From Halomonas qaidamensis (GTDB lineage Bacteria; Pseudomonadota; Gammaproteobacteria; Pseudomonadales; Halomonadaceae), in the NCBI RefSeq assembly GCF_025917315.1, contig NZ_CP080627.1:2108001-2172000 (forward strand): a stretch of 64,000 bases of DNA, in the 5' to 3' direction. Under the pieces are notes generated by a model, which saw nothing but the letters and a program-made list of their open reading frames with translations, ran no database searches and was not told the DNA's origin. Within the stretch, counting starts at the first letter, position 1. The number at the start of each line of letters is the position of its first letter. The position numbers were made by a program, and so were the translations under genes. Shown here piece after piece: positions 1 through 64,000 of this stretch.

Positions 1-984
1 CTGCCGCCAGTCTTCAGCTTTTTGCGTGCTTTCAGCAAGCGCTCTCGAAGCACTTAACGCCTTCTCAACATGCCTAGCCTGTTGCCACGCCCCCGCTAAC
101 AGCCGTAACGTTTCCTCATCACGAGCCACTGCGCCTTCTTCAATAGCCGTATCCAGGTGCTCGCCTGCTCTAGCTGGCGTTCCCCCCGCTAGGTGCAGCC
201 GAATTAACGTTAAGCGATCTTCAGCCGACGTAAATTTACCTAGCTGCCAGGCCATCTCCCACACGCCAGCCGCCACGCCAGCCTGGCCCATCTGCTGGGC
301 AAGCCCTGCCGCCTGACGCCAAGCATCAGGCTCACTCTGGGCAGTTAAGCCATCCACTAGCCAACCGAGAGTTTGCTCGTTTTGCTCCGTGTTGCGTATT
401 ACTACGGTGGTTAGTGTTTGCTGGGTGTCCGTCAATCCACCTTTTTGCAGGAGCGGCGAGAGCCATTCAATTGCCTCATCCCAGCGCTCTTCCTCTGCTA
501 ACAAGCGAATCAGCCGCCATGCTGATTCGTCATAGTGTGGACTGCCTTGAGATTGCGTTAGCCACTGCTCATACAACGTAATGGCCTCAGGGCGCTGGTT
601 ACCTGCGCGACGAAGCGATGCTTCATCACGCAGCCAGCGTAGAATTTGACTGTTAGGCACGCTCGGGCGCTGCTGGGCGCTGGCTAACTCATCAGCAGCG
701 ACAAGGTGATCACCTTGTCGCACCAACGCACTCGCGGCGAGCTGGTGATAGAGCGCACTCGCCCATTGGTCGGCGCGATTACCACTGGCAAGACGCGACG
801 ACTGGGAGCGTGCATGGCTGATAATACGATTAAGGACATCGTCATCAACCTCGCCACTGGGTTGCTCAGCTAATTGACTTTGAAGCCCGTTAAGATCGCG
901 AACAATGTCACCCGGCAGCGGTTCGTTCGCGTGCGCCACAACGCTTAGCGCGCTTAATACGACGATTCCCACCCAACGCTGCAT
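1..984 (-). CDS. Periplasmic TPR-like protein of the TonB2 operon (partial, C-terminus beyond left edge)
   Basis: An open frame runs from ATG at 984 leftwards off the window, giving 328 visible codons without a stop. It is preceded by a GAGGA ribosome site. The N-terminus (MQRWVGIVVLSALSVVAHA, then NEPLPGD) is a signal peptide with an AHA-type cleavage site. The rest is helical and alanine/leucine/tryptophan-rich, with repeated patterns such as WLRDEA, YEQWL, AWRLIRLLAEE and AWRQAAGLAQQMG, as expected of tetratricopeptide repeats. It lies 82 nt downstream of tonB on the same strand. In Vibrio/Shewanella TonB2 clusters a TPR protein occupies the same last position. Its exact role is unknown; I infer a periplasmic accessory to TonB2-dependent uptake. 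The C-terminal end is not visible, so total length is unknown. Confidence 0.8.
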   Translation of the reverse strand, partial: MQRWVGIVVLSALSVVAHANEPLPGDIVRDLNGLQSQLAEQPSGEVDDDVLNRIISHARSQSSRLASGNRADQWASALYHQLAASALVRQGDHLVAADELASAQQRPSVPNSQILRWLRDEASLRRAGNQRPEAITLYEQWLTQSQGSPHYDESAWRLIRLLAEEERWDEAIEWLSPLLQKGGLTDTQQTLTTVVIRNTEQNEQTLGWLVDGLTAQSEPDAWRQAAGLAQQMGQAGVAAGVWEMAWQLGKFTSAEDRLTLIRLHLAGGTPARAGEHLDTAIEEGAVARDEETLRLLAGAWQQARHVEKALSASRALAESTQKAEDWRQ

Positions 985-1022
985 ACTTTTTCCTCAACTG
1001 GCATTTTCAACAGGCTGTCTCT

Positions 1023-1074
1023 ACTGGCCACCTCTACTGGCTATCGTAACTAGCCAACTTAACGGGCTATCTCA
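1023..1074. repeat. Degenerate 13-nt tandem repeat across the tonB stop codon
   Basis: Four consecutive 13-nt units begin at 1023, 1036, 1049 and 1062 (actggccacctct, actggctatcgta, actagccaactta, acgggctatctca). The array fills the tonB-TPR junction and covers the tonB stop codon at 1067-1069. It belongs to a recurrent class of junction repeats in this window. No function is evident. Confidence 0.55.
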
Positions 1075-1834
1075 GCTGAAATTCTATGCGCTGAGTAGCA
1101 CGACGAAGCTGCTGACCAGGCTCAAACTGCCAGCGTGCAATCGCTTCACGGGCAGCGTCTTCAAACACTCGTCTTGGCTGCGCACGCGTGACGCGAATCG
1201 TGCTGTTATCGACGCTGCCATCTCGACGAATAACAAACTCCACCTCAACAAAGCCCTCCATGCCACGCCGCTGGGCACGTGGTGGATAAGAAGGATTCAC
1301 ACGACTGGTTGGGGTGACCTGCCCGACACTTACAGGCTCATTCGATGGCGCAGGCTCTGGCTCTGAGGGCGCAGCCTGACTCTGTGCTGTTGAAGGCGCA
1401 GGAGAGGGCGCTGCCGTTTCTGCAGGCTGTGGTGCAGGGTCAGGTTGCGGCGCTGGTCTTGGAGACGGCTTCGGCGCGGGCTGCGGAGCTGGCTCGGGCG
1501 TAATTTCGGTCAGCTCTGGTAGCTCACTCTCTAACTCAACCGGTTCTACTGGCTCGTCAGGAAGCTCTACTTCAGGTAACGCAATCGCACTTTCAGCCAC
1601 TGGCGCTGGTGCCGGCATGGGCATTGGCGGCGGCGCTGGTGCCGCCTCAGAAGGCGCAGGCGGCGGTGCTTCTTGCTCTGGCGCCACCTCTGGAGCTTCT
1701 ACCATGGTCATCGACATGGCCATGATAGGCGTTTCTGGGGAGCGCTCTGGGGGTGTTACCAGTAGCGCTAACATCCAAAATAAACCAACGGCTAAGCCAA
1801 TACCGCCCAGTAGCGAGAGGAAATGGCGAATCAT
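1067..1834 (-). CDS. tonB: TonB family energy transducer (TonB2 type)
   Basis: 255 residues. An N-terminal membrane anchor (about residues 8-28, GGIGLAVGLFWMLALLV) is followed by a long Pro/Glu/Ala-rich periplasmic spacer (about 45-165, many EP, AP and KP pairs). The compact C-terminal TonB domain (about 170-255) contains NPSYPPRAQRRGMEGFVEVE and ends with FEPGQQLRRATQRIEFQLR. TonB transmits proton-motive force from ExbB-ExbD to outer-membrane receptors for siderophores, heme or B12. The start overlaps the exbD stop by 4 nt (ATGA), indicating translational coupling. The gene order DUF3450, TtpC, ExbB, ExbD, TonB, TPR is that of Vibrio-type TonB2 systems. No receptor gene is nearby, so the substrate is unknown. 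Confidence 0.92.
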   Translation of the reverse strand: MIRHFLSLLGGIGLAVGLFWMLALLVTPPERSPETPIMAMSMTMVEAPEVAPEQEAPPPAPSEAAPAPPPMPMPAPAPVAESAIALPEVELPDEPVEPVELESELPELTEITPEPAPQPAPKPSPRPAPQPDPAPQPAETAAPSPAPSTAQSQAAPSEPEPAPSNEPVSVGQVTPTSRVNPSYPPRAQRRGMEGFVEVEFVIRRDGSVDNSTIRVTRAQPRRVFEDAAREAIARWQFEPGQQLRRATQRIEFQLR

Positions 1835-2238
1835 GGCGCACTCCGGCTCGCTGCCACGGCGATCTGGTCAACACCTGCCTGTTTGAGGCGATCCATCACT
1901 TCAATCAACAGTCCCGTGGTGGATTCTCGATCCGCCTGAATAACCACAGAGCCATCACCACTCAACATACCGGCAACCTGCTGACCAATACGATGAACAT
2001 CAACTGGCTTACCATCGACCCAAACCGCCCCTTCTGGTGTCACGGCAATTAGTACCTGTGCGTCTGGACGCGGGCTTGCCGCTGCCGCTTCTGGGCGATC
2101 AATCTCCACACCACTCTCTTTAATGAAGCTGGTCGTTACAATAAAGAAGATCAGCATGATAAAGACAACATCAAGCATTGGCGTCAGATTCACTTCATTG
2201 CTATCAGCCGTGGTGTCTATGGAACGGCGTCTACGCAT
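1831..2238 (-). CDS. exbD: Biopolymer transport protein ExbD (TonB2-associated)
   Basis: 135 residues from the chosen start. A single N-terminal transmembrane helix carries the family's proton-path aspartate in NLTPMLDVVFIMLIFFIVT, followed by a periplasmic domain (IDRPEAAAASPRPDAQVLIAV onward). ExbD forms the ion-driven motor with ExbB that energises TonB. A GTG five codons further upstream of the first ATG is possible, but a strong GGAGG lies 3 and 6 nt before two consecutive ATGs. I therefore chose the second ATG, at 2238, which gives an 8-nt overlap with exbB. The gene overlaps tonB by 4 nt downstream. Confidence 0.92.
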   Translation of the reverse strand: MRRRRSIDTTADSNEVNLTPMLDVVFIMLIFFIVTTSFIKESGVEIDRPEAAAASPRPDAQVLIAVTPEGAVWVDGKPVDVHRIGQQVAGMLSGDGSVVIQADRESTTGLLIEVMDRLKQAGVDQIAVAASRSAP

Positions 2239-2773
2239 CATTCTCCTCCAAGGCACGGGCTAAACGGTCGTGTAACCGCTGATCTTCGCGACGAATTACG
2301 TGCTCTAAACGACTAATAAACAACAATCCCACCACTGCAATCGCCATGCCGGTTAGCGTGGGCAGCGTGGCACGAGCTACACCGTCGGCCATTGCCCGCG
2401 CCTGATGGGTATGACTCAGTGACAGGCTATCGAATACGGTAATCATGCCGGTAACGGTACCCAGCAAGCCTAACAGTGGGCATAGCGCCACCAGCAATTT
2501 GATCCATGGCAACGGGCGGCGTAGCTTAGCAACCAACGCCTCTGTCCATACATCGCGTAACGTACGCGCACTCCAGCTACGGTGATCACTGCGTGCTGCC
2601 CAACGCCGAATCAGTTGGCGACGAGCACGCCGCCAGCTAAAGCGGTAATACCACCAGCGCTCAATAGCCATCCCAAATACCAGCACGGCAACAAAGGCTA
2701 GCACCACTAAAACGGCACCACCGGCATCAAGCAGCCGCTCAACGGGCTCAAGCCAAAGAGGTAACGTGGGCAT
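2231..2773 (-). CDS. exbB: ExbB/TolQ family motor protein (ExbB2)
   Basis: 180 residues, the short ExbB2 type. A first transmembrane helix lies at about 18-36 (GGAVLVVLAFVAVLVFGMA). The MotA/TolQ/ExbB proton-channel domain follows, with two further helices including LLGLLGTVTGMITVFDSL and TLTGMAIAVVGLLFISRL. It forms the membrane motor with ExbD. It begins 1 nt after the ttpC stop and overlaps exbD, so it is part of one tightly packed operon. The sequence is close to the C-terminal domain of the upstream TtpC-like protein, which shares the LLGLLGTVTGMI motif, as is typical for TonB2 clusters. Confidence 0.92.
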   Translation of the reverse strand: MPTLPLWLEPVERLLDAGGAVLVVLAFVAVLVFGMAIERWWYYRFSWRRARRQLIRRWAARSDHRSWSARTLRDVWTEALVAKLRRPLPWIKLLVALCPLLGLLGTVTGMITVFDSLSLSHTHQARAMADGVARATLPTLTGMAIAVVGLLFISRLEHVIRREDQRLHDRLARALEENDA

Positions 2774-2774
2774 A

Positions 2775-4145
2775 TTAGGTCACCGCTTGCGCATTAGCCG
2801 TCGACTGCGCTTCGAGATGGTCAGCCAAAGTGGCGCTTGCTTCGCCTTCGATTACCTGAGTAATCAAACGGCTGCGGCTCGCCAAGGCTGTCTGAGCAAA
2901 CAGCAGCGGCACAGCTGTTACAAGCCCCAGCACCGTTGTTACCAGTGCCTGACTGATCCCCCCCGCCATCAACTGTGGATCACCAGTGCCAAACACAGTA
3001 ATCGCCTGAAAGGTGACAATCATACCGGTCACGGTACCTAGAAGACCCAGCAAAGGCGCAATGGCAGCCAGCAGCTTTACAATCGGCTGGCCACGCTCAA
3101 TTCGTGGCAGTTCCGCTAACACCGCCTCATCTAGCCGTGCCTCTAAGGCCTCCGGTGCTTGGTGTTTATCCAACTCTTTAAAACGGGCCAGCACACGCCC
3201 CAGCGGGTTGTTGGCATTTGGCTGATCCAGCGCCTTACGCTGACGACGCACTCGCGCACTAACGACTACGAGGTAGAGGTATTGAGCCAATGCCACCAAT
3301 AGGCCAAATCCACCTAGCGCCACCACCACGTAACCGACATAGCCGCCCTGCTGGAAGCGTTCCCAGAGGTTTGGCTGTTGAGCAAGGGCTTGCAGCACAC
3401 TCCCCTGAGTAGGGTCAACGGCAAACACACGGCTTTCACCTTGGTGATAGGACGCCAGTACGTCGCTGATGTCTGCGGGAGTCCGCGGCACTTCGGCCAA
3501 GCTACTATCGTCCTGACCTTTTCTAAGCAGCGCTGTGTCAGTAAACGCGGCAAAATCACCCAAGCGCACGACGCTTCTTGTTTCAATTTCGCCACTGGCA
3601 TCAGCCACCGGCAATTCAAGACGCTCAGCACGCCCAGTGTTTAGCGTAAGTGTTGCCAAGCTATCCACAGTGGTTTCGATCTGCTGGCGCTCCAGCACCT
3701 CGACCTCGTTGAGGCGCGGCGGTAATGCATCAGCAGTTAGTGTTAACCAGCTGTCGCCACCTAGCTCGTTGCGCACCTCTTCGCTGTGTCGCGCCAGATC
3801 CGCCAGCAGCGAGGTAAGCGCTTCACCCTGCTCTTCTTGGCGCGCGGTCAACGCTTGAGCCTGCTGCGCTTGTTCCTGCTGTTGCGCGGCTAATGCTACC
3901 TGCTGCTGTTCTGCTGCTTGATGCTCAGCCCGCGCCTCGTCTAGCGCAGCTTCTAATGCTTGCTGATCCTTCAGAAATGTTTGTAACCGAGCTTGATCAC
4001 GCGCTTCGGCGGCTTCGCGAGCTTCACGTAATGAGCTAACGCCGTCAGTTTGCGCCATCAACACACTGCTGCTCAGAAGGCTTGTTAGTAGCGCTAAGCA
4101 GATAACGCTTCTGTGCGCACTTCGCTTTAGTGCCAACAAACTCAT
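2775..4145 (-). CDS. ttpC: TtpC-like MotA/TolQ/ExbB proton channel protein with periplasmic coiled coil
   Basis: 456 residues. A signal sequence (about 1-31, ending SSVLMAQ) is followed by a Gln/Glu/Ala-rich coiled coil (about 40-120, with runs such as QQQVALAAQQQEQAQQAQAL). Next comes a periplasmic domain and then a C-terminal ExbB-like channel domain (about 270-440, containing LLGLLGTVTGMIVTFQAIT). TtpC is the extra component that distinguishes TonB2 systems; in Vibrio it is needed for TonB2-dependent siderophore uptake. The start overlaps the DUF3450 stop by 4 nt. The family call is firm; the symbol rests on synteny and architecture. Confidence 0.85.
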   Translation of the reverse strand: MSLLALKRSAHRSVICLALLTSLLSSSVLMAQTDGVSSLREAREAAEARDQARLQTFLKDQQALEAALDEARAEHQAAEQQQVALAAQQQEQAQQAQALTARQEEQGEALTSLLADLARHSEEVRNELGGDSWLTLTADALPPRLNEVEVLERQQIETTVDSLATLTLNTGRAERLELPVADASGEIETRSVVRLGDFAAFTDTALLRKGQDDSSLAEVPRTPADISDVLASYHQGESRVFAVDPTQGSVLQALAQQPNLWERFQQGGYVGYVVVALGGFGLLVALAQYLYLVVVSARVRRQRKALDQPNANNPLGRVLARFKELDKHQAPEALEARLDEAVLAELPRIERGQPIVKLLAAIAPLLGLLGTVTGMIVTFQAITVFGTGDPQLMAGGISQALVTTVLGLVTAVPLLFAQTALASRSRLITQVIEGEASATLADHLEAQSTANAQAVT

Positions 4146-4924
4146 TGTTGGCCCCCTGTATGCTCATCAGCAGTAATCGACAGCGGTAAACGCAGTAATT
4201 CTGGCGTGCGCTGATCGTCAGCAATACGCAGACCGTTACGCACCTGACGTCGAGCCCGCTCATCAAGCGGCTGCCACTCACCGCTGGCTTTATCCCACAC
4301 ACCCCCTTCTCGACCGTCAGGCGTTAGGTAATAAAAGCCGATTCGGCCAATGCGCAAATATTCCACTTCACGTGGATTTCCTGCTGCTAATTGTAAACGA
4401 CCACGCCAGCTATCTACTTCACGGCCATATGCAAGCTCGGCACGCCACGCTTCCAACAAATTAGCAATACGTGCCGCGCTTTCTAAAGACTGCTGTTCAG
4501 TAGGCCGAACACGCGCCAAACGCTCGTCTTTCAGAAACGGCAGGTCAGATTCGATCCAGCTAATTAGCTGTTCCGTCATATCCTGCTCAACCGCAGGCAG
4601 TGAGGCACGCGTATCGCTTAATGTATCGAGTGCTTCACCAAGGCGCAGCTGGCGTTCGGCCTCACTGGCTAAACGGCCGCTTAAAGCAGCATTAGACGCT
4701 TTCATCTGGCGGGTTTCCCGCTCTAGGCGGCGCAGCTCTTCAATTGCTGAACGCGTGGCGTCATCAGCCTCATCGATTTGCTGCTGAAGTGCGGATTGCG
4801 CTTGCTGGGCCTCGACACTCTGAGCCGCTTGATCCATTGTCTCATCGCTTGCCATTAGCGTACCGCTGACCAGCAAACCGGCAAGCCAGCCTCCATGCAA
4901 GGCGAAGAAAGGCCTTTTCAGCAC
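4142..4924 (-). CDS. DUF3450 family periplasmic coiled-coil protein, first gene of TonB2 operon
   Basis: 260 residues. An N-terminal signal peptide (FALHGGWLAGLLVSGTLMAS) is followed by a long coiled coil (about 30-110, e.g. QQAQSALQQQIDEADDATR, EELRRLERETRQMKAS). The C-terminal domain contains REVEYLRIGRIGFYYLTPDG and ends with LLRLPLSI. DUF3450 proteins head TonB2 operons in marine gammaproteobacteria; their role is unproven, presumably structural in the periplasm. The start is GTG at 4924 with GGAG 7 nt upstream. A Fur box lies about 120 nt upstream, so the operon is probably iron-repressed. It overlaps ttpC by 4 nt. Confidence 0.85.
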   Translation of the reverse strand: MLKRPFFALHGGWLAGLLVSGTLMASDETMDQAAQSVEAQQAQSALQQQIDEADDATRSAIEELRRLERETRQMKASNAALSGRLASEAERQLRLGEALDTLSDTRASLPAVEQDMTEQLISWIESDLPFLKDERLARVRPTEQQSLESAARIANLLEAWRAELAYGREVDSWRGRLQLAAGNPREVEYLRIGRIGFYYLTPDGREGGVWDKASGEWQPLDERARRQVRNGLRIADDQRTPELLRLPLSITADEHTGGQQ

Positions 4925-5042
4925 GTGATATCTCCGTTACTTATTAGCACGCTAACGTTAACCGCGCACTAAAACTCATTAGGTATAAGAACGATTTGCG
5001 TTTCGTTTAAGCAGTGCATAGCCTAACACTAATAGAATAAAT

Positions 5043-5061
5043 GACAATATTTATCATTAGC
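5043..5061 (-). promoter_or_regulatory. Putative Fur box upstream of the TonB2 operon
   Basis: On the minus strand this reads GCTAATGATAAATATTGTC, matching about 15 of 19 positions of the classical Fur consensus (GATAATGATAATCATTATC). Its end overlaps a -35-like TTGTCA pointing at the DUF3450-TonB2 operon. Iron-loaded Fur here would block transcription. The match was made by eye. Direction and iron control are consistent with TonB function. Confidence 0.65.
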
Positions 5062-5099
5062 ATTTGATGGTGTTTCGATCCAGACCGCTACACCACCAT

Positions 5100-5123
5100 A
5101 AAAAAGGGCGCCGAGTGGCGCCC
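5100..5123 (-). terminator. Rho-independent terminator after nrdF
   Basis: GGGCGCC / GGCGCCC form a 7-bp perfect stem with a 4-nt loop. On the minus strand the stem is followed by six T residues, 48 nt past the nrdF stop. It would end the nrdHIEF transcript and insulate it from the TonB2 promoter. Confidence 0.85.
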
Positions 5124-5170
5124 TGAAGTAAAGATATCGGGAAAAAGTTTATAAGCAGCCAATAATTAAC

Positions 5171-6166
<996 letters not shown>

Positions 6167-6185
6167 TTATGGAAGCAATACACGA

Positions 6186-8429
6186 TTACAACGAGCAGGA
6201 GACGCAGCCCTCTACTTCCGTGCCTTCTAGCGCGCTTTGGCGCAAACGAATGTAGTAAAGCGTCTTGATACCCTTACGCCACGCGTAAATTTGCGCTTTG
6301 TTGATATCCCGCGTGGAGGCGGTATCCGGGAAAAACAGCGTCAACGAAAGCCCCTGATCAACGTGCTTAGATGCCTCTGCATAAGTATCAATAATTTTTT
6401 CAGGACCAATTTCGTAAGCATCCTGGAAATAATCGAAGTTCGCCTCGTTCAAGAATGGCGCGGGGTAGTAAACACGCCCGAGCTTGCCTTCTTTGCGAAT
6501 CTCAATTTTCGCAGCCACCGGATGAATACTCGAGGTGGAGTGGTTAATGTACGAAATAGAGCCTGTCGGCGGCACCGCCTGCAGGTTACGGTTATATAGC
6601 CCGTGGGCCATTACCGACGCCTTCAGAGCCTGCCACGCTTCTTGGGTAGGCAGCGCGATACCACTACGCTCGAACAAATGACGTACTTTCTCGGTACGCG
6701 GCAGCCACGCTTGATCAGTGTACTTATCAAAGAACGTGCCCGATGCATAGGTGGAGTCTTCAAACCCAGCAAAGGCTTCACCATGCTCAATGGCTAGCTG
6801 ATTAGAGGCACGAATGGCATGGAACGCAACGCAATAGAAGTAGAGGTTGGTGAAGTCCAAGCCCTCTTCTGACCCGTAATAAATGTGTTCGCGAGCTAAG
6901 AAACCATGCAGGTTCATTTGCCCAAGGCCAATGGCTCGAGACTTGGCGTTACCTTCAGCGATGGACGGCACGCTGCGCAGGTTGCTCATCTCAGAAACCG
7001 CGGTTAAACCACGAATGGCAATCTCAACGCTGGTGCCGATATCGCCTGAGTCCATCACCTTGGCAATGTTCATGGAGCCAAGGTTGCAGGAGATATCCTG
7101 ACCGATCTGACGATAGCCAAGATCATCGTCGTATTCGGTAGGCGTATTCACCTGAAGAATCTCAGAGCACAGGTTGCTCATATTGATACGCCCGGCAATC
7201 GGGTTGGCACGATTAACCGTATCTTCAAACATAATGTACGGGTAGCCCGATTCGAACTGCAGTTCGGCCAGAGTCTGGAAGAACGCACGCGCATTGATTT
7301 TATGCTTACGGATACGCGCATCAGCGACCATTTCATGGTACTTCTCGGTCACACTGATATCGCCAAACGGCACGCCATACACCCGCTCTACATCGTAAGG
7401 AGAGAACAGGTACATGTCGTCGTTGCGTTTAGCAAGTTCAAACGTGATGTCAGGAATCGTCACGCCCAGCGACAGCGTTTTAATGCGAATTTTTTCATCG
7501 GCATTTTCGCGCTTAGTATCGAGAAAGCGCAGAATATCCGGGTGGTGAGCGTTCAGATAGACCGCACCGGCACCCTGGCGCGCGCCCAGCTGGTTAGCGT
7601 AAGAGAAAGCATCTTCCAACAGCTTCATAATCGGGATAATGCCCGACGACTGATTCTCGATACGCTTAATCGGTGCGCCTGACTCACGAATATTCGTCAG
7701 CAAGAAAGCAACGCCACCGCCGCGTTTAGAGAGCTGGAGCGCCGAATTAATTGAGCGGCCAATTGACTCCATATTGTCTTCGATACGCAGCAAGAAACAC
7801 GACACCAGTTCGCCGCGCTGACGCTTACCACAGTTTAAGAAGGTCGGCGTAGCCGGCTGAAAACGGCCGCTAATGATTTCATCAACCAGTGACTTGGCCA
7901 ATGCTTCATCACCACGCGCCAGCGCTAACGCTACCATGCAAACGCGGTCTTCAAAGCGCTCCAGGTAGCGCCGCCCGTCGAACGTCTTAAGCGTGTAGCT
8001 GGTGTAGTACTTGAACGCGCCGAGGAAACTCGGGAAACGAAATTTATAGGCGTACGCCTGCTCAAACAGCCCTTTAATAAAGGCAAAGCTGTACTGAGCA
8101 AGCATTTCTGGCTCGTAATACTGTTCTTCCACCAAGTAATCGAGTTTTTCTTCTAACGAGTGGAAAAACACCGTGTTTTGGTTAACGTGCTGCAAGAAAT
8201 ATTGACGGGCGGCTTCGCGGTCTTTATCAAGCTGCAATTCACCGTTGGCACCATATAGATTCAACATCGCGTTCAGCGCATGGTAATCCAGGGTACGCGC
8301 CTCGGATGCCGCTGCAGTAGGCCGCTTTGTTTCTGTCGAGTTTTTTGTAGCAACATTTTTAGTCGCCTCGTTTTCAGAGACTTCAGGGTGAGAGGCTACA
8401 TTGTTAGAGACTGAGCTTGACGTTTCCAA
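6186..8429 (-). CDS. nrdE: Class Ib ribonucleotide reductase, catalytic alpha subunit NrdE
   Basis: 747 residues. From residue about 49 ([12 protein letters not shown]) it aligns closely with enterobacterial NrdE. Landmarks are [20 protein letters not shown] (active-site Cys), the NLCSEI segment with the radical cysteine, [13 protein letters not shown], and the C-terminal redox tail EGCVSCSL, which NrdH reduces. The first ~48 residues are a low-complexity Ser/Thr/Asn/Lys extension not seen in E. coli NrdE (714 aa). The only start in that stretch is TTG at 8429, overlapping nrdI by 34 nt, with GGAG 11 nt upstream. No ATG or GTG occurs before NAMLNLY, so the extension appears real. Confidence 0.95.
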
Positions 8430-8845
8430 AACTCTTCTACTCCTTTGCGGACCTTGGCGACATCGTCGTCAGTGCCAAACAGTTCAAATCGATAAAGCAG
8501 CGGCACTTGGCACTTTTGAGCGATGATTCGCCCCGCCAACCCGTACGCTTCACCAAAATTCGTATTCCCAGCGGCAATGACACCCCTCAGAAGGTGCCGA
8601 TTGTGCTCATCGTTTAAAAATCGGATCACCTGCCTCGGCACTGCCCCTTCGGCATAGCCGCCACCATAGGTAGGTGTCACTAATATGTAGGGCTGCTCTA
8701 CGCGTGGCGTTGGTTCTTCACGGTTTAGCGGCAGCCGCTGGGCGCTTAAGCCAAGCTTTTGTATAAAACGGTGGGTATTGCCTGACTTAGTGGAAAAATA
8801 AACCAGCGAACCAGCACGCTCAGCTTCCACATTAGCGGTTTGCAT
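8396..8845 (-). CDS. nrdI: NrdI flavodoxin-like protein, class Ib RNR activase
   Basis: 149 residues. The FMN phosphate loop is visible in [13 protein letters not shown], and further family motifs are [23 protein letters not shown] and [18 protein letters not shown]. NrdI is an FMN protein that supplies the oxidant (superoxide/hydroperoxide) needed to assemble the Mn(III)2-tyrosyl radical in NrdF. It lies 9 nt downstream of nrdH and overlaps nrdE. The first ~9 residues may be extra relative to short NrdI homologues. Confidence 0.95.
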
Positions 8846-8854
8846 AGCGGTCTT

Positions 8855-9076
8855 TTACGCCAGTGCTTGAATGCGATCAGGGCGGAAGCCGGACCAATGA
8901 TCTTCACCTACGACGACGACCGGTAACTGACGATAACCCAGTGCTTCCACTTCCTCCTGAGCACCGCTTTTAGCAGTAATATCGATAACGGTATATTCTA
9001 GACCCTGCTTATCCAGCGCACGATAAGTAGCAGTGCACTGAACACAAGCGGGCTTGCTATAAATTTGGATATCCAT
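8855..9076 (-). CDS. nrdH: NrdH glutaredoxin-like redoxin
   Basis: 73 residues, family length. The redox motif is CVQC (residues 11-14, in KPACVQCTATYRALD), with the cis-proline in RQLPVVVV and the NrdH-type C-terminal WSGFRPDRI. It is the electron donor to NrdE, itself reduced by thioredoxin reductase. It is the first gene of the operon, with AAGGA 9 nt before its ATG and NrdR boxes about 80-125 nt upstream. Confidence 0.95.
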   Translation of the reverse strand: MDIQIYSKPACVQCTATYRALDKQGLEYTVIDITAKSGAQEEVEALGYRQLPVVVVGEDHWSGFRPDRIQALA

Positions 9077-9153
9077 GGCTATTTTTCCTTTTCATAGCGG
9101 CGTTTTTCGGGTAGAGCACATCTTGTGCTCGCTCTCTCTGGAAGACACAACGC

Positions 9154-9200
9154 ATACTATATATAGACCATGAGAAAATCAATTCAAGCATATATGGTAT
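9154..9200 (-). promoter_or_regulatory. Pair of NrdR boxes over the nrdHIEF promoter
   Basis: The near-consensus box is at 9154-9169 (atactatatatagacc) and a weaker one at 9185-9200 (caagcatatatggtat). Their centres are 31 bp apart, three helical turns, which is the canonical NrdR spacing. The proximal box covers the likely -10 region (TATATATAG on the minus strand), with TTGAAT/TTGATT upstream as -35. NrdR with ATP/dATP represses RNR genes. A DnaA-box-like TCATCCACA (8 of 9) lies at 9204-9212. Confidence 0.7.
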
Positions 9201-9310
9201 TTTTCATCCACAGGTTATTGACAGCTCGTACCCAATATCATACCCAACAACAGCTTAATCACCTGCACAACCGGCTTATTGATCAACGGTTCCTAAACCT
9301 TTCCAGCAAC

Positions 9311-9342
9311 AAAAAACCGCCTCCAAATGGAAGCGGTTTTTT
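9311..9342. terminator. Bidirectional intrinsic terminator after sodA
   Basis: The stem is AAACCGCCTCC / GGAAGCGGTTT with one internal mismatch, flanked by A6 on the left and T6 on the right. It can act on the minus strand after sodA, about 45 nt past its stop. Confidence 0.75.
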
Positions 9343-9347
9343 CACAA

Positions 9348-9368
9348 GGCGCCAAGTCACTTGGCGCC
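9348..9368. repeat. Perfect 10-bp inverted repeat between sodA stop and terminator
   Basis: GGCGCCAAGT c ACTTGGCGCC is a perfect palindrome with a single-base loop. It lies directly between the sodA stop codon and the terminator, with no T tract of its own. It could be a 3' mRNA stabiliser or a second half of the terminator. Confidence 0.6.
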
Positions 9369-9387
9369 TGTTATTAGCGATGCAAGC

Positions 9388-9999
9388 TTAAGCAGTAGCC
9401 GCCTGGTAACGACGCTCAACATCTTCCCAGTTGATGACGTTGAAGAAGGCTTCTACGTAATCAGGGCGTTTGTTTTGGAACTTCAGGTAGTAAGCGTGCT
9501 CCCAAACATCCAAACCCAACACCGGCGTATTGCCGTGCATTAGCGGGCTGTCTTGGTTCAGGGTATTTTCTACGACCAATTTGTTGTCAGGCGTCACGGA
9601 GAGCCATGCCCAACCGCTACCAAAACGACCCAACGCTGCTTTCTTGAACGCTTCTTTGAATGCATCAAGGCCGCCTAGCTCTGCATCAATGGCGCTTGCC
9701 ACATCGCCCTGGGGCTGACCACCACCGTTGGGTGACATCATTTGCCAGAACATAGAGTGGTTGGCATGGCCGCCACCGTTATTAATAACGGCTTGACGCT
9801 TCTCTTCAGGTACACGGTCAAGATTAGCAACCAGCTCTTCTACCGGCACGTCTTCAAGACCCGTGCCCTCAAGCGCAGCATTCAGGTTAGTAACATATGT
9901 ATTGTGGTGACGAGAGTGGTGAATTTCCATCGTCATCGCATCAATGTGTGGCTCGAGCGCGTCGTAGGCATACGGTAATTCTGGAAGTGTATGTGCCAT
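9388..9999 (-). CDS. sodA: Superoxide dismutase, Mn type
   Basis: 203 residues. Metal ligands are His27 (MEIHHSRHH), His81 ([11 protein letters not shown]), and Asp and His in [12 protein letters not shown]. Residues that separate Mn- from Fe-SOD are of the Mn kind: GGG before HANH, and NQDSPLM rather than NAGTPLT. It converts superoxide to peroxide and oxygen in the cytoplasm. AAGGAG lies just before the ATG. Cambialistic Fe/Mn use cannot be excluded. A 14-nt palindrome (cacttagttaagtg) at 10033-10046 precedes it, and a terminator follows. Confidence 0.93.
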
Positions 10000-10180
10000 G
10001 CTAACTTCTCCTTAAGTGGCTTTTGTTACGTTCACTTAGTTAAGTGTGGTCTTTCCCCACCTTTTTCAACCACCCCGGCCATTTTTATTACCGTGAGCAG
10101 TAAATAAGGATACATCGGTACGCTATATACCCCAGTACCTTAGTCAACTATTGGCAGTTTATCGAATTCATCGCCAATAA

Positions 10181-10210
10181 AAAAGCCGACTTCTGGCGAA
10201 GTCGGCTTTT
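10181..10210 (-). terminator. Intrinsic terminator after etfBA
   Basis: AAAAGCCGACTTC tggc GAAGTCGGCTTTT is a 13-bp perfect stem, 22 nt past the etfA stop. T tracts on both strands would allow bidirectional use, but only etfA runs into it. Confidence 0.9.
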
Positions 10211-10231
10211 AGCTAGTTTAGATTCAGTGGC

Positions 10232-11158
10232 TTATAGCTTACTTTCAAGCTCTGGCAGAATCTCGAAAAGATCACCTACCAAGCCGTAATCGGCCACTTG
10301 GAAGATCGGCGCTTCTTCGTCTTTGTTGATGGCAACAATGACTTTCGAGTCCTTCATGCCTGCCAAATGCTGAATCGCGCCGGAAATACCCACCGCAATA
10401 TACAGCTCAGGCGCAACGATCTTACCGGTTTGACCAACCTGCATATCGTTGGGTACAAAACCAGCGTCAACGGCCGCTCGTGATGCGCCAATGGCAGCAC
10501 CCAGCTTGTCGGCAATGCCGTCCAACAGTTTGAAGTTTTCGCCATTGCCCATGCCGCGCCCGCCAGATACCACCACTTTGGCTCCACCAAGCTCTGGGCG
10601 GTCGGACTGCGCCAGCTCTTGCTTAACAAAGCTCGACTGACTGTTTTCAACCACCACCTCTACTGCTTCTACAGCAGCGCTGCCCGAGCTCTCGACCGCA
10701 TCAAATGCGGTAGTACGCACGGTCATAACTTTCAGAGCGTCATCGCTTTTTACCGTGGCGATGGCATTGCCCGCATAAATAGGGCGCAGGAAAGTATCCG
10801 CGCTCTCAACGCCAATGACGTCGGAAAGCTGGCTAACATCTTTTAACGCTGCCAAGCGGGGCAGTACGTTTTTACCCGTCGTAGAGGCGCTCGCCAAAAC
10901 ATGGCTGTAGTCGCCAGCCAGCTCTACCAGCAGCGCGCCCATGGGCTCAGCCAGCTGATGGGCGTAAACAGCGTTATCGGCAACGCGAACTTTACTGACG
11001 CCTTCAAGCTTAGCAGCCGCTTCAGCAGCCGCTTGAACGCCTTCACCAGCTACCAAGACGTCAATGTCACCACCAATCGCTTTGGCCGCCGCAACCACAT
11101 GGGCGGTTGCGCCCGCCAACTGACCTTCATGAAGGTCGGCAAGTACCAGAATGCTCAT
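10232..11158 (-). CDS. etfA: Electron transfer flavoprotein alpha subunit
   Basis: 308 residues. The N-terminal domain ([14 protein letters not shown]...) is followed by the FAD-binding C-terminal domain with the signature [15 protein letters not shown] (about 195-210), [20 protein letters not shown] and [18 protein letters not shown]. With EtfB it carries electrons from acyl-CoA dehydrogenases to ETF-ubiquinone oxidoreductase in the cytoplasm. It lies 14 nt after etfB, the family's normal order, and its operon is divergent from the oxidoreductase gene. Confidence 0.97.
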
Positions 11159-11172
11159 GAGATCAGCTCCTA

Positions 11173-11922
11173 TTAAAGCACTTTGGCTTCGTTTTTCAGT
11201 TTGTCGATCAATTCATCTACCGAGGCAACTTTGACACCGCCTTTGCGTTCAGCCGGCGACTCTACCTTGAGCAGACTAACCTTAGAGGCCACCTCAACAC
11301 CGTAATCAGCGGGGGTTTTGACATCCAGCGGCTTCTTCTTAGCCTTCATAATGTCTGGCAACTTAGCGTAGCGCGGCTCGTTCAAACGCAGATCGGTAGT
11401 GACGATTGCCGGCAGGGAAAGCGCCACAGTTTGCAAGCCACCGTCGATTTCCCGGGTGACGTTAACTTTGTCACCATCCACGGCCACTTCAGACGCAAAG
11501 GTACCTTGGGGAAGGTTAGTTAGCGCGGCTAGCATCTGCCCCGTTTGGTTGTTATCGGTATCGATCGCCTGCTTACCGAGAATCACTAAACCGGGCTGCT
11601 CTTCGTCAACGACTTTAGCAAGCAGTTTGGCTACCGCAAGCGACTCAACCCGCTCGTCGGTTTCAATATGAATAGCGCGGTCCGCACCCAGCGCTAAAGA
11701 AGTACGTAGCTGCTCTTGAGCCGCTTTAGGGCCAACCGTCACGGCCACAACTTCGGTCGCTACACCCTTCTCTTTAAGGCGTACCGCTTCTTCTACGGCA
11801 ATTTCGCAGAAGGGGTTCATCGCCATTTTGACGTTGGTAAGGTCAACGTCAGAGTTGTCCGCTTTCACGCGGATTTTGACGTTATAGTCGATGACGCGTT
11901 TAACCGCGACGAGTACTTTCAT
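11173..11922 (-). CDS. etfB: Electron transfer flavoprotein beta subunit
   Basis: 249 residues, standard length. [20 protein letters not shown] starts the AMP-binding Rossmann-like fold. The family signature region is [20 protein letters not shown] with [20 protein letters not shown], the latter including the recognition loop for partner dehydrogenases. It forms the ETF heterodimer with EtfA. It is the first gene of the pair, reading away from the intergenic region shared with the ETF-QO gene. Confidence 0.97.
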
Positions 11923-12225
11923 AGATTCCTCGCTTGGCTTGTGATGAAAGCCGTTAGCTTGTCACTGCATCGTACCAGCTGATGCCGCTTAAAATAGGGG
12001 GCGACGCAACTCTAAAACGACGCCTTCAAAAATTCATGCAAGCGTTTGATAGGTCTGTAAATGAAAAACCCTATCAATTTGCCACAACCTAGTGACTGGC
12101 AACAACACCCTTTAACTACGGCCTTGGTCGTAGCTTCCCCCTATATTGCGCGGATAAATGGTGCTTTTGCCATCGTAGGGGTGACCTGACAAGGGTATTA
12201 TGCCTATCATGGAGCATAACCAGAA

Positions 12226-12241
12226 GCAAACGACCGTTTTA
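12226..12241. promoter_or_regulatory. Possible PsrA/FadR-type operator between etfBA and ETF-QO
   Basis: The sequence gCAAACgaccGTTTTa fits the PsrA pattern (C/G)AAAC-N2-4-GTTT(G/C), apart from the final base, and holds a perfect inner repeat AAACG..CGTTT. It lies in the 413-nt divergent region (11923-12335), about 100 nt before the ETF-QO start. PsrA-family regulators are known to control etf genes in Pseudomonas-like bacteria. The rest of the gap shows no other clear element. Confidence 0.4.
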
Positions 12242-12335
12242 AATTAAGGCCATCTGTTTATAAGCTAGTTCCCACCCCGTAAGCATGAACTAGTCTTTGC
12301 AAAAGATGGCACTTATAAGCGTAAGGAGAAACCAG

Positions 12336-14000
12336 GTGGAAAATGTTGAACGCGACGTCATGGACTTCGATGTAGTCATTGTCGGGGCAGGCCCCTCTGG
12401 TCTAGCTGCTGCTTGTCGCTTGATGCAACAGGCAACCCAAGCGGAACAAGAGCTAACGGTTTGTGTGGTCGAAAAAGGCTCCGAAGTCGGTGCCCATATT
12501 CTTTCCGGTGCTGTGTTTGAGCCCCGCGCACTGACTGAGCTGTTTCCCGACTGGGAAGAGCGCGGCGCACCGCTCAATACGCCTGCCGTTCGTGACGATG
12601 TTTATCTGTTAAAAGATGCCCAAAAAGCGCAGAAAATTCCCAATGCGCTGGTGCCCAAAAGCATGCATAACACCGGCGGCGACCTGACCCGCTATGTGAT
12701 TAGTGCGGGCAACCTGTGCCGCTGGCTGGCTGAGCAGGCAGAAGCCCTGGGGGTGGAAATCTTCCCTGGCTTTGCAGCCCAGGAAGTAATTATTGAAGAT
12801 GACGCAGTGCGCGGCATCCTGATTGGCGACATGGGCGTTGGCGCAGACGGCACCCCCAAAGATGGTCACATGCCAGGCATGGAGCTGCGCGCCAAATACA
12901 CGCTGTTTGCCGAAGGCGCCCGTGGCCACCTGGGCAAACGGCTAATCAAAGAGTTCTCGCTAGATGCTGGCCGCGACCCGCAGCACTACGGAATTGGCTT
13001 AAAAGAGCTATGGGATGTGCCCGCTGACAAGCATGAACCAGGGCTTGTACTGCACGGCTCGGGCTGGCCGCTTGAAAAAGACACTCACGGCGGTTGGTTC
13101 CTTTATCACGCGGAGAATCAGCAGATCGTCGTTGGCCTCATTATGGATCTTGGTTATAAGAATCCCTGGCTGTCACCTTTTGATGAATTCCAGCGCATGA
13201 AGCATCACCCGGTGCTTAGCCAGTATTTAGAAGGCGGCAAACGGGTTGCTTATGGTGCACGCGCAATTGTTAAAGGTGGCTTTAACTGCCTACCGAAAAT
13301 GACCTTCCCTGGTGGCCTGCTGATTGGCTGCGATGCGGGCACGCTGAACTTTGCCAAAATCAAGGGCCTGCATACCGCGATGAAGTCCGGCATGGTAGCA
13401 GCTGAGAGCGTCTTTGAGGCCATTAAGAGTGGTGATGAAGGCGCTCAGGAGCTTGCCAGCTTCACTGAGAAGTGGGAAAACAGTTGGGCATATGAAGAGC
13501 TGAAAGAGAGCGCAAGCTTTGGCCCTGCGATTCACAAATATGGCACGGTGGGTGGTGGTGCTTATAACTTCGCCAATCAACTACTGGGTAATAAGCTACC
13601 CAATGTTCACGACACCACCACCGATCACGGTGCGCTAAAACCTGCGGCCGAGTTCGAAAAAATCAATTATCCGAAGCCCGATGGCAAGCTGTCGTTTGAT
13701 AAGTCGACCTCTGTCTTCTTGTCTAACACCAACCATGAAGAGGACCAGCCTTGCCACCTGCGCTTAGCAGACCCAGAGCTACCGATTCGTGACAATCTGC
13801 CAATCTATGCAGAACCAGCTCAGCGCTACTGCCCTGCAGGCGTTTATGAAGTGGTTGAGGATGACCAAGGCAAGCCGCGCTTCCAGATCAACTTCCAGAA
13901 CTGCGTACACTGTAAAACCTGCGATATTAAAGACCCAGCACAAAACATTACCTGGGTAGCGCCAGAAGGCGGCGGCGGTCCTAACTATCCCAATATGTAA
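12336..14000 (+). CDS. etfD: Electron transfer flavoprotein-ubiquinone oxidoreductase (ETF-QO)
   Basis: 554 residues from GTG at 12336, chosen because AAGGAG sits 7 nt before it; an upstream in-frame TTG at 12297 lacks such a site. The FAD-binding GxGxxG is DVVIVGAGPSGLAAACRL (about 13-30). The C-terminal 4Fe-4S ferredoxin-like domain has the cysteines in RYCPAGVYE and NFQNCVHCKTCDIKDP. It passes electrons from reduced ETF to ubiquinone at the inner membrane. It is divergent from etfBA, the P. aeruginosa arrangement. Confidence 0.95.
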   Translation: MENVERDVMDFDVVIVGAGPSGLAAACRLMQQATQAEQELTVCVVEKGSEVGAHILSGAVFEPRALTELFPDWEERGAPLNTPAVRDDVYLLKDAQKAQKIPNALVPKSMHNTGGDLTRYVISAGNLCRWLAEQAEALGVEIFPGFAAQEVIIEDDAVRGILIGDMGVGADGTPKDGHMPGMELRAKYTLFAEGARGHLGKRLIKEFSLDAGRDPQHYGIGLKELWDVPADKHEPGLVLHGSGWPLEKDTHGGWFLYHAENQQIVVGLIMDLGYKNPWLSPFDEFQRMKHHPVLSQYLEGGKRVAYGARAIVKGGFNCLPKMTFPGGLLIGCDAGTLNFAKIKGLHTAMKSGMVAAESVFEAIKSGDEGAQELASFTEKWENSWAYEELKESASFGPAIHKYGTVGGGAYNFANQLLGNKLPNVHDTTTDHGALKPAAEFEKINYPKPDGKLSFDKSTSVFLSNTNHEEDQPCHLRLADPELPIRDNLPIYAEPAQRYCPAGVYEVVEDDQGKPRFQINFQNCVHCKTCDIKDPAQNITWVAPEGGGGPNYPNM

Positions 14001-14024
14001 GCAGTACCGCTAAATAGCCATACT

Positions 14025-14049
14025 GCGCAGCCAGTTACGCTGGCTGCGC
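14025..14049. terminator. Strong hairpin at the convergent etfD/helicase ends
   Basis: GCGCAGCCAG ttacg CTGGCTGCGC has 10 perfect pairs and spans the last codons and stop of the helicase gene. No T tract follows on either strand. It is a likely transcript-end or RNA-stabilising structure for one or both convergent genes. Confidence 0.45.
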
Positions 14050-16242
14050 TGGTGGCTCTAAGCGTTCAATGGGTGCGCGCCGAGCAATCAACCTGCGCCG
14101 CCCGGCCTGTGCAAACCTCACATCGATGACCGGATCGGAGGGATTACCTTCCACCGAAGCCACCTCCCCTTCTCCAAACACGGCATGTAACAAGCGCTGA
14201 CCAGGGTAAAAGTGTGCATCAGCCTGATAAGTTGCCGCTGCCTCATTGACCCGCGGCGCTTCAAGTTCAATATCTGTGCGCCCTAACCGTTCAAGATAGC
14301 GCTTCATTAAACTTGGTGATGTGACCTGTACAGCTGTTGCTGGGGGTTCTTGACGCGCCAGACATGAGGCCATACGCAAACTGTCCTGCCAGGCGCTTTC
14401 GGCAATAAAGCGGCTAGGCCGATGAGCCCCGCCATCATGCAATACCAGCAACTGCTCTTGGGCACGAGTGATCGCCACGTAAAACAACCGCCGTTCTTCT
14501 TCTAGCCGCTCGTCGTTAATCGGGTTGTCACGACTGTAATGCGGAAAGTCCTCTTCATTCACGCCAGCAACGGCGACAAGCGGCCATTCTAGACCTTTGG
14601 CTCCGTGAACCGTGCTAATCAGCACACCGCCAGCTTGGTTTTCTACTGGACGCTCGAGCAGTTCGATAAACGCATCAGGGTCTTTTACGCTATCGGCCTG
14701 CTCAATCAGCACATCCAATAGACGAACGTCTTCTTCACCTTTGTCACGCCTTGCGGCTGCACGTTTTAGGGTTTTTTCCGCGTCAATCGTCTCCACCACA
14801 TGGCTCAGTAATTTTGCAGGTGGCCAAGCGCTCAGCTTGGGTAGCTCGCATAGCAGTGCCCAGCGTTTTTTAAGTGTCCGCCGCTGCAGTGGCTTTAAAG
14901 TGGTGAGTACCGGCTCGTGGCGCTCAGGCCAACGCTGGGTGCTGGCTAATTGATACGCCAACCGCTGAAGCCCCTCGCGGGCGACAAATGGGGTTGGCTG
15001 CGATAGAAGCAGCATCAGTTGCTCGGGATCGCGCAATAGCTCTGGGCGGCGAGACAGTTTCAAATAGCCTGCTAATGCCTGCACTAGTGGGAGCCGGAAA
15101 ACAAAACGATCTTCTCGCTGAAGACGAAACGGAATACCCGCCTGTAACAGCGCCAGCTGAAAAGGCACCGAAAGCGCCCAACTGCGAACCAGCAAGCTGG
15201 CATCGCTCAGTGCGCGCCCCTTAGCTTGCCAATCAACTAAAGCATCAAGTAGCAGACGGCTGCCTTGACCAACAGAGATATGGGTTTCAGGATTATTGGA
15301 ATCCGCTAAACAGAGCTGATCCGGCCGACGCTGGTTAGCCATGATGGCATGATTAGCGGTTAGCGCCAGCGCGTGGCCATGGCGAAACGTAATGGAAAGC
15401 GGATAGTCTGTAGCGCTGCCAAACATCGCCGTAAAGTTTTCCAACATGGTGTCAGGGCGTGCGCCCCGCCATTCGTAGATGCACTGATTAGCATCGCCAA
15501 CCGCCATCACATTGGCACTGGTGCCCGCTAGCACCCCCAGTAAGCGCTGCTGTGCGGTATTAATATCCTGATATTCGTCAATAATCACATGATCAAGAAA
15601 ACCTTCTACACGACTACGTAATGCTTGGTCGGCTTCAAGCACCTGCAAAGGACGATAGAGCAAATCGGCGTAGGTCATGACGCCTTCAGCGTGCAACAGC
15701 CGCTCGGCCTCATCAAACGCTCTGGGAAAGTAGTCCGTATCCGGCTCGTAATTCAACCGTTTGTAGAGCGTATCGGCAGACAGCATTTCTGCTTTTACCA
15801 ACCCGCAGAAATGCGCAAGCGCTTCCAGCCGATCACCTTCCAATGCGGCATCGCGACGCTCAACGGCATCGTGAAGGACATTCAGGCTGGCTTGGCGTAA
15901 AAGGCGCTCTAACTGCCAGTCAGCAGATAGTAAACGTCTTGGCGCAAGCGCGCCCCATCGACACAGGCTCTGGGTCAATCGGTGGCCAAGGGAGTGAAAG
16001 GTGCGCACATCGGGCAACGGCTGGCCTTTGGGCGCCATACTCACCAAGCGGCGCTGAAAATCGTCCCTAGCTGAGCGGTTGAACATCAGCACCAACATCC
16101 GTTTCGGAGCGACACCAGACGCCAGCAAGTGAAGCACTCTCGCGGCCATCGTCGTAGTTTTACCTGCCCCCGCGACAGCAGCTACGCGGGCATGCCCCTC
16201 TTGATGATGGACAACGGCTTGCTGTTCAGCGGTTAACTTCAC
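14035..16242 (-). CDS. UvrD/Rep-family superfamily I DNA helicase
   Basis: 735 residues. The Q motif and Walker A are in MKLTAEQQAVV and VAAVAGAGKTTTMAARVL; Walker B is VIIDEYQDINTAQQR; motif III is AVGDANQCIYEWRGARP. The C-terminal motifs are STVHGAKGLEWPLVAVAGV (motif V region) and EEERRLFYVAITRAQEQL (motif VI). It unwinds DNA 3'-5' with ATP. It is shorter and more divergent than UvrD or Rep, so I give no symbol. The GTG start overlaps the DUF1285 stop by 4 nt (GTGA), indicating coupling; a GAGGAG lies just upstream. Confidence 0.9.
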   Translation of the reverse strand: MKLTAEQQAVVHHQEGHARVAAVAGAGKTTTMAARVLHLLASGVAPKRMLVLMFNRSARDDFQRRLVSMAPKGQPLPDVRTFHSLGHRLTQSLCRWGALAPRRLLSADWQLERLLRQASLNVLHDAVERRDAALEGDRLEALAHFCGLVKAEMLSADTLYKRLNYEPDTDYFPRAFDEAERLLHAEGVMTYADLLYRPLQVLEADQALRSRVEGFLDHVIIDEYQDINTAQQRLLGVLAGTSANVMAVGDANQCIYEWRGARPDTMLENFTAMFGSATDYPLSITFRHGHALALTANHAIMANQRRPDQLCLADSNNPETHISVGQGSRLLLDALVDWQAKGRALSDASLLVRSWALSVPFQLALLQAGIPFRLQREDRFVFRLPLVQALAGYLKLSRRPELLRDPEQLMLLLSQPTPFVAREGLQRLAYQLASTQRWPERHEPVLTTLKPLQRRTLKKRWALLCELPKLSAWPPAKLLSHVVETIDAEKTLKRAAARRDKGEEDVRLLDVLIEQADSVKDPDAFIELLERPVENQAGGVLISTVHGAKGLEWPLVAVAGVNEEDFPHYSRDNPINDERLEEERRLFYVAITRAQEQLLVLHDGGAHRPSRFIAESAWQDSLRMASCLARQEPPATAVQVTSPSLMKRYLERLGRTDIELEAPRVNEAAATYQADAHFYPGQRLLHAVFGEGEVASVEGNPSDPVIDVRFAQAGRRRLIARRAPIERLEPPAQPA

Positions 16243-16805
16243 GTCTCCTCGCCTGGCATTACATCATTGGCATTAAACTGACCTAAGACATACCAAGATC
16301 CTGCGCTGTAGAGACGGCATTGGCATTCGCCATCGTCTGCTTCGCTCAGCGTGGCCTGCTCTACTAACCGGTAATAGACATTGCGGTGCAAACGCGCAGC
16401 TAGCCCAAAACGCACAGCGCACTCAGGTGCAAGGTCACCCTCTGGCGTTTTGGAGAGACGGAGTGGATGCTCTTCATCCACACGAACAACGTCATCGAAT
16501 TGGGTTGTCAGCCACCAGGCATCGTCGTGAAAGTCTGCTTCTACCGCTACGAATGGGCAATCAACCACGGTGACACGCCAGCGCTCAACCGGCGTTACCA
16601 AACAATACCCATCAGTATCGCGTCGTAATAAACTTGCTAGCAACCGTGGTATGGCTAGGCGCACAAACGGCTTTCCTTCATGCAGCCATGTGCCATCAGC
16701 CTGGATAACGATATCAATATCGCCACTCAGGGCTGGCTGCCACTGCTCAACGGGGGGAATCGTCGCAGAGCCGTCAAATTGCTGCATAAGCCGATCAATA
16801 TTCAT
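16239..16805 (-). CDS. DUF1285 family protein
   Basis: 188 residues with family features: DIVIQADGTWLHEGKPFVR, RDTDGYCLVTPVERWRVTV and DCPFVAVEAD. No signal peptide or membrane helix, so presumably cytoplasmic; function unknown. The start has GGGAGG 7 nt upstream. It overlaps the helicase gene by 4 nt and follows tatD by 33 nt, a position it shares with the homologue near tatD in Pseudomonas. Coupling with the helicase suggests, but does not prove, a shared pathway. Confidence 0.85.
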   Translation of the reverse strand: MNIDRLMQQFDGSATIPPVEQWQPALSGDIDIVIQADGTWLHEGKPFVRLAIPRLLASLLRRDTDGYCLVTPVERWRVTVVDCPFVAVEADFHDDAWWLTTQFDDVVRVDEEHPLRLSKTPEGDLAPECAVRFGLAARLHRNVYYRLVEQATLSEADDGECQCRLYSAGSWYVLGQFNANDVMPGEET

Positions 16806-16838
16806 CGCTTACCTCCCAGGTTGTGCGCTCAGTAGCAC

Positions 16839-17672
16839 TTATACCACTAAACCAGACTGTGCCAGCGCTTCCTTTACATGATCAGGAGCATCGGGCACCG
16901 CCGCGCGGAATAGGTGATAAAAGTTGGCGGTGGTTTGCATCGCCACTTCATCAACGCTGATACCCCGCTCCTTAGCGATACACTCTGCCACCTCAACCAC
17001 CCAGGCAGGTTCGTTGGGTTTTCCACGATGGGGAACAGGCGCCAAATAAGGGCTATCGGTTTCAATCAGCAGTCGATCAAGCGGCAGTTTGCTTGCCAAC
17101 TCTCTAAGCGAGGCAGCATTACGGAAGGTAATAATACCCGATAACGAAATATAGAACCCAAGGCGCACGGCTTCACGAGCCATGTCTAAATCTTCGGTAA
17201 AGCAGTGTAATACGCCGCCTACATCGGGATTAGTGTGCTCGCGCAGCAGCGCTAATGTGTCCTCTTTCGCCTCACGGGTATGAATAATTACCGGCAGTTC
17301 AAGCTCAGTAGCCGCCATTAAGTGACGCTTAAATCGCTCGTGCTGGACCGCCACAGGTACACTGTCCTGGTAGTGATAATCTAGACCTGTTTCACCGATG
17401 GCGACTGCACCGTACTGCTCAGCCGCCTCAACAATGTCACTTACGCTAGGCTCTTTTGGAGCTTGATGAAGCGGATGCAATCCAGCAGAAATCACCACGT
17501 CGTGGTGCTCACGGGCAATTGCCGCCAACCCTGGCATCTCTTCAAGCGTCACCGCAATAGCCAAGAACTGGTTCACATTGGCAGCACGAGCAGCCGCCAG
17601 CGTTGCGGCAATATCGCCACCGTGGGTTTGTTCTGATAAACGGTCTAAATGGCAGTGGGAATCGACAAACAT
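16839..17672 (-). CDS. TatD-family metal-dependent hydrolase (YcfH type)
   Basis: 277 residues. Metal-binding motifs are FVDSHCHLD (N-terminal HxH), GETGLDYH, PVIIHTREA, LHCFTED and LIETDSPYLAP. Members are 3'-5' exonucleases or DNases with a TIM-barrel fold. The position next to pilZ and holB matches the ycfH/TatD homologue adjacent to holB in many gammaproteobacteria. It is about 20 residues longer at the C-terminus than YcfH (AAVPDAPDHVKEALAQSGLVV). Confidence 0.92.
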   Translation of the reverse strand: MFVDSHCHLDRLSEQTHGGDIAATLAAARAANVNQFLAIAVTLEEMPGLAAIAREHHDVVISAGLHPLHQAPKEPSVSDIVEAAEQYGAVAIGETGLDYHYQDSVPVAVQHERFKRHLMAATELELPVIIHTREAKEDTLALLREHTNPDVGGVLHCFTEDLDMAREAVRLGFYISLSGIITFRNAASLRELASKLPLDRLLIETDSPYLAPVPHRGKPNEPAWVVEVAECIAKERGISVDEVAMQTTANFYHLFRAAVPDAPDHVKEALAQSGLVV

Positions 17673-17731
17673 GCAGCTCTCTTAAATTCTTGTAAAAGGG
17701 TAAAGGGGCAGGTCTTGTACACTGTAACTGC

Positions 17732-17791
17732 GGTACTAACTCGGTACTTGCTAACTTAGCGCTTGCTAACTTAGTTTTGTTAACTCAGTTC
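17732..17791. repeat. Degenerate 15-nt tandem repeat downstream of pilZ stop
   Basis: Four 15-nt units (ggtactaactcggta, cttgctaacttagcg, cttgctaacttagtt, ttgttaactcagttc) share a TAACT core. They fill most of the pilZ-tatD gap and end 2 nt from the pilZ stop codon (17794-17796). A fifth, weaker TAACT lies at 17725. This array belongs to the recurrent junction-repeat class. Confidence 0.6.
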
Positions 17792-17793
17792 TA

Positions 17794-18129
17794 TCAGAGC
17801 GTAAAAGAGGGAGGTGCTTTATCTAACTGACCGGCCAGCAATGTTTCAATACGATCACGGACTGAGTAGTCCTGCTGACTAAAATGCAATCCGATCCCTG
17901 GCATTCGCTGTCCACTCACGCCTTCGGGAGATACCCAAACAACATGACCAGTGATCGAGAGGCGCTCACTCTCCCCTGGCAGCGTCAGCAACAAGTAGAC
18001 CTGTTGACCAAGACTATAGGGCGCTTTGGTCGGTACAAAAATGCCACCTCTATCCAGAAAAGGCATATACGCGGAAAGCAACGTCGGTATATCTGGTATT
18101 GTCAAAGAAAGTGCTTTTTGAACCGTCAT
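17794..18129 (-). CDS. pilZ: PilZ domain protein, type IV pilus assembly PilZ
   Basis: 111 residues, close to PilZ of Pseudomonas. Landmarks are DRGGIFVPTKAPYSLGQQVYLLLTLPGE, TGHVVWVSPEGVSGQRMPGIGLHF and a C-terminal helix RDRIETLLAG. The RxxxR motif of c-di-GMP-binding PilZ domains is absent, as in canonical pilus PilZ, so it probably acts by protein contacts (with PilB/FimX in other species). It follows holB, as in Pseudomonas and Xanthomonas. Confidence 0.9.
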   Translation of the reverse strand: MTVQKALSLTIPDIPTLLSAYMPFLDRGGIFVPTKAPYSLGQQVYLLLTLPGESERLSITGHVVWVSPEGVSGQRMPGIGLHFSQQDYSVRDRIETLLAGQLDKAPPSFTL

Positions 18130-18140
18130 AACAGCCTCGT

Positions 18141-18196
18141 TGGCAACAACTCTATTGGCAACAACCCTATGTACAAAAACCCTATGTACAAAAACC

Positions 18197-18200
<4 letters not shown>
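18141..18200. repeat. Four 15-nt tandem repeat units between holB and pilZ
   Basis: Units tggcaacaactctat, tggcaacaaccctat, gtacaaaaaccctat and gtacaaaaaccttaa abut without gaps. The last unit contains the holB stop codon (18197-18199). The repeats make up nearly the whole holB-pilZ spacer. No function is evident. Confidence 0.65.
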
Positions 18201-19833
<1,633 letters not shown>

Positions 19834-19887
19834 TTACTGAGTAAATTCGAAAAAAACACATCACACCTAAACCATGACTTAAGCTAA

Positions 19888-20895
19888 TTAGCGATTGCGA
19901 ATATAGCGATTAACCGCATTATTGTGTTCACGTAATGTACGTGAAAAATGGTGGGTACCGTCGCCGCGCGAGACGAAGTAAAGCGTTTCTCCGGGTAGCG
20001 GATTCACAGCCGCTTCAAGGGAAGCCCGCCCAGGTAAGGCAATCGGCGTTGGCGGCATGCCATCAATCACATAGGTGTTATAGGGTGTCGCCTCACGTAA
20101 ATCCGCACGGGTGATTCGCCCTTCATAGCGTTCGCCCATGCCATAAATGACAGTGGGATCTGTTTGCAAACGCATTCCCTGTTCCATGCGACGTTTAAAA
20201 ACACCTGCAATCTCCCGGCGCTCTTCCGGCGCTCCCGTTTCACGCTCAATGAGCGATGCCATAATGAGCGCTTCATAAGGCGTATCAATCGTCAAATCAT
20301 CATTACGAGCGGCCCAGACTTCTTCTAGAATCCGCTCCATGCGAGACAGTGCCTGACGCAAAATATCAACATCACTCATACCCAGGTGATAGCGATACGT
20401 GTCGGGGAAAAACCAGCCTTCAGGAAAAGTATCTTCACGTCCTAGCAACGACATAATTTCGTCGTCACCTAACTCTGCCGTTCGATTCTCAAGTTTTGGC
20501 GCATTGTCTAGCAGCTCGCGCATTTGGCGGAAGGTCCATCCTTCGGGAATCGTCAATGGATAAGTGACAACGTTATTGCTCCCCAAGAGGGCAATCAGCT
20601 CAAGACGGCTCATCCCTGGGGTTAGCTGATACTCACCCACCCGTAAGCGTGGTACCCGCTCAGGCTCGACACGCGCTAATAATTGAAACGCCCAAGCATC
20701 TTCAATAAAACCCTGGCTTTCCAGCTCTCGAACGACCTGATTGAACCCAGCACCCGCAGGAACCTGATAAAGCGCGGGTTCTTCAAGAGAGATCGGTGCT
20801 GATAAGCGGTGCTGCCAGTAAGCATAGCCGCCCACAACTGCTGCGAACCCACCCACGACCACGACACCGATGGCAGCTAAAAACCGTTTCACCAT
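19888..20895 (-). CDS. mltG: Endolytic murein transglycosylase MltG
   Basis: 335 residues. One N-terminal membrane helix (about 5-25, FLAAIGVVVVGGFAAVVGGYA) is followed by a LysM-like subdomain and the YceG catalytic domain. The catalytic glutamate is in IMASLIERETGAPEERR, with further motifs LQTDPTVIYGMG, YNTYVIDGMPPTPIALPGR and the LYFVSRGDGTHHFS end. It cuts nascent glycan strands at the inner membrane. It lies between pabC and tmk, as in E. coli and Pseudomonas. Confidence 0.95.
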   Translation of the reverse strand: MVKRFLAAIGVVVVGGFAAVVGGYAYWQHRLSAPISLEEPALYQVPAGAGFNQVVRELESQGFIEDAWAFQLLARVEPERVPRLRVGEYQLTPGMSRLELIALLGSNNVVTYPLTIPEGWTFRQMRELLDNAPKLENRTAELGDDEIMSLLGREDTFPEGWFFPDTYRYHLGMSDVDILRQALSRMERILEEVWAARNDDLTIDTPYEALIMASLIERETGAPEERREIAGVFKRRMEQGMRLQTDPTVIYGMGERYEGRITRADLREATPYNTYVIDGMPPTPIALPGRASLEAAVNPLPGETLYFVSRGDGTHHFSRTLREHNNAVNRYIRNR

Positions 20896-20925
20896 GACAC
20901 CTCAATAATGTTGATAAAATTCTGC

Positions 20926-21732
20926 CTAACGGGAGGTCGGCGAATAGCCAAGTAATTCATGGCCTACTACTTGCAGCCTATCGTGACCTGCAGGATTCCA
21001 GGACTGCAAAACCACGCCTGTTTCACTTAACAGCTTATTCACTGGCCACACACCTTGTACCGAGTTAGCTACCCATAGACGATCAACTTGATGGATAGCG
21101 GTCAGCGCAATAGCAGCCTCCTGTACCACGCCATGATCCAATAAAGCGGCTCGCAGGGTGCCCGCCACGCCACATTGCGATAATGGAGGAGTGAAAAGCG
21201 CTCCCGCTTGCTGCCAAAAGACATTCATACTGGTGGCTTCCACTAGCCACCCATCAGCATCTCCAAGCAAACCTTCGGCGATGGCTGGGTCATTCCACTC
21301 CTGACGCGCTAGCACATTTTCCAAGCGGTTTAGGTGCTTAATGCCAGCTAGTAACGGCTGGTGCCCCAAACGCAACTGGCAAATCCGTATATTAACCCCC
21401 TCATGCCAACGGTCAGCATTTACCACAAAAGGTGTTCTACGGCTAAGCAAGCGTGGTTGAGAGTTGTCTGGCGTCGCATACCCTCTACCACCACTCCCGC
21501 GGGTCAGGATTAGTTTGAGTATTTCAAGTTCGGCGTTAGGTGGAGATTGCCAATTGGCGACCAACTGTTCCCTAGAGGGCAACGGAATATTCAAACGCTG
21601 ACAGCCCAGCAGTAAGCGCGCGTAATGATAATCCCATAACACAGGAACACCAGCGCGCAGCAGCACCGTCTCAAATACTCCGTCACCATATGCAAGCCCT
21701 CGGTCGTCAAACGGCACCTGGGGCATTGGCAT
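20926..21732 (-). CDS. pabC: Aminodeoxychorismate lyase
   Basis: 268 residues, class IV PLP fold. DDRGLAYGDGVFETVLLR is the N-terminal signature. The PLP lysine is in AGIKHLNRLENVLARQEW. Cofactor-loop residues are in EATSMNVFW and CGVAGTLRAALLD. It releases pyruvate to make 4-aminobenzoate for folate. It starts 6 nt after the fabF stop; a second in-frame ATG two codons later is equally possible. Confidence 0.93.
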   Translation of the reverse strand: MPMPQVPFDDRGLAYGDGVFETVLLRAGVPVLWDYHYARLLLGCQRLNIPLPSREQLVANWQSPPNAELEILKLILTRGSGGRGYATPDNSQPRLLSRRTPFVVNADRWHEGVNIRICQLRLGHQPLLAGIKHLNRLENVLARQEWNDPAIAEGLLGDADGWLVEATSMNVFWQQAGALFTPPLSQCGVAGTLRAALLDHGVVQEAAIALTAIHQVDRLWVANSVQGVWPVNKLLSETGVVLQSWNPAGHDRLQVVGHELLGYSPTSR

Positions 21733-21738
21733 TGCGAG

Positions 21739-22977
21739 TTATACCTTTTTAAACAGCAGTGAGCCGTTGGTGCCGCCAAATCCAAACGAGTTTGAGAGGG
21801 CTACATCAATAGTCATCTCTCTCGCGGTATGTGGTACATAATCAAGATTACAACCTTCCTGCGGGTTATCCAGGTTAATGGTAGGCGGTGCAATCTGGTC
21901 TCGAATAGCCAAAATACTAAACACCGCTTCAACCGCGCCTGCAGCACCTAATAGATGACCAATCATCGATTTGGTAGAACTCACTGCAACCTGCTGAGCT
22001 GCGCTGCCAAGCACTTTTTCAATCGCCCGACTTTCTGCTAAGTCACCCGCTGCAGTAGACGTGCCATGTGCATTAATATAATGCACATCCGCCGGATCCA
22101 TACGCGCGTCTTTAATGGCATTGCTCATGGAAAGTGCAGCACCACGCCCGTCTTCCGGCGGCGCCGTCATATGGTAGGCATCATCACTCATACCAAAGCC
22201 GGCAAGCTCTGCATAGATGTTGGCACCACGGGCTTTCGCATGCTCATACTCTTCCAAAACAAGCACACCCGCACCGTCTGACAATACGAAGCCATCACGA
22301 TCAGTATCCCATGGGCGACTCGCCGCCTGAGGGTCTTCATTGCGAGTAGAGAGCGCTCGTGCTGCCGAAAAGCCGCCCAATCCTAATGGGGTGGTAGCCA
22401 TTTCTGCACCACCACAGATCATTACATCAGCATCGCCATAAGCAATCGTACGGGCGCTGTAGCCAATGTTATGGGTACCCGTTGTACACGCTGTAGTGAT
22501 CGCGATGTTCGGGCCTTTGAAGCCGTGCTGAATCGCCATGTTGCCGGAAATCATATTGATGATTGAACCGGGAACAAAAAACGGCGAAACGCGGCGTGCG
22601 CCACCCTTATTTAGTGCATTATGGTTATGCTCAATCATTGGCAAGCCGCCAATGCCTGAACCGATCGCCACCCCAATTCGTTCGGCATTCTCTTCGGTGC
22701 ACTCAAGCCCCGAGTCTTGAACAGCTTGGGCTCCCGCCGCCATGCCATACTGGATGAACAAATCCATCTTGCGTGCGTCTTTAGGATTCAGGTAGGGGCT
22801 AATATCGAAATTTTTAACCGATCCCCCAAAACGCGTGTTGAAACCACTTGTGTCAAAGTGCTCAATCGGCGCTATGCCACTTTTACCGGCGACAATATTT
22901 GCCCACGACTCATTAACACTGTTGCCCACTGGGGTCACCAGGCCTAACCCAGTTACCACTACCCTTCTTCGCGCCAT
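21739..22977 (-). CDS. fabF: 3-oxoacyl-ACP synthase II
   Basis: 412 residues from ATG at 22977, which has GGAGGA 7 nt upstream and begins [17 protein letters not shown]. The Cys-His-His triad is visible: Cys in [13 protein letters not shown], His in [11 protein letters not shown], His in [16 protein letters not shown]. It elongates acyl-ACPs, including the temperature-adaptive palmitoleate-to-vaccenate step. It follows acpP after a 193-nt gap holding a terminator, so it may have its own promoter or rely on read-through. Confidence 0.96.
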
Positions 22978-23090
22978 CAGCTTTCCTCCAGGCATCCATG
23001 GTGACACGACCCATCTGGGTCATTTGCTGCAGAAATTTGGTGACTAGTATAACGGAGATTGAACGTTAACTTCATTGTGATAACAAAGCA

Positions 23091-23121
23091 AAAAAGCCGC
23101 CCCTACTCAGGACGGCTTTTT
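23091..23121 (-). terminator. Intrinsic terminator/attenuator between acpP and fabF
   Basis: AAAAAGCCGcCC ... GGaCGGCTTTTT gives a stem with one internal mismatch and a 7-nt loop, with T tracts on both strands. It lies 50 nt past the acpP stop on the minus strand. It would let acpP be expressed in excess of fabF. Confidence 0.8.
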
Positions 23122-23170
23122 ATACGGGTGGGTAAGCACCCCACCCTGGCTCATTGCTTCAACTTAGCCC

Positions 23171-23404
23171 TTACTGATGGGCATTCACGTAGTCGATAGC
23201 TTCTTGAACCGTAGTGATTTTTTCGGCTTCTTCATCAGGAATTTCAGTATCAAATTCCTCTTCAAGTGCCATCACCAGTTCAACGGTGTCAAGAGAATCA
23301 GCACCCAGGTCTTCAGTAAAAGAAGAGCTGTTCTGGATGTCTTCTTCTTTAACGTTCAGGCGCTCTGCCACAACTTTCTTCACGCGCTCTTCAATAGTAC
23401 TCAT
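23171..23404 (-). CDS. acpP: Acyl carrier protein
   Basis: 77 residues from ATG at 23404 (GGAG about 7 nt upstream), starting [17 protein letters not shown]. The 4'-phosphopantetheine serine is in [20 protein letters not shown]. It carries growing acyl chains for FabD, FabG and FabF, and donates acyl groups to PlsX and LpxA-type enzymes. It is in the family's usual place between fabG and fabF. Confidence 0.98.
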
Positions 23405-23528
23405 CAACGTACTCCAGTCGTTCACATTAGCCGTTTTTGATAACCAGCCATTTGGAAACCGCAAGCCAAAAGCTGCGGGGTAGTTTATAGACGCCCTTAA
23501 GCTGACGCAACCGCCAAACCTAAGGCCA

Positions 23529-24272
23529 TCAACGCATATTCATGCCGCCGTTAACGTGCAGCGTTTCACCAGTGATATAACCTGCAGCGTCACTTGTCAA
23601 AAAACCAACAGCAGCCGCAATTTCCTCAGGCCCACCTAGACGCGAAAGAGGAATTTGCTTAAGCAGCATTTCATGCTGCGCTTCAGGCAACGCTTCAGTC
23701 ATGTCCGTTGCAATAAACCCAGGTGCTACTGCATTAACCGTGATGGCACGTGAAGCAACCTCGCGCGCCAACGCACGACTAAAGCCTTCCATCCCCGCTT
23801 TAGCGGCAGCGTAATTAGTTTGGCCTAGGTTGCCCATCGTTGCCACTACTGAACTTATCGACACGATACGCCCAAAGCGTGCTTTTGTCATACCACGCAA
23901 ACACGCCTTGCTAACGCGATAAACCGATTTGAGGTTGGTATCCATTACGGAGTCCCACTCATCTTCTTTCATGCGCATTAGCAAATTATCGCGGGTAATA
24001 CCGGCATTATTTACCAAAATGGTTGGGGCACCAAAACGCTCACCTATGGTTTTGAGCACCTGGTCGATACTTTGCTGATCAGTCACATTCAGGCAAATAC
24101 CTGCGCCTTCAATGCCCTTTTCTTTTAGATCGGCATCAATTTTTTCAGCGCCCGACTCGCTAGTGGCTGTACCCACCACGATACGCCCTTGACGCCCAAG
24201 CTCATGGGCAATGGCTCGCCCAATACCTCGACTAGCACCAGTGACTAGTGCAACTCTTCGTTCTTGAGTCAT
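23529..24272 (-). CDS. fabG: 3-oxoacyl-ACP reductase
   Basis: 247 residues, short-chain dehydrogenase. The NADPH motif is [30 protein letters not shown] is present, and the catalytic Ser-Tyr-Lys are in [24 protein letters not shown]. The C-terminal end [17 protein letters not shown] is typical of FabG. It reduces beta-ketoacyl-ACP. It follows fabD and precedes acpP. Confidence 0.97.
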
Positions 24273-24338
24273 AACGTTCTTCCTTCAACCTAACTAAGCA
24301 AGGGTAGCGGAAAATAGCGACTTAACACGCACCATTTT

Positions 24339-25298
24339 TCACGCACCACCCGCCGATGCATCACGTGCTAACTCAAGGGCTGAATCCAAGCTATCAGGAT
24401 CATTTACCGCCAACCCTTTGGCACTACGTATAATGCGCTTGTTCAAGCCAGTAAGCACTTTGCCAGGCCCGCACTCAATAAACACATTAGCACCTTGTTC
24501 GACCATCGCTTCAACGCAAGATGACCAACGGACAGGCTGATAAAGCTGTTCGATTAGGCGCGTACGCAATGTTTCAATATCAGCATGGGCTTGCGCATCG
24601 ACGTTTTGAATCACCGCATAACGAGGCGCGCGTAATTCAATAGCCTGCATAGCAGCGGCAAGACGCTCGGCGGCAGGCCGCATCAGCGCACAGTGTGAGG
24701 GTACTGACACCGGCAGAGGAAGCGCTCGCTTGGCTCCGGCTTCTTGACAAGCCGCAATAGCTCTATCAACAGCATTTTTGCTGCCTGCAATAACCACCTG
24801 ACCAGGCGAATTATAGTTAACAGCAGACACTACTTCATTTTGTGCCGCTCGGGCACAAGCCGCTTCTACGGCGCTGTCATCAAGACCAAGAATCGCTGCC
24901 ATGCCACCCTCTCCTGCAGGCACAGCTTCCTGCATGGCTTCACCACGCAGGCGAACAAGGCGTACACCTTCAGCGAAACCCATCACTCCAGCGCAGACCA
25001 TAGCACTATATTCACCAAGACTATGACCTGCCATAACGCCTGGGCGGGGTCCTTCCAACTCTTGCCAAATACGCCAAATAGCAACGCTGGAGGCAAGTAG
25101 TGCCGGCTGAGTGCATGCCGTGGCATTCAACGCTTCTTCTGGACCTTCCTGGACGACTTTCCACAAATCGTAGCCCAGAGCGTCTGAGGCTTCCTCAAAT
25201 GTAGTTCCCACCACACTATAGCGCTCGGCTAGCTCTCGCAGCATTCCAAGCTGCTGAGAGCCTTGCCCGGGAAAAATGAGGGCAAGGGGTTGAGACAT
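24339..25298 (-). CDS. fabD: Malonyl-CoA:ACP transacylase
   Basis: 319 residues from ATG at 25298 (AAGGTG about 8 nt upstream), starting SQPLALIFPGQGSQQLGML. The active serine is in MAGHSLGEYSAMVCAG, the catalytic histidine in PVSVPSHCALM, and the CoA-binding GQVVIAG is present. It loads malonyl groups on ACP. The fabH gene that lies between plsX and fabD in E. coli is absent here, as in Pseudomonas. Confidence 0.96.
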   Translation of the reverse strand: MSQPLALIFPGQGSQQLGMLRELAERYSVVGTTFEEASDALGYDLWKVVQEGPEEALNATACTQPALLASSVAIWRIWQELEGPRPGVMAGHSLGEYSAMVCAGVMGFAEGVRLVRLRGEAMQEAVPAGEGGMAAILGLDDSAVEAACARAAQNEVVSAVNYNSPGQVVIAGSKNAVDRAIAACQEAGAKRALPLPVSVPSHCALMRPAAERLAAAMQAIELRAPRYAVIQNVDAQAHADIETLRTRLIEQLYQPVRWSSCVEAMVEQGANVFIECGPGKVLTGLNKRIIRSAKGLAVNDPDSLDSALELARDASAGGA

Positions 25299-25344
25299 GT
25301 CGTTCACCTTTGCTCTTGTAGGCATTTGCTCATCTGAGCGATAA

Positions 25345-25407
25345 GCGGGTTATTGGAACCACTACTAGAATGATGATTGGCGCATCCTGCCACCACCAAT
25401 AGCCCGC
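25345..25407. repeat. Inverted repeat in the plsX-fabD spacer
   Basis: Arms gcgggttattgg (25345-25356) and ccaatagcccgc (25396-25407) are complementary at 11 of 12 positions, with a wobble at the other, around a 39-nt loop. On the transcribed minus strand no T tract follows. It may be an RNA structure or an operator pair between plsX and the fabDG genes. Confidence 0.5.
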
Positions 25408-25449
25408 AAAAAATATATAACGTCTTATTATCTACTGCGTTGACAACGC

Positions 25450-26469
25450 TCAAGAACGCGACCAGCGTGCTGCAATTCGTACCGGCAAATCATGCTCCAC
25501 TTCTTGCAATGCACGCTGAATAGCGTAGTAAAAGCCATCCGCCTGGGTACTGCCGTGACTCTTCACCACAATACCCTGTAGCCCTAAGAGGCTGGCCCCA
25601 TTATAGCGTACCGGGTCTAGCTCCCGCTTAAGCCTCTTCAGTGCAGGCCTGGCCAGTATACTTGCCAAACGTCCACTCAGGCGTGACTCAAACGCCATTT
25701 GTACACGCTCCACCAACATACGAGTCAGCCCTTCACTGGCCTTTAACGTGACATTACCAACGAAGCCATCGCACACAACGACATCAAGATCGCCTTGAAA
25801 AATATCCCCACCCTCGGCGTAGCCCAGGTAGTCAAAGCTTAAATTGGCAGCACTTTCACGCAGCAAACGATCCGCCTCGCGTACATTAGCACTACCTTTT
25901 GTAGCTTCTGAACCCACATTCAGCAAGGCAACGCGGGGTCGCTTGACACGATCCATACACTGAGCCATAGCGGCACCCATCATGGCAAAGTCAAATAGCC
26001 TAGATGCAGGCGAATCTACATTTGCTCCTAAATCAAGCAAATAACAGCGACGTCCACCGCGCGCAGGGATGGCAGTACTTATTGCGGGTCTTGAGATGCC
26101 AGGCAACATACCAAGCTCACGCCTCGCTAAAGCGACCAAGGCTCCGGTATTTCCCGCACTTACTCCTGCCACCGCTTCACCTGAAGATAGGCTGCGCAGC
26201 ATACACGCCATACTAGTAGCGCCTCCGCGTCGCATTGCCCAAGCAGCCGTTGCTGACTGAGACACGCTTTCTGAAGCATCAGCTACCACCAAACGTGACG
26301 TTGCCGCAGCCAAAGGCTGCGGCAAACGCGAAAGTTCAGCATTAATCTGCTGACGCGGACCAAACAAAGTTAACGCTAGGTCGGGGCGTTCAATTACTGC
26401 CCTGGCGGAGCCTTCGATAATGGCACGGGGGCCTTGGTCACCCCCCATTACATCAATCGCTAGGCGCAC
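25450..26469 (-). CDS. plsX: Phosphate acyltransferase PlsX
   Basis: 339 residues starting at GTG 26469 (RLAIDVMGGDQGPRAII). Family motifs are VAGVSAGNTGALVALARR, LDLGANVDSP, ALLNVGSEATKGS, VVCDGFVGNVTLKASEG and the late LLGLQGIVVKSHGS. It converts acyl-ACP to acyl-phosphate for PlsY in phospholipid synthesis. It follows rpmF by 42 nt, the conserved yceD-rpmF-plsX order. Confidence 0.96.
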   Translation of the reverse strand: MRLAIDVMGGDQGPRAIIEGSARAVIERPDLALTLFGPRQQINAELSRLPQPLAAATSRLVVADASESVSQSATAAWAMRRGGATSMACMLRSLSSGEAVAGVSAGNTGALVALARRELGMLPGISRPAISTAIPARGGRRCYLLDLGANVDSPASRLFDFAMMGAAMAQCMDRVKRPRVALLNVGSEATKGSANVREADRLLRESAANLSFDYLGYAEGGDIFQGDLDVVVCDGFVGNVTLKASEGLTRMLVERVQMAFESRLSGRLASILARPALKRLKRELDPVRYNGASLLGLQGIVVKSHGSTQADGFYYAIQRALQEVEHDLPVRIAARWSRS

Positions 26470-26511
26470 ACAGCACCCACCCTGTTTTGCCGCTCATAAA
26501 GGTGCTAAGGC

Positions 26512-26682
26512 TTAAACCTCAACCACTTTACGACCACGGTAGAAACCGTCTGGAGAAACATGGTGACGCAGGTGAGTAGTACCGGTTTCTTTGTCCTGGG
26601 ACAGAGTCGGTGCGCTCAGCGCATCGTGGCTACGACGCATGCCGCGCTTGGAACGAGTTTTACGGTTCTGTTGAACTGCCAT
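26512..26682 (-). CDS. rpmF: 50S ribosomal protein L32
   Basis: 56 residues, starting [19 protein letters not shown] and ending [11 protein letters not shown], with SPDG as in L32. TTGGAG lies 9 nt before the ATG. L32 is a small basic protein of the large ribosomal subunit. The gene lies between yceD and plsX, as in nearly all gammaproteobacteria. The cysteine-type zinc ribbon of some L32s is absent, and the middle holds [11 protein letters not shown]. Confidence 0.97.
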
Positions 26683-26718
26683 GGGTGTTTACTCCAAGGT
26701 AATTAAGGTAAGTGATGC

Positions 26719-27267
26719 TTACTTTTTGCCTTTCAAAGCGCCACTGCTTTTCAAAGCACTAAGCACTGCGAAAGGGTTCTTGGCCGGAGCGGACTCATCC
26801 GCTGTGCCTTCGGTCTTGCTGACCAGCTGCTCCGCCGAGACATGGCATTCGGTCTCATCGTGATAGACCACCTGCGGCAAGCTGAGGATAAGCTCATCCT
26901 CTATTACCGTCAGCAAGTCCAGCTGTTCATTTTCCACCAGCACCGGCTCATGACTGGCAGGCAGCTCGGCAGCCAAAGCTTCGTCTGCAATCATTCCTAA
27001 TAAGAAATCACTGGAAACGTCTTGGCTTAGCGGCACCAGACAGCGACGACAAGGCAACGCCAGAGTCGCTTGTAAGTGGCCATGAATTTCGCGACGGCCT
27101 TGGGCATCAACGCCAAACTCGAGCACGACATGACAGTCGCCGGTTTGGTCACCTGCTTCTTCAGCTAGGCGTGGCAGCTTATTCAGCGCCACAATGCCTT
27201 CTAATCGTTCGCGGCGGGCTGCAAGCTTATAAGGCTCGACCCGGCTGGGGATTTGTGAGGTCAACAT
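26719..27267 (-). CDS. yceD: YceD family (DUF177) protein
   Basis: 182 residues. Family motifs are the paired cysteines in LALPCRRCLVPLSQDV, an acidic segment QLDLLTVIEDELILSLPQVVYH and a C-terminal NPFAVLSALK. DUF177 proteins are linked to 23S rRNA levels and ribosome assembly in E. coli and plants. It is co-transcribed with rpmF, starting 36 nt before it, as is usual. Confidence 0.92.
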   Translation of the reverse strand: MLTSQIPSRVEPYKLAARRERLEGIVALNKLPRLAEEAGDQTGDCHVVLEFGVDAQGRREIHGHLQATLALPCRRCLVPLSQDVSSDFLLGMIADEALAAELPASHEPVLVENEQLDLLTVIEDELILSLPQVVYHDETECHVSAEQLVSKTEGTADESAPAKNPFAVLSALKSSGALKGKK

Positions 27268-27360
27268 AGGCGCGCAATGATAGGCACTCGCCCCTCCGCT
27301 GTCAAAGCTGTCGGTGCAATTCTTATGAGATTATCTCCCACAACCACGTAAATAGGCAGG

Positions 27361-27389
27361 TTGCTACGCTTTCGTTACACTCGTATAAA
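27361..27389 (+). promoter_or_regulatory. Sigma70-type promoter for maf
   Basis: TTGCTA (-35) and TATAAA (-10) are separated by exactly 17 nt. The predicted transcript start, about 27396, is about 34 nt before the maf GTG codon. Confidence 0.55.
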
Positions 27390-27429
27390 CGGCAAATAAC
27401 GCCTCAACAGGCTAATTAAGGAGACAACC

Positions 27430-28032
27430 GTGCCTCAAACGGACAATGCCACACTTGTTCTCGCTTCTAGCTCACGCTTCCGCCAAGCATTACTGGATAG
27501 GTTACTCGTGCCCTATCAGTGTTGCTCACCGGACATTGATGAAACGCCCTATTCTAATGAAACGCCCAGCGCACTGGTACACCGTTTGGCACTTAGCAAG
27601 GCCAACGCCGTCGCTGAGCGCTTCCCCAACCACTGCATCATTGGTTCTGATCAAGTAGCCCTGTTTGAAGGCGACATTCTCGGCAAACCTCATACCGAAG
27701 AGCGCGCACGGGAGAACCTAACGCGCTTTTCTGGCCAGAAAGTGACTTTCCTAACAGGCTTGGCGTTAGTTGACACTCGCCACCAGCGGCATCACGTCCA
27801 TATCGAGCCATTTGAGGTGTTTTTTCGCTCACTAAGCCAGCAAGAAATTGCGCGGTATGTTGCCCTTGAGCAGCCGCTGGACAGCTCAGGCAGCTTCCGC
27901 ATGGAAGGGTTGGGCATCAGTTTGTTTGAAAAGCTCGAGGGTCGAGACCCAAACGCACTGATTGGACTCCCTCTCATAGCCCTGTGCGACATGCTTCGCC
28001 AAGCAGGCATGAACCCGCTCGGCGACACCTAG
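27430..28032 (+). CDS. maf: Maf-like nucleoside triphosphate pyrophosphatase (YceF type)
   Basis: 200 residues from GTG 27430 with AAGGAG 6 nt upstream. LVLASSSRFRQALLDRL holds the Maf signature, and SPDIDETP, CIIGSDQVALFEG, VTFLTGLAL and GSFRMEGLGISLFEKLEGRD follow closely the E. coli YceF sequence. YceF is a 7-methyl-GTP pyrophosphatase, so house-cleaning of m7GTP is the likely role. It is divergent from yceD-rpmF-plsX. Confidence 0.93.
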   Translation: MPQTDNATLVLASSSRFRQALLDRLLVPYQCCSPDIDETPYSNETPSALVHRLALSKANAVAERFPNHCIIGSDQVALFEGDILGKPHTEERARENLTRFSGQKVTFLTGLALVDTRHQRHHVHIEPFEVFFRSLSQQEIARYVALEQPLDSSGSFRMEGLGISLFEKLEGRDPNALIGLPLIALCDMLRQAGMNPLGDT

Positions 28033-28058
28033 CGTATAGCTCTTTTACGCGCCAAGCA

Positions 28059-29210
28059 TTACTGGGCCTGAAAGCGCAAAGGAGCATGCGTATGCTGTAA
28101 CCCAAGCACCTCAGCGGCGGTTTGGGTAAAGCGGCGCGTCAATCGCTCGAAGGGGTCTAAGCTAGGCGTATAGTTTTCCCACTCAGCATCGCCTACTTGA
28201 TCACGGGCCACTTGTTCGAGACTGGCTAGCTCATCTACCAGCCCCAGTGCTAACGCCTGCTCTCCACTCCAGATAAGCCCTGAGAAAACCTCAGGGCTAT
28301 CGCTCAAACGCTCACCACGCCCTGCCTTCACATCGTCTATAAATTGCTCATGGGTTTGAGTCAGAACGCTTTGCCAGAAGTCAGCCACGTCGTCGTCAAG
28401 CGGCTGAAAAGGATCCAAGAAAGCTTTATTTTCACCGGCAGTCATTACGCGACGCTCTATACCAATCTGGTTAATCGCCTCTTGGAAGCCAAAGCCAGAA
28501 TAAATAACGCCGATAGAGCCAACTAGACTAGCCCGTGACGCCACGATGCTATCGGCAGCGGAAGCAATGTAGTAAGCGCCACTCGCACCAATATCCTCTA
28601 TCACAGCAATAATAGGCTTATCGCCCTGATCACGCAGACGCATAATTTCTGCATAGATACGCTGCGATTGAACAGGGCTTCCACCGGGGCTATCAATATG
28701 CAACACAACAGCCGTCGCACCACTTGATGACCATGCACGATTCAACCCTTTAATAATGCGCTCCGCATTTGCTGGCGCATCACTGGTGATCACACCATGC
28801 ACTTCAACTAACGCCAAATGGCGCTGCGTAGGCAAGGAGGCAGTCGGTTCAGCCAAAAATACGCGGTATAACATTGTTGTTAGCGATATAAGTACAATCG
28901 CCAGCAACATCAAACGAAAGAACAGTTTCCAACGCCGGGTTCTGCGCTGCTCTGTTAAAACACCACCAACCCAGCGGTCCATCATTTCCATTTGTGTTAA
29001 ACGCTGCCGCTCACGGAGCGTTTCAGCATCATCATTTTTTTCACCCGAGCAATGCGCTCCCGAACCTTCAGCACCTGACAGCGGACGCTGCTTGGCTTGC
29101 TGGGAAACGTCTGGCCCTTGCGTCCAGCGGTCACTCACCTGATCTGATGAAGGCACTTTATCGGACTGGGAGCGGTCATCAGAGCTGCCGCGATGCTGCT
29201 CATCACTCAT
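28059..29210 (-). CDS. sppA: Signal peptide peptidase SppA, 36K type
   Basis: 383 residues from ATG 29210 (AGGA 7 nt upstream; a TTG two codons earlier is less likely). A charged cytoplasmic N-terminus of about 100 residues precedes one membrane helix (about 107-127, LFFRLMLLAIVLISLTTMLYR). The S49 protease domain has the catalytic Ser in DIGASGAYYIASAAD and the probable Lys in TAGENKAFLDPF. It degrades cleaved signal peptides in the membrane. It sits convergent to maf, with the HAD gene and rluC upstream. Confidence 0.92.
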   Translation of the reverse strand: MSDEQHRGSSDDRSQSDKVPSSDQVSDRWTQGPDVSQQAKQRPLSGAEGSGAHCSGEKNDDAETLRERQRLTQMEMMDRWVGGVLTEQRRTRRWKLFFRLMLLAIVLISLTTMLYRVFLAEPTASLPTQRHLALVEVHGVITSDAPANAERIIKGLNRAWSSSGATAVVLHIDSPGGSPVQSQRIYAEIMRLRDQGDKPIIAVIEDIGASGAYYIASAADSIVASRASLVGSIGVIYSGFGFQEAINQIGIERRVMTAGENKAFLDPFQPLDDDVADFWQSVLTQTHEQFIDDVKAGRGERLSDSPEVFSGLIWSGEQALALGLVDELASLEQVARDQVGDAEWENYTPSLDPFERLTRRFTQTAAEVLGLQHTHAPLRFQAQ

Positions 29211-29312
29211 AAACAATTCCTAGTGTTAACTGGGGCATAGCGCTAATAATCGTCGCTCTTCAACACAATCTAAAAGCTCTGCGTAACCTGAAGGCTGGGC
29301 AGGGTAATACAA

Positions 29313-29963
29313 CTAGTCATACAACCAATCGAACAGGCTTTCTACGTCATCCGCCACCCACACAGGCTGACTGGCTGCCAACCGCGCGGGAGTATGCACG
29401 CCGTAAGTAACGCCCACACGATCCATATTAATAGACCTAGCCATTTCAAGGTCATACTCGGTATCACCCACCATTACAGCGCGCTCGACGGGCACTTGTA
29501 ACTCGTCAAGCAGCTCAAGAATCATCTGAGGGTGGGGCTTCGAACGCGTTTCATCTGCCGTTCGGCTACCATGAAACCAAGCGCCACTGCCTGTCTCGGA
29601 GAAAATTCGGTCTAGACCACGGCGACTTTTTCCTGTCGCCACCGCCAGACGCTGATGAGAACGTTCACGCAGCCGGGCAACCTGTTCTTCTACGCCATCA
29701 AAAAAAGGCATGGGCGTCGAGTCACCATCTACGAAATGATAGGCATAGCGCTGGCGCAAGCGCTCGGCCTGAGCCGCTTCAATACCAGGACATAATTTAG
29801 CTATCGCCTCAGGCAGGCCCAAGCCAATAATATCTTCAATAGCATTGACGTTTAACTCACCCCACTCAGCATCAAGAGCAGCGGCCTGCATGCAGGCAAC
29901 AATTTTCGGCACAGAGTTCATCAGCGTGCCATCCCAATCAAAGATAATTAGCTCATAGCGCAT
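29313..29963 (-). CDS. HAD-superfamily phosphatase (phosphoglycolate phosphatase-like)
   Basis: 216 residues. HAD motif I is IIFDWDGTLMNSV, motif II lies in RLAVATGKSRRGLD, motif III lysine is in TRSKPHPQMI, and motif IV is VMVGDTEYDLEMA. A helical cap lies at about 18-85. It hydrolyses a small phosphate ester; the substrate cannot be read from sequence. It lies 10 nt after rluC, the same as the homologue next to rluC and sppA in Pseudomonas. Confidence 0.9.
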   Translation of the reverse strand: MRYELIIFDWDGTLMNSVPKIVACMQAAALDAEWGELNVNAIEDIIGLGLPEAIAKLCPGIEAAQAERLRQRYAYHFVDGDSTPMPFFDGVEEQVARLRERSHQRLAVATGKSRRGLDRIFSETGSGAWFHGSRTADETRSKPHPQMILELLDELQVPVERAVMVGDTEYDLEMARSINMDRVGVTYGVHTPARLAASQPVWVADDVESLFDWLYD

Positions 29964-29973
29964 GTTGTTTCCT

Positions 29974-30915
29974 TTATTTCCGAGCGCGTTTTAACGCTTC
30001 TTCCAATGCCTCAGGCAGCGGTGCTTTCACCGTAACGGGACGGCCATTGCCAGGTTCAGGAAACGTTAATGCACGGGCATGAAGAAACAGCCGCCCCAAG
30101 CCAAGGCGCTGCGCCATGTGATTACTTTCGCGGGTTCCATATTTATCATCACCCAATAGTGCATGCCCCGCGTGAGCTGCATGGACACGAATCTGATGGG
30201 TGCGGCCTGTCACAGGCTCTGCCTCTATCAGCGTGACTTTTTCAAAGGTTTCCACTACCGAAAAGTGAGTCCGCGACACCTTGCCATTAGGATCTACTCG
30301 CACCCGCCGCTCACCATTACCCGCATCAAAGCGATCTAAGCGAGCACTCACATAGGTTTTCCGTGCAGGCCAGCGTCCGCTAACCAACGCTAAGTAGCGC
30401 TTGTCCATAGCGTGCTTTTTCAGCGATTCGTTGAGTGTGACTAACGCATCACGAGATTTTGCCAACAGCAAACACCCCGATGTATCACGATCTAAGCGGT
30501 GAACAAGCTCTAAAAAAGTCAGGTCATCGCGCACTTGGCGCAGTGCTTCGATTAAGCCAATTTTTACGCCACTTCCCCCATGGACAGCTAAACCAGACGG
30601 CTTATTAATCACCATCCAATCCGGCCCTTCCATAATTACACTGCCAATTAACAAATCACGTAAATTGTCACTAACCTCTTTAACGGCTTCTCTCGGCGCT
30701 AAACGTAGTGGCGGCACACGCACCAAATCGCCAGCTTGAAGTCGATAATCCACTTTGACGCGTTTCTTATTAACCCTTACCTCGCCTTTACGCACAATGC
30801 GATAAATCAATGCACGAGGAGCACCTTTTAAACGCGTCATTAAAAAATTGTCGATCCGTTGACCTGCTTGTTCCGGGGCGATATCCACCCACTGTACTTC
30901 CCGCCCTTCGGACAT
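29974..30915 (-). CDS. rluC: 23S rRNA pseudouridine synthase RluC
   Basis: 313 residues. An N-terminal S4 RNA-binding domain (QRIDNFLMTRLKGAPRALIY, GEVRVNKKRVKVDYRLQ) is followed by the catalytic domain with Asp in VHRLDRDTSGCLLLAKS and the RTHQIRVHAAHAGHALLGD motif. It forms pseudouridines at 955, 2504 and 2580 in E. coli numbering. It is divergent from rne, a conserved arrangement. Confidence 0.94.
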   Translation of the reverse strand: MSEGREVQWVDIAPEQAGQRIDNFLMTRLKGAPRALIYRIVRKGEVRVNKKRVKVDYRLQAGDLVRVPPLRLAPREAVKEVSDNLRDLLIGSVIMEGPDWMVINKPSGLAVHGGSGVKIGLIEALRQVRDDLTFLELVHRLDRDTSGCLLLAKSRDALVTLNESLKKHAMDKRYLALVSGRWPARKTYVSARLDRFDAGNGERRVRVDPNGKVSRTHFSVVETFEKVTLIEAEPVTGRTHQIRVHAAHAGHALLGDDKYGTRESNHMAQRLGLGRLFLHARALTFPEPGNGRPVTVKAPLPEALEEALKRARK

Positions 30916-31610
30916 TAACGCTCACTCCTGGTGTGATCTTATAGCAACAGGCTAAAAACGGCATTCTAGCGTAGACCAATGCGCATTGCGTCAATTGCTG
31001 GTAGTTGTCTTTACTGTTATATTCCAAAACGTTCAGCGGCCAAGTGTGGCTTACCCGTAAAAAGACACGTCGTAACGGGTGCGTTACCACGCTTCGCCTA
31101 GCGCCTGCCCGACAAACACGCAGGCCAGAGCATAGGCAAAATGGCGTAGTGTACGCATTACCCAAACGCCTAACGCATTGAAGCGACTACTGAAATAACG
31201 TACTGGATAGACAGTTACTTTGTCGTATGTTTTTTGGCGGCAAATACACATTTGCTTTGCCCGCAATGGCAAGCAATTTGAATTAACAAACGTCACGCCC
31301 CAAGCGGCTTCTCCTGTTCGTCACAAGGTGCTGCTCGACTTGGGGCGCCAAGTTCAACGCTGTGCCGATAACCGGCGTTGACGAATCGATGAATGCCAGG
31401 TGTTGGCGGTGTCAGCAGAGCCGGATGGACGTGACAGCCACCGAAACATGTTCTGCCTCCGCCACGTACTCAACGCCCTTTCGGCCGGGATGGCATAATT
31501 GCCTTCCCGGTTTAATGCGTCAGCATAGCAATGCGCCGAGCACAAGCACGCAGCACCCAACGATTCGTCTACTCCACGGCTCGTCGGCACGCAATGCTAT
31601 GTGAGAAAAC
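30916..31610 (+). promoter_or_regulatory. Divergent rluC-rne region with long putative rne leader
   Basis: This 695-nt stretch has no credible gene. A candidate plus-strand promoter, TTGCTG - 17 nt - TATATT, lies at about 31000-31033; it would give an rne leader of about 570 nt. RNase E mRNAs in gammaproteobacteria have long structured leaders through which RNase E represses itself, and that is the likely role here. The last 90 nt fold into a hairpin listed separately. Confidence 0.45.
31524..31601 (+). promoter_or_regulatory. Hairpin just upstream of the rne start codon
   Basis: CATAGCA (31524-31530) pairs perfectly with TGCTATG (31595-31601). The stem continues after one mismatch with TGCG/CGCA and, across a 2-nt bulge, CCGA/TCGG. 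Its base is 9 nt before the rne ATG. It would limit access to the rne ribosome site and could be an RNase E target, by analogy with the E. coli rne leader. Confidence 0.45.
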
Positions 31611-34600
31611 ATGAAACGGATGCTAATTAACGCAACCCAGCCAGAAGAGCTTCGGGTTGCACTGGTAGACGGGCAACGCCTTTACGATTTAGACATCGAA
31701 TCTGGCGCCCGAGAGCAGAAAAAAGCCAATATTTACCGGGGTAAGATCACCCGGGTAGAACCCTCCCTTGAAGCCGCTTTTGTTGATTTCGGTGCCGAGC
31801 GTCATGGCTTTCTGCCGTTAAAAGAAATTTCCCGCGAATATTTTATTAAAGATGTTTCTGGCCGCCCCAGCATCAAAGAAGTGCTGAAAGAAGGACAGGA
31901 AGTTATTGTCCAAGTTGATAAAGAAGAGCGCGGCAATAAAGGTGCTGCACTCACTACTTTTATTAGCTTAGCGGGTCGCTTTCTTGTACTGATGCCTAAC
32001 AACCCTCGCGCGGGTGGCATTTCACGCCGCATTGAAGGTGATGACCGCAGCCAACTGAAAGACGCCATGGGCCAACTGACAGTGCCGGACAAAATGGGCC
32101 TGATCGTTCGCACCGCTGGTATCGGCCGCAGCCCGGAAGAGCTTCAGTGGGATCTGGATTACCTCGTCCAAGTGTGGGAATCCATCACCACTGAGGCAGG
32201 CAAGCGTTCGGCCCCTTTCCTGATCTATCGCGAATCTAATGTCATTATTCGCGCCATGCGTGATTACCTGCGCCAAGACATTGGCGAAGTGTTAATTGAC
32301 AGCCCTGAGATTCATGCAGAAGCGCTGGGCTTTATTCGTCAGGTAATGCCTTCTTACCAGCAGAAAATTAAACTTTACGCAGATGAAGTCCCTCTTTTCT
32401 CGCGCTTTCAAATTGAGTCGCAAATCGAAACTGCTTACCAGCGCGAAGTAAAACTTCCTTCTGGTGGCTCTATTGTTATCGATCACACCGAAGCACTGGT
32501 CTCTATTGATATCAACTCTGCCCGGGCTACACGTGGCAGCGATATTGAAGAAACCGCACTGCAAACTAACTCTGAAGCAGCTGACGAGATTGCTCGACAG
32601 TTGCGCTTGCGTGATATCGGTGGCCTTGTAGTTATCGACTTTATCGATATGGGCCCTGCGCGAAATCAGCGCGAGGTTGAAAACCGCATGCGCGATGCGC
32701 TGAAGCTTGATCGTGCACGCGTTCAGATTGGTCGGATTTCACGCTTTGGCTTAATGGAGATGTCGCGCCAGCGCTTACGTCCTTCGCTTGGTGAGACCAG
32801 CGGTGTGGTTTGCCCACGTTGTAACGGCCAGGGCACGATTCGTGACGTACGCTCATTGTCGCTCTCCATTATGCGCCTGATTGAAGAAGAGGCGATGAAA
32901 GAGCGCAGCGCTCAAATTCGCGCTATTCTGCCGGTACCAGTGGCTACCTACCTGCTGAACGAAAAGCGTAGCGTTCTAGCAGACATCGAATCACGCCAAG
33001 GCGTGCGGGTAGTTCTTTTGCCGAATCCCGAAATGGATACGCCGCATTATGACGTTCAGCGGCTGCGTGATGACCACTTAGACGATGACGAGAGCCTAAC
33101 GCTATCCAGCTTCGAGCTATCGACTGATACTGAAGTGGGCAAAGAACCAGACCCAAGCTTTACTCCGCCCGCCATGCGCGCTGAAGCCGCGGTTAAAAGT
33201 GTTGTGCATAACGCACCAGCGCCCGCCTCTCTTCAGACAGAAGAGAAGGCAGAGAAGGTTACAAAAGCAGACAAAGTCGTTGCTGCGACCACCCCTGTTG
33301 CTGAAGAGCAGCCTAGTGTGATTGGCCGCTTTATCAGAGGCTTTGCCAAACTGCTAGGGGGGGAAGATAGCAGCACGAGCGAGCCTAAACAGGAAGCTCC
33401 TGTTGCCCGTAAGCAGCCTGAAAAAACAGGCAGCAACCGCACGCAGCGCAGCGAAAGCAAGCCAAAGCCGGCTCGTGAACGTGGCGAAAGCACTAGCAAA
33501 AACGAGCAACGCAGCCAGCAGCAGCCGAGTAATCAGCAACCTAGCCAACCGCGTAATACTGATAATAACGACGACGCTAACGACAAACGCAGCGGTCCTA
33601 GCCGTACTCGTAATCGTCGACGCCACCCTCAGCAAGACGATGCCAAGACCCTAGACAACGACCAGAAGAGCAGTCGTCAAAAAGAACAGCAGACAAATCA
33701 AGCGGCCAAAGAATCGCCTAAAGATGAGCCAGCTAAACCTACTGCTCAACCAGAAAGCCGTCGTGATAAACCGCGTGATGCAAAGCAGAAAAACGAAACT
33801 ACCCGTGAGCCTGCATCACAAACGGACGACAAACAAGATGACGGCAAACCGAAGCGCACGCGTAATAATCCGCGTAACCGCACGCGTAAACAGGCCGTTA
33901 ACCCTCAAGCCGAAGCGGAACAGCTGAAACTGCAAGCCGAAGCGGCTGAAGCCACCTCTGCGGAAGCCACCTCTGCGGAAGCCCCTTCTGCTGAATCACC
34001 CGCTGTTGAAGTACCCAGCAGCGAAGCAGCGCCTGCAAGCCCCTCTTCACATGATGAGGCCAGCACAACAGCGGTGCCAAGCGATGAAGTAGCGACTGAA
34101 GCGCCTGACCAAGCTGTAGAAGAAACAACAGTTGCCGATGGAACAACGGCTGAGCGCCCTGCTGAAAAGGCAGATAAAGCACGTAAAGCTACTCGCCAGC
34201 GTCGTCAACCGCAGAAAACGGAAGATAACGCTGAAACTGCCGCAACAGAAGCGAGCGTAGAGAAAAGCTCTGAGGATAAACCTCAACAGCCGACTGATGA
34301 CCAAACCACTGTTCAAGAAGCGCCTCAAGAGGCTAACAGCCGCTCGGCTGAGGTCGAGAATATTGAACCTTCGTCAGTTAATACGGAAGTAGAGCCACAG
34401 GAAGAGCCTGCTGCAAACGTGAAGGAGTTTGATACCGCCCATAGCGAATCAACAAACTCACGTGATGAAGAAACTACACAAGAGACTGATAAGCCCCAGC
34501 AGCCGACACCTCAAGAACTTGTGCGCCAGGAACCGGTGTTGCCTCAAGTGACTCAAGAGACTCAAGAGACAGCACAAGAAACATCAGCACCCGCTAGCAC

Positions 34601-35027
34601 ACAGGCAGAAGTGCCAAAAGTTGCTGAGGACGAGACTGTCGATAGCACTGATAACCGTCAGGTGCCCTCGCACGACGTAGCGGCTAGCACTGAGGCCAGC
34701 TCACCAGAGACAGCTGAGCAACCGGAAGCTTCTTCAGACAATAACGCGGAGAGCAATACGAACGCTTCAGACACTAAAACCGCGCCAGAAGCCGCTGACA
34801 TTACTGCTACTGATCAAGAAAGCGATCTTCAGCCTACGTTAGCGAACAATGAAGAAGAGGCTCAAACGCCTTCACCAGAAGCTCCCGAAACAGTAACACC
34901 TGAAGAAGCACAGCAAGTGACTACCGTTTCTACACAAGACGAAGTACCCAAGCCACGTCGCCGTCGTCGCGCTCATAACGATCCTCGTGAACTGCGTAAA
35001 CAAGCACAGAACACGACGAATGAGTGA
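31611..35027 (+). CDS. rne: Ribonuclease E
   Basis: 1138 residues. Residues 1 to about 510 match E. coli RNase E closely: an S1 domain ([20 protein letters not shown]), the 5'-sensor and DNase I-like domains with catalytic Asp residues in [12 protein letters not shown] and [13 protein letters not shown], and the zinc-link CPRC in [11 protein letters not shown]. The remaining ~620 residues are disordered, first Arg/Lys-rich (RNA binding), then Glu/Thr/Pro/Gln-rich with repeats such as EATSA x2, ending [18 protein letters not shown]. It starts mRNA decay and processes rRNA and tRNA; the tail normally scaffolds the degradosome. Confidence 0.97.
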
Positions 35028-35031
35028 TCGC

Positions 35032-35076
35032 TAGCACTTAAGACATTAGTACTTAAGACACTAGCACTAAAAACCC
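35032..35076. repeat. 15-nt tandem repeat immediately after the rne stop
   Basis: Units tagcacttaagacat, tagtacttaagacac and tagcactaaaaaccc abut. They begin 5 nt after the rne stop codon (35025-35027), and the third merges into the terminator stem. This is the recurrent junction-repeat class. Confidence 0.6.
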
Positions 35077-35098
35077 CGCTAAAAAGCGGGGTTTTTTT
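35071..35098 (+). terminator. Intrinsic terminator of rne, shared with murB
   Basis: AACCCCGCT aaaa AGCGGGGTT followed by T7 on the plus strand; an A tract on the other side lets it also end the convergent murB transcript. It overlaps the murB stop region. Confidence 0.92.
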
Positions 35099-36167
35099 AT
35101 GCTTGTATTAAGCGTGGTTCGGGCTCTAACTCAACACCAAATTGGCCATAGACCTTGCGGACAATATACTCAGCAAACTGCAGTAGTTCAGGGCGATCAC
35201 CGCCGCCAAAATGCACAAGCACCAATGCTTGCTGTGTGTGAACACCGAAAGCTCCTTGCCGAGCTCCTTTCAACCCGCACTGGTCAATTAACCACCCCGC
35301 TGCCAGTTTGCTTTTCCCATCAACCTGGGGAAAATATGGCATGTTAGGATGCGCTTGTAACAAGCGCGATAGCTGTTCGCTACTAACTAGCGGGTTTTTA
35401 AAAAAGCTTCCCGCATTCGCGAGCATATTAGGATCCGGCAATTTTTCTCGACGAATAGCGCACACCGCTTGAGCTACCGCCAAGCAACTTGATGAGGCCG
35501 ATACACGGGCAGCTAAATCCCCATAACCCAGTCTTGGTTGCGGTTTTTTTGATAATCGAAGCGCCAACTGAGTAATAACAACTTTATCTGCTAGCGCTTT
35601 TTTGAAAATGCTATCACGGTAACCAAACTGGCAATCATCGGTGCTTAACCAACGGACCTTGCCTGAGGCTAGTTCTACTATTTGCACTCCCTCTATGACG
35701 TCTTTAAGCTCAACACCATAAGCACCGATATTTTGCACTGGTGCTGCACCGCAATCACCTGGTATTAACGCTAAGTTTTCAATACCCCACAGGCCACGAG
35801 CCGCTAGCGTCATTACTAACGAGTGCCAATTAACACCAGCCCCCACATAGGCAACAACCGACTCTCCGCGACTTTCTAGCCACCACTGCTGTATACCTGG
35901 CCGAATCGCAATGCCTTTCAATGCCGTAGGAAGCAGCACGTTACTGCCACCTCCCAAGAGGGTAATGCGCCACCGTTTATCAACGGCTTCACGCACGACA
36001 TACTGGAGCGCATTTAGTGTTTTAGGAACCACATACCGTTCCGCCTGACAGGGTAAACGCAGCGTATTTAAAGAGGTTAAATCGACCGATTGGCAACAAC
36101 TGAGCAAGTCACTAACACTTCTTTCACACCCTGTGTTTTCACAACCTGTGATTTCACAACCTGTCAT
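35097..36167 (-). CDS. murB: UDP-N-acetylenolpyruvoylglucosamine reductase
   Basis: 356 residues. FAD-binding: LGGGSNVLLPTAL, GIENLALIPGDCGAAPVQNIGAYGVEL. Catalytic Ser is in NAGSFFKNP, with GYRDSIFK and the C-terminal EPEPRLI. It reduces UDP-GlcNAc-enolpyruvate to UDP-MurNAc. The first 15 residues are an odd five-residue repeat, [16 protein letters not shown], encoded by a 15-nt DNA repeat that also covers the stop of the upstream phosphatase gene. The ATG at 36167 overlaps that gene by 14 nt and has only a weak ribosome site; no other good start is seen before the conserved LNTLRLPC. Confidence 0.93.
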   Translation of the reverse strand: MTGCEITGCENTGCERSVSDLLSCCQSVDLTSLNTLRLPCQAERYVVPKTLNALQYVVREAVDKRWRITLLGGGSNVLLPTALKGIAIRPGIQQWWLESRGESVVAYVGAGVNWHSLVMTLAARGLWGIENLALIPGDCGAAPVQNIGAYGVELKDVIEGVQIVELASGKVRWLSTDDCQFGYRDSIFKKALADKVVITQLALRLSKKPQPRLGYGDLAARVSASSSCLAVAQAVCAIRREKLPDPNMLANAGSFFKNPLVSSEQLSRLLQAHPNMPYFPQVDGKSKLAAGWLIDQCGLKGARQGAFGVHTQQALVLVHFGGGDRPELLQFAEYIVRKVYGQFGVELEPEPRLIQA

Positions 36168-36198
36168 TTCTCAGCCCGTCGTTTCTCAGCTGGGCAAT
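36124..36198. repeat. Five 15-nt tandem units at the phosphatase-murB junction
   Basis: Units begin at 36124, 36139, 36154, 36169 and 36184 (tcacaccctgtgttt, tcacaacctgtgatt, tcacaacctgtcatt, tctcagcccgtcgtt, tctcagctgggcaat). They encode the TGCE repeats at the MurB N-terminus and the [10 protein letters not shown] tail of the phosphatase, and contain both the stop of one and the start of the other. Confidence 0.7.
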
Positions 36199-36639
36199 TA
36201 GCCCTACAGAAGCCGCCTCAATTAAATCCAGGACATGTTCAAAACCCTCGTCTCCACCATAATAAGGGTCGGGCACTTCTGCCTCAGGCAGATCAGCAAA
36301 CTCTAAAAAAAGCCCCACATGGGCACGACTATTGCTCGGCTGAAGCGCTTGCATCGCCTTGAGGTTGTCGCGATCCATGCCTAATACGTAGTCAAATTCA
36401 AGAAAGTCACCAGCACTGAGCTGACGAGCGCGCAAATGACCAATATCGATACCACGCCTTGATGCGGCTACTTGCGCGCGGGTGTCTGGCGCTTTTCCAA
36501 CATGCCAGTTACCTACACCACAAGAGTCAACGATAATATGACGATTTAACCCAGCCTCTTCAACAGCGTGCCAAAAGACGCCTTCGGCCGTTGGCGAACG
36601 GCAAATATTACCTAGGCAGACAAACAGTACACGCTTCAT
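36154..36639 (-). CDS. Low-molecular-weight protein tyrosine phosphatase family protein
   Basis: 161 residues. The P-loop C(X)4-CRS signature is [19 protein letters not shown] (residues 4-22), and the general-acid Asp is in [12 protein letters not shown]. Members remove phosphate from tyrosine or small molecules, often in envelope polysaccharide control. The last ten residues ([10 protein letters not shown]) come from the junction repeat and look like a repeat-expanded tail. The gene overlaps kdsB by 4 nt upstream and murB by 14 nt downstream. Confidence 0.92.
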
Positions 36640-37421
36640 TCGCTGTCACCTCCACTCGCTAGTAGCGCTCTCACCCGGACTAAGTCTTCCGGCGTATCCA
36701 CACCCGGCGGGTTAATAGTGCTGGCAAGCGCAACTTGAATGGCATAGCCATGCTGAAGCGCACGCAACTGCTCCAATTGCTCCAACTGCTCAAGACTCGA
36801 TGGTGCCAGCTCACGATAAGCAGCAAGAAAACTGGCACGGTAGGCGTATATACCGATATGACGCAACCAAGCATCGGTAGCTAACAGCTCGGGCTGTGTT
36901 TTAAATTGCTCTCGATCCCACGGAATGGGCGCACGAGAAAAGTACAGGGCTCGGCCCTGTAAGGAGCGAACCACTTTGACGACGTTAGCGTTAAATAACG
37001 TTTCAACATCGGCAATGGGCTCAGCAAGTGTCGCAATGGCTGCTTCTGGGTCTTCGGCTAACCGCATGGCCACTTGGTCAATTAAAACCGGCGGAATAAG
37101 CGGCTCGTCGCCTTGCACGTTCACTAACAAAGCGTCATCGCTTAGCCCAAGGCATGCTGCCACCTCAGCCAATCGATCGGTGCCAGAAGGATGATCCGAG
37201 CGCGTCATCACGACCTCTGCACCGTAGGGCAACATCGCCTCACGGATGCGTGAATCATCAGTGGCCACCACAACACGGCTTGCTTGGCTTTGACAAGCCC
37301 GGCGCCAGACATGGGCAACCATAGGCTCGCCCGCTATATCCAGCAGCGGCTTACCCGGTAAGCGGGTTGAGCCAAACCGCGCGGGAACCACAGCAATAAA
37401 TTCGGTTTGAGCGACTGACAT
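36636..37421 (-). CDS. kdsB: 3-deoxy-manno-octulosonate cytidylyltransferase
   Basis: 261 residues. The nucleotidyltransferase signature is [30 protein letters not shown] binds metal and CTP, with [11 protein letters not shown] further on. It makes CMP-KDO for lipid A core. A local EQL x3 repeat (9-nt DNA period, about 36770-36800) lies near residue 210. Its start overlaps the ycaR stop (TAATG). Confidence 0.96.
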
Positions 37422-37630
37422 TACGCCTCTCCGGTACGACCTGGCGAGATAGGCAATTTTTCATCGGCATCCATCGTGCGCGCCTCTTCAGGAAGCATCA
37501 CAGGAATGCCTTCTTGAATAGGATACGCCAAACCGTCGTAGTGGCAGCAAAGCTCTTGGGCTTCACGGTTATACTTGAGCTTGCCGTTGCAAAGTGGGCA
37601 AACCAGCATTGCCAATAGTTCTTTATCCAT
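37421..37630 (-). CDS. ycaR: Trm112/YcaR family small zinc-ribbon-like protein
   Basis: 69 residues from ATG at 37630 ([20 protein letters not shown]), chosen over a longer upstream frame because DKELL is the conserved family start. A CPLC motif is present, but the second cysteine pair is not complete (ELCCHYDG), as in most YcaR. Function unproven; it is nearly always between lpxK and kdsB. It overlaps lpxK by 8 nt. Confidence 0.92.
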
Positions 37631-38639
37631 CGGTGTATCCCTTTTTAGAAAGCGCTGACAATTTAGCTGCCAGCCAGTGTTCAAACTCTGGCGGAAGCAA
37701 GGCTTCTACCTCTAGCACCCAGCTATCGGGTGGCGCAAACGCTTGGCACTTCACTGCATCTTTGGCAGTCATTACAACTGGGCGCTGATGACTAAAACGG
37801 AAAGTCTGGTCATCAAACCGCTGATGATCTGCTAGCGGGCGCATCTCGCCGTCCACCCCCAAACTGCGCAGCGTATTAAAAAAACGCTCAGGATGGCCAA
37901 TACCCGCCACAGCATTTACAGGTGGCACAAATGGTAGCGGAGTGATCGGCACACGCTGACCATCCCGCATTCGACGCCAACTTAGCGGCGCTAATTGCAT
38001 CGCTATTCCTTCAACTGGTAAGGGGCAACACTGCTCACCATTAATAATCACAGCATCAACTTGAGCTAATCTACTAGGCGATTCTCTCAGCGGCCCAGCG
38101 GGTAAACACCAACCATTACCCAGTCCCCGCGCCCCATCAATGACGACTAATTCAATATCACGTCCTAACGCCAAATGCTGTAATCCATCGTCACTAACAA
38201 TAATATCGCACCCTTTATCAACCAAGGTTTTAACACCTCGTGCACGGCGCGGGTCAACCACTACCGGACAGCTCGTTTGCTGCACCAGCATTAATGGCTC
38301 ATCACCACTTTGGGCCGGATCGGTTAGTGCGGTTACTTCTAATGGATAGTGCGATGCTTTACCACCGTACCCACGAGTAATGATGCCTGGGGACCACCCC
38401 TGCGTCCTCAGCCAGTTGACCAGCCACGCAACTAAAGGCGATTTACCGGTTCCACCAAGGGTAATATTACCCACCACAATAACGGGCACACCTGCTTTAA
38501 AAACTGGTTTTTTACCAGTGTGGTAGCGGGTGTTTCTCCACATCATAAGATAACGGTATAAACAACCCAATGGATATAACGGTGTTAGCCAACGGCTTCC
38601 ATGATAGGCCGCTTTGAGCCAGCGTTGCTCAACACTCAT
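37623..38639 (-). CDS. lpxK: Tetraacyldisaccharide 4'-kinase
   Basis: 338 residues. An N-terminal membrane-associated segment is followed by the P-loop [19 protein letters not shown], then [15 protein letters not shown] and [23 protein letters not shown]. It phosphorylates the 4' position of lipid A disaccharide at the inner membrane. It overlaps msbA by 4 nt, the classic msbA-lpxK pair. Confidence 0.96.
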
Positions 38640-40372
38640 TCATTATCCTGGAACTGAAGTTGATGCAGTGCCGCGTAAGCGCCTCCGGCTTCTAATAGCG
38701 CTTGGTGGGTCCCCTGCTCAATAATACGCCCTTGGTCCATGACCAAAATACGGTCAGCTCGTTCAATCGTGGATAGGCGGTGGGCAATGACCAGCGTTGT
38801 TCGGCCTTTACACACATGCTCTAGCGCTTTTTGTATATAGCGCTCGGATTCGGTATCCAGTGCTGATGTCGCCTCGTCCAAAATAAGAATAGGCGCATCT
38901 TTAAAAATCGCCCGCGCGATGGCCAAGCGCTGACGCTGGCCACCCGAAAGCATCACGCCATTTTCACCCACTACCGTGGCATAGCCCTGGGGCAGCTTCT
39001 CAATAAACTCACTGGCATAAGCCGCCTGAGCAGCGGCTTCAATAGCGGCTGGATCTGGGTTGGTTACGCCATAGCCAATGTTATCTGCAATGGTGGCATT
39101 GAATAGCGTGACTTGTTGCGATACCAATGCAATATGCTGACGCAATGGACCCAGCGCATATTCATCAACATTTACCCCATCAATCAAAATACGTCCTTCA
39201 CTAGGCCGATAAAAACGCGGCAACAGGCTGACCAATGTCGACTTACCGCTGCCTGAGCGGCCAACAATTGCCACTAACTCGCCTGGGGCGACGCTAATGT
39301 TAATATCACGTAGTACGTTAGGCTGATCGTCAGCGTAGCGAAAACTAACATTATCGATCACTACGCTACCCGTTAGCTGTTGAGGAATTTTTTTACCTTC
39401 ATCCTGTTCAGGGGTCATATCAAGTAGGCCAAATAGCTCAGCCGCCGCCGCGATGCCTTTTTGAATCTCACTGTTCACTTCAGTGAGCTGACGCACGGGT
39501 TTGATCATTAGTGCAGCCGCTGTAATAAAGGCTACAAACTCACCCGGCGTCATGTTTTCCATCAGTGCAGGTGCCATCGCTAACCAAACCAAAATCGCCA
39601 TCGAAATCGCGACCAGCATTAAAATTACTGGTGAGCTTACGGCACGCGTCATCGCCTCTTTCATACTTTGGCGACGATTTTCTTCACTTACTCGCTCAAA
39701 ACGCTGTTTTTCATACGCTTCAGCCCCATGCGTGCGCACGACACGGTAGCCAGAGAGCGCTTCAGAAGCGACATGGGTAACATCTCCCATGGAGTGTTGA
39801 ATACGCTTAGAGATTCGTCTAAACCGTTTGCTGACATAGCCCACTACTCCAGCGATCACCGGCGTTACGCCTAAAAATAACAGCGTTAACATCCAGTTTG
39901 TCCAGAAGAGATAACCAATCAACCCAATAACGAATAAGCCTTCACGCAAAATAATAGTGACGGCTTTCGTGGCAGCGCCTGCCACCTGCTCTACATGATA
40001 GGTAACCCGAGATACCAAATGACCGCTAGAGTGATGATCAAAAAATCGCCCTGGCAAATGCAGTAAGTGCGCAAAAACATCACAGCGTAAAGTATGAATC
40101 ACATAGCGTCCGACATAAGACATAAAATAAGTGCTTAAAAATGTCCCTACCCCGCGCGATGCAAACATAATCACCACAAATAGTGGGAGCAGTAGCCGAA
40201 AAGTAGCATCAGGATTTTGAATACCATCAATCAGTCGTTTCATCATTTCAGCTAATGCCGTACTGGAAGCGGCATAAATGACGAAGCCCACTATCGCTAA
40301 CGCAAATGCGCGCCAGTGGGGCTTTACGTAAGTTAATAATCGTTTATAGAGAACCCAACCTGAATCAGTCAC
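38636..40372 (-). CDS. msbA: Lipid A flippase MsbA, ABC exporter
   Basis: 578 residues. An N-terminal six-helix exporter domain (about 20-310) precedes the ATPase domain with Walker A in VAIVGRSGSGKSTLVSLLPR, signature LSGGQRQRLAIARA and Walker B ILILDEATSALD. It flips lipid A-core across the inner membrane as a homodimer. It lies directly upstream of lpxK; in P. aeruginosa exbB/exbD homologues occupy this place. Confidence 0.95.
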   Translation of the reverse strand: MTDSGWVLYKRLLTYVKPHWRAFALAIVGFVIYAASSTALAEMMKRLIDGIQNPDATFRLLLPLFVVIMFASRGVGTFLSTYFMSYVGRYVIHTLRCDVFAHLLHLPGRFFDHHSSGHLVSRVTYHVEQVAGAATKAVTIILREGLFVIGLIGYLFWTNWMLTLLFLGVTPVIAGVVGYVSKRFRRISKRIQHSMGDVTHVASEALSGYRVVRTHGAEAYEKQRFERVSEENRRQSMKEAMTRAVSSPVILMLVAISMAILVWLAMAPALMENMTPGEFVAFITAAALMIKPVRQLTEVNSEIQKGIAAAAELFGLLDMTPEQDEGKKIPQQLTGSVVIDNVSFRYADDQPNVLRDINISVAPGELVAIVGRSGSGKSTLVSLLPRFYRPSEGRILIDGVNVDEYALGPLRQHIALVSQQVTLFNATIADNIGYGVTNPDPAAIEAAAQAAYASEFIEKLPQGYATVVGENGVMLSGGQRQRLAIARAIFKDAPILILDEATSALDTESERYIQKALEHVCKGRTTLVIAHRLSTIERADRILVMDQGRIIEQGTHQALLEAGGAYAALHQLQFQDNE

Positions 40373-40428
40373 ACGCGCTCCTGGCCATAGTGTGCAGTTG
40401 CCAGGATTCTACCTTATGGTGACGCGCA

Positions 40429-42696
40429 TCAACACCGCTTACGAGCACCCGGTAGTTTTCGCATGGGAATGACCTGAATGGGCTGGGTAGCCATAAGGCT
40501 AAATTCAAGCGCCCCATCCTGGGCAGTGCTCCATAAACAGCTCTGCTGTTGTCGAAAGCGGCGGACTACCGCATCAACTGGATGATTAAAGGGGTTGTCT
40601 TTTCCAGCACTAAAAATAACATGTTGAGGACGGCTGACCTGCAAAAATTGGATTCCCGAACTTGTATTGCTTCCATGATGCCCAGCCACTAACACGTTAA
40701 TCGGCGTAATAACTTTTGCTAATATTCTTCTTTCAACGTCCTTGCCTACATCTCCCGTGATAAGCAAACGTTGTTCTCCCGCGCTTACCTGCAGCACACA
40801 AGAACGATCATTTGAGGAGAGCGCGTTATCCCCCGCTGGGGGCCATAATATCTGATAGTGAATGCCATCGCGTCGCCACTGCTGCCCTTGAACACATTGT
40901 GTACTGGCAACGGGCAGTGACTCGCCTCGTGGAGTCGACCATAGCGTCACTTGATGGTCTTTTAAAAGCGCACTGACACCCCCAGCATGATCGGTATCGG
41001 CATGACTTACGATAACACGATCAAACGATTGGCCTGGGGGCCACAAGGTTTGCAGTGGCATAAAACCACTGCGAAAACGTGGCCCGGTGTCATAAAGCAA
41101 GCGATAGTTAGTACTACGCAACTCGATCAGTTGACCTTGGCCAACGTCATAAATCACGACACGTACCTCGCCCAGATTAAGCTGTGCATTTGCTGGCCAC
41201 CAAGGGAAGCTTAGCAGTAGCAATGGTACGCTGAATCGCAGCCAACCTGGGACAGTGGGAAACGCCCAGCATAGCGACATCAGTACCAATATACCTACCA
41301 GCGGGTACACCATCATTGACGGCGGCTGCAAAAGCGGCGCCCAATGCACGGTAACAACTAATAAATAGTGAAAAACTTGTAACGCCTGCTCAAAACACCA
41401 CCACATAAATAACCCTATCCCGGGCAGTGGTGACAATACCCATCCCAATAATGCACTGGGCACCATAACGGAACTGACCCAAGGGACAGCAAAAAGATTA
41501 ATCAAAGGGGCCGCAGGGGCAACTCTCTCAAACGCCACTAACACTGCTGCCGCCATTAGCGGTGCAATGAGTAGTTGGGAACGAAGTAGCGCCCAGCACC
41601 AGCCTTTCACCCCTTGGGGGCGGGGACGGCCTTGCCAAATTACAATCAACCAGGCTACCGCAATAAACGATAGCCACAGTCCAGGTCGCCATAATGCAAG
41701 TGGGTCAACGACGATTACGATGCCAAACGCAAGCCACCAAGCTTGCCATGGGCCAGGTGCATGACGACCGCTTAGCACCCACAAGCCTAACAGCGTCATA
41801 ATCATGGCCCGCATGGCAGGAGGGGCCAGCCCAGCTAATATGGCGTATCCCACCGCCGCCACTCCTGCTAACCACCATGGCCAAGCTCGTAGACGCCAAT
41901 GGGTTGGCGTTACCAACCTGGCAATAAAGCGAGCTAATAGCAGCACAAACGAAGCAACAAGTCCGACGTGTAAACCAGAGATAACCACTAAATGCGTCGT
42001 ACCCGTTGCATTGAGCAAGGTCCAATCATCCTGGGTCAACTGCTCACTATCACCCAGCGTTAGCGCCGCAAGCCAGCGCCGAGTTTGCTCTTGCAACGGT
42101 TGACTAGCCAGCCTTTCAATAGCCGATTGGCGAATTGTCGGCGCAGCCTCCGACAAACGTTCAGGCTTCGGCTCTTGGCGCACATAGCCCGTTGCGTGTA
42201 CCCCTTCTCGCCATAGCCACTGTTGAAAATTAAACGTATTGGGATTAGAAAAGCCACTAGGAGGGCGAAGCCGCAGCGTCATCTGCCAGCGCTCTCCCAA
42301 GAGGTAGCGTTGATCATCGTAAGCACTTACTCTCACACTGCGTAGAGCGCTACAGCTAGGAAGATGCTCAGGAGAGTGACAGGATTCAATAGATAGGCGT
42401 AATCGCGACGACCCGCTTTCCGCTTGAACGTTTACTATCTGGGCCTGAATAATGACATCTTCACCACTGAGCCCGCTTGGCAACCGACGCCCCCACTCAT
42501 GCTGCACACTGATAAAAACCCAGCTCAAAATAACCAAAAAAATCAGTAGATTACGCCTATACACCACCAAGAAAAGCACGGCCACAAATATACCTGCCAG
42601 CAGTGCTTGCAAGCGTGCATCTGGACCGCTTATCCATGCCAATAGCGCACCCATGAAACCTGCCAACGCAGCGGGTAGTGCAACGCCTATGTGCAT
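40429..42696 (-). CDS. comEC: DNA internalization channel protein ComEC/Rec2
   Basis: 755 residues from ATG 42696, preceded by AAGGAGG. It is a polytopic membrane protein with the Competence domain (about 210-480, including TTHLVVISGLHVGLVAS) and a C-terminal metallo-beta-lactamase-like domain with VSHADTDHAGGVSALL and VLVAGHHGSNTSSG. ComEC carries single-stranded DNA through the inner membrane in natural transformation. Its position next to DUF2062 and lol genes matches Pseudomonas. Confidence 0.93.
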   Translation of the reverse strand: MHIGVALPAALAGFMGALLAWISGPDARLQALLAGIFVAVLFLVVYRRNLLIFLVILSWVFISVQHEWGRRLPSGLSGEDVIIQAQIVNVQAESGSSRLRLSIESCHSPEHLPSCSALRSVRVSAYDDQRYLLGERWQMTLRLRPPSGFSNPNTFNFQQWLWREGVHATGYVRQEPKPERLSEAAPTIRQSAIERLASQPLQEQTRRWLAALTLGDSEQLTQDDWTLLNATGTTHLVVISGLHVGLVASFVLLLARFIARLVTPTHWRLRAWPWWLAGVAAVGYAILAGLAPPAMRAMIMTLLGLWVLSGRHAPGPWQAWWLAFGIVIVVDPLALWRPGLWLSFIAVAWLIVIWQGRPRPQGVKGWCWALLRSQLLIAPLMAAAVLVAFERVAPAAPLINLFAVPWVSSVMVPSALLGWVLSPLPGIGLFMWWCFEQALQVFHYLLVVTVHWAPLLQPPSMMVYPLVGILVLMSLCWAFPTVPGWLRFSVPLLLLSFPWWPANAQLNLGEVRVVIYDVGQGQLIELRSTNYRLLYDTGPRFRSGFMPLQTLWPPGQSFDRVIVSHADTDHAGGVSALLKDHQVTLWSTPRGESLPVASTQCVQGQQWRRDGIHYQILWPPAGDNALSSNDRSCVLQVSAGEQRLLITGDVGKDVERRILAKVITPINVLVAGHHGSNTSSGIQFLQVSRPQHVIFSAGKDNPFNHPVDAVVRRFRQQQSCLWSTAQDGALEFSLMATQPIQVIPMRKLPGARKRC

Positions 42697-42758
42697 ATTC
42701 CCTCCTTGGAACAAGATCATTCAAAGCCACGCGTAGCCGAAGCACACTGCTATATGGA

Positions 42759-42777
42759 TAATAGGAGGCACCTATTA
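42759..42777. promoter_or_regulatory. 7-bp inverted repeat in the comEC/DUF2062 divergent region
   Basis: TAATAGG aggca CCTATTA has perfect arms. It lies 15 nt before the DUF2062 start and 63 nt before the comEC start, so it could be an operator or a leader hairpin. The AGGAGG inside is too far from the DUF2062 ATG to serve as its ribosome site. Confidence 0.3.
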
Positions 42778-42791
42778 AAAGAGTACCTGAC

Positions 42792-43343
42792 ATGCCGCGC
42801 CGTTTCCTGCAGCGCTACATGCCAAAACCCGATACATTAAGGCGTCAGCGTTCTCTACGCTTTATCGCGCCATTAATTGCAGATCCTGGGCTATGGCTTT
42901 TAACACGTCGAAGCGTTGCAAATGCGTTTAGCGTGGGGCTTTTTTGCGCCATGCTGCCTATACCGTTTCAAATGGTAGTTGCAGCATTGGGGGCTAGGTT
43001 TACCCGTTGCAACTTAGCTCTATCGGTAGGTCTAGTGTGGATCACGAACCCACTCACCATGCCGGTTATTTTTTATTTTAATTACCGTATTGGCACATTT
43101 CTTTTAGAAGCCCCCGTTAGAGAGGCCCCATCGCGCATCTCAACGCGCTGGATTGCAGAGCAAATGCACGACATTATGCCGCCGCTGATGCTTGGCTCGC
43201 TAATTTCTGCCGTTTTACTAGCGATTATCGCCAATATTGTCATACGGCTAATTTGGCGCTGGCATGTTTCTCATCACTGGAAGCGCCGCCGCCTAAAAAG
43301 GCGGCAGCGCCGAGCGCGCATTGAGTCAGAATTCGATGACTAA
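42792..43343 (+). CDS. DUF2062 family membrane protein
   Basis: 183 residues. Family motifs are DPGLWLLTRRSVANAFSVGLFCAMLP and ITNPLTMPVIFYFNYRIG; about three hydrophobic segments (FSVGLFCAMLPIPFQMVVAAL, NPLTMPVIFYFNYRIG, LMLGSLISAVLLAIIANIVI). The C-terminus is very basic (RWHVSHHWKRRRLKRRQRRA). Function unknown, inner membrane. It is divergent from comEC and convergent with lolD, the same place as the Pseudomonas homologue. Confidence 0.88.
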   Translation: MPRRFLQRYMPKPDTLRRQRSLRFIAPLIADPGLWLLTRRSVANAFSVGLFCAMLPIPFQMVVAALGARFTRCNLALSVGLVWITNPLTMPVIFYFNYRIGTFLLEAPVREAPSRISTRWIAEQMHDIMPPLMLGSLISAVLLAIIANIVIRLIWRWHVSHHWKRRRLKRRQRRARIESEFDD

Positions 43344-43355
43344 CCTCACAAGCTA

Positions 43356-44069
43356 TTAGGCATTTTGCTGCTCAATTAACTGCCCGCCATCCAATTTCAA
43401 CACTCGATCTTGATGAGCAGCCAAGCTGACATCATGGGTAACAATAACAAACGCGCAAGCGCTCTCTTTAGCCAGTTCATCCATAAGTGCTAATATAGTT
43501 GCTGCGGTAGTTTGATCTAGGTTCCCGGTTGGCTCGTCCATCAGCACAAGACTGGGGTCGGTCACTAGCGCACGAGCAATAGCCACTCGCTGACGCTCCC
43601 CACCCGAAAGCTCGCCAGGTTTGTGATCCGCCCGCGTCTTCATGCCCACCCGTTCAAGCAACTGCATTGCGCGCTGCTCCGCCACTTTTTTAGATTGGCC
43701 GCGAATAATGAGCGGCAGCGCAGCATTCTCAACTGCGGTGAACTCAGCTAGCAAGTGATGAAATTGATAAACAAAGCCAATATAGCGATTCCGAAAACGA
43801 CCGAGCGCCGCGTCATTAAGACCCGAAAGCGGCTCGCCAGCAATCACTACGCTACCTGCGCTAGGACGATCAAGACCTCCCAACAGGTTTAACAGCGTTG
43901 TTTTACCCGAACCAGAGCTGCCCACAATGGCAACACGCTCTCCTGCATGCACCTTAAGCTCAAGCTGATCTAATACGGTAAGATCTTGAGGGCCTTCGTC
44001 GTAAATCCTTGTCAGGCTGTTACATTCCAGCATAATCGCTGCTGTGTGCGGTGTACTTGAGGTCATCAT
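43356..44069 (-). CDS. lolD: Lipoprotein-releasing system ATP-binding protein LolD
   Basis: 237 residues from ATG 44069 (AAGGA 4 nt upstream; the next codon is also ATG; a third ATG at 44084 would overlap the transporter gene more). Walker A is AIVGSSGSGKTTLLNLLGG, signature ELSGGERQRVAIARAL, Walker B LVLMDEPTGNLD. It powers extraction of outer-membrane lipoproteins from the inner membrane onto LolA. It follows the LolC/E-type gene, nearly adjacent. Confidence 0.95.
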   Translation of the reverse strand: MMTSSTPHTAAIMLECNSLTRIYDEGPQDLTVLDQLELKVHAGERVAIVGSSGSGKTTLLNLLGGLDRPSAGSVVIAGEPLSGLNDAALGRFRNRYIGFVYQFHHLLAEFTAVENAALPLIIRGQSKKVAEQRAMQLLERVGMKTRADHKPGELSGGERQRVAIARALVTDPSLVLMDEPTGNLDQTTAATILALMDELAKESACAFVIVTHDVSLAAHQDRVLKLDGGQLIEQQNA

Positions 44070-44076
44070 TGCGTCC

Positions 44077-45318
44077 TTATTCATAACGCAGTACGTCGGC
44101 AGGCTGAACCCGAGCGGCCCGCCAAGCGGGATAAAGCGTCGAGAGGAAGGTCAGACCAAAGGCAGCGATAACGATATCGCGTACATCGCCCCACTGCAGC
44201 TTAGAAGGCAGGTCGCTAATAAAGTAAACCCCAGCATCTAAAAATTGAATACCGAAAGCTGTTTCAAACCAGCCAATTAAATCTGAGATAGTAAGCGCTA
44301 AGATAACCCCTGCCGTAACGCCGATCGCAATACCAATCAGTCCGATAGTCAGCCCCTGAACAATGAAAATCCCCATAATTGAACGCGGGGTAGCACCTAT
44401 GGTTCGTAAAATGGCGATATCCGCTCGCTTATCGGTAACCACCATTACTAACGTAGACACAATATTAAACGCAGCGACAGCAATAATGACGGTAAGTAGC
44501 AGTGCTATCATGCGCTTTTCCATTTGAATTGCTTGGAAAAGACTGCCGTGGGAAAAGGTCCAATCCGTACCGCGGTAACCGGAGCCCAGTTCGTTAACAA
44601 TCGCTTGAGTTTCACTGCCAGATACAAACAGGTCATCCAGCTCCAGCCTCAGACCACCCACCGCATCGCCCAGACGCGCTAAGGTTTGCATATCCTCAAT
44701 ATTGGCATAAGCCAAATTGGCATCTAAATCAGCGCCTACGCTAAAGATACCGCTAACGGTAAACCGTTTTAGCCTTGGAAAAACCCCAGCGGGGGTAATC
44801 GATGCCTCCGGAACAAGTAGCGTAACTCGGTCTCCTACCCCTACGCCCAAGCGACGTGCCAACATAGATCCCAAAACTACGTTCCACTCGCCAGGCACCA
44901 GATCGGAAAGCTCACCTTCGCGCATATGCTTTCCAATAATCGACACTTGGTCTTCCCAGTCCGGATGGATGCCATTCACCATAGCCCCCTGGTTTCTACC
45001 ACCCGCTGAAAACATACCTTGCTGTTCAACATAAGGTGCTGCACCAATGACTCGCTCTCGCTCAACGAGCCGTTCTGCTAACGCTTGCCACTCGACTAAT
45101 CCTTCTTGCGACTCAATTTTAGTGTGAGGCACCATCCCCAAGATACGGGTACGGAGCTCATGATCAAAACCATTCATGACCGACAGCACAAGGATTAGCA
45201 CAGCCACGCCAAGCATTAATCCCAACATTGAAGTTAGCGAAATAAACGAAATAAAGTGGTTCCGGCGTTTAGCGCGCACGTAGCGCAGCCCCACCAGAAA
45301 AGGCAAACGATCAAGCAT
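44077..45318 (-). CDS. LolC/LolE-family lipoprotein-releasing permease (single copy here, LolF-like)
   Basis: 413 residues from ATG 45318 (AAGGA 9 nt upstream), starting LDRLPFLVGLRYVRAKRRN. Four membrane helices: one near the N-terminus (about 30-50) and three at the C-terminus, with LSTLYPAWRAARVQPADVLRYE at the end. The periplasmic domain has ITPAGVFPRLKRF, similar to the LolC hook that binds LolA. Only one permease gene adjoins lolD here, whereas E. coli has lolC-lolD-lolE. The protein may therefore act as a homodimer (LolF type), unless a second copy lies elsewhere. Confidence 0.92.
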   Translation of the reverse strand: MLDRLPFLVGLRYVRAKRRNHFISFISLTSMLGLMLGVAVLILVLSVMNGFDHELRTRILGMVPHTKIESQEGLVEWQALAERLVERERVIGAAPYVEQQGMFSAGGRNQGAMVNGIHPDWEDQVSIIGKHMREGELSDLVPGEWNVVLGSMLARRLGVGVGDRVTLLVPEASITPAGVFPRLKRFTVSGIFSVGADLDANLAYANIEDMQTLARLGDAVGGLRLELDDLFVSGSETQAIVNELGSGYRGTDWTFSHGSLFQAIQMEKRMIALLLTVIIAVAAFNIVSTLVMVVTDKRADIAILRTIGATPRSIMGIFIVQGLTIGLIGIAIGVTAGVILALTISDLIGWFETAFGIQFLDAGVYFISDLPSKLQWGDVRDIVIAAFGLTFLSTLYPAWRAARVQPADVLRYE

Positions 45319-45530
45319 GGCATCATTCCTTAGTAATAAGCGTCCATGGTACGGTTTTTTTAGCATGGGTGCATGTAAGAACGCAGGGTTAGAGTAACAG
45401 GACCACTTGCCGTTCCCTCAAGTACGGTAACGCTTGCATGTTAGTAAACAAGCCCCTAAATTGCGCCCGTTCTCCTTGTCTTCGGAGATGACCTCTAGGG
45501 CAAGCATTTTTTCGACTATTAAGAGCATCT

Positions 45531-46601
45531 GTGACGTTGGCTAACAAAACTTACCGTTTATTGCCTGAGTGGTATCCCCAAGACGGCTTGCAACTGACTT
45601 GGCCCCGCCCAGATGGCGACTGGGCATCGTTGTTATCGCTTATCGAGGCAACACTTGAGCGTATCGTGATAGCCACGACACGCTATCAGCGAGTGCTGAT
45701 CAGCGTTCCTGATGTTGCCACCCAGCGCCGCTTGGCTGCGACGTTTGACGCCTATGGCATTCCTCAATCACAACTGATGCTCATTGTCGCGCCCACAGAT
45801 GACACTTGGGCTAGGGACCATGGGCCGATCACCGTGGTAGACGAAGCTCAGCAGCCGCTCATACTGGATTACACGTTCACTGGCTGGGGCGGTAAATTCC
45901 CTGCCGAGCATGACAATCAGCTTACTCAATGGCTGGACGATATAGGCGTGTGGGCCTGCCCTATCGCTACACGGAATATGGTACTAGAAGGCGGTGCTAT
46001 TGAAACCGACGGTGAGGGCACGCTGCTAACCACCGAGGCCTGCCTGCTGAACCCAAATCGCAATTCGTCACTCTCACGCACAGATGTTGAAGCTCAATTA
46101 GCGAAAGATTTCGGTGTCGACCGATTCCTATGGCTAGCAAACGGGCATCTTGAAGGTGACGATACCGACAGCCATGTTGATACGCTCGCACGCTTTTGCA
46201 ACGCCTCGACCATTGCGTATGTCCGCTGCGACGACCCCACCGACCCTCACTACCCAGCATTAAATGCGATGGAGCAAGAACTGATGGCGTTTCGCCAGCG
46301 CAACGGCGAACCCTACCAATTAATTGCTTTGCCATGGCCTCAGGCCTGCTTTGATCCTGACGATGGTCATCGCCTTCCTGCTACCTACGCAAATTTTTTA
46401 ATTATCAATCATGCCGTACTGGTGCCCACTTACGGCGATCCTGCCGATCTGATCGCACTGCAAGCATTGAGTGTTGTCTTCCCGGAACACACGATGATTC
46501 CAATTGAGTGTGTTAGCGTCATTCGCCAGCATGGCAGCCTCCACTGTTTAACCATGCAGCTACCAAGAGGCACTCTTGTCCCTGCACTTAGTCACTCCTA
46601 A
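45531..46601 (+). CDS. aguA: Agmatine deiminase
   Basis: 356 residues from GTG 45531. Peptidyl-arginine-deiminase fold: DDTWARDHGPITV, NMVLEGGAIETDGEGTLL, LANGHLEGDDTDSHVDTLARF and the catalytic Cys near the C-terminus in HGSLHCLTMQLPR. It converts agmatine to N-carbamoylputrescine and ammonia. The ribosome site is weak (AAGAG). It lies 9 nt before aguB, forming a two-gene operon. The 212-nt region upstream shows only a weak possible promoter. Confidence 0.95.
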   Translation: MTLANKTYRLLPEWYPQDGLQLTWPRPDGDWASLLSLIEATLERIVIATTRYQRVLISVPDVATQRRLAATFDAYGIPQSQLMLIVAPTDDTWARDHGPITVVDEAQQPLILDYTFTGWGGKFPAEHDNQLTQWLDDIGVWACPIATRNMVLEGGAIETDGEGTLLTTEACLLNPNRNSSLSRTDVEAQLAKDFGVDRFLWLANGHLEGDDTDSHVDTLARFCNASTIAYVRCDDPTDPHYPALNAMEQELMAFRQRNGEPYQLIALPWPQACFDPDDGHRLPATYANFLIINHAVLVPTYGDPADLIALQALSVVFPEHTMIPIECVSVIRQHGSLHCLTMQLPRGTLVPALSHS

Positions 46602-46610
46602 GGAGCCATC

Positions 46611-47513
46611 ATGCCTAACAGCTTAACCGTCGGTGTTGTTCAACAGTCAGCGTGGCCAGATAAAGCACGTAGTCTTGCTGCCAGCGAAGCTGGCATACGC
46701 TCAGCCGTTAGCCAAGGGGCACAATTAGTGTTGCTTCAGGAGTTGCATGCCACTCATTACTTTTGCCAGTACGAAGACCCTGCACTGTTTGATTTAGCTG
46801 AACCACTAGACGGCCCTACTGGGCAACGCCTAGCCGAACTGGCTAAAGAGTTGGATATCGTGCTGGTAGGGTCACTATTTGAAAAGCGTGCAGCGGGGCT
46901 TTACCACAATACAGCCGTCGTTTATGACCGCGCAAAAGGACGTGTTGGGCAGTACCGTAAAATGCACATTCCTGATGATCCAGCCTTTTACGAAAAGTTT
47001 TACTTTACCCCTGGCGATGCTGATGACGATCGCGGCCAAGGCTTCACGCCCATTGACACCTCTGTTGGGCGTCTAGGGGTCTTGGTTTGCTGGGATCAAT
47101 GGTATCCAGAAGCAGCACGGTTAATGGCACTAAGTGGTGCAGAGCTACTTCTCTACCCCACCGCCATTGGCTGGGACCCAAATGATGATGACGCTGAAAA
47201 AGCGCGTCAGAAAGATGCCTGGACTATTATACAGCGCTCCCATGGCGTTGCTAACGGGTTACCCGTAATGGTCGCTAACCGTGTGGGCTTTGAACCCGAC
47301 CACTCTGGCGTTGGTGACGGCATTACGTTCTGGGGTGGAAGCTTCGTATGCGGCCCACAAGGTGAAATGCTAGCGCATGCAGGAGAGGAGTCGCAGCAAT
47401 TAGTAGTCAAGATAGACATGGCTCGTAGCGAGAACACTCGGCGCATTTGGCCATATTTACGCGACCGCCGCATTGATGCTTACGGTGATTTAACCCGCCG
47501 CTATCGCGATTGA
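46611..47513 (+). CDS. aguB: N-carbamoylputrescine amidase
   Basis: 300 residues, nitrilase family. The Glu-Lys-Cys triad is visible: Glu in LVLLQELHATHYF, Lys in YRKMHIPDDPAFYEKFYF, Cys in VLVCWDQWYPEAARLMAL. AAGGAG precedes the ATG. It hydrolyses N-carbamoylputrescine to putrescine, CO2 and ammonia, completing the arginine-decarboxylase route to polyamines. No speA (arginine decarboxylase) is in the window. Confidence 0.96.
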   Translation: MPNSLTVGVVQQSAWPDKARSLAASEAGIRSAVSQGAQLVLLQELHATHYFCQYEDPALFDLAEPLDGPTGQRLAELAKELDIVLVGSLFEKRAAGLYHNTAVVYDRAKGRVGQYRKMHIPDDPAFYEKFYFTPGDADDDRGQGFTPIDTSVGRLGVLVCWDQWYPEAARLMALSGAELLLYPTAIGWDPNDDDAEKARQKDAWTIIQRSHGVANGLPVMVANRVGFEPDHSGVGDGITFWGGSFVCGPQGEMLAHAGEESQQLVVKIDMARSENTRRIWPYLRDRRIDAYGDLTRRYRD

Positions 47514-47525
47514 TAACCAGCCAGT

Positions 47526-47605
47526 TGGCTAATAAACCTAACCTGATAAAAACTTTACCTGATAAAACCCTCGCCTGATAAAAACCTCAGATGATAATAA
47601 CCTGG
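47526..47605. repeat. Five 16-nt tandem units downstream of aguB
   Basis: Units start at 47526, 47542, 47558, 47574 and 47590; the middle three begin cctgataaaa and the outer two are degenerate. The array starts 12 nt past the aguB stop and runs into the hairpin at 47607. Same class as the other junction repeats. Confidence 0.6.
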
Positions 47606-47606
47606 A

Positions 47607-47631
47607 CGCCTGCTCTCATAGAGAGCAGGCG
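47607..47631. terminator. Hairpin between convergent aguB and MutT-ThiE genes
   Basis: CGCCTGCTCTC ata GAGAGCAGGCG is an 11-bp perfect stem with a 3-nt loop. Neither strand has a T tract after it, so it is either a weak terminator or a 3'-end stabiliser. Confidence 0.5.
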
Positions 47632-47665
47632 CAGTCATTAAAACACCTGCATGTGGCAGTTGGCT

Positions 47666-48622
47666 TTATTTCCAAAAATCACGAATAGACGCAATTCCCT
47701 GGGCGCCAACGGCGCGTGCATGGCTAGCATCAAAGCGTGTCATACCCCCCAATGCATATACCGGCATACCCGCACGTTCCACTAGCTGTTGAAAGTCATG
47801 CCAGCCTAGCGGCGCTACTTCTGGATGAGAAGGCGTGGTGCGTAATGGCGAAAGCGTCACAAAGTCACAACCTAAAACTGCTGCCTGGGAAAGCTGCGTT
47901 TGATCATGAGTTGATGCTGATAGCCATTTATTTTCAGCGATCGGGCGACGCTCAAGGCTCATTAACCGCGCGCTCGTCAAATGGATACCGTCAGCATCAA
48001 TCCTATCAAGCAACGCAGGCTCACCGTTCAATAGAAGCCTTGCATCGTACTGACGACAAAGGCGCAGAGCACGCTCAGCACGGGCGACATAAGCCGCTTC
48101 ATTAAGATTTTTCGCCCGCAGCTGTACTAACCTTACGCCGTCTTCATCTAATGCTCTTTCTAGCAGGCTATCAAAACGCTCTTCATCGGATTCTTCACCG
48201 GTAATCAGGTAGTCAGTGGGCAACATCACTGCACGCAAAATAGGCAAGTTAGCGGCAGGGAAAGGATAATTTGCCAACTCTTCCATGGGCACCCAACGTA
48301 CAGCCTGCCCTTCACGGCCAAACGGCTCACCTGCAAACTCTTGCACTTGCCAAACATCCAGAAGAATATGCTTATCAGGATACTCATGATGGACGCGGAT
48401 AAGCGGCCGGGCACGTACAATCTCAACGCCTAGCTCTTCGTGCAGTTCGCGTTTGAGACCTTCAAGCCCTGTTTCATAAGGTGCCAGCTTGCCACCGGGA
48501 AACTCCCAGAGGCCGCCTTGATCGACATTAGAGGGCCGACGTGCAATCAGCACTCGCTTTTGATCGGCGCTGATCATTGCAGCCGCCGCAACATGAACCC
48601 GTCGTTTTACCATTACACTCAT
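47666..48622 (-). CDS. Nudix hydrolase / thiamine-phosphate synthase-like fusion (MutT-ThiE)
   Basis: 318 residues from ATG 48622; a GTG at 48637 and an ATG at 48613 are alternatives. Residues about 1-135 are a MutT-type Nudix domain with a complete Nudix box (GKLAPYETGLEGLKRELHEE). Residues about 150-318 are a ThiE-like TIM barrel (VRLVQLRAKNLNEAAYV, GIHLTSARL, FVTLSPLRTTPSH, YALGGMTRFD). The Nudix part likely removes 8-oxo-dGTP; the ThiE part's role is unproven. The same fusion adjoins argJ-secA in Pseudomonas. The two domains share one frame without interruption. Confidence 0.9.
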   Translation of the reverse strand: MSVMVKRRVHVAAAAMISADQKRVLIARRPSNVDQGGLWEFPGGKLAPYETGLEGLKRELHEELGVEIVRARPLIRVHHEYPDKHILLDVWQVQEFAGEPFGREGQAVRWVPMEELANYPFPAANLPILRAVMLPTDYLITGEESDEERFDSLLERALDEDGVRLVQLRAKNLNEAAYVARAERALRLCRQYDARLLLNGEPALLDRIDADGIHLTSARLMSLERRPIAENKWLSASTHDQTQLSQAAVLGCDFVTLSPLRTTPSHPEVAPLGWHDFQQLVERAGMPVYALGGMTRFDASHARAVGAQGIASIRDFWK

Positions 48623-48701
48623 TACGTCTTTACCCACTTTGTGCGCGCCGCCTTAAACGAAGACGGCGCTATCTCGCTGCGTTAGCACGTCACTGCAACT
48701 G

Positions 48702-48753
48702 TTTTCAGCTACTTTCGAGCGCTTTTCAGCTACTTTCCAGCGCTTTCAGCTAC
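48702..48753. repeat. 21-nt tandem repeat growing out of the argJ 3' end
   Basis: Two 21-nt copies (48702-48722 and 48723-48743, one mismatch) of a ttttcagctactttc-type unit are followed by a partial third copy that is the end of argJ itself, including the stop codon (48746-48748). The unit is thus a duplication of the argJ terminus into the spacer. Confidence 0.7.
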
Positions 48754-49975
48754 GGTAATCCGCGTTGATAGTCACATAGCCATGAGATAGATCCGAGGTC
48801 CACACAGTGGCGCACTCTTCCCCACGACCCAAGTTAATGCGAATGATGATCTCTTCTTTCGCCATGACCGCACTGCCCGCGGCTTCGGTATAACTGGCTG
48901 CTCGGCCACCTTTCTCAACCAAGCGCACGTCACCCAAGTCAATGACCACCTTATTGACATCGAACGCTTCCACTGGCGCGCGTCCTACGGCAGCTAGAAT
49001 ACGCCCCCAGTTAGCATCAGAGGCGTAGAGAGCAGTTTTCACCAATGGCGAATGGGCCACGGTAAAGGCAACATCCAACGCTTCTTGCCGAGTAGACGCT
49101 TCATTCACCTGGAGCGTTACAAACTTAGTCGCTCCTTCACCATCACGAATAATCGCTTGAGCGAGTTCAGTCATGACACGCTGGAGCGCATTACGGAAAA
49201 CGGCTATCTGCTCTTCACTTTCAACACGAGCGCCAATGCCGGTCGCTGCTAGCATGCATGCATCGTTAGTTGATGTATCGCTATCAACAGTGATGCAATT
49301 AAAAGAGCGATCCACCGTTTCACGTAGCAAGCTCGCTAATAACGTCTGCTCAATCGCTGCATCCGTCACCACGAAACCCAACATGGTAGCCATATTGGGC
49401 TTAATCATGCCAGACCCCTTGGTTATGCCGTTGATCGTCACCTGCTGGTCACCGATTGAAACAGTTACGGTAGCCCCTTTGGCCCGAGTGTCAGTCGTCA
49501 GAATTCCTTCGCCTGCCTGTTGCCAAGCGAGGCTATCATCTGCCATGGAGCTCAGCGCATTCGGTATACCTGCAAGCAGCCGCGCCATAGGCAGAGACTC
49601 GCCAATCACACCCGTTGAAAACGGTATAACCTGACTTTTATCAACATTCGTTTGCTCAGCAAGCGCTTCACAGCTGGCATAAGCATCCTGCAGGCCTGAT
49701 GCGCCAGTACCTGCATTAGCATTGCCTGTGTTAATTAACCAGTAACGAGGCGCATGCCCTGCGTTTGCGCACGCTTCCAGATGCGCTTTCGCTACGACTA
49801 CAGGAGCAGCACAAAATGCGTTCTGTGTAAAAACACCTGCTACTGTTGCCGTTTTAGGCAGTTCAATCACCACGACATCACGGCGATCTGGCTTCTTAAT
49901 CCCTGCCATTGCACTGCCCAGACGCACCCCCTTAAGGGGTGGCAAGTCTGGAAAGGGAACATTACCCACCGCCAT
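48746..49975 (-). CDS. argJ: Bifunctional ornithine acetyltransferase / N-acetylglutamate synthase
   Basis: 409 residues from ATG 49975, which has AAGGAG 6 nt upstream; a longer frame upstream lacks such a site. The autocleavage and nucleophile Thr is in GSGMIKPNMATMLGFVV, with GRAAS and GEGATKFVTLQV elsewhere. It recycles acetyl groups between N-acetylornithine and glutamate in arginine synthesis. It follows secA by 36 nt, as in Pseudomonas. Confidence 0.96.
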   Translation of the reverse strand: MAVGNVPFPDLPPLKGVRLGSAMAGIKKPDRRDVVVIELPKTATVAGVFTQNAFCAAPVVVAKAHLEACANAGHAPRYWLINTGNANAGTGASGLQDAYASCEALAEQTNVDKSQVIPFSTGVIGESLPMARLLAGIPNALSSMADDSLAWQQAGEGILTTDTRAKGATVTVSIGDQQVTINGITKGSGMIKPNMATMLGFVVTDAAIEQTLLASLLRETVDRSFNCITVDSDTSTNDACMLAATGIGARVESEEQIAVFRNALQRVMTELAQAIIRDGEGATKFVTLQVNEASTRQEALDVAFTVAHSPLVKTALYASDANWGRILAAVGRAPVEAFDVNKVVIDLGDVRLVEKGGRAASYTEAAGSAVMAKEEIIIRINLGRGEECATVWTSDLSHGYVTINADYRS

Positions 49976-50011
49976 GTTTTTCTCCTTTATATTCGCTTTC
50001 GCCACGCGTGA

Positions 50012-52744
50012 TTAGCTCAGTTTCCCACAGCACTGCTTATATTTTTTACCCGACCCACATGAGCACGGATCATTGCGCCCTACTTTTGGCCCTTCACGAC
50101 GCAACGGACGGCCATCAGCCCCTGGCGCTTCTTGTGACACTTCTTCCTGCTGGGCATTAGGGTCATCATGACGGCTAGCAGCCATCGAGCGCTCACGCAC
50201 TGACTCTTCACGACGCTTCTGTTCTAGTGCATCAACCTCTTCTGGCTGGCGAACCTGCACGTGACTTAGAATACGCGTAACGTCAGCTTTGATGTTGGTT
50301 AGCAAGTGCTGGAATAGCTCGAAGGACTCACGCTTGTATTCTTGCTTAGGATTCTTCTGGGCGTAGCCACGTAAATGAATGCCACGACGCAGGTGGTCCA
50401 TCGACTGCAGATGCTCTTTCCAGCGAGTATCCAAAACTTGCAGCATTACCTGTTTCTCAAAACGACGAATTAACGCAGCTCCAGCAGCTTCAACTTTGGC
50501 TTGGTAAGCATCGCGGTGCATCGCTTGTAGACGCTCACGCAACTTCTCTTCACTAAAACGCTCATCCTCTGCCGCCCACTGTGTAACAGGAGCCTCAAGA
50601 TTAAATTCAGTTTTAAGATGCGCTTCTAATCCTGGTAGATCCCACTGCTCAGCAAGGCTCTGAGGCGGCACGAAATCGCTAATGGTATCTTCCATAACTT
50701 CTTCACGAATACCAATAACAGCCTCGGAAACCTCATCAGCAGAAAGAATTTCATTTCGTTGCTCATAGATAACGCGACGCTGATCGTTAGCGACATCGTC
50801 GTATTCCAGCAGCTGTTTACGGATATCAAAGTTGCGCCCCTCTACTTTTTTCTGGGCACGCTCAACCGCATTAGAAACCATCTTGTGCTCAATCGCCTCG
50901 CCTCGCTCTAGACCGAGAGCCAACATCAAGCGTTTCACCCGATCAGAACCAAACAGGCGCATCAAGCTATCTTCTAACGAGAGGAAGAAACGTGTAGAGC
51001 CTGGGTCACCTTGACGGCCTGCGCGGCCACGCAGCTGATTGTCAATACGACGCGACTCATGGCGCTCAGAACCAACAACATGTAAGCCACCCGCTTCTAA
51101 AACACCATCATGACGCTTCTGCCATTCTGCCTTTAGTGCATCAATCTGCTCTTGAGTGGGATTTTGCAGTTTAGCCGCTTCCGCTTCCCAGTTGCCCCCC
51201 AGAACAATATCGGTACCACGACCTGCCATATTCGTTGCGATAGTAATGGCACCAGGACGACCTGCTTGAGCGATAATTTCCGCTTCGCTCTGGTGCTGTT
51301 TTGCATTCAACACATTAAATGTCAGGCCAGCCTCGCGCATAAGGCGAGCTAGGTATTCTGACGTTTCAATTGACGCCGTACCCACCAAAACAGGACGCCC
51401 TGCTTCAGTTTCAGTTTTCACATCTTTAATAATCGCTTCGTACTTTTCTTCCGCACTGAGATAGACCAAATCATTCAGGTCTTTACGAGCAAGCGGACGG
51501 TTCGTTGGAATAACGACCACATCCAGGCCATAAATTTGCCGGAATTCGAATGCTTCAGTATCGGCAGTGCCGGTCATACCAGCGAGTTTTTCATACAGAC
51601 GGAAGTAGTTTTGGAATGTAGTGGATGCCAGCGTCTGACTTTCTCGCTGAACAGTGACGCCCTCTTTCGCCTCAACCGCTTGGTGCAAGCCTTCTGACCA
51701 ACGACGCCCCGGCATAGTACGACCAGTATGTTCATCAACGATAACCACCTGGCCTTCAGACACGATGTAGTCAACGTCTAGATGATAAAGGTGCCGTGCA
51801 CGCAGCGCGGAGTGCATATGCTGAAGCAAGTTTAGATTTTGTGCAGCATAAAGCGATTCGCCTTCACCCAATAGGCCTTCGGCACGCATCAGCTCTTCAA
51901 CTTTGTTATGCCCCTGCTCGGTAAGTTCTACCTGCTTTTGTTTTTCATCAAGCAGAAAGTCTCCCGTGACGGGTGCATCACTGTCCTCAGAAGCCTCGCC
52001 CTCTTCTAACTGCTGAGCTAGACGATTCACAATGCCGTATAAATCAGTATTTTCATCTACTGCGCCCGAGATAATTAACGGCGTACGAGCCTCATCAATT
52101 AAGATAGAGTCGACTTCATCGACGATGGCATAATGCAGGCCACGCTGCACTTTATCCTCAAGCGAGAACGCCATATTGTCACGCAAATAATCAAAACCAA
52201 ACTCGTTATTGGTTCCGTACGTGATATCACACTGATAGGCATGACGCTTCTCTTCGCCAGTTTGTCCAGCAAAAATAACGCCTACCGATAATCCAAGAAA
52301 CTCATATAAAGGCCGCATCCACTCGGCATCGCGGCGAGCAAGATAGTCGTTAACGGTGACAACGTGCACGCCTTTACCTGGCAACGCATTTAAATATACG
52401 GCAAGTGTTGCCACCAGGGTTTTACCTTCCCCCGTTTTCATTTCAGCAATGCGTCCACGATGCAGCGTCATTCCACCGACCATCTGAACATCAAAGTGGC
52501 GCATGTTCATTATCCGCTTACTGGCCTCGCGCACCACGGCAAATGCTTCAGGCAACAAGCTATCAATCGACGCGCCTTCTGCTAATTTCTCTCGCAGTAG
52601 CCCAGTCTTTGCCTGTAACTCAGCATCGTTTAGTCCTTCAAGCGCTTGTTCTAAAACGTTAATGCTGAGTACGCTTTTTTGCATGCGTTTAACATCGCGA
52701 TCATTTTTAGAGCCAACGACTTTACGTAACAAATTATTAATCAT
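50012..52744 (-). CDS. secA: Protein translocase ATPase SecA
   Basis: 910 residues. Walker A is [19 protein letters not shown], Walker B region [19 protein letters not shown], with [19 protein letters not shown] and [15 protein letters not shown] [19 protein letters not shown]. The C-terminal zinc/SecB-binding tail is [19 protein letters not shown]. It drives preproteins through SecYEG. Its ribosome site is weak (TGGAA 6 nt before ATG) and is preceded by a GC hairpin and a SecM-like ORF, so its translation may be regulated. Confidence 0.98.
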
Positions 52745-52765
52745 GAAAGTTCCAAATCTTTACGA

Positions 52766-52782
52766 GCGGCCCCTAGAGGGGC
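52766..52782 (-). promoter_or_regulatory. GC hairpin in the secA leader
   Basis: On the mRNA, GCCCCU-CU-AGGGGC (52769-52782) forms a 6-bp stem about 25 nt before the secA ATG. Its 3' arm, GGGCCGC (52766-52772), can instead pair with GUGGCCC (52838-52844), which lies in the RGPP codons of the upstream ORF. A ribosome stopped there would choose between the two folds, as with SecM. This pairing is inference. Confidence 0.4.
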
Positions 52783-52812
52783 GCCCTTTTATATAAGGCA
52801 AATAAAGGTAAA

Positions 52813-53184
52813 TTAGCGAACAGAAAGAAAAACTGGCGGGCCACGTGGAGTCAACACATCAATTGCAGCAACCAATCGATGTGGAAGATGAGAAAAACAG
52901 TAGGCAGAGTGCTTGATGACAGAGGAATAAAAATACCTTTGCTCGCCTATCCAACGGCACAGCGCACACCGTTTTTTAGCTATCCATTTTGATTGGGCGC
53001 GCAGCATCGCCGGCACCCAAAAACAGATAATCACACCACGCTCACCGCTACGCAATGTCTCGGAAGGATGTAAACTAGCAGGTAATAAACAGCTCACTAA
53101 GAGGCCTGCCAGCCACCAACGCGCTAAGCCGTTTCGGCGTTGCCGCCGCGGCGAAGCAGACAAAACATCTGGCGTTGATGACAT
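52813..53184 (-). CDS. Putative SecM-like Sec-monitoring arrest peptide upstream of secA
   Basis: 123 residues. A basic N-terminus (PRRQRRNGLAR, 12-22) precedes a hydrophobic signal-like segment (about 23-38, WWLAGLLVSCLLPASL). The middle is Cys/Arg/Lys-rich. The end is DVLTPRGPPVFLSVR, with RGPP at 114-117 and six residues before the stop. SecM ends GIRAGP plus four residues, and RAPP/RAPG-type arrest peptides share the R-x-P pattern. The ORF is co-directional with secA, 68 nt upstream, where secM lies in enterobacteria. AGGAG lies 12 nt before the ATG. Similarity to SecM outside these features is not evident. That it is a gene is likely; arrest activity is inference. Confidence 0.6.
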   Translation of the reverse strand: MSSTPDVLSASPRRQRRNGLARWWLAGLLVSCLLPASLHPSETLRSGERGVIICFWVPAMLRAQSKWIAKKRCALCRWIGEQRYFYSSVIKHSAYCFSHLPHRLVAAIDVLTPRGPPVFLSVR

Positions 53185-53295
53185 ACTGTGGGCTGGCTCC
53201 TGAGCGTGTTAGGCTCTACCAATGAAAAGACAATATAAGACGCTAGTGGCAACCGTCAGTGTGACGCAACCAATAACGTTCTAGGAATCAAGTTG

Positions 53296-53766
53296 ATGAG
53301 TATAAAGGTTAAGCGATCTCGCGCACAGCCCATTACCCAACTGCTGACCAAGTCTGGCAGCATGGGCCAACTTATGCGACAGTCCCGCTTAATTGATCAG
53401 GCCCAACGTCATTTACGCGCCCACCTTCCTGATTCAATGCGAGAGCATATCTTCGTCGGCGGCTTTCAAAACGGACGCTTGACGCTAATTAGCGGCCAAG
53501 CAAGCTGGTTGACATGGTTACGCTATGAACAACCTCGTCTGCTGGTTCTATTGCACCAGTTACCAGGATTTGAAAGTGTCACTGGCTTTACCCTTAAGGT
53601 GCGTCCTATCCGGCCGATTGAGAGGCCCAAACGCTACAACCGCACACTCTCTGAAAGCGCAGGCAAAGCAGTATCAGACTGTGCGAAAGATACCGACAAC
53701 CCCTCACTAAAAAGGGCATTAGAGCGTCTAGCTGCTCATGCACCTAAACATCCAGACCACAACTAG
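53296..53766 (+). CDS. dciA: DciA (DUF721) replicative helicase loader
   Basis: 156 residues from ATG 53296 (AGGA 8 nt upstream; a TTG one codon earlier is less likely). The DUF721 core is QAQRHLRAHLPDSMREHIFVGG, NGRLTLISGQASWLTWLRYEQPRLL and GFTLKVRPI. A poorly ordered basic tail follows. DciA loads DnaB in bacteria lacking DnaC. It is divergent from the SecM-like ORF and convergent with lpxC, as between lpxC and secA in Pseudomonas. Confidence 0.88.
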   Translation: MSIKVKRSRAQPITQLLTKSGSMGQLMRQSRLIDQAQRHLRAHLPDSMREHIFVGGFQNGRLTLISGQASWLTWLRYEQPRLLVLLHQLPGFESVTGFTLKVRPIRPIERPKRYNRTLSESAGKAVSDCAKDTDNPSLKRALERLAAHAPKHPDHN

Positions 53767-53798
53767 AGAAAAAACACCCAAGCTAAGCCTCAAAAAGC

Positions 53799-53826
53799 AC
53801 AAAACACCGCCAAGGCGGTGTTTTGT
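53799..53826. terminator. Bidirectional terminator between dciA and lpxC
   Basis: ACAAAACACCGCC aa GGCGGTGTTTTGT has 13 perfect pairs around a minimal 2-nt gap. The AT-rich base gives short U runs on both strands. It separates the convergent dciA and lpxC transcripts. Confidence 0.85.
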
Positions 53827-53871
53827 AACGGCGGGAACCGGGGCATGCAATCAATTTGTTTGGTGCTTTTC

Positions 53872-54783
53872 TTATGCCATTGCTGGTGCCGAGTATGAAA
53901 TAGGCGCCACGGCTTTTTCTTCTTCAAATGTGACTATTTCGTATGCATCTGGTTGTGCCAGTAGCTCGCGACATAGTTGATTATTCAGCGCGTGACCGGA
54001 TTTAACGCCACGAAACTCACCAATTAGGCTAAAGCCTAGCTGGTAGAGATCACCGATAGCATCCAGCACTTTATGCTTAACGAACTCATCGTCATAGCGT
54101 AAACCGCCTTCGTTTACGATACGGTAATCGTCCACAACAATAGCGTTATCTAAACTACCACCAAGCGCCAGGTTATTAGACCGTAAAAATTCTAGATCGC
54201 GCATAAACCCAAAGGTACGTGCACGAGAAACCTCTTTAACAAACGACGTCGTTGAAAAGTCTATCAGGGCAGTCTGTTTTTGCTGTTCAAATACCGGATG
54301 GTCAAAATCAATAACAAACGAAACTTTAAATCCTTGATGCGGTAAAAAAACAGCTTCTTTATCACCATCACTGACGCTAATACGGCGCTTGATGCGAATA
54401 AATTTCTTAGGTGCTTCTTGTTCTAAAATGCCCGCTGACTGAATTAAGAATACAAAAGGGCTAGCACTGCCGTCCATAATAGGCACTTCAGGCGCACTTA
54501 CATCAACGTAGGCATTATCAATTCCCAGCCCAGCAAATGCCGACATCAAGTGTTCTACCGTCGCCACCTTCACGCCATTGTAAGAAAGCGCGGTGCATAA
54601 TGTCGTATCTTCGACCAATTCAGCACGTGCAGGCACTTGTACAATAGGCTCTAAATCGGTTCGAACAAACACGATTCCAGTGTTAACCGGCGCAGGGCGC
54701 AAAGCTAAATGAATTTTTTTGCCAGAGTGCAGACCCACTCCGGTAGCGCGAATGACGTTTTGTAATGTGCGTTGTCTGATCAT
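53872..54783 (-). CDS. lpxC: UDP-3-O-acyl-N-acetylglucosamine deacetylase
   Basis: 303 residues from ATG 54783 ([20 protein letters not shown]); a longer frame upstream is unlikely because this is the conserved family start. Zinc ligands are His in [17 protein letters not shown] and His/Asp in [14 protein letters not shown]; the general-base region is SGHALNNQL. It performs the committed step of lipid A synthesis and is usually controlled by proteolysis. It follows ftsZ after a 158-nt gap with a strong hairpin. Confidence 0.97.
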
Positions 54784-54875
54784 GGGCAGCGGTCGAACTC
54801 TAATGACGGCGGTTACCGGCAACGTTGCCAACAAATACCGCCAAGGGAAGAAAATTAAGAAACAGTGTTCACTTT

Positions 54876-54920
54876 AACAGCAAACAAGCGTTTTAACCAT
54901 TAAAACTCTTGTTTGCTGTT
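54876..54920 (-). terminator. Long hairpin between ftsZ and lpxC
   Basis: AACAGCAAACAAG c GTTTTAA cca TTAAAAC t CTTGTTTGCTGTT forms 20 base pairs interrupted by one mismatch, with a 3-nt loop. It starts 22 nt past the ftsZ stop. No clean U tract follows, so partial termination or RNA processing that separates ftsZ from lpxC expression is likely. Confidence 0.6.
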
Positions 54921-54941
54921 TCACTGAACCCAATGATGTGA

Positions 54942-56120
54942 TTAATCTGCTTGACGGCGTAAAAACGCGGGGATATCCAAATAATCATCCGCATCCGGCG
55001 TGCGGCGTTTTTCTGGACGGGGTTTAGCAGCTGGATCAGATGCTTCAGCTCGCGCCGAGGCTTGCTGACGCATGACAGTGGGCTGCTGCAACTTACGATA
55101 ATCAGCAGATGCATCAGCAGCGGATCTGCGCGCCGGCTCACGGGAGGCAACTTTCGCTTTATTGCCATCTAAACCAGCAGCAACTACCGTCACACGCAGC
55201 TCATCAGACATTTCCATGTCGATTGAGGTACCCACCACAATAGTTGCTTCCTGAGAGGCAAACTCTTGAACAGTGGCACCTACATCATTAAATTCACCAA
55301 TCGACAAATCAGGACCCGCTGTAATATTGACCAAAATACCGCGAGCGCCGTGTAGATCAATATCTTCAAGCAACGGGCTTCGAATGGCTTTCTCCGCGGC
55401 TTCACGCGCACGATTTTCGCCAGTTGCCCCACCAGTCCCCATCATCGCCATGCCCATTTCTGACATAACGGTGCGAACATCAGCAAAGTCAACGTTGATA
55501 ATGCCCGGGCTAGTAATAAGCTCTGCGATGCCTTGAACCGCGCCAAGCAACACGTCGTTGGCAGCACTAAATGCCGTTAGCAACGTTGCGTTTTTACCTA
55601 GCACAGAGAGCAGTTTTTCGTTTGGAATAGTAATTAACGAATCCACATGCTCAGAAAGCTCTTTCATGCCTTCTTCAGCGGCACGCATTCGTTTCGGCCC
55701 TTCAAATGGGAAGGGACGGGTAACAACAGCAACAGTCAAAATACCTAGTTCTTTGGCAACTTGAGCAACCACTGGCGCACCACCAGTGCCTGTCCCCCCC
55801 CCCATACCGGCCGTAATGAACACCATGTCCGCACCATTCAATAGCTCAGCGATGCGGTCCCGATCTTCCATGGCAGCTTGACGACCCACCTCAGGGTTTG
55901 CTCCCGCCCCAAGACCTTTAGTGATTTCTCCACCAAGCTGCAGAACTGTTTTTGCAGACACCCGTTTAAGTGCTTGAGCATCGGTATTGGCGCAAATAAA
56001 TTCAACGCCTTCAATATTACTTTCAACCATGTGGTTAACAGCATTGCCGCCACCACCGCCAACACCGACCACTTTGATGACCGCACTGCTCGAGGGTGCG
56101 TTATCTACCAATTCGAACAT
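54942..56120 (-). CDS. ftsZ: Cell division GTPase FtsZ
   Basis: 392 residues from ATG 56120 (AGGAG 9 nt upstream; [23 protein letters not shown]). The tubulin signature is [19 protein letters not shown]; the T7 loop is [16 protein letters not shown] linker ([16 protein letters not shown]) leads to the C-terminal peptide [14 protein letters not shown] that binds FtsA and ZipA. It forms the Z ring. It lies 34 nt after ftsA. Confidence 0.98.
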
Positions 56121-56154
56121 AAGCCCCGTCTCCTGAACCGCGCTTGCGGCCCTG

Positions 56155-57444
56155 TCAGAAATTTCCTTTGAACCAGCCTTTAATTCTTGCCAGCGCCGAT
56201 TGACCTTCCTTGATATCACGCCGGGTTAACTCATTGCGTCCTTTGTGAACAGCAACAACTCCCCCGTGGCTTTCTAGGCCTTGCCCATGTCGCGCTTCTT
56301 GTAAGGCATAATGCAATAACCCCACACCTGTCGCATAGATTGGGTTACGTACCACGTCTGCCAAACCTTTAACATTTTGCGGACAAGCAATACGAACTGG
56401 CATATGAAAAATCTCTTCTGCCAATTCACTGACGCCCTCCATGCGTGAGGTGCCCCCTGTGAGCACAACACCAGCAGCCACCATATCCTCATAGCCGCTA
56501 CGACGTAATTCGTCTCTTACCAACGTAAATAGTTCCTCGTACCGAGGCTCAACCACTTCGGCAAGCGCCTGACGCGATAAATCGCGTGCTGGACGATCTC
56601 CTACGCTGGGTACTTTGATCATTTCATCACTTGCAGCTAGCTGTGTTAGCGCACAAGCATATTTAACTTTAATTTCTTCAGCATGTTGCGTTGGTGTTCG
56701 TAACGCCATCGCTATATCGTTCGTTACCTGGTCACCCGCAATAGGAATAACAGCGGTGTGGCGAATGGCACCTTCGCTGAATATGGCCATATCGGTGGTA
56801 CCACCTCCGATATCCACCATACAAACGCCTAATTCCCGCTCATCTTCAGTAAGCACTGCCATACTTGAAGCTAGCTGTTCAAGAATAATAGCATCTACCT
56901 CTAGGCCACAGCGGCGTACACACTTTTCGATATTTTGAACAGCGTTTAACGCCGCTGTTACTAGATGCACCTGTGCTTCTAGACGCACACCTGACATTCC
57001 CAGAGGCTCACGGATACCACCTTGTGCATCAATTGAGAACTCTTGGGGCAACACATGTAAAACACGTTGTCCTTCTGAAACTGCACGGGCACGAGCAGAA
57101 TCAATGACTCGCTCGATATCAGACGGCGTGACCTCCCTCTCTTTAATCGCGACAACCCCGTCAGAATTCATTGAGCTGATATGACTACCGGCAACGCCAA
57201 CATAAACAGAATGAATATCACAACCAGCCATTAACTCAGCTTCTTCAACAGCACGCTGTATAGACTGCACTGTTGATTCGATGTTGATAACCACACCTCG
57301 CTTCATACCACGCGATGGATGAGAACCAATGCCTGCTATTTCAATCCCGCCATCATCGGTAGGTTGACCGACTATCGCGACAACTTTGGACGTTCCAATG
57401 TCCAGCCCGACAACCATATTGGATGCGTTGGGTGAGCCTGCCAT
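56155..57444 (-). CDS. ftsA: Cell division protein FtsA
   Basis: 429 residues, actin fold. Phosphate-1 is [18 protein letters not shown], phosphate-2 [19 protein letters not shown], adenosine motif [13 protein letters not shown]. The C-terminal amphipathic membrane-targeting helix is [13 protein letters not shown]. FtsA tethers FtsZ to the inner membrane and activates the divisome. Unusually, it begins 329 nt downstream of ftsQ rather than overlapping it. Confidence 0.97.
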
Positions 57445-57773
57445 GAGTCGGATAATCTCCCTTGAAAATTTTTTAAACGATATTTTTGCCTAGCAACTGC
57501 GCCAAACTGTTAAAATAATGGTGCTAGAATTCAAAGCAGCATTAATGCTTGTTAAAAAAGCAAGCCACATTTTGATGGGGCCAATTAAGGAAACCCACAA
57601 AGAAGCATCTGCCATAGCCATCTTTCATAACATAGTATAGAAACAATACTCGCAATACGACTAGCGACATCTTACGATAATGATCTTCTTAGCCAATTTA
57701 AACCCTATTCACGGCTTTTCACTGTTGGCAACCACTTACATTTACCTACTTTTTGCACATTTTAAGCCGTTAA
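57445..57773 (-). promoter_or_regulatory. AT-rich ftsQ-ftsA spacer, probable internal promoter region
   Basis: 329 nt with much lower GC than its surroundings. On the minus strand a TTGGCG - 17 nt - TATCGT promoter-like pair lies within 57477-57510, and TATACT occurs further upstream. A 12-bp palindrome agcattaatgct (57538-57549) and an adjacent GCTTG/CAAGC stem may be an operator. This would give ftsAZ their own transcription. Confidence 0.4.
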
Positions 57774-58487
57774 CTACTCATCTTCCTCCAAAAAGTCACT
57801 CTCTCCGTGCCAAGCAACAGCAACACCGTTAGGGTAACGCAAATCGATATAGCGGATATGCTCACCGAGACGAGCAAGTTCACGCTGCCATGATGCTGAA
57901 AGCCTAGCCAACCGGATGTCATGCTGACGTCTTCCCAACATGACCCAAGCTCCGTTACTTAACTGAAGTCGCCATGCACCACGAGGCTCTAAGCGCAACT
58001 GGGAAAGTGACAGCGATAACCCCTGGAAGTGGGGTGTTAAGCGTCGATAGTAGGTAAGCACTTCTTCACCGCTTCCGGTCGGCCCCGCCAGATCGGGCAA
58101 CCCCTGAGGAACCTGCAAGGGCGCAAACGCAAATGCCTCTCCTTCGGGGTTAAGCAAAAAATCATCATTCCAGCGGGCCACGGGCGTTTGCTCTACCAGT
58201 TCAAACACTAGTGCGTTTGGCCACTCTCTGGAAATTCTTACTTCATGCAGCCAACCAATTCTCAACGCACGCTGGCGCAGCTCACCTAAGTCTGCCGAAA
58301 GCCATGTAACCTCTTGAACGAGCGGCGCCAGCTGAGTCTGCAGATAATCAGCACTTACATACTCCCATTCGCCACGTATGGACACACGCTCAATAGGCTT
58401 ATCTAGCCATAGCCACAATGCTCGGCCACCAGCACCCAGTAACAGTGCTAGCAATATGAGGCCTAACCACGCATTTCGCTTTTTCAT
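57774..58487 (-). CDS. ftsQ: Cell division protein FtsQ
   Basis: 237 residues. A short basic N-terminus and one membrane helix (about 7-28, AWLGLILLALLLGAGGRALWLW) are followed by a POTRA domain (PIERVSIRGEWEYVSADYLQ) and the beta domain with VQEVTWLSADLGELRQRALRIGWL, EHIRYIDLRYPNGVAVAW. It links the early divisome to FtsL/FtsB in the periplasm. It overlaps ddlB by 4 nt. Confidence 0.94.
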   Translation of the reverse strand: MKKRNAWLGLILLALLLGAGGRALWLWLDKPIERVSIRGEWEYVSADYLQTQLAPLVQEVTWLSADLGELRQRALRIGWLHEVRISREWPNALVFELVEQTPVARWNDDFLLNPEGEAFAFAPLQVPQGLPDLAGPTGSGEEVLTYYRRLTPHFQGLSLSLSQLRLEPRGAWRLQLSNGAWVMLGRRQHDIRLARLSASWQRELARLGEHIRYIDLRYPNGVAVAWHGESDFLEEDE

Positions 58488-59425
58488 GAGTAGCTGCGTT
58501 GAACCGCAGTGTTCAATATGCGCAATACCAGCTGATCAAAATCTATTCCCGCATGCGCTGCTGCTTGCGGCACTAAACTATGATCTGTCATTCCTGGCAC
58601 TGTATTAACTTCAATCAGCCAAAACTTGCCCATTGCATCGCGCATCACATCGACGCGCCCCCACCCTTCGCCACCTACCGCATCAAATGCTTTTTCGCAT
58701 AATTCTGCCAAGGCCTGCTCATCAATAGATGGTAAGCCGCTAGGTAGGTGGTACTGGGTGGTGTTAGCAATGTATTTCGCTTCGTAATCATAAAAGCCAC
58801 CAGGAACTTCAACACGGATGGCCGGCAATACCTCATTATCAAGCAGAGCAACGGTGTACTCTTCACCGACAACGAAACGCTCAGCCATAACACGGGCATC
58901 ATAGCTCGCCGCTTCATAATAGGCGGCTTCCAATGCTTCCTGGCTCTTAACAATACTAATACCCAGCGTGGAACCTTCATGAACAGGCTTCACCATCATT
59001 GGCAAGCCAAGCTGTGCTACCACCGATGCCCAGTCAGACGTGTCGCTCAGCATTACGCTTTCGGGAGTAGGCAACCCAACGGCTTGCCAAACCTGCTTCG
59101 TGCGCTGCTTATCCATGCCTAGTGCTGACGCCAGCACCCCACTGCCGGTGTAAGGAAGTCCTAGAAGCTCTAGCGCACCCTGTAATGTGCCATCTTCTCC
59201 ACCACGACCATGTAAGGCAACAAACACTGCTGTTGGTGCCAGCCGCTCTAGCCCCACCAAACCGCCTTCTTTTGGATCGTAGCCAAGGGCATCAATACCT
59301 TGGCGTTTGAGCGCAGCAAGCACCGCGGCACCACTTTTAAGAGACACCTCGCGTTCCGCCGATGTGCCCCCATAAACAACAACGACACGCGCTAAGGGGT
59401 CGTTCAGTGACATTGTTTCACTCAT
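58484..59425 (-). CDS. ddlB: D-alanine--D-alanine ligase B
   Basis: 313 residues, ATP-grasp fold. [18 protein letters not shown] is the N-terminal D-Ala binding motif, with [27 protein letters not shown] and the metal-binding [14 protein letters not shown]. It makes D-Ala-D-Ala for peptidoglycan. It overlaps murC and ftsQ by 4 nt each, in the standard dcw order. Confidence 0.96.
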
Positions 59426-60891
59426 AGCTCTACCTTATCCAGCGCCAACTTAGCTTGGGCGAAACGAAGCGAAATACCACCCACATCACCAGCGCCTTGA
59501 GTAATGAAAATGTCCCCAGGACGCAAAAGTTTGTTTAATAGTGCAGGTAACTCCTGCTTATGCTCAACGAATAAGGGATCAACTTCGCCCCGCTGGCGAA
59601 TAGACCCCGCAAGCGTACGCCCTTCTGCCCCGGGAATCACAGCCTCCCCAGCGCTGTAAACATCTAATAGAACAAGCGTGTCCACTTGTGAGAGTACTCG
59701 AACGAAGTCTTCATAAAGATCGCGGGTGCGACTATAGCGATGTGGCTGATAAAGCATCACTAAACGGCGATCTGGCCAACCTGCCCGTATCGCCTGGATA
59801 ACCATGTCAACCTCACGGGGATGGTGCCCGTAATCGTCTACTAACATGACCTCGCCATCGCCATTAGGGGCTTTGAAATGGCCATGCACCTGGAAGCGGC
59901 GTCCCACGCCAGCAAAGCCTGCCAGACCACGTAAAATGGCTTCGTCGCCCACCCCTGCGTCCGTTGCCACCACAATAGCAGCCATCGCATTTAGTGCGTT
60001 GTGACGTCCTGGCATCGCTAATCGAATAGCAAGCGGAGCAGCCTCACCAGGGCGTATCGCGGTAAACGATACTTCACCCGCCTGTTGAGTAAAATCCACA
60101 ATGCGGTAGTCAGCATCTTCATCGAAACCATAGGTCACAAACTGTCGTTTCACCTGATCACGCAACGACCGGATATTTGCATCGTCAATACACAACACAG
60201 CCAGCCCGTAAAACGGCAAATTGTGAAGAAACTCAATGAATGTGCTTTTTAGCCGCTCAAAATCCCCACCATAGGTGGCCATATGGTCTGCATCTATATT
60301 CGTTACAATAGAGACCATCGGCTGAAGATGAAGGAATGATGCATCAGACTCATCCGCCTCAGCGACTAGATAATCGCCCTCTCCCAAGCGCGCATTAGCG
60401 CCCGCACTGGTAAGCTTTCCACCAATCACGAAGGTAGGGTCTAGCCCGCCTTCCGCCAACAGCGTTGCTGTCAAACTGGTGGTGGTTGTCTTACCGTGTG
60501 TTCCAGCAACAGCAATGCCATGGCGGAAACGCATTAGCTCGGCCAGCATTTCAGCACGCCTTACTACTGGCACACGATGCTCATGGGCCCAGCGAATTTC
60601 AGGATTCGTTACATCAATAGCGCTGGAGACAACGACGACATCAGCCCCCGCCACATTCTCTTCAGAATGACCGATAGCAACGTTAACTCCACACTGACGA
60701 AGGCGTTCAATGACATTTGATTCCTTCATATCGCTGCCGCTGACGCTGTAGCCCTGATTAGCAAGCACCTCAGCGATTCCACACATACCTGCGCCACCGA
60801 TACCAACAAAGTGCAAACGCTTAATACGGCGCATACCCGGGCCACTTGGACGGACACCTGAGTGCAACGCGTTATTAATAGAATCGGTCAC
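59422..60891 (-). CDS. murC: UDP-N-acetylmuramate--L-alanine ligase
   Basis: 489 residues. The N-terminal UDP-binding domain has [16 protein letters not shown]; the ATP P-loop is [29 protein letters not shown] and the [10 protein letters not shown] motif follow, with [14 protein letters not shown] near the C-terminus. It adds L-Ala to UDP-MurNAc. It overlaps murG by 4 nt. In the dcw cluster of E. coli it lies at the same place. Confidence 0.97.
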
Positions 60892-61985
60892 GCAGTCTCT
60901 CCTTGTTTAACCAACGCTAGACACCCCTCTGTAAGCCGTTCAGTCGCATCTAAGTAGGCTTTCTGCCGGGCTTTAGAAGCCATCTCTGATAATACGCTTG
61001 GGACTAATAGCTCATCCAAATAGTGTGTTAATCGCTCGGGGGTAAGCTCAGACTGTTTAACACAAAGCGCCGCCCCGGCTTTTACTAAAACATCAGCATT
61101 GACCCGCTGATGATCATCAACAGCAAATGGAAACGGCACTAGCAAGGCGGGCTTTGCAGCAGCGGCAAGCTCTGCCACTGTTAGCGCTCCGGCACGGCAA
61201 ACGACTAAATCTGCCCACTCATATGCGGCCGCCATATCATCAATAAAGGGAGTGACATCTGCCACAATTCCATGCTCAACGTAGGCGCTTGCCGTCGCCA
61301 CATCTCGGTCTTTGCCAGCTTGGTGGCGAACATCAGGGCGACGCTCAGGAGGTAAACCTGCCAACCCAGGCGGCAAGCGCTCATTCAGTGCCACCGCCCC
61401 TAGAGAGCCCCCAACAACTAGTAACCGTAGCGGTCGAGCGGCTAGTTCAGAAGCACCCCTAGGATGCTCACCCAGTGCAGCAATATCTTCTCGCACGGGA
61501 TTGCCAATCACTTCTGCCTTGTCACCAAAAGCCTCGGTAAACGCCGCGTAAGTACGTGTCGCTAATTTCGAGAGCACTTTATTAGTCAGCCCAGCAATAG
61601 CATTTTGTTCATGTATCACCAATGGCACCCTGGAAAGCCATGCCGCCAGCCCACCTGGGCCACTGGCAAATCCACCCAACCCAACCACCACATCAGGATT
61701 GAAGCGACGAATTACCTTCCGTGCTTGCAGTACAGCTTGGGAAAGATTCAGCGGCGCTTTCAGCCAGCCAACTACTCCTTTACCACGGAGACCGCTTATG
61801 TCGATGGTATGAAGCGTAATACCTGCTTCTGGTACCAAGCGATTTTCGATCCCTCTTGGGCTTCCCAGCCATTCAACATCGACATTGTGAGCATTGAGCG
61901 AACGTGCTAAAGAAAGCGCCGGGATAACATGACCACCGGTACCCCCTGCCATAATTAAAATGCGTCGACGTGCGTTCGTCGTCAC
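60888..61985 (-). CDS. murG: UDP-GlcNAc:lipid I GlcNAc transferase MurG
   Basis: 365 residues from GTG 61985, which has AAGGAG 6 nt upstream. The N-terminal signature is [19 protein letters not shown], with [15 protein letters not shown] and [16 protein letters not shown] in the C-domain. A membrane-binding patch follows [13 protein letters not shown]. It converts lipid I to lipid II at the inner face of the inner membrane. It lies 18 nt after ftsW. Confidence 0.95.
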
Positions 61986-62003
61986 AAACAACTCCTTGAG
62001 TAG

Positions 62004-63185
62004 TCACGATAACCGAGGTTCATGACGTGATTTATAGGGCGTCGATAGACGACGAGGCCGGTGACGCGTTTCGGCATCAACGCGTAGCAATAAGCCAATC
62101 ATCATACCGGTTACCAATAAACTTGAACCGCCATAGCTAATCAGTGGCAATGTTAACCCTTTCGTTGGCAACAACCCTGAACTTACCGCCATGTTAATAA
62201 ATGCCTGCGCTGCAATAACAAAACCTATGCCATAGCTGACATAGGCGCCGAACAAGTGGCCCGCCAACTCTGCACGCCGCCCAATCAACATCGCGCGGAT
62301 AATCAGCAATGTGAACAGCAGTACCACAAGGATAGCGCCAATCATGCCAAGCTCTTCCGCGATCACGGCAAATATAAAGTCCGTGTGGGCTTCCGGTAGA
62401 TAGTGGAGCTTTTGAACACTATTACCTAAACCAGTACCGGTCACGTGTCCACGACCAAACGCAATCAGTGCCTGAGTCAGTTGATAACCAGTCGCAAACT
62501 GATCCGCCCACGGATCTAGAAAGCTAGTCCAGCGCGCTAACCGGTAAGGCTCCATCACCACCATCATCACAGCTCCCGCAGCTAATACGCCACCGCTACC
62601 GAAGAGCAAGGTAAGTGAGGCACCACTCATCATTAACATACCAATAACGCACACGGTATAGACCACCATGCCACCAAAATCGGGGGCGAGGAACAGTAAT
62701 CCCGCAGGAACAGCCAGTACCGCTAAAGGTCGCCACATACTTAAAGCACGACGGCGCAGGTCATAGGTAAAACGAGACATGAACGCTGCCATGTAAAAAA
62801 TCAAACCAATTTTTCCCAGCTCGGAAACCTGCAAGCTAGGCAAGGGGCCAGGCAGTGAAATCCAGCGCTTACTACCATTGACCTCTTGACCAATCAATAG
62901 CACTAGCGCAAGCAACAAAATACTGATCAACAAAAATAACGCCGCGTTTTGACGCCACGCCTCCAGAGGGACACACAGCATGAAAAAGCAGGCTAGAACG
63001 GCCAATAATAAAAAGATCCCATGCTGCCGAGCATAGTGATAGCTATTTTCAAGTAGCCCTACTGATGCCGAACTAACCATTACCCAACCCAAGCCAGCTA
63101 ATGCTATGGCAGCAATAATCAGCCACACATCAGTGGGTAAATGGCGCGTTGTCAGCGCATCGCGAATACGCTGGACTCTGCTCAT
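62004..63185 (-). CDS. ftsW: Peptidoglycan glycosyltransferase FtsW
   Basis: 393 residues, SEDS family, about ten membrane helices. Conserved segments are DFGGMVVY (Asp region), SFLDPWADQFATGYQLTQALIAFG, GLGNSVQKLHYLPEAHTDFIFAVIAEELG and ATQ-like PTKGLTLPLISYGGSS. It polymerises septal glycan with FtsI. Its start overlaps the murD stop by 4 nt. Confidence 0.95.
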   Translation of the reverse strand: MSRVQRIRDALTTRHLPTDVWLIIAAIALAGLGWVMVSSASVGLLENSYHYARQHGIFLLLAVLACFFMLCVPLEAWRQNAALFLLISILLLALVLLIGQEVNGSKRWISLPGPLPSLQVSELGKIGLIFYMAAFMSRFTYDLRRRALSMWRPLAVLAVPAGLLFLAPDFGGMVVYTVCVIGMLMMSGASLTLLFGSGGVLAAGAVMMVVMEPYRLARWTSFLDPWADQFATGYQLTQALIAFGRGHVTGTGLGNSVQKLHYLPEAHTDFIFAVIAEELGMIGAILVVLLFTLLIIRAMLIGRRAELAGHLFGAYVSYGIGFVIAAQAFINMAVSSGLLPTKGLTLPLISYGGSSLLVTGMMIGLLLRVDAETRHRPRRLSTPYKSRHEPRLS

Positions 63186-64000
63186 ACCCTACTCCCTGAG
63201 TCGTTATGCTGAAGCTGCTTTTGCTCGACCCAAGACCGAAAAGCATCGCCTCTAGCTTGATAGTTTATAAATTGATCTAGGCTTGCACAGGCGGGCGATA
63301 ACAGCACGCAATCGCCGGGTTCAGCAATTTCCCAAGCGATTTCCATTGCTAGAGTTAAATCGTTAACTACTTGTACTGAAACAGACGATGACAACGCCGA
63401 CTTAAGGCGATGGGCATCAATACCAAACAGCAATACGGCTTTGGCGCACTCTGCTAAAGGGGCTGCCAACGGTGTGAAATCTGCCCCCTTACCAACGCCA
63501 CCGGCTAATAATATTACTTTACCCTCAAGCGACGCACTAATACCTTGTATCGCGGCTAGCGTGGCGCCAACGTTAGTACCTTTTGAATCATTCACCCACA
63601 AAACGCCATTAACTCGTGCAATGACTTCGCTACGGTGGGGCAACCCTTTAAAAGAAGCTAATGCCTGGCACATAGACACTTTTGCGAAGCCTAACGCACT
63701 GCCCATTGCCAGCGCTGCCAGTGCATTGGCATAGTTATGCAGACCAGCAATGGCTAATTTTTCTGTACCAAGCCAGGCAACATCACCATGAAACAGCGTT
63801 AGCTCGCCGTCCTTTTGAGCAACTCCCCAGTCATCACCCTCAGGCGCAGAAGCCTTAAAGCGCTGGACATGAGAGACTGACACCTCTGGCCAAGTGAGGG
63901 GATCATCTGCATTGACAATAGCTGTTTGCGCACCATAGAAAATACGCTGTTTGGCGCGATGGTAACCCGCCATATCACCATGTCGATCTAAATGATCTTC
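63182..64000 (-). CDS. murD: UDP-N-acetylmuramoylalanine--D-glutamate ligase (partial, N-terminus beyond right edge)
   Basis: 273 codons visible, running off the right edge in frame (the first visible residues are EDHLDRHGDMAGYHRAKQRI, matching MurD after its P-loop domain). IVNADDPLT, GLHNYANALAALA, NDSKGTNVGATLAAIQG, ILLAGGVGKGADFTPLA and LLSPACASLDQF are MurD motifs. It adds D-Glu to UDP-MurNAc-L-Ala. About 170 N-terminal residues, including the P-loop, are outside the window. Confidence 0.95.
   Translation of the reverse strand, partial: EDHLDRHGDMAGYHRAKQRIFYGAQTAIVNADDPLTWPEVSVSHVQRFKASAPEGDDWGVAQKDGELTLFHGDVAWLGTEKLAIAGLHNYANALAALAMGSALGFAKVSMCQALASFKGLPHRSEVIARVNGVLWVNDSKGTNVGATLAAIQGISASLEGKVILLAGGVGKGADFTPLAAPLAECAKAVLLFGIDAHRLKSALSSSVSVQVVNDLTLAMEIAWEIAEPGDCVLLSPACASLDQFINYQARGDAFRSWVEQKQLQHNDSGSRV

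Follow-up and report, generated by a model that had tools for sequence, protein, structure and literature searches.

A probable RGPP-type arrest peptide encoded upstream of secA in Halomonadaceae

The short open reading frame directly ahead of secA in Halomonas qaidamensis (the uORF) very probably encodes an RGPP-type arrest peptide that serves as a Sec-monitoring substrate for secA, and we assign this mechanism as a whole, with all of its parts taken jointly, a probability of roughly 0.83. The uORF lies in the 64,000-nucleotide stretch of contig NZ_CP080627.1 analysed here (the window). Comparison of homologous loci established the conservation of the peptide, its register and its gene order, together with the pairing potential of the mRNA in Halomonas-type loci; ribosome stalling, export-dependent release of the stall and an effect on secA are the steps we infer. 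The N-terminal segment would target the nascent chain to the Sec machinery, and once P116 occupies the P-site and P117 the A-site, the RGPP end would block peptide-bond formation and stall the ribosome. Active export of the chain would release the stall and poor export would prolong it; in Halomonas-type loci a prolonged stall would keep an mRNA stem open, leading to more SecA synthesis. If this is true, the cell adjusts the amount of its export motor SecA to demand, and such switches are known in other bacteria. The features discussed below, in window coordinates, are:

53296..53766, plus strand: dciA-like gene, divergent neighbour of the uORF
53185..53213, minus strand: conserved 5' leader of the uORF (CCTAACACGC...), with AGGAG at 53197-53201
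52813..53184, minus strand: uORF, proposed Sec-monitor arrest peptide, 123 aa (from homologues and ORF reading)
53071..53124, minus strand: block 1, residues 21-38, signal-like segment ARWWLAGLLVSCLLPASL
52978..53052, minus strand: block 2, residues 45-69, consensus ERxVxICxWVPAxLRAxSxxxA
52834..52869, minus strand: block 3, residues 106-117, arrest region AAIDVLTPRGPP
52834..52845, minus strand: codons of R114-G115-P116-P117
52745..52812, minus strand: uORF-secA intergenic region, 68 nt
52764..52786, minus strand: hairpin before secA, 20-42 nt ahead of its ATG (RNAalifold and covariation, short-spacer Vreelandella-type rows)
50012..52744, minus strand: secA, presumed regulated gene (sequence likeness)

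The uORF, its RGPP end and its conserved blocks

The uORF starts with an ATG that follows the AGGAG of the leader, has an in-frame TAA nine codons 5' of that start, and ends after 123 codons (minus strand, 53184-52813) in TPRGPPVFLSVR. We take the gene at 50012-52744 to be secA on sequence likeness and the one at 53296-53766 to be dciA-like, the name also used in the earlier note; named again from likeness, argJ-like and mutT-like ORFs lie 3' of secA and an lpxC-like gene lies upstream, beyond the divergent dciA-like gene. As a separate observation, a 323-aa ORF at 47666-48637 (minus strand) appears by eye to be a fusion of a MutT-type Nudix domain with a ThiE-like domain. The window protein had no family match in Pfam or NCBIfam at E up to 10, nor any in PHROGs; a search against solved structures gave one chance match (E = 2), and its AlphaFold2 model was helical with modest confidence (mean pLDDT 72, pTM 0.39). 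No known RNA family was found in the uORF/secA region, and a promoter-like site (53232-53259) and two terminator-like sites there were no more than shuffles give.

Conservation of the C-terminus was assessed in 89 distinct uORF proteins from 110 loci (two locus sets, partly of the same genomes), for all of which an ATG start fits, as called by a script that favours ATG. RGPP with a short tail closes 87 of them and RAPP one, and the other is frameshifted and lacks the motif. This last protein, from Halomonas olivaria TYRC17 (L070, 2001-2612), loses frame after about residue 69 and its frame enters secA; given 86% completeness and 6% contamination of the genome, a sequencing error is likely. Across 89 distinct coding sequences (L070 left out), R114, P116 and P117 were kept in 89/89 and G115 in 88/89; Arg was encoded by at least four different codons and Pro by all four. 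This combination of amino-acid invariance and synonymous codon variation implies that RGPP is selected as amino acids. D109 was also invariant or nearly so, and conservation ended right past P117, where the next residue took 13 states; a variable tail of 1-13 residues separates the motif from the uORF stop. In the protein search, RGPP was present in 119 and RAPP in one of 121 proteins (the 120 matches listed of 253, plus the window's), the protein without the motif (P0062) coming from a 3,247-base contig, and uORFs read in 15 further genera carried R[AG]PP in 20 of 20 cases (18 RGPP, 2 RAPP). The position of the motif Arg ranged over residues 108-123 (R109GPP in the L078 and L094 proteins).

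The N-terminal part is conserved as well. An uncharged 16-residue stretch at residues 23-38 (WWLAGLLVSCLLPASL, read directly) lies in block 1, where R22, W23, W24, C32 and P35 were invariant in 89/89 Vreelandella/Halomonas coding sequences and most of ARWWLAGLLV.CLLP was invariant or nearly so; among 19 proteins of other genera, read by eye, the Cys was found in all, and R22 and both Trp were not kept. AlphaFold2 placed a helix at residues 15-37 with modest confidence. A lipoprotein role for the invariant C32 was considered and rejected: a PROSITE-style lipobox pattern fits one of 88 distinct proteins, and a looser L-x-[GAST]-C is present in 88/88. From residue 38 to P116 there are 78 residues, the published spacer criterion for the signal-to-arrest distance being 30 residues (PMC10987492).

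These data bear on several statements of the earlier note, which had proposed SecM-like control by this ORF. Loss of the motif in homologues, loss of the N-terminal segment and absence of codon-level conservation, the sequence-based outcomes it named as refuting, were not seen. It had expected the hydrophobic segment and the RGPP end to be the only conserved parts, which does not hold, as residues 45-69 form a further conserved block, and the second Pro codon (P117) lies at 52834-52836, not 52833-52835 as it had given, next to the P116 codon at 52837-52839. Block 2 would stand 47-71 residues from P116 at the stall, and from this distance it is probably positioned just outside the exit tunnel. 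SecM chain outside the ribosome has been reported to stabilise arrest (PMC4373844), and the spacers of SecM and VemP are described as containing regulatory elements (PMC10987492).

Upstream of the uORF ATG, a leader pattern AGCCTARCACGCYCRGGAG...CACAGC is conserved (45 nt, 74 distinct leaders). Its TAR is an in-frame stop in 45/74 leaders and is replaced by TAC in 6/74, and 17/74 leaders are without the motif. A single exact copy occurs in the window, against 0.28 expected, and a single one genome-wide, with 11 genomic matches at up to two mismatches vs six for the reversed control; on these counts we rejected the motif as a common genomic element.

The mRNA between uORF and secA

We modelled a stall by keeping positions -14 to +16 around the P116 codon unpaired and calculated the energy cost of opening the secA start (-18 to +5). 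The 108 distinct segments comprised 26 of the Halomonas type, 63 of the Vreelandella type and 19 from other genera, grouped by locus number with no tree. The gain in opening energy on stalling averaged 2.54 kcal/mol in Halomonas-type segments (above 1 in 18/26), and was 0.43 kcal/mol in the Vreelandella type (above 1 in 13/63) and 0.87 kcal/mol in other genera (above 1 in 8/19). With masks shifted by -60, -30 and +30 nt, the corresponding gains were 0.20, 1.07 and 1.61 kcal/mol (Halomonas type), 0.40, 0.29 and 0.28 kcal/mol (Vreelandella type), and 0.35, 1.13 and 0.32 kcal/mol (other genera). A clear peak at the stall position was therefore found solely in the Halomonas type, where shifted masks gain less.

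Most Halomonas-type loci allow pairing of the uORF tail CUGCGUGGGCA with UGCCACACGCAG, located 15-26 nt before the secA ATG in locus L084, and this pairing with the secA-side stretch would explain the AWA tail common to these loci. A few lineages (L102, L105, L081 and L075), of which two are counted as Vreelandella-type, have quite different complementary stretches at the same positions. The 5' arm of the predicted stem would sit just past the RGPP codons and the 3' arm about 15-26 nt before the secA ATG; because the mRNA right after RGPP pairs there, a stalled ribosome would open the stem by the secA start in the Halomonas type. For the Halomonas type, own pairing exceeded swapped pairing in 14 representatives (p = 0.0006; p = 0.039 within the group) and, under stricter clustering, in eight (p = 0.0024). 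Among 36 Vreelandella-type representatives it did not exceed swapped pairing (p = 0.53), and among 19 representatives of other genera the excess was marginal (p = 0.11). Among Halomonas-type representatives, control segments 57 and 27 nt upstream showed no excess pairing (p = 0.65 and 0.77, respectively); in other genera the one 57 nt upstream reached p = 0.016, and we therefore attach no weight to isolated p values of this magnitude. A further segment, 33 nt 3' of the stall, did score significantly in the Halomonas type (0 of 3000), which its overlap with the secA-side segment and an inner hairpin would lead one to expect. In 17 chosen rows the Halomonas stem was 93% paired, but none of its pairs had changed on both sides; 59 of 500 shuffles reached the covariation score of the structure as a whole, and RNAalifold on 23 rows (three deviating ones included) did not pick the stem.

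Short-spacer Vreelandella-type loci carry the separate hairpin listed above, which RNAalifold also selected. Over 23 short-spacer rows, its six pairs were formed in 96.4% of cells with 12 cells changed on both sides; these values and the covariation score were each reached by 0 of 500 shuffles, and the number of pairs with both-side changes (two) by 93 of 500. Its arms lie outside the stalled-ribosome footprint. Just 5' of the secA hairpin, a stretch TTTGCCTTATATAAAA is conserved at 52787-52802 (minus strand), also in Vreelandella-type loci, and could be a candidate internal secA promoter. A single-sequence fold (z -1.21) suggested that the RGPP codons of the window pair with secA codons 6-8; this was dropped because, judged by eye, the pairing breaks in relatives with Arg CGC or CGG.

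By pairing potential, Halomonas-type loci support a SecM-type RNA switch and Vreelandella-type loci, that of the window included, do not. In the window's genus the stall may act on secA by way of mRNA stability, ribosome queueing or transcription-translation coupling instead of stem opening. We regard this as possible, though we lean against it: Vreelandella-type loci have no stall-linked pairing, they possess their own conserved hairpin 20-42 nt before the window's secA ATG, and the secA Shine-Dalgarno is weak or absent (no 4-nt match in 87/108 segments, all clades together), yet single-strand folding can miss tertiary or protein-assisted structure, and a SecM-like layout is present in Halomonas-type loci. 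Such a route refines the arrest-peptide explanation and does not exclude it. The contrast between the two types would offer a test of the same nascent-chain sensor with a changed route from stall to expression.

Distribution in Halomonadaceae and exchange with an M23 peptidase gene

Halomonas alkaliantarctica FS-N4 (L031), whose corresponding genome is assigned to the same species, has a uORF protein identical to the window's. Homologues were found in 80/82 genomes of the window's genus, the two misses being 80% and 66% complete, and a profile built from 31 homologues (alignment A1) detected the uORF in 240/254 Halomonadaceae genomes at least 90% complete, covering 20 of the 24 sampled genera. 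The 123-residue ORF noticed earlier is confirmed as genuine and strongly conserved. All 14 misses belonged to four genera (g106, g108, g112 and g114), and the regions of these 14 had no R[AG]PP ORF before secA either. Among 391 genomes of the order, the profile matched in 20 Halomonadaceae genomes, and the lone match outside the family was a short stretch with an internal stop in one other family. If the arrest-peptide explanation is right, Sec-monitoring arrest control of secA extends to these 20 genera of a family with biotechnological use.

Gene order was equally stable. The arrangement lpxC-dciA(divergent)-uORF-secA was present in 75 of 80 named loci, the other five having no detected lpxC, and the uORF stood before secA in every locus checked (the 80 named loci and 20 further regions). 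The order sample spans 43 families, with the window's as f1. From the 150 genomes listed of the 195 in this sample we chose 86 secA-upstream regions in 34 other families, of which L155 and L248 were uninformative; the 84 informative ones contained no same-strand R[AG]PP uORF, defined as an ORF of at least 45 aa that ends at most 450 nt from secA and has R[AG]PP in its last 25 residues. A looser motif scan of these regions returned eight matches (LPPP, RAGG twice, RAPC, HSPG, RAPI, KAGP and RAPL), located in ORFs of 45-73 aa or within peptidase or LpxC-like ORFs. Most of these regions carry an M23 peptidase or an LpxC-like ORF.

An M23 peptidase gene precedes secA in the Halomonadaceae genera without the uORF (L217-L230) and in most other sampled Pseudomonadales families. 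A search of 21 Halomonadaceae genomes (E <= 1e-20) found a full-length M23 homologue in 4/4 family members without the uORF and 0/17 with it; six of the 17 uORF-bearing genomes had matches to the M23 C-terminal domain and no full-length one. Since presence of the M23 gene goes with absence of the uORF, the data fit a replacement at the secA locus. Derivation of the uORF from the replaced gene was rejected, as profile comparison gave nothing (probability 0.2%). In L215 and L216 of family f41, the M23-like ORF before secA is shortened to 145 and 140 aa, where the usual peptidase has 300 aa. Halomonadaceae without the peptide, beside genera that have one, would make this gain-of-switch event accessible for study.

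A fuller reading joins these strands: a three-part device of signal, block 2 and RGPP clamp, with a rewired RNA output, that arose at a locus that had lost its M23 gene. Taken jointly this is speculative, and we think it rather unlikely. If its first part is true, the lineage-specific block 2, outside the tunnel at the stall, senses or tunes release at the translocon; if its second is, Halomonas uses stem opening and Vreelandella a different route, while the peptide and the gene it controls have stayed the same.

That the product is simply a small exported or membrane protein with a job of its own, block 2 being its functional part and RGPP having no role in arrest, is improbable by a wide measure. 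Block 2 and the signal-like block are nearly invariant at many residues, as the motif is, and of the E. coli and B. subtilis proteins tested that contain a RAPP-like motif, most did not stall (Fujiwara et al. 2024, PMC10987492), so the motif by itself is insufficient. However, proteomes are reported to exclude RAPP-like motifs strongly, with enrichment towards the C-terminal end of small membrane or secretory proteins and, for RAPP/RGPP uORFs, over-representation before secA and other sec genes (Fujiwara et al. 2025, PMC12992588). The uORF, moreover, stops 1-13 variable residues past its motif and is found ahead of secA in all the named and further loci checked.

Relation to published arrest peptides

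E. coli has a uORF in the corresponding place (lpxC ... uORF-secA). The peptide is nonetheless very unlikely to be a diverged true SecM homologue of enterobacterial descent: its neighbourhood and topology are similar, but the window protein has no Pfam match at E up to 10, SecM is not among 11 weak Pfam matches of the 31 members (E up to 1), FxxxxWIxxxxGIRAGP is absent from alignment A1, and most other sampled Pseudomonadales families have the M23 gene at this locus. The earlier proposal of SecM-like arrest control survives in part: position, signal-like segment and motif at the amino-acid level stand, the exclusive conservation of two parts does not, and novelty very probably does not either.

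The claim that the peptide was new and without a family name is very probably superseded by the RQH family of RAPP-like arrest peptides, defined from 30,175 genomes, which already includes uA_RQH_Pseudomonadales, found upstream of secA in a subset of Pseudomonadales (PMC10987492). Its R109GPP representative is reported to stall E. coli and B. subtilis ribosomes in vitro (fAP > 0.9), and RQH toeprints place the third motif residue in the P-site (PMC10987492). According to PMC10951233, RAPP motifs block peptide-bond formation; arrest by RGPP and RAPP is described as robust and EF-P-refractory, and in ApdP, ApcA and SecM reporters RGPP supports arrest or makes it stronger (PMC12992588). The uORF shares the RQH features: it is small, lies upstream of secA in the same direction, has no annotated function, and has an N-terminal signal-like segment, a conserved C-terminal RAPP-like motif and a spacer of more than 30 residues. 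On sequence evidence, its product very probably belongs to this published kind and very likely to the published group, and uA_RQH_Pseudomonadales is very probably the Halomonadaceae uORF group, because the 84 informative regions of other families had no such ORF. Halomonadaceae have been merged into Pseudomonadales, matching the GTDB (PMC7498684). The words Halomonas and Oceanospirillales are absent from the main text of PMC10987492, Halomonas is not mentioned in PMC7897499, PMC10951233 or PMC12992588, and searches of the PMC library around Halomonas and Halomonadaceae turned up no named description of the uORF gene.

Like the uORF, uA_RQH_Pseudomonadales is secA-upstream in the same GTDB order, is annotated as hypothetical protein, and combines an N-terminal localisation signal with a C-terminal RGPP whose Arg is residue 109 (108-123 in Halomonadaceae uORFs). 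The passages of PMC10987492 consulted describe no block 2, invariant Cys, mRNA stem or M23 replacement for it, and as far as the consulted passages of the literature go, four features are fresh: block 2, the invariance of the Cys, an mRNA design that differs between lineages, and the M23 exchange. E. coli SecM is likewise placed before secA, with a Sec signal and a C-terminal R-[AG]-[PG]-P end, and a SecM-like mRNA stem placed for opening by a stall is predicted in Halomonas-type loci; in contrast to SecM, whose arrest motif is FxxxxWIxxxxGIRAGP (as in PMC10987492), the uORF shows no detected homology, lacks the FxxxxWIxxxxGI element and has RGPP instead of RAGP. RAPP-like peptides in general are reported to share no overall likeness (PMC10987492). 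ApdA and ApdP, too, are small exported products of uORFs with R-[AG]-P-P towards the C-terminus, but are encoded upstream of secDF in Actinobacteriota and Alphaproteobacteria. Finally, uDF_RQH_Enterobacterales differs in its order and its position upstream of secDF2, yet it is an RGPP arrest peptide (R125GPP) as the uORF product would be, and it induces the downstream sec gene in E. coli reporters.
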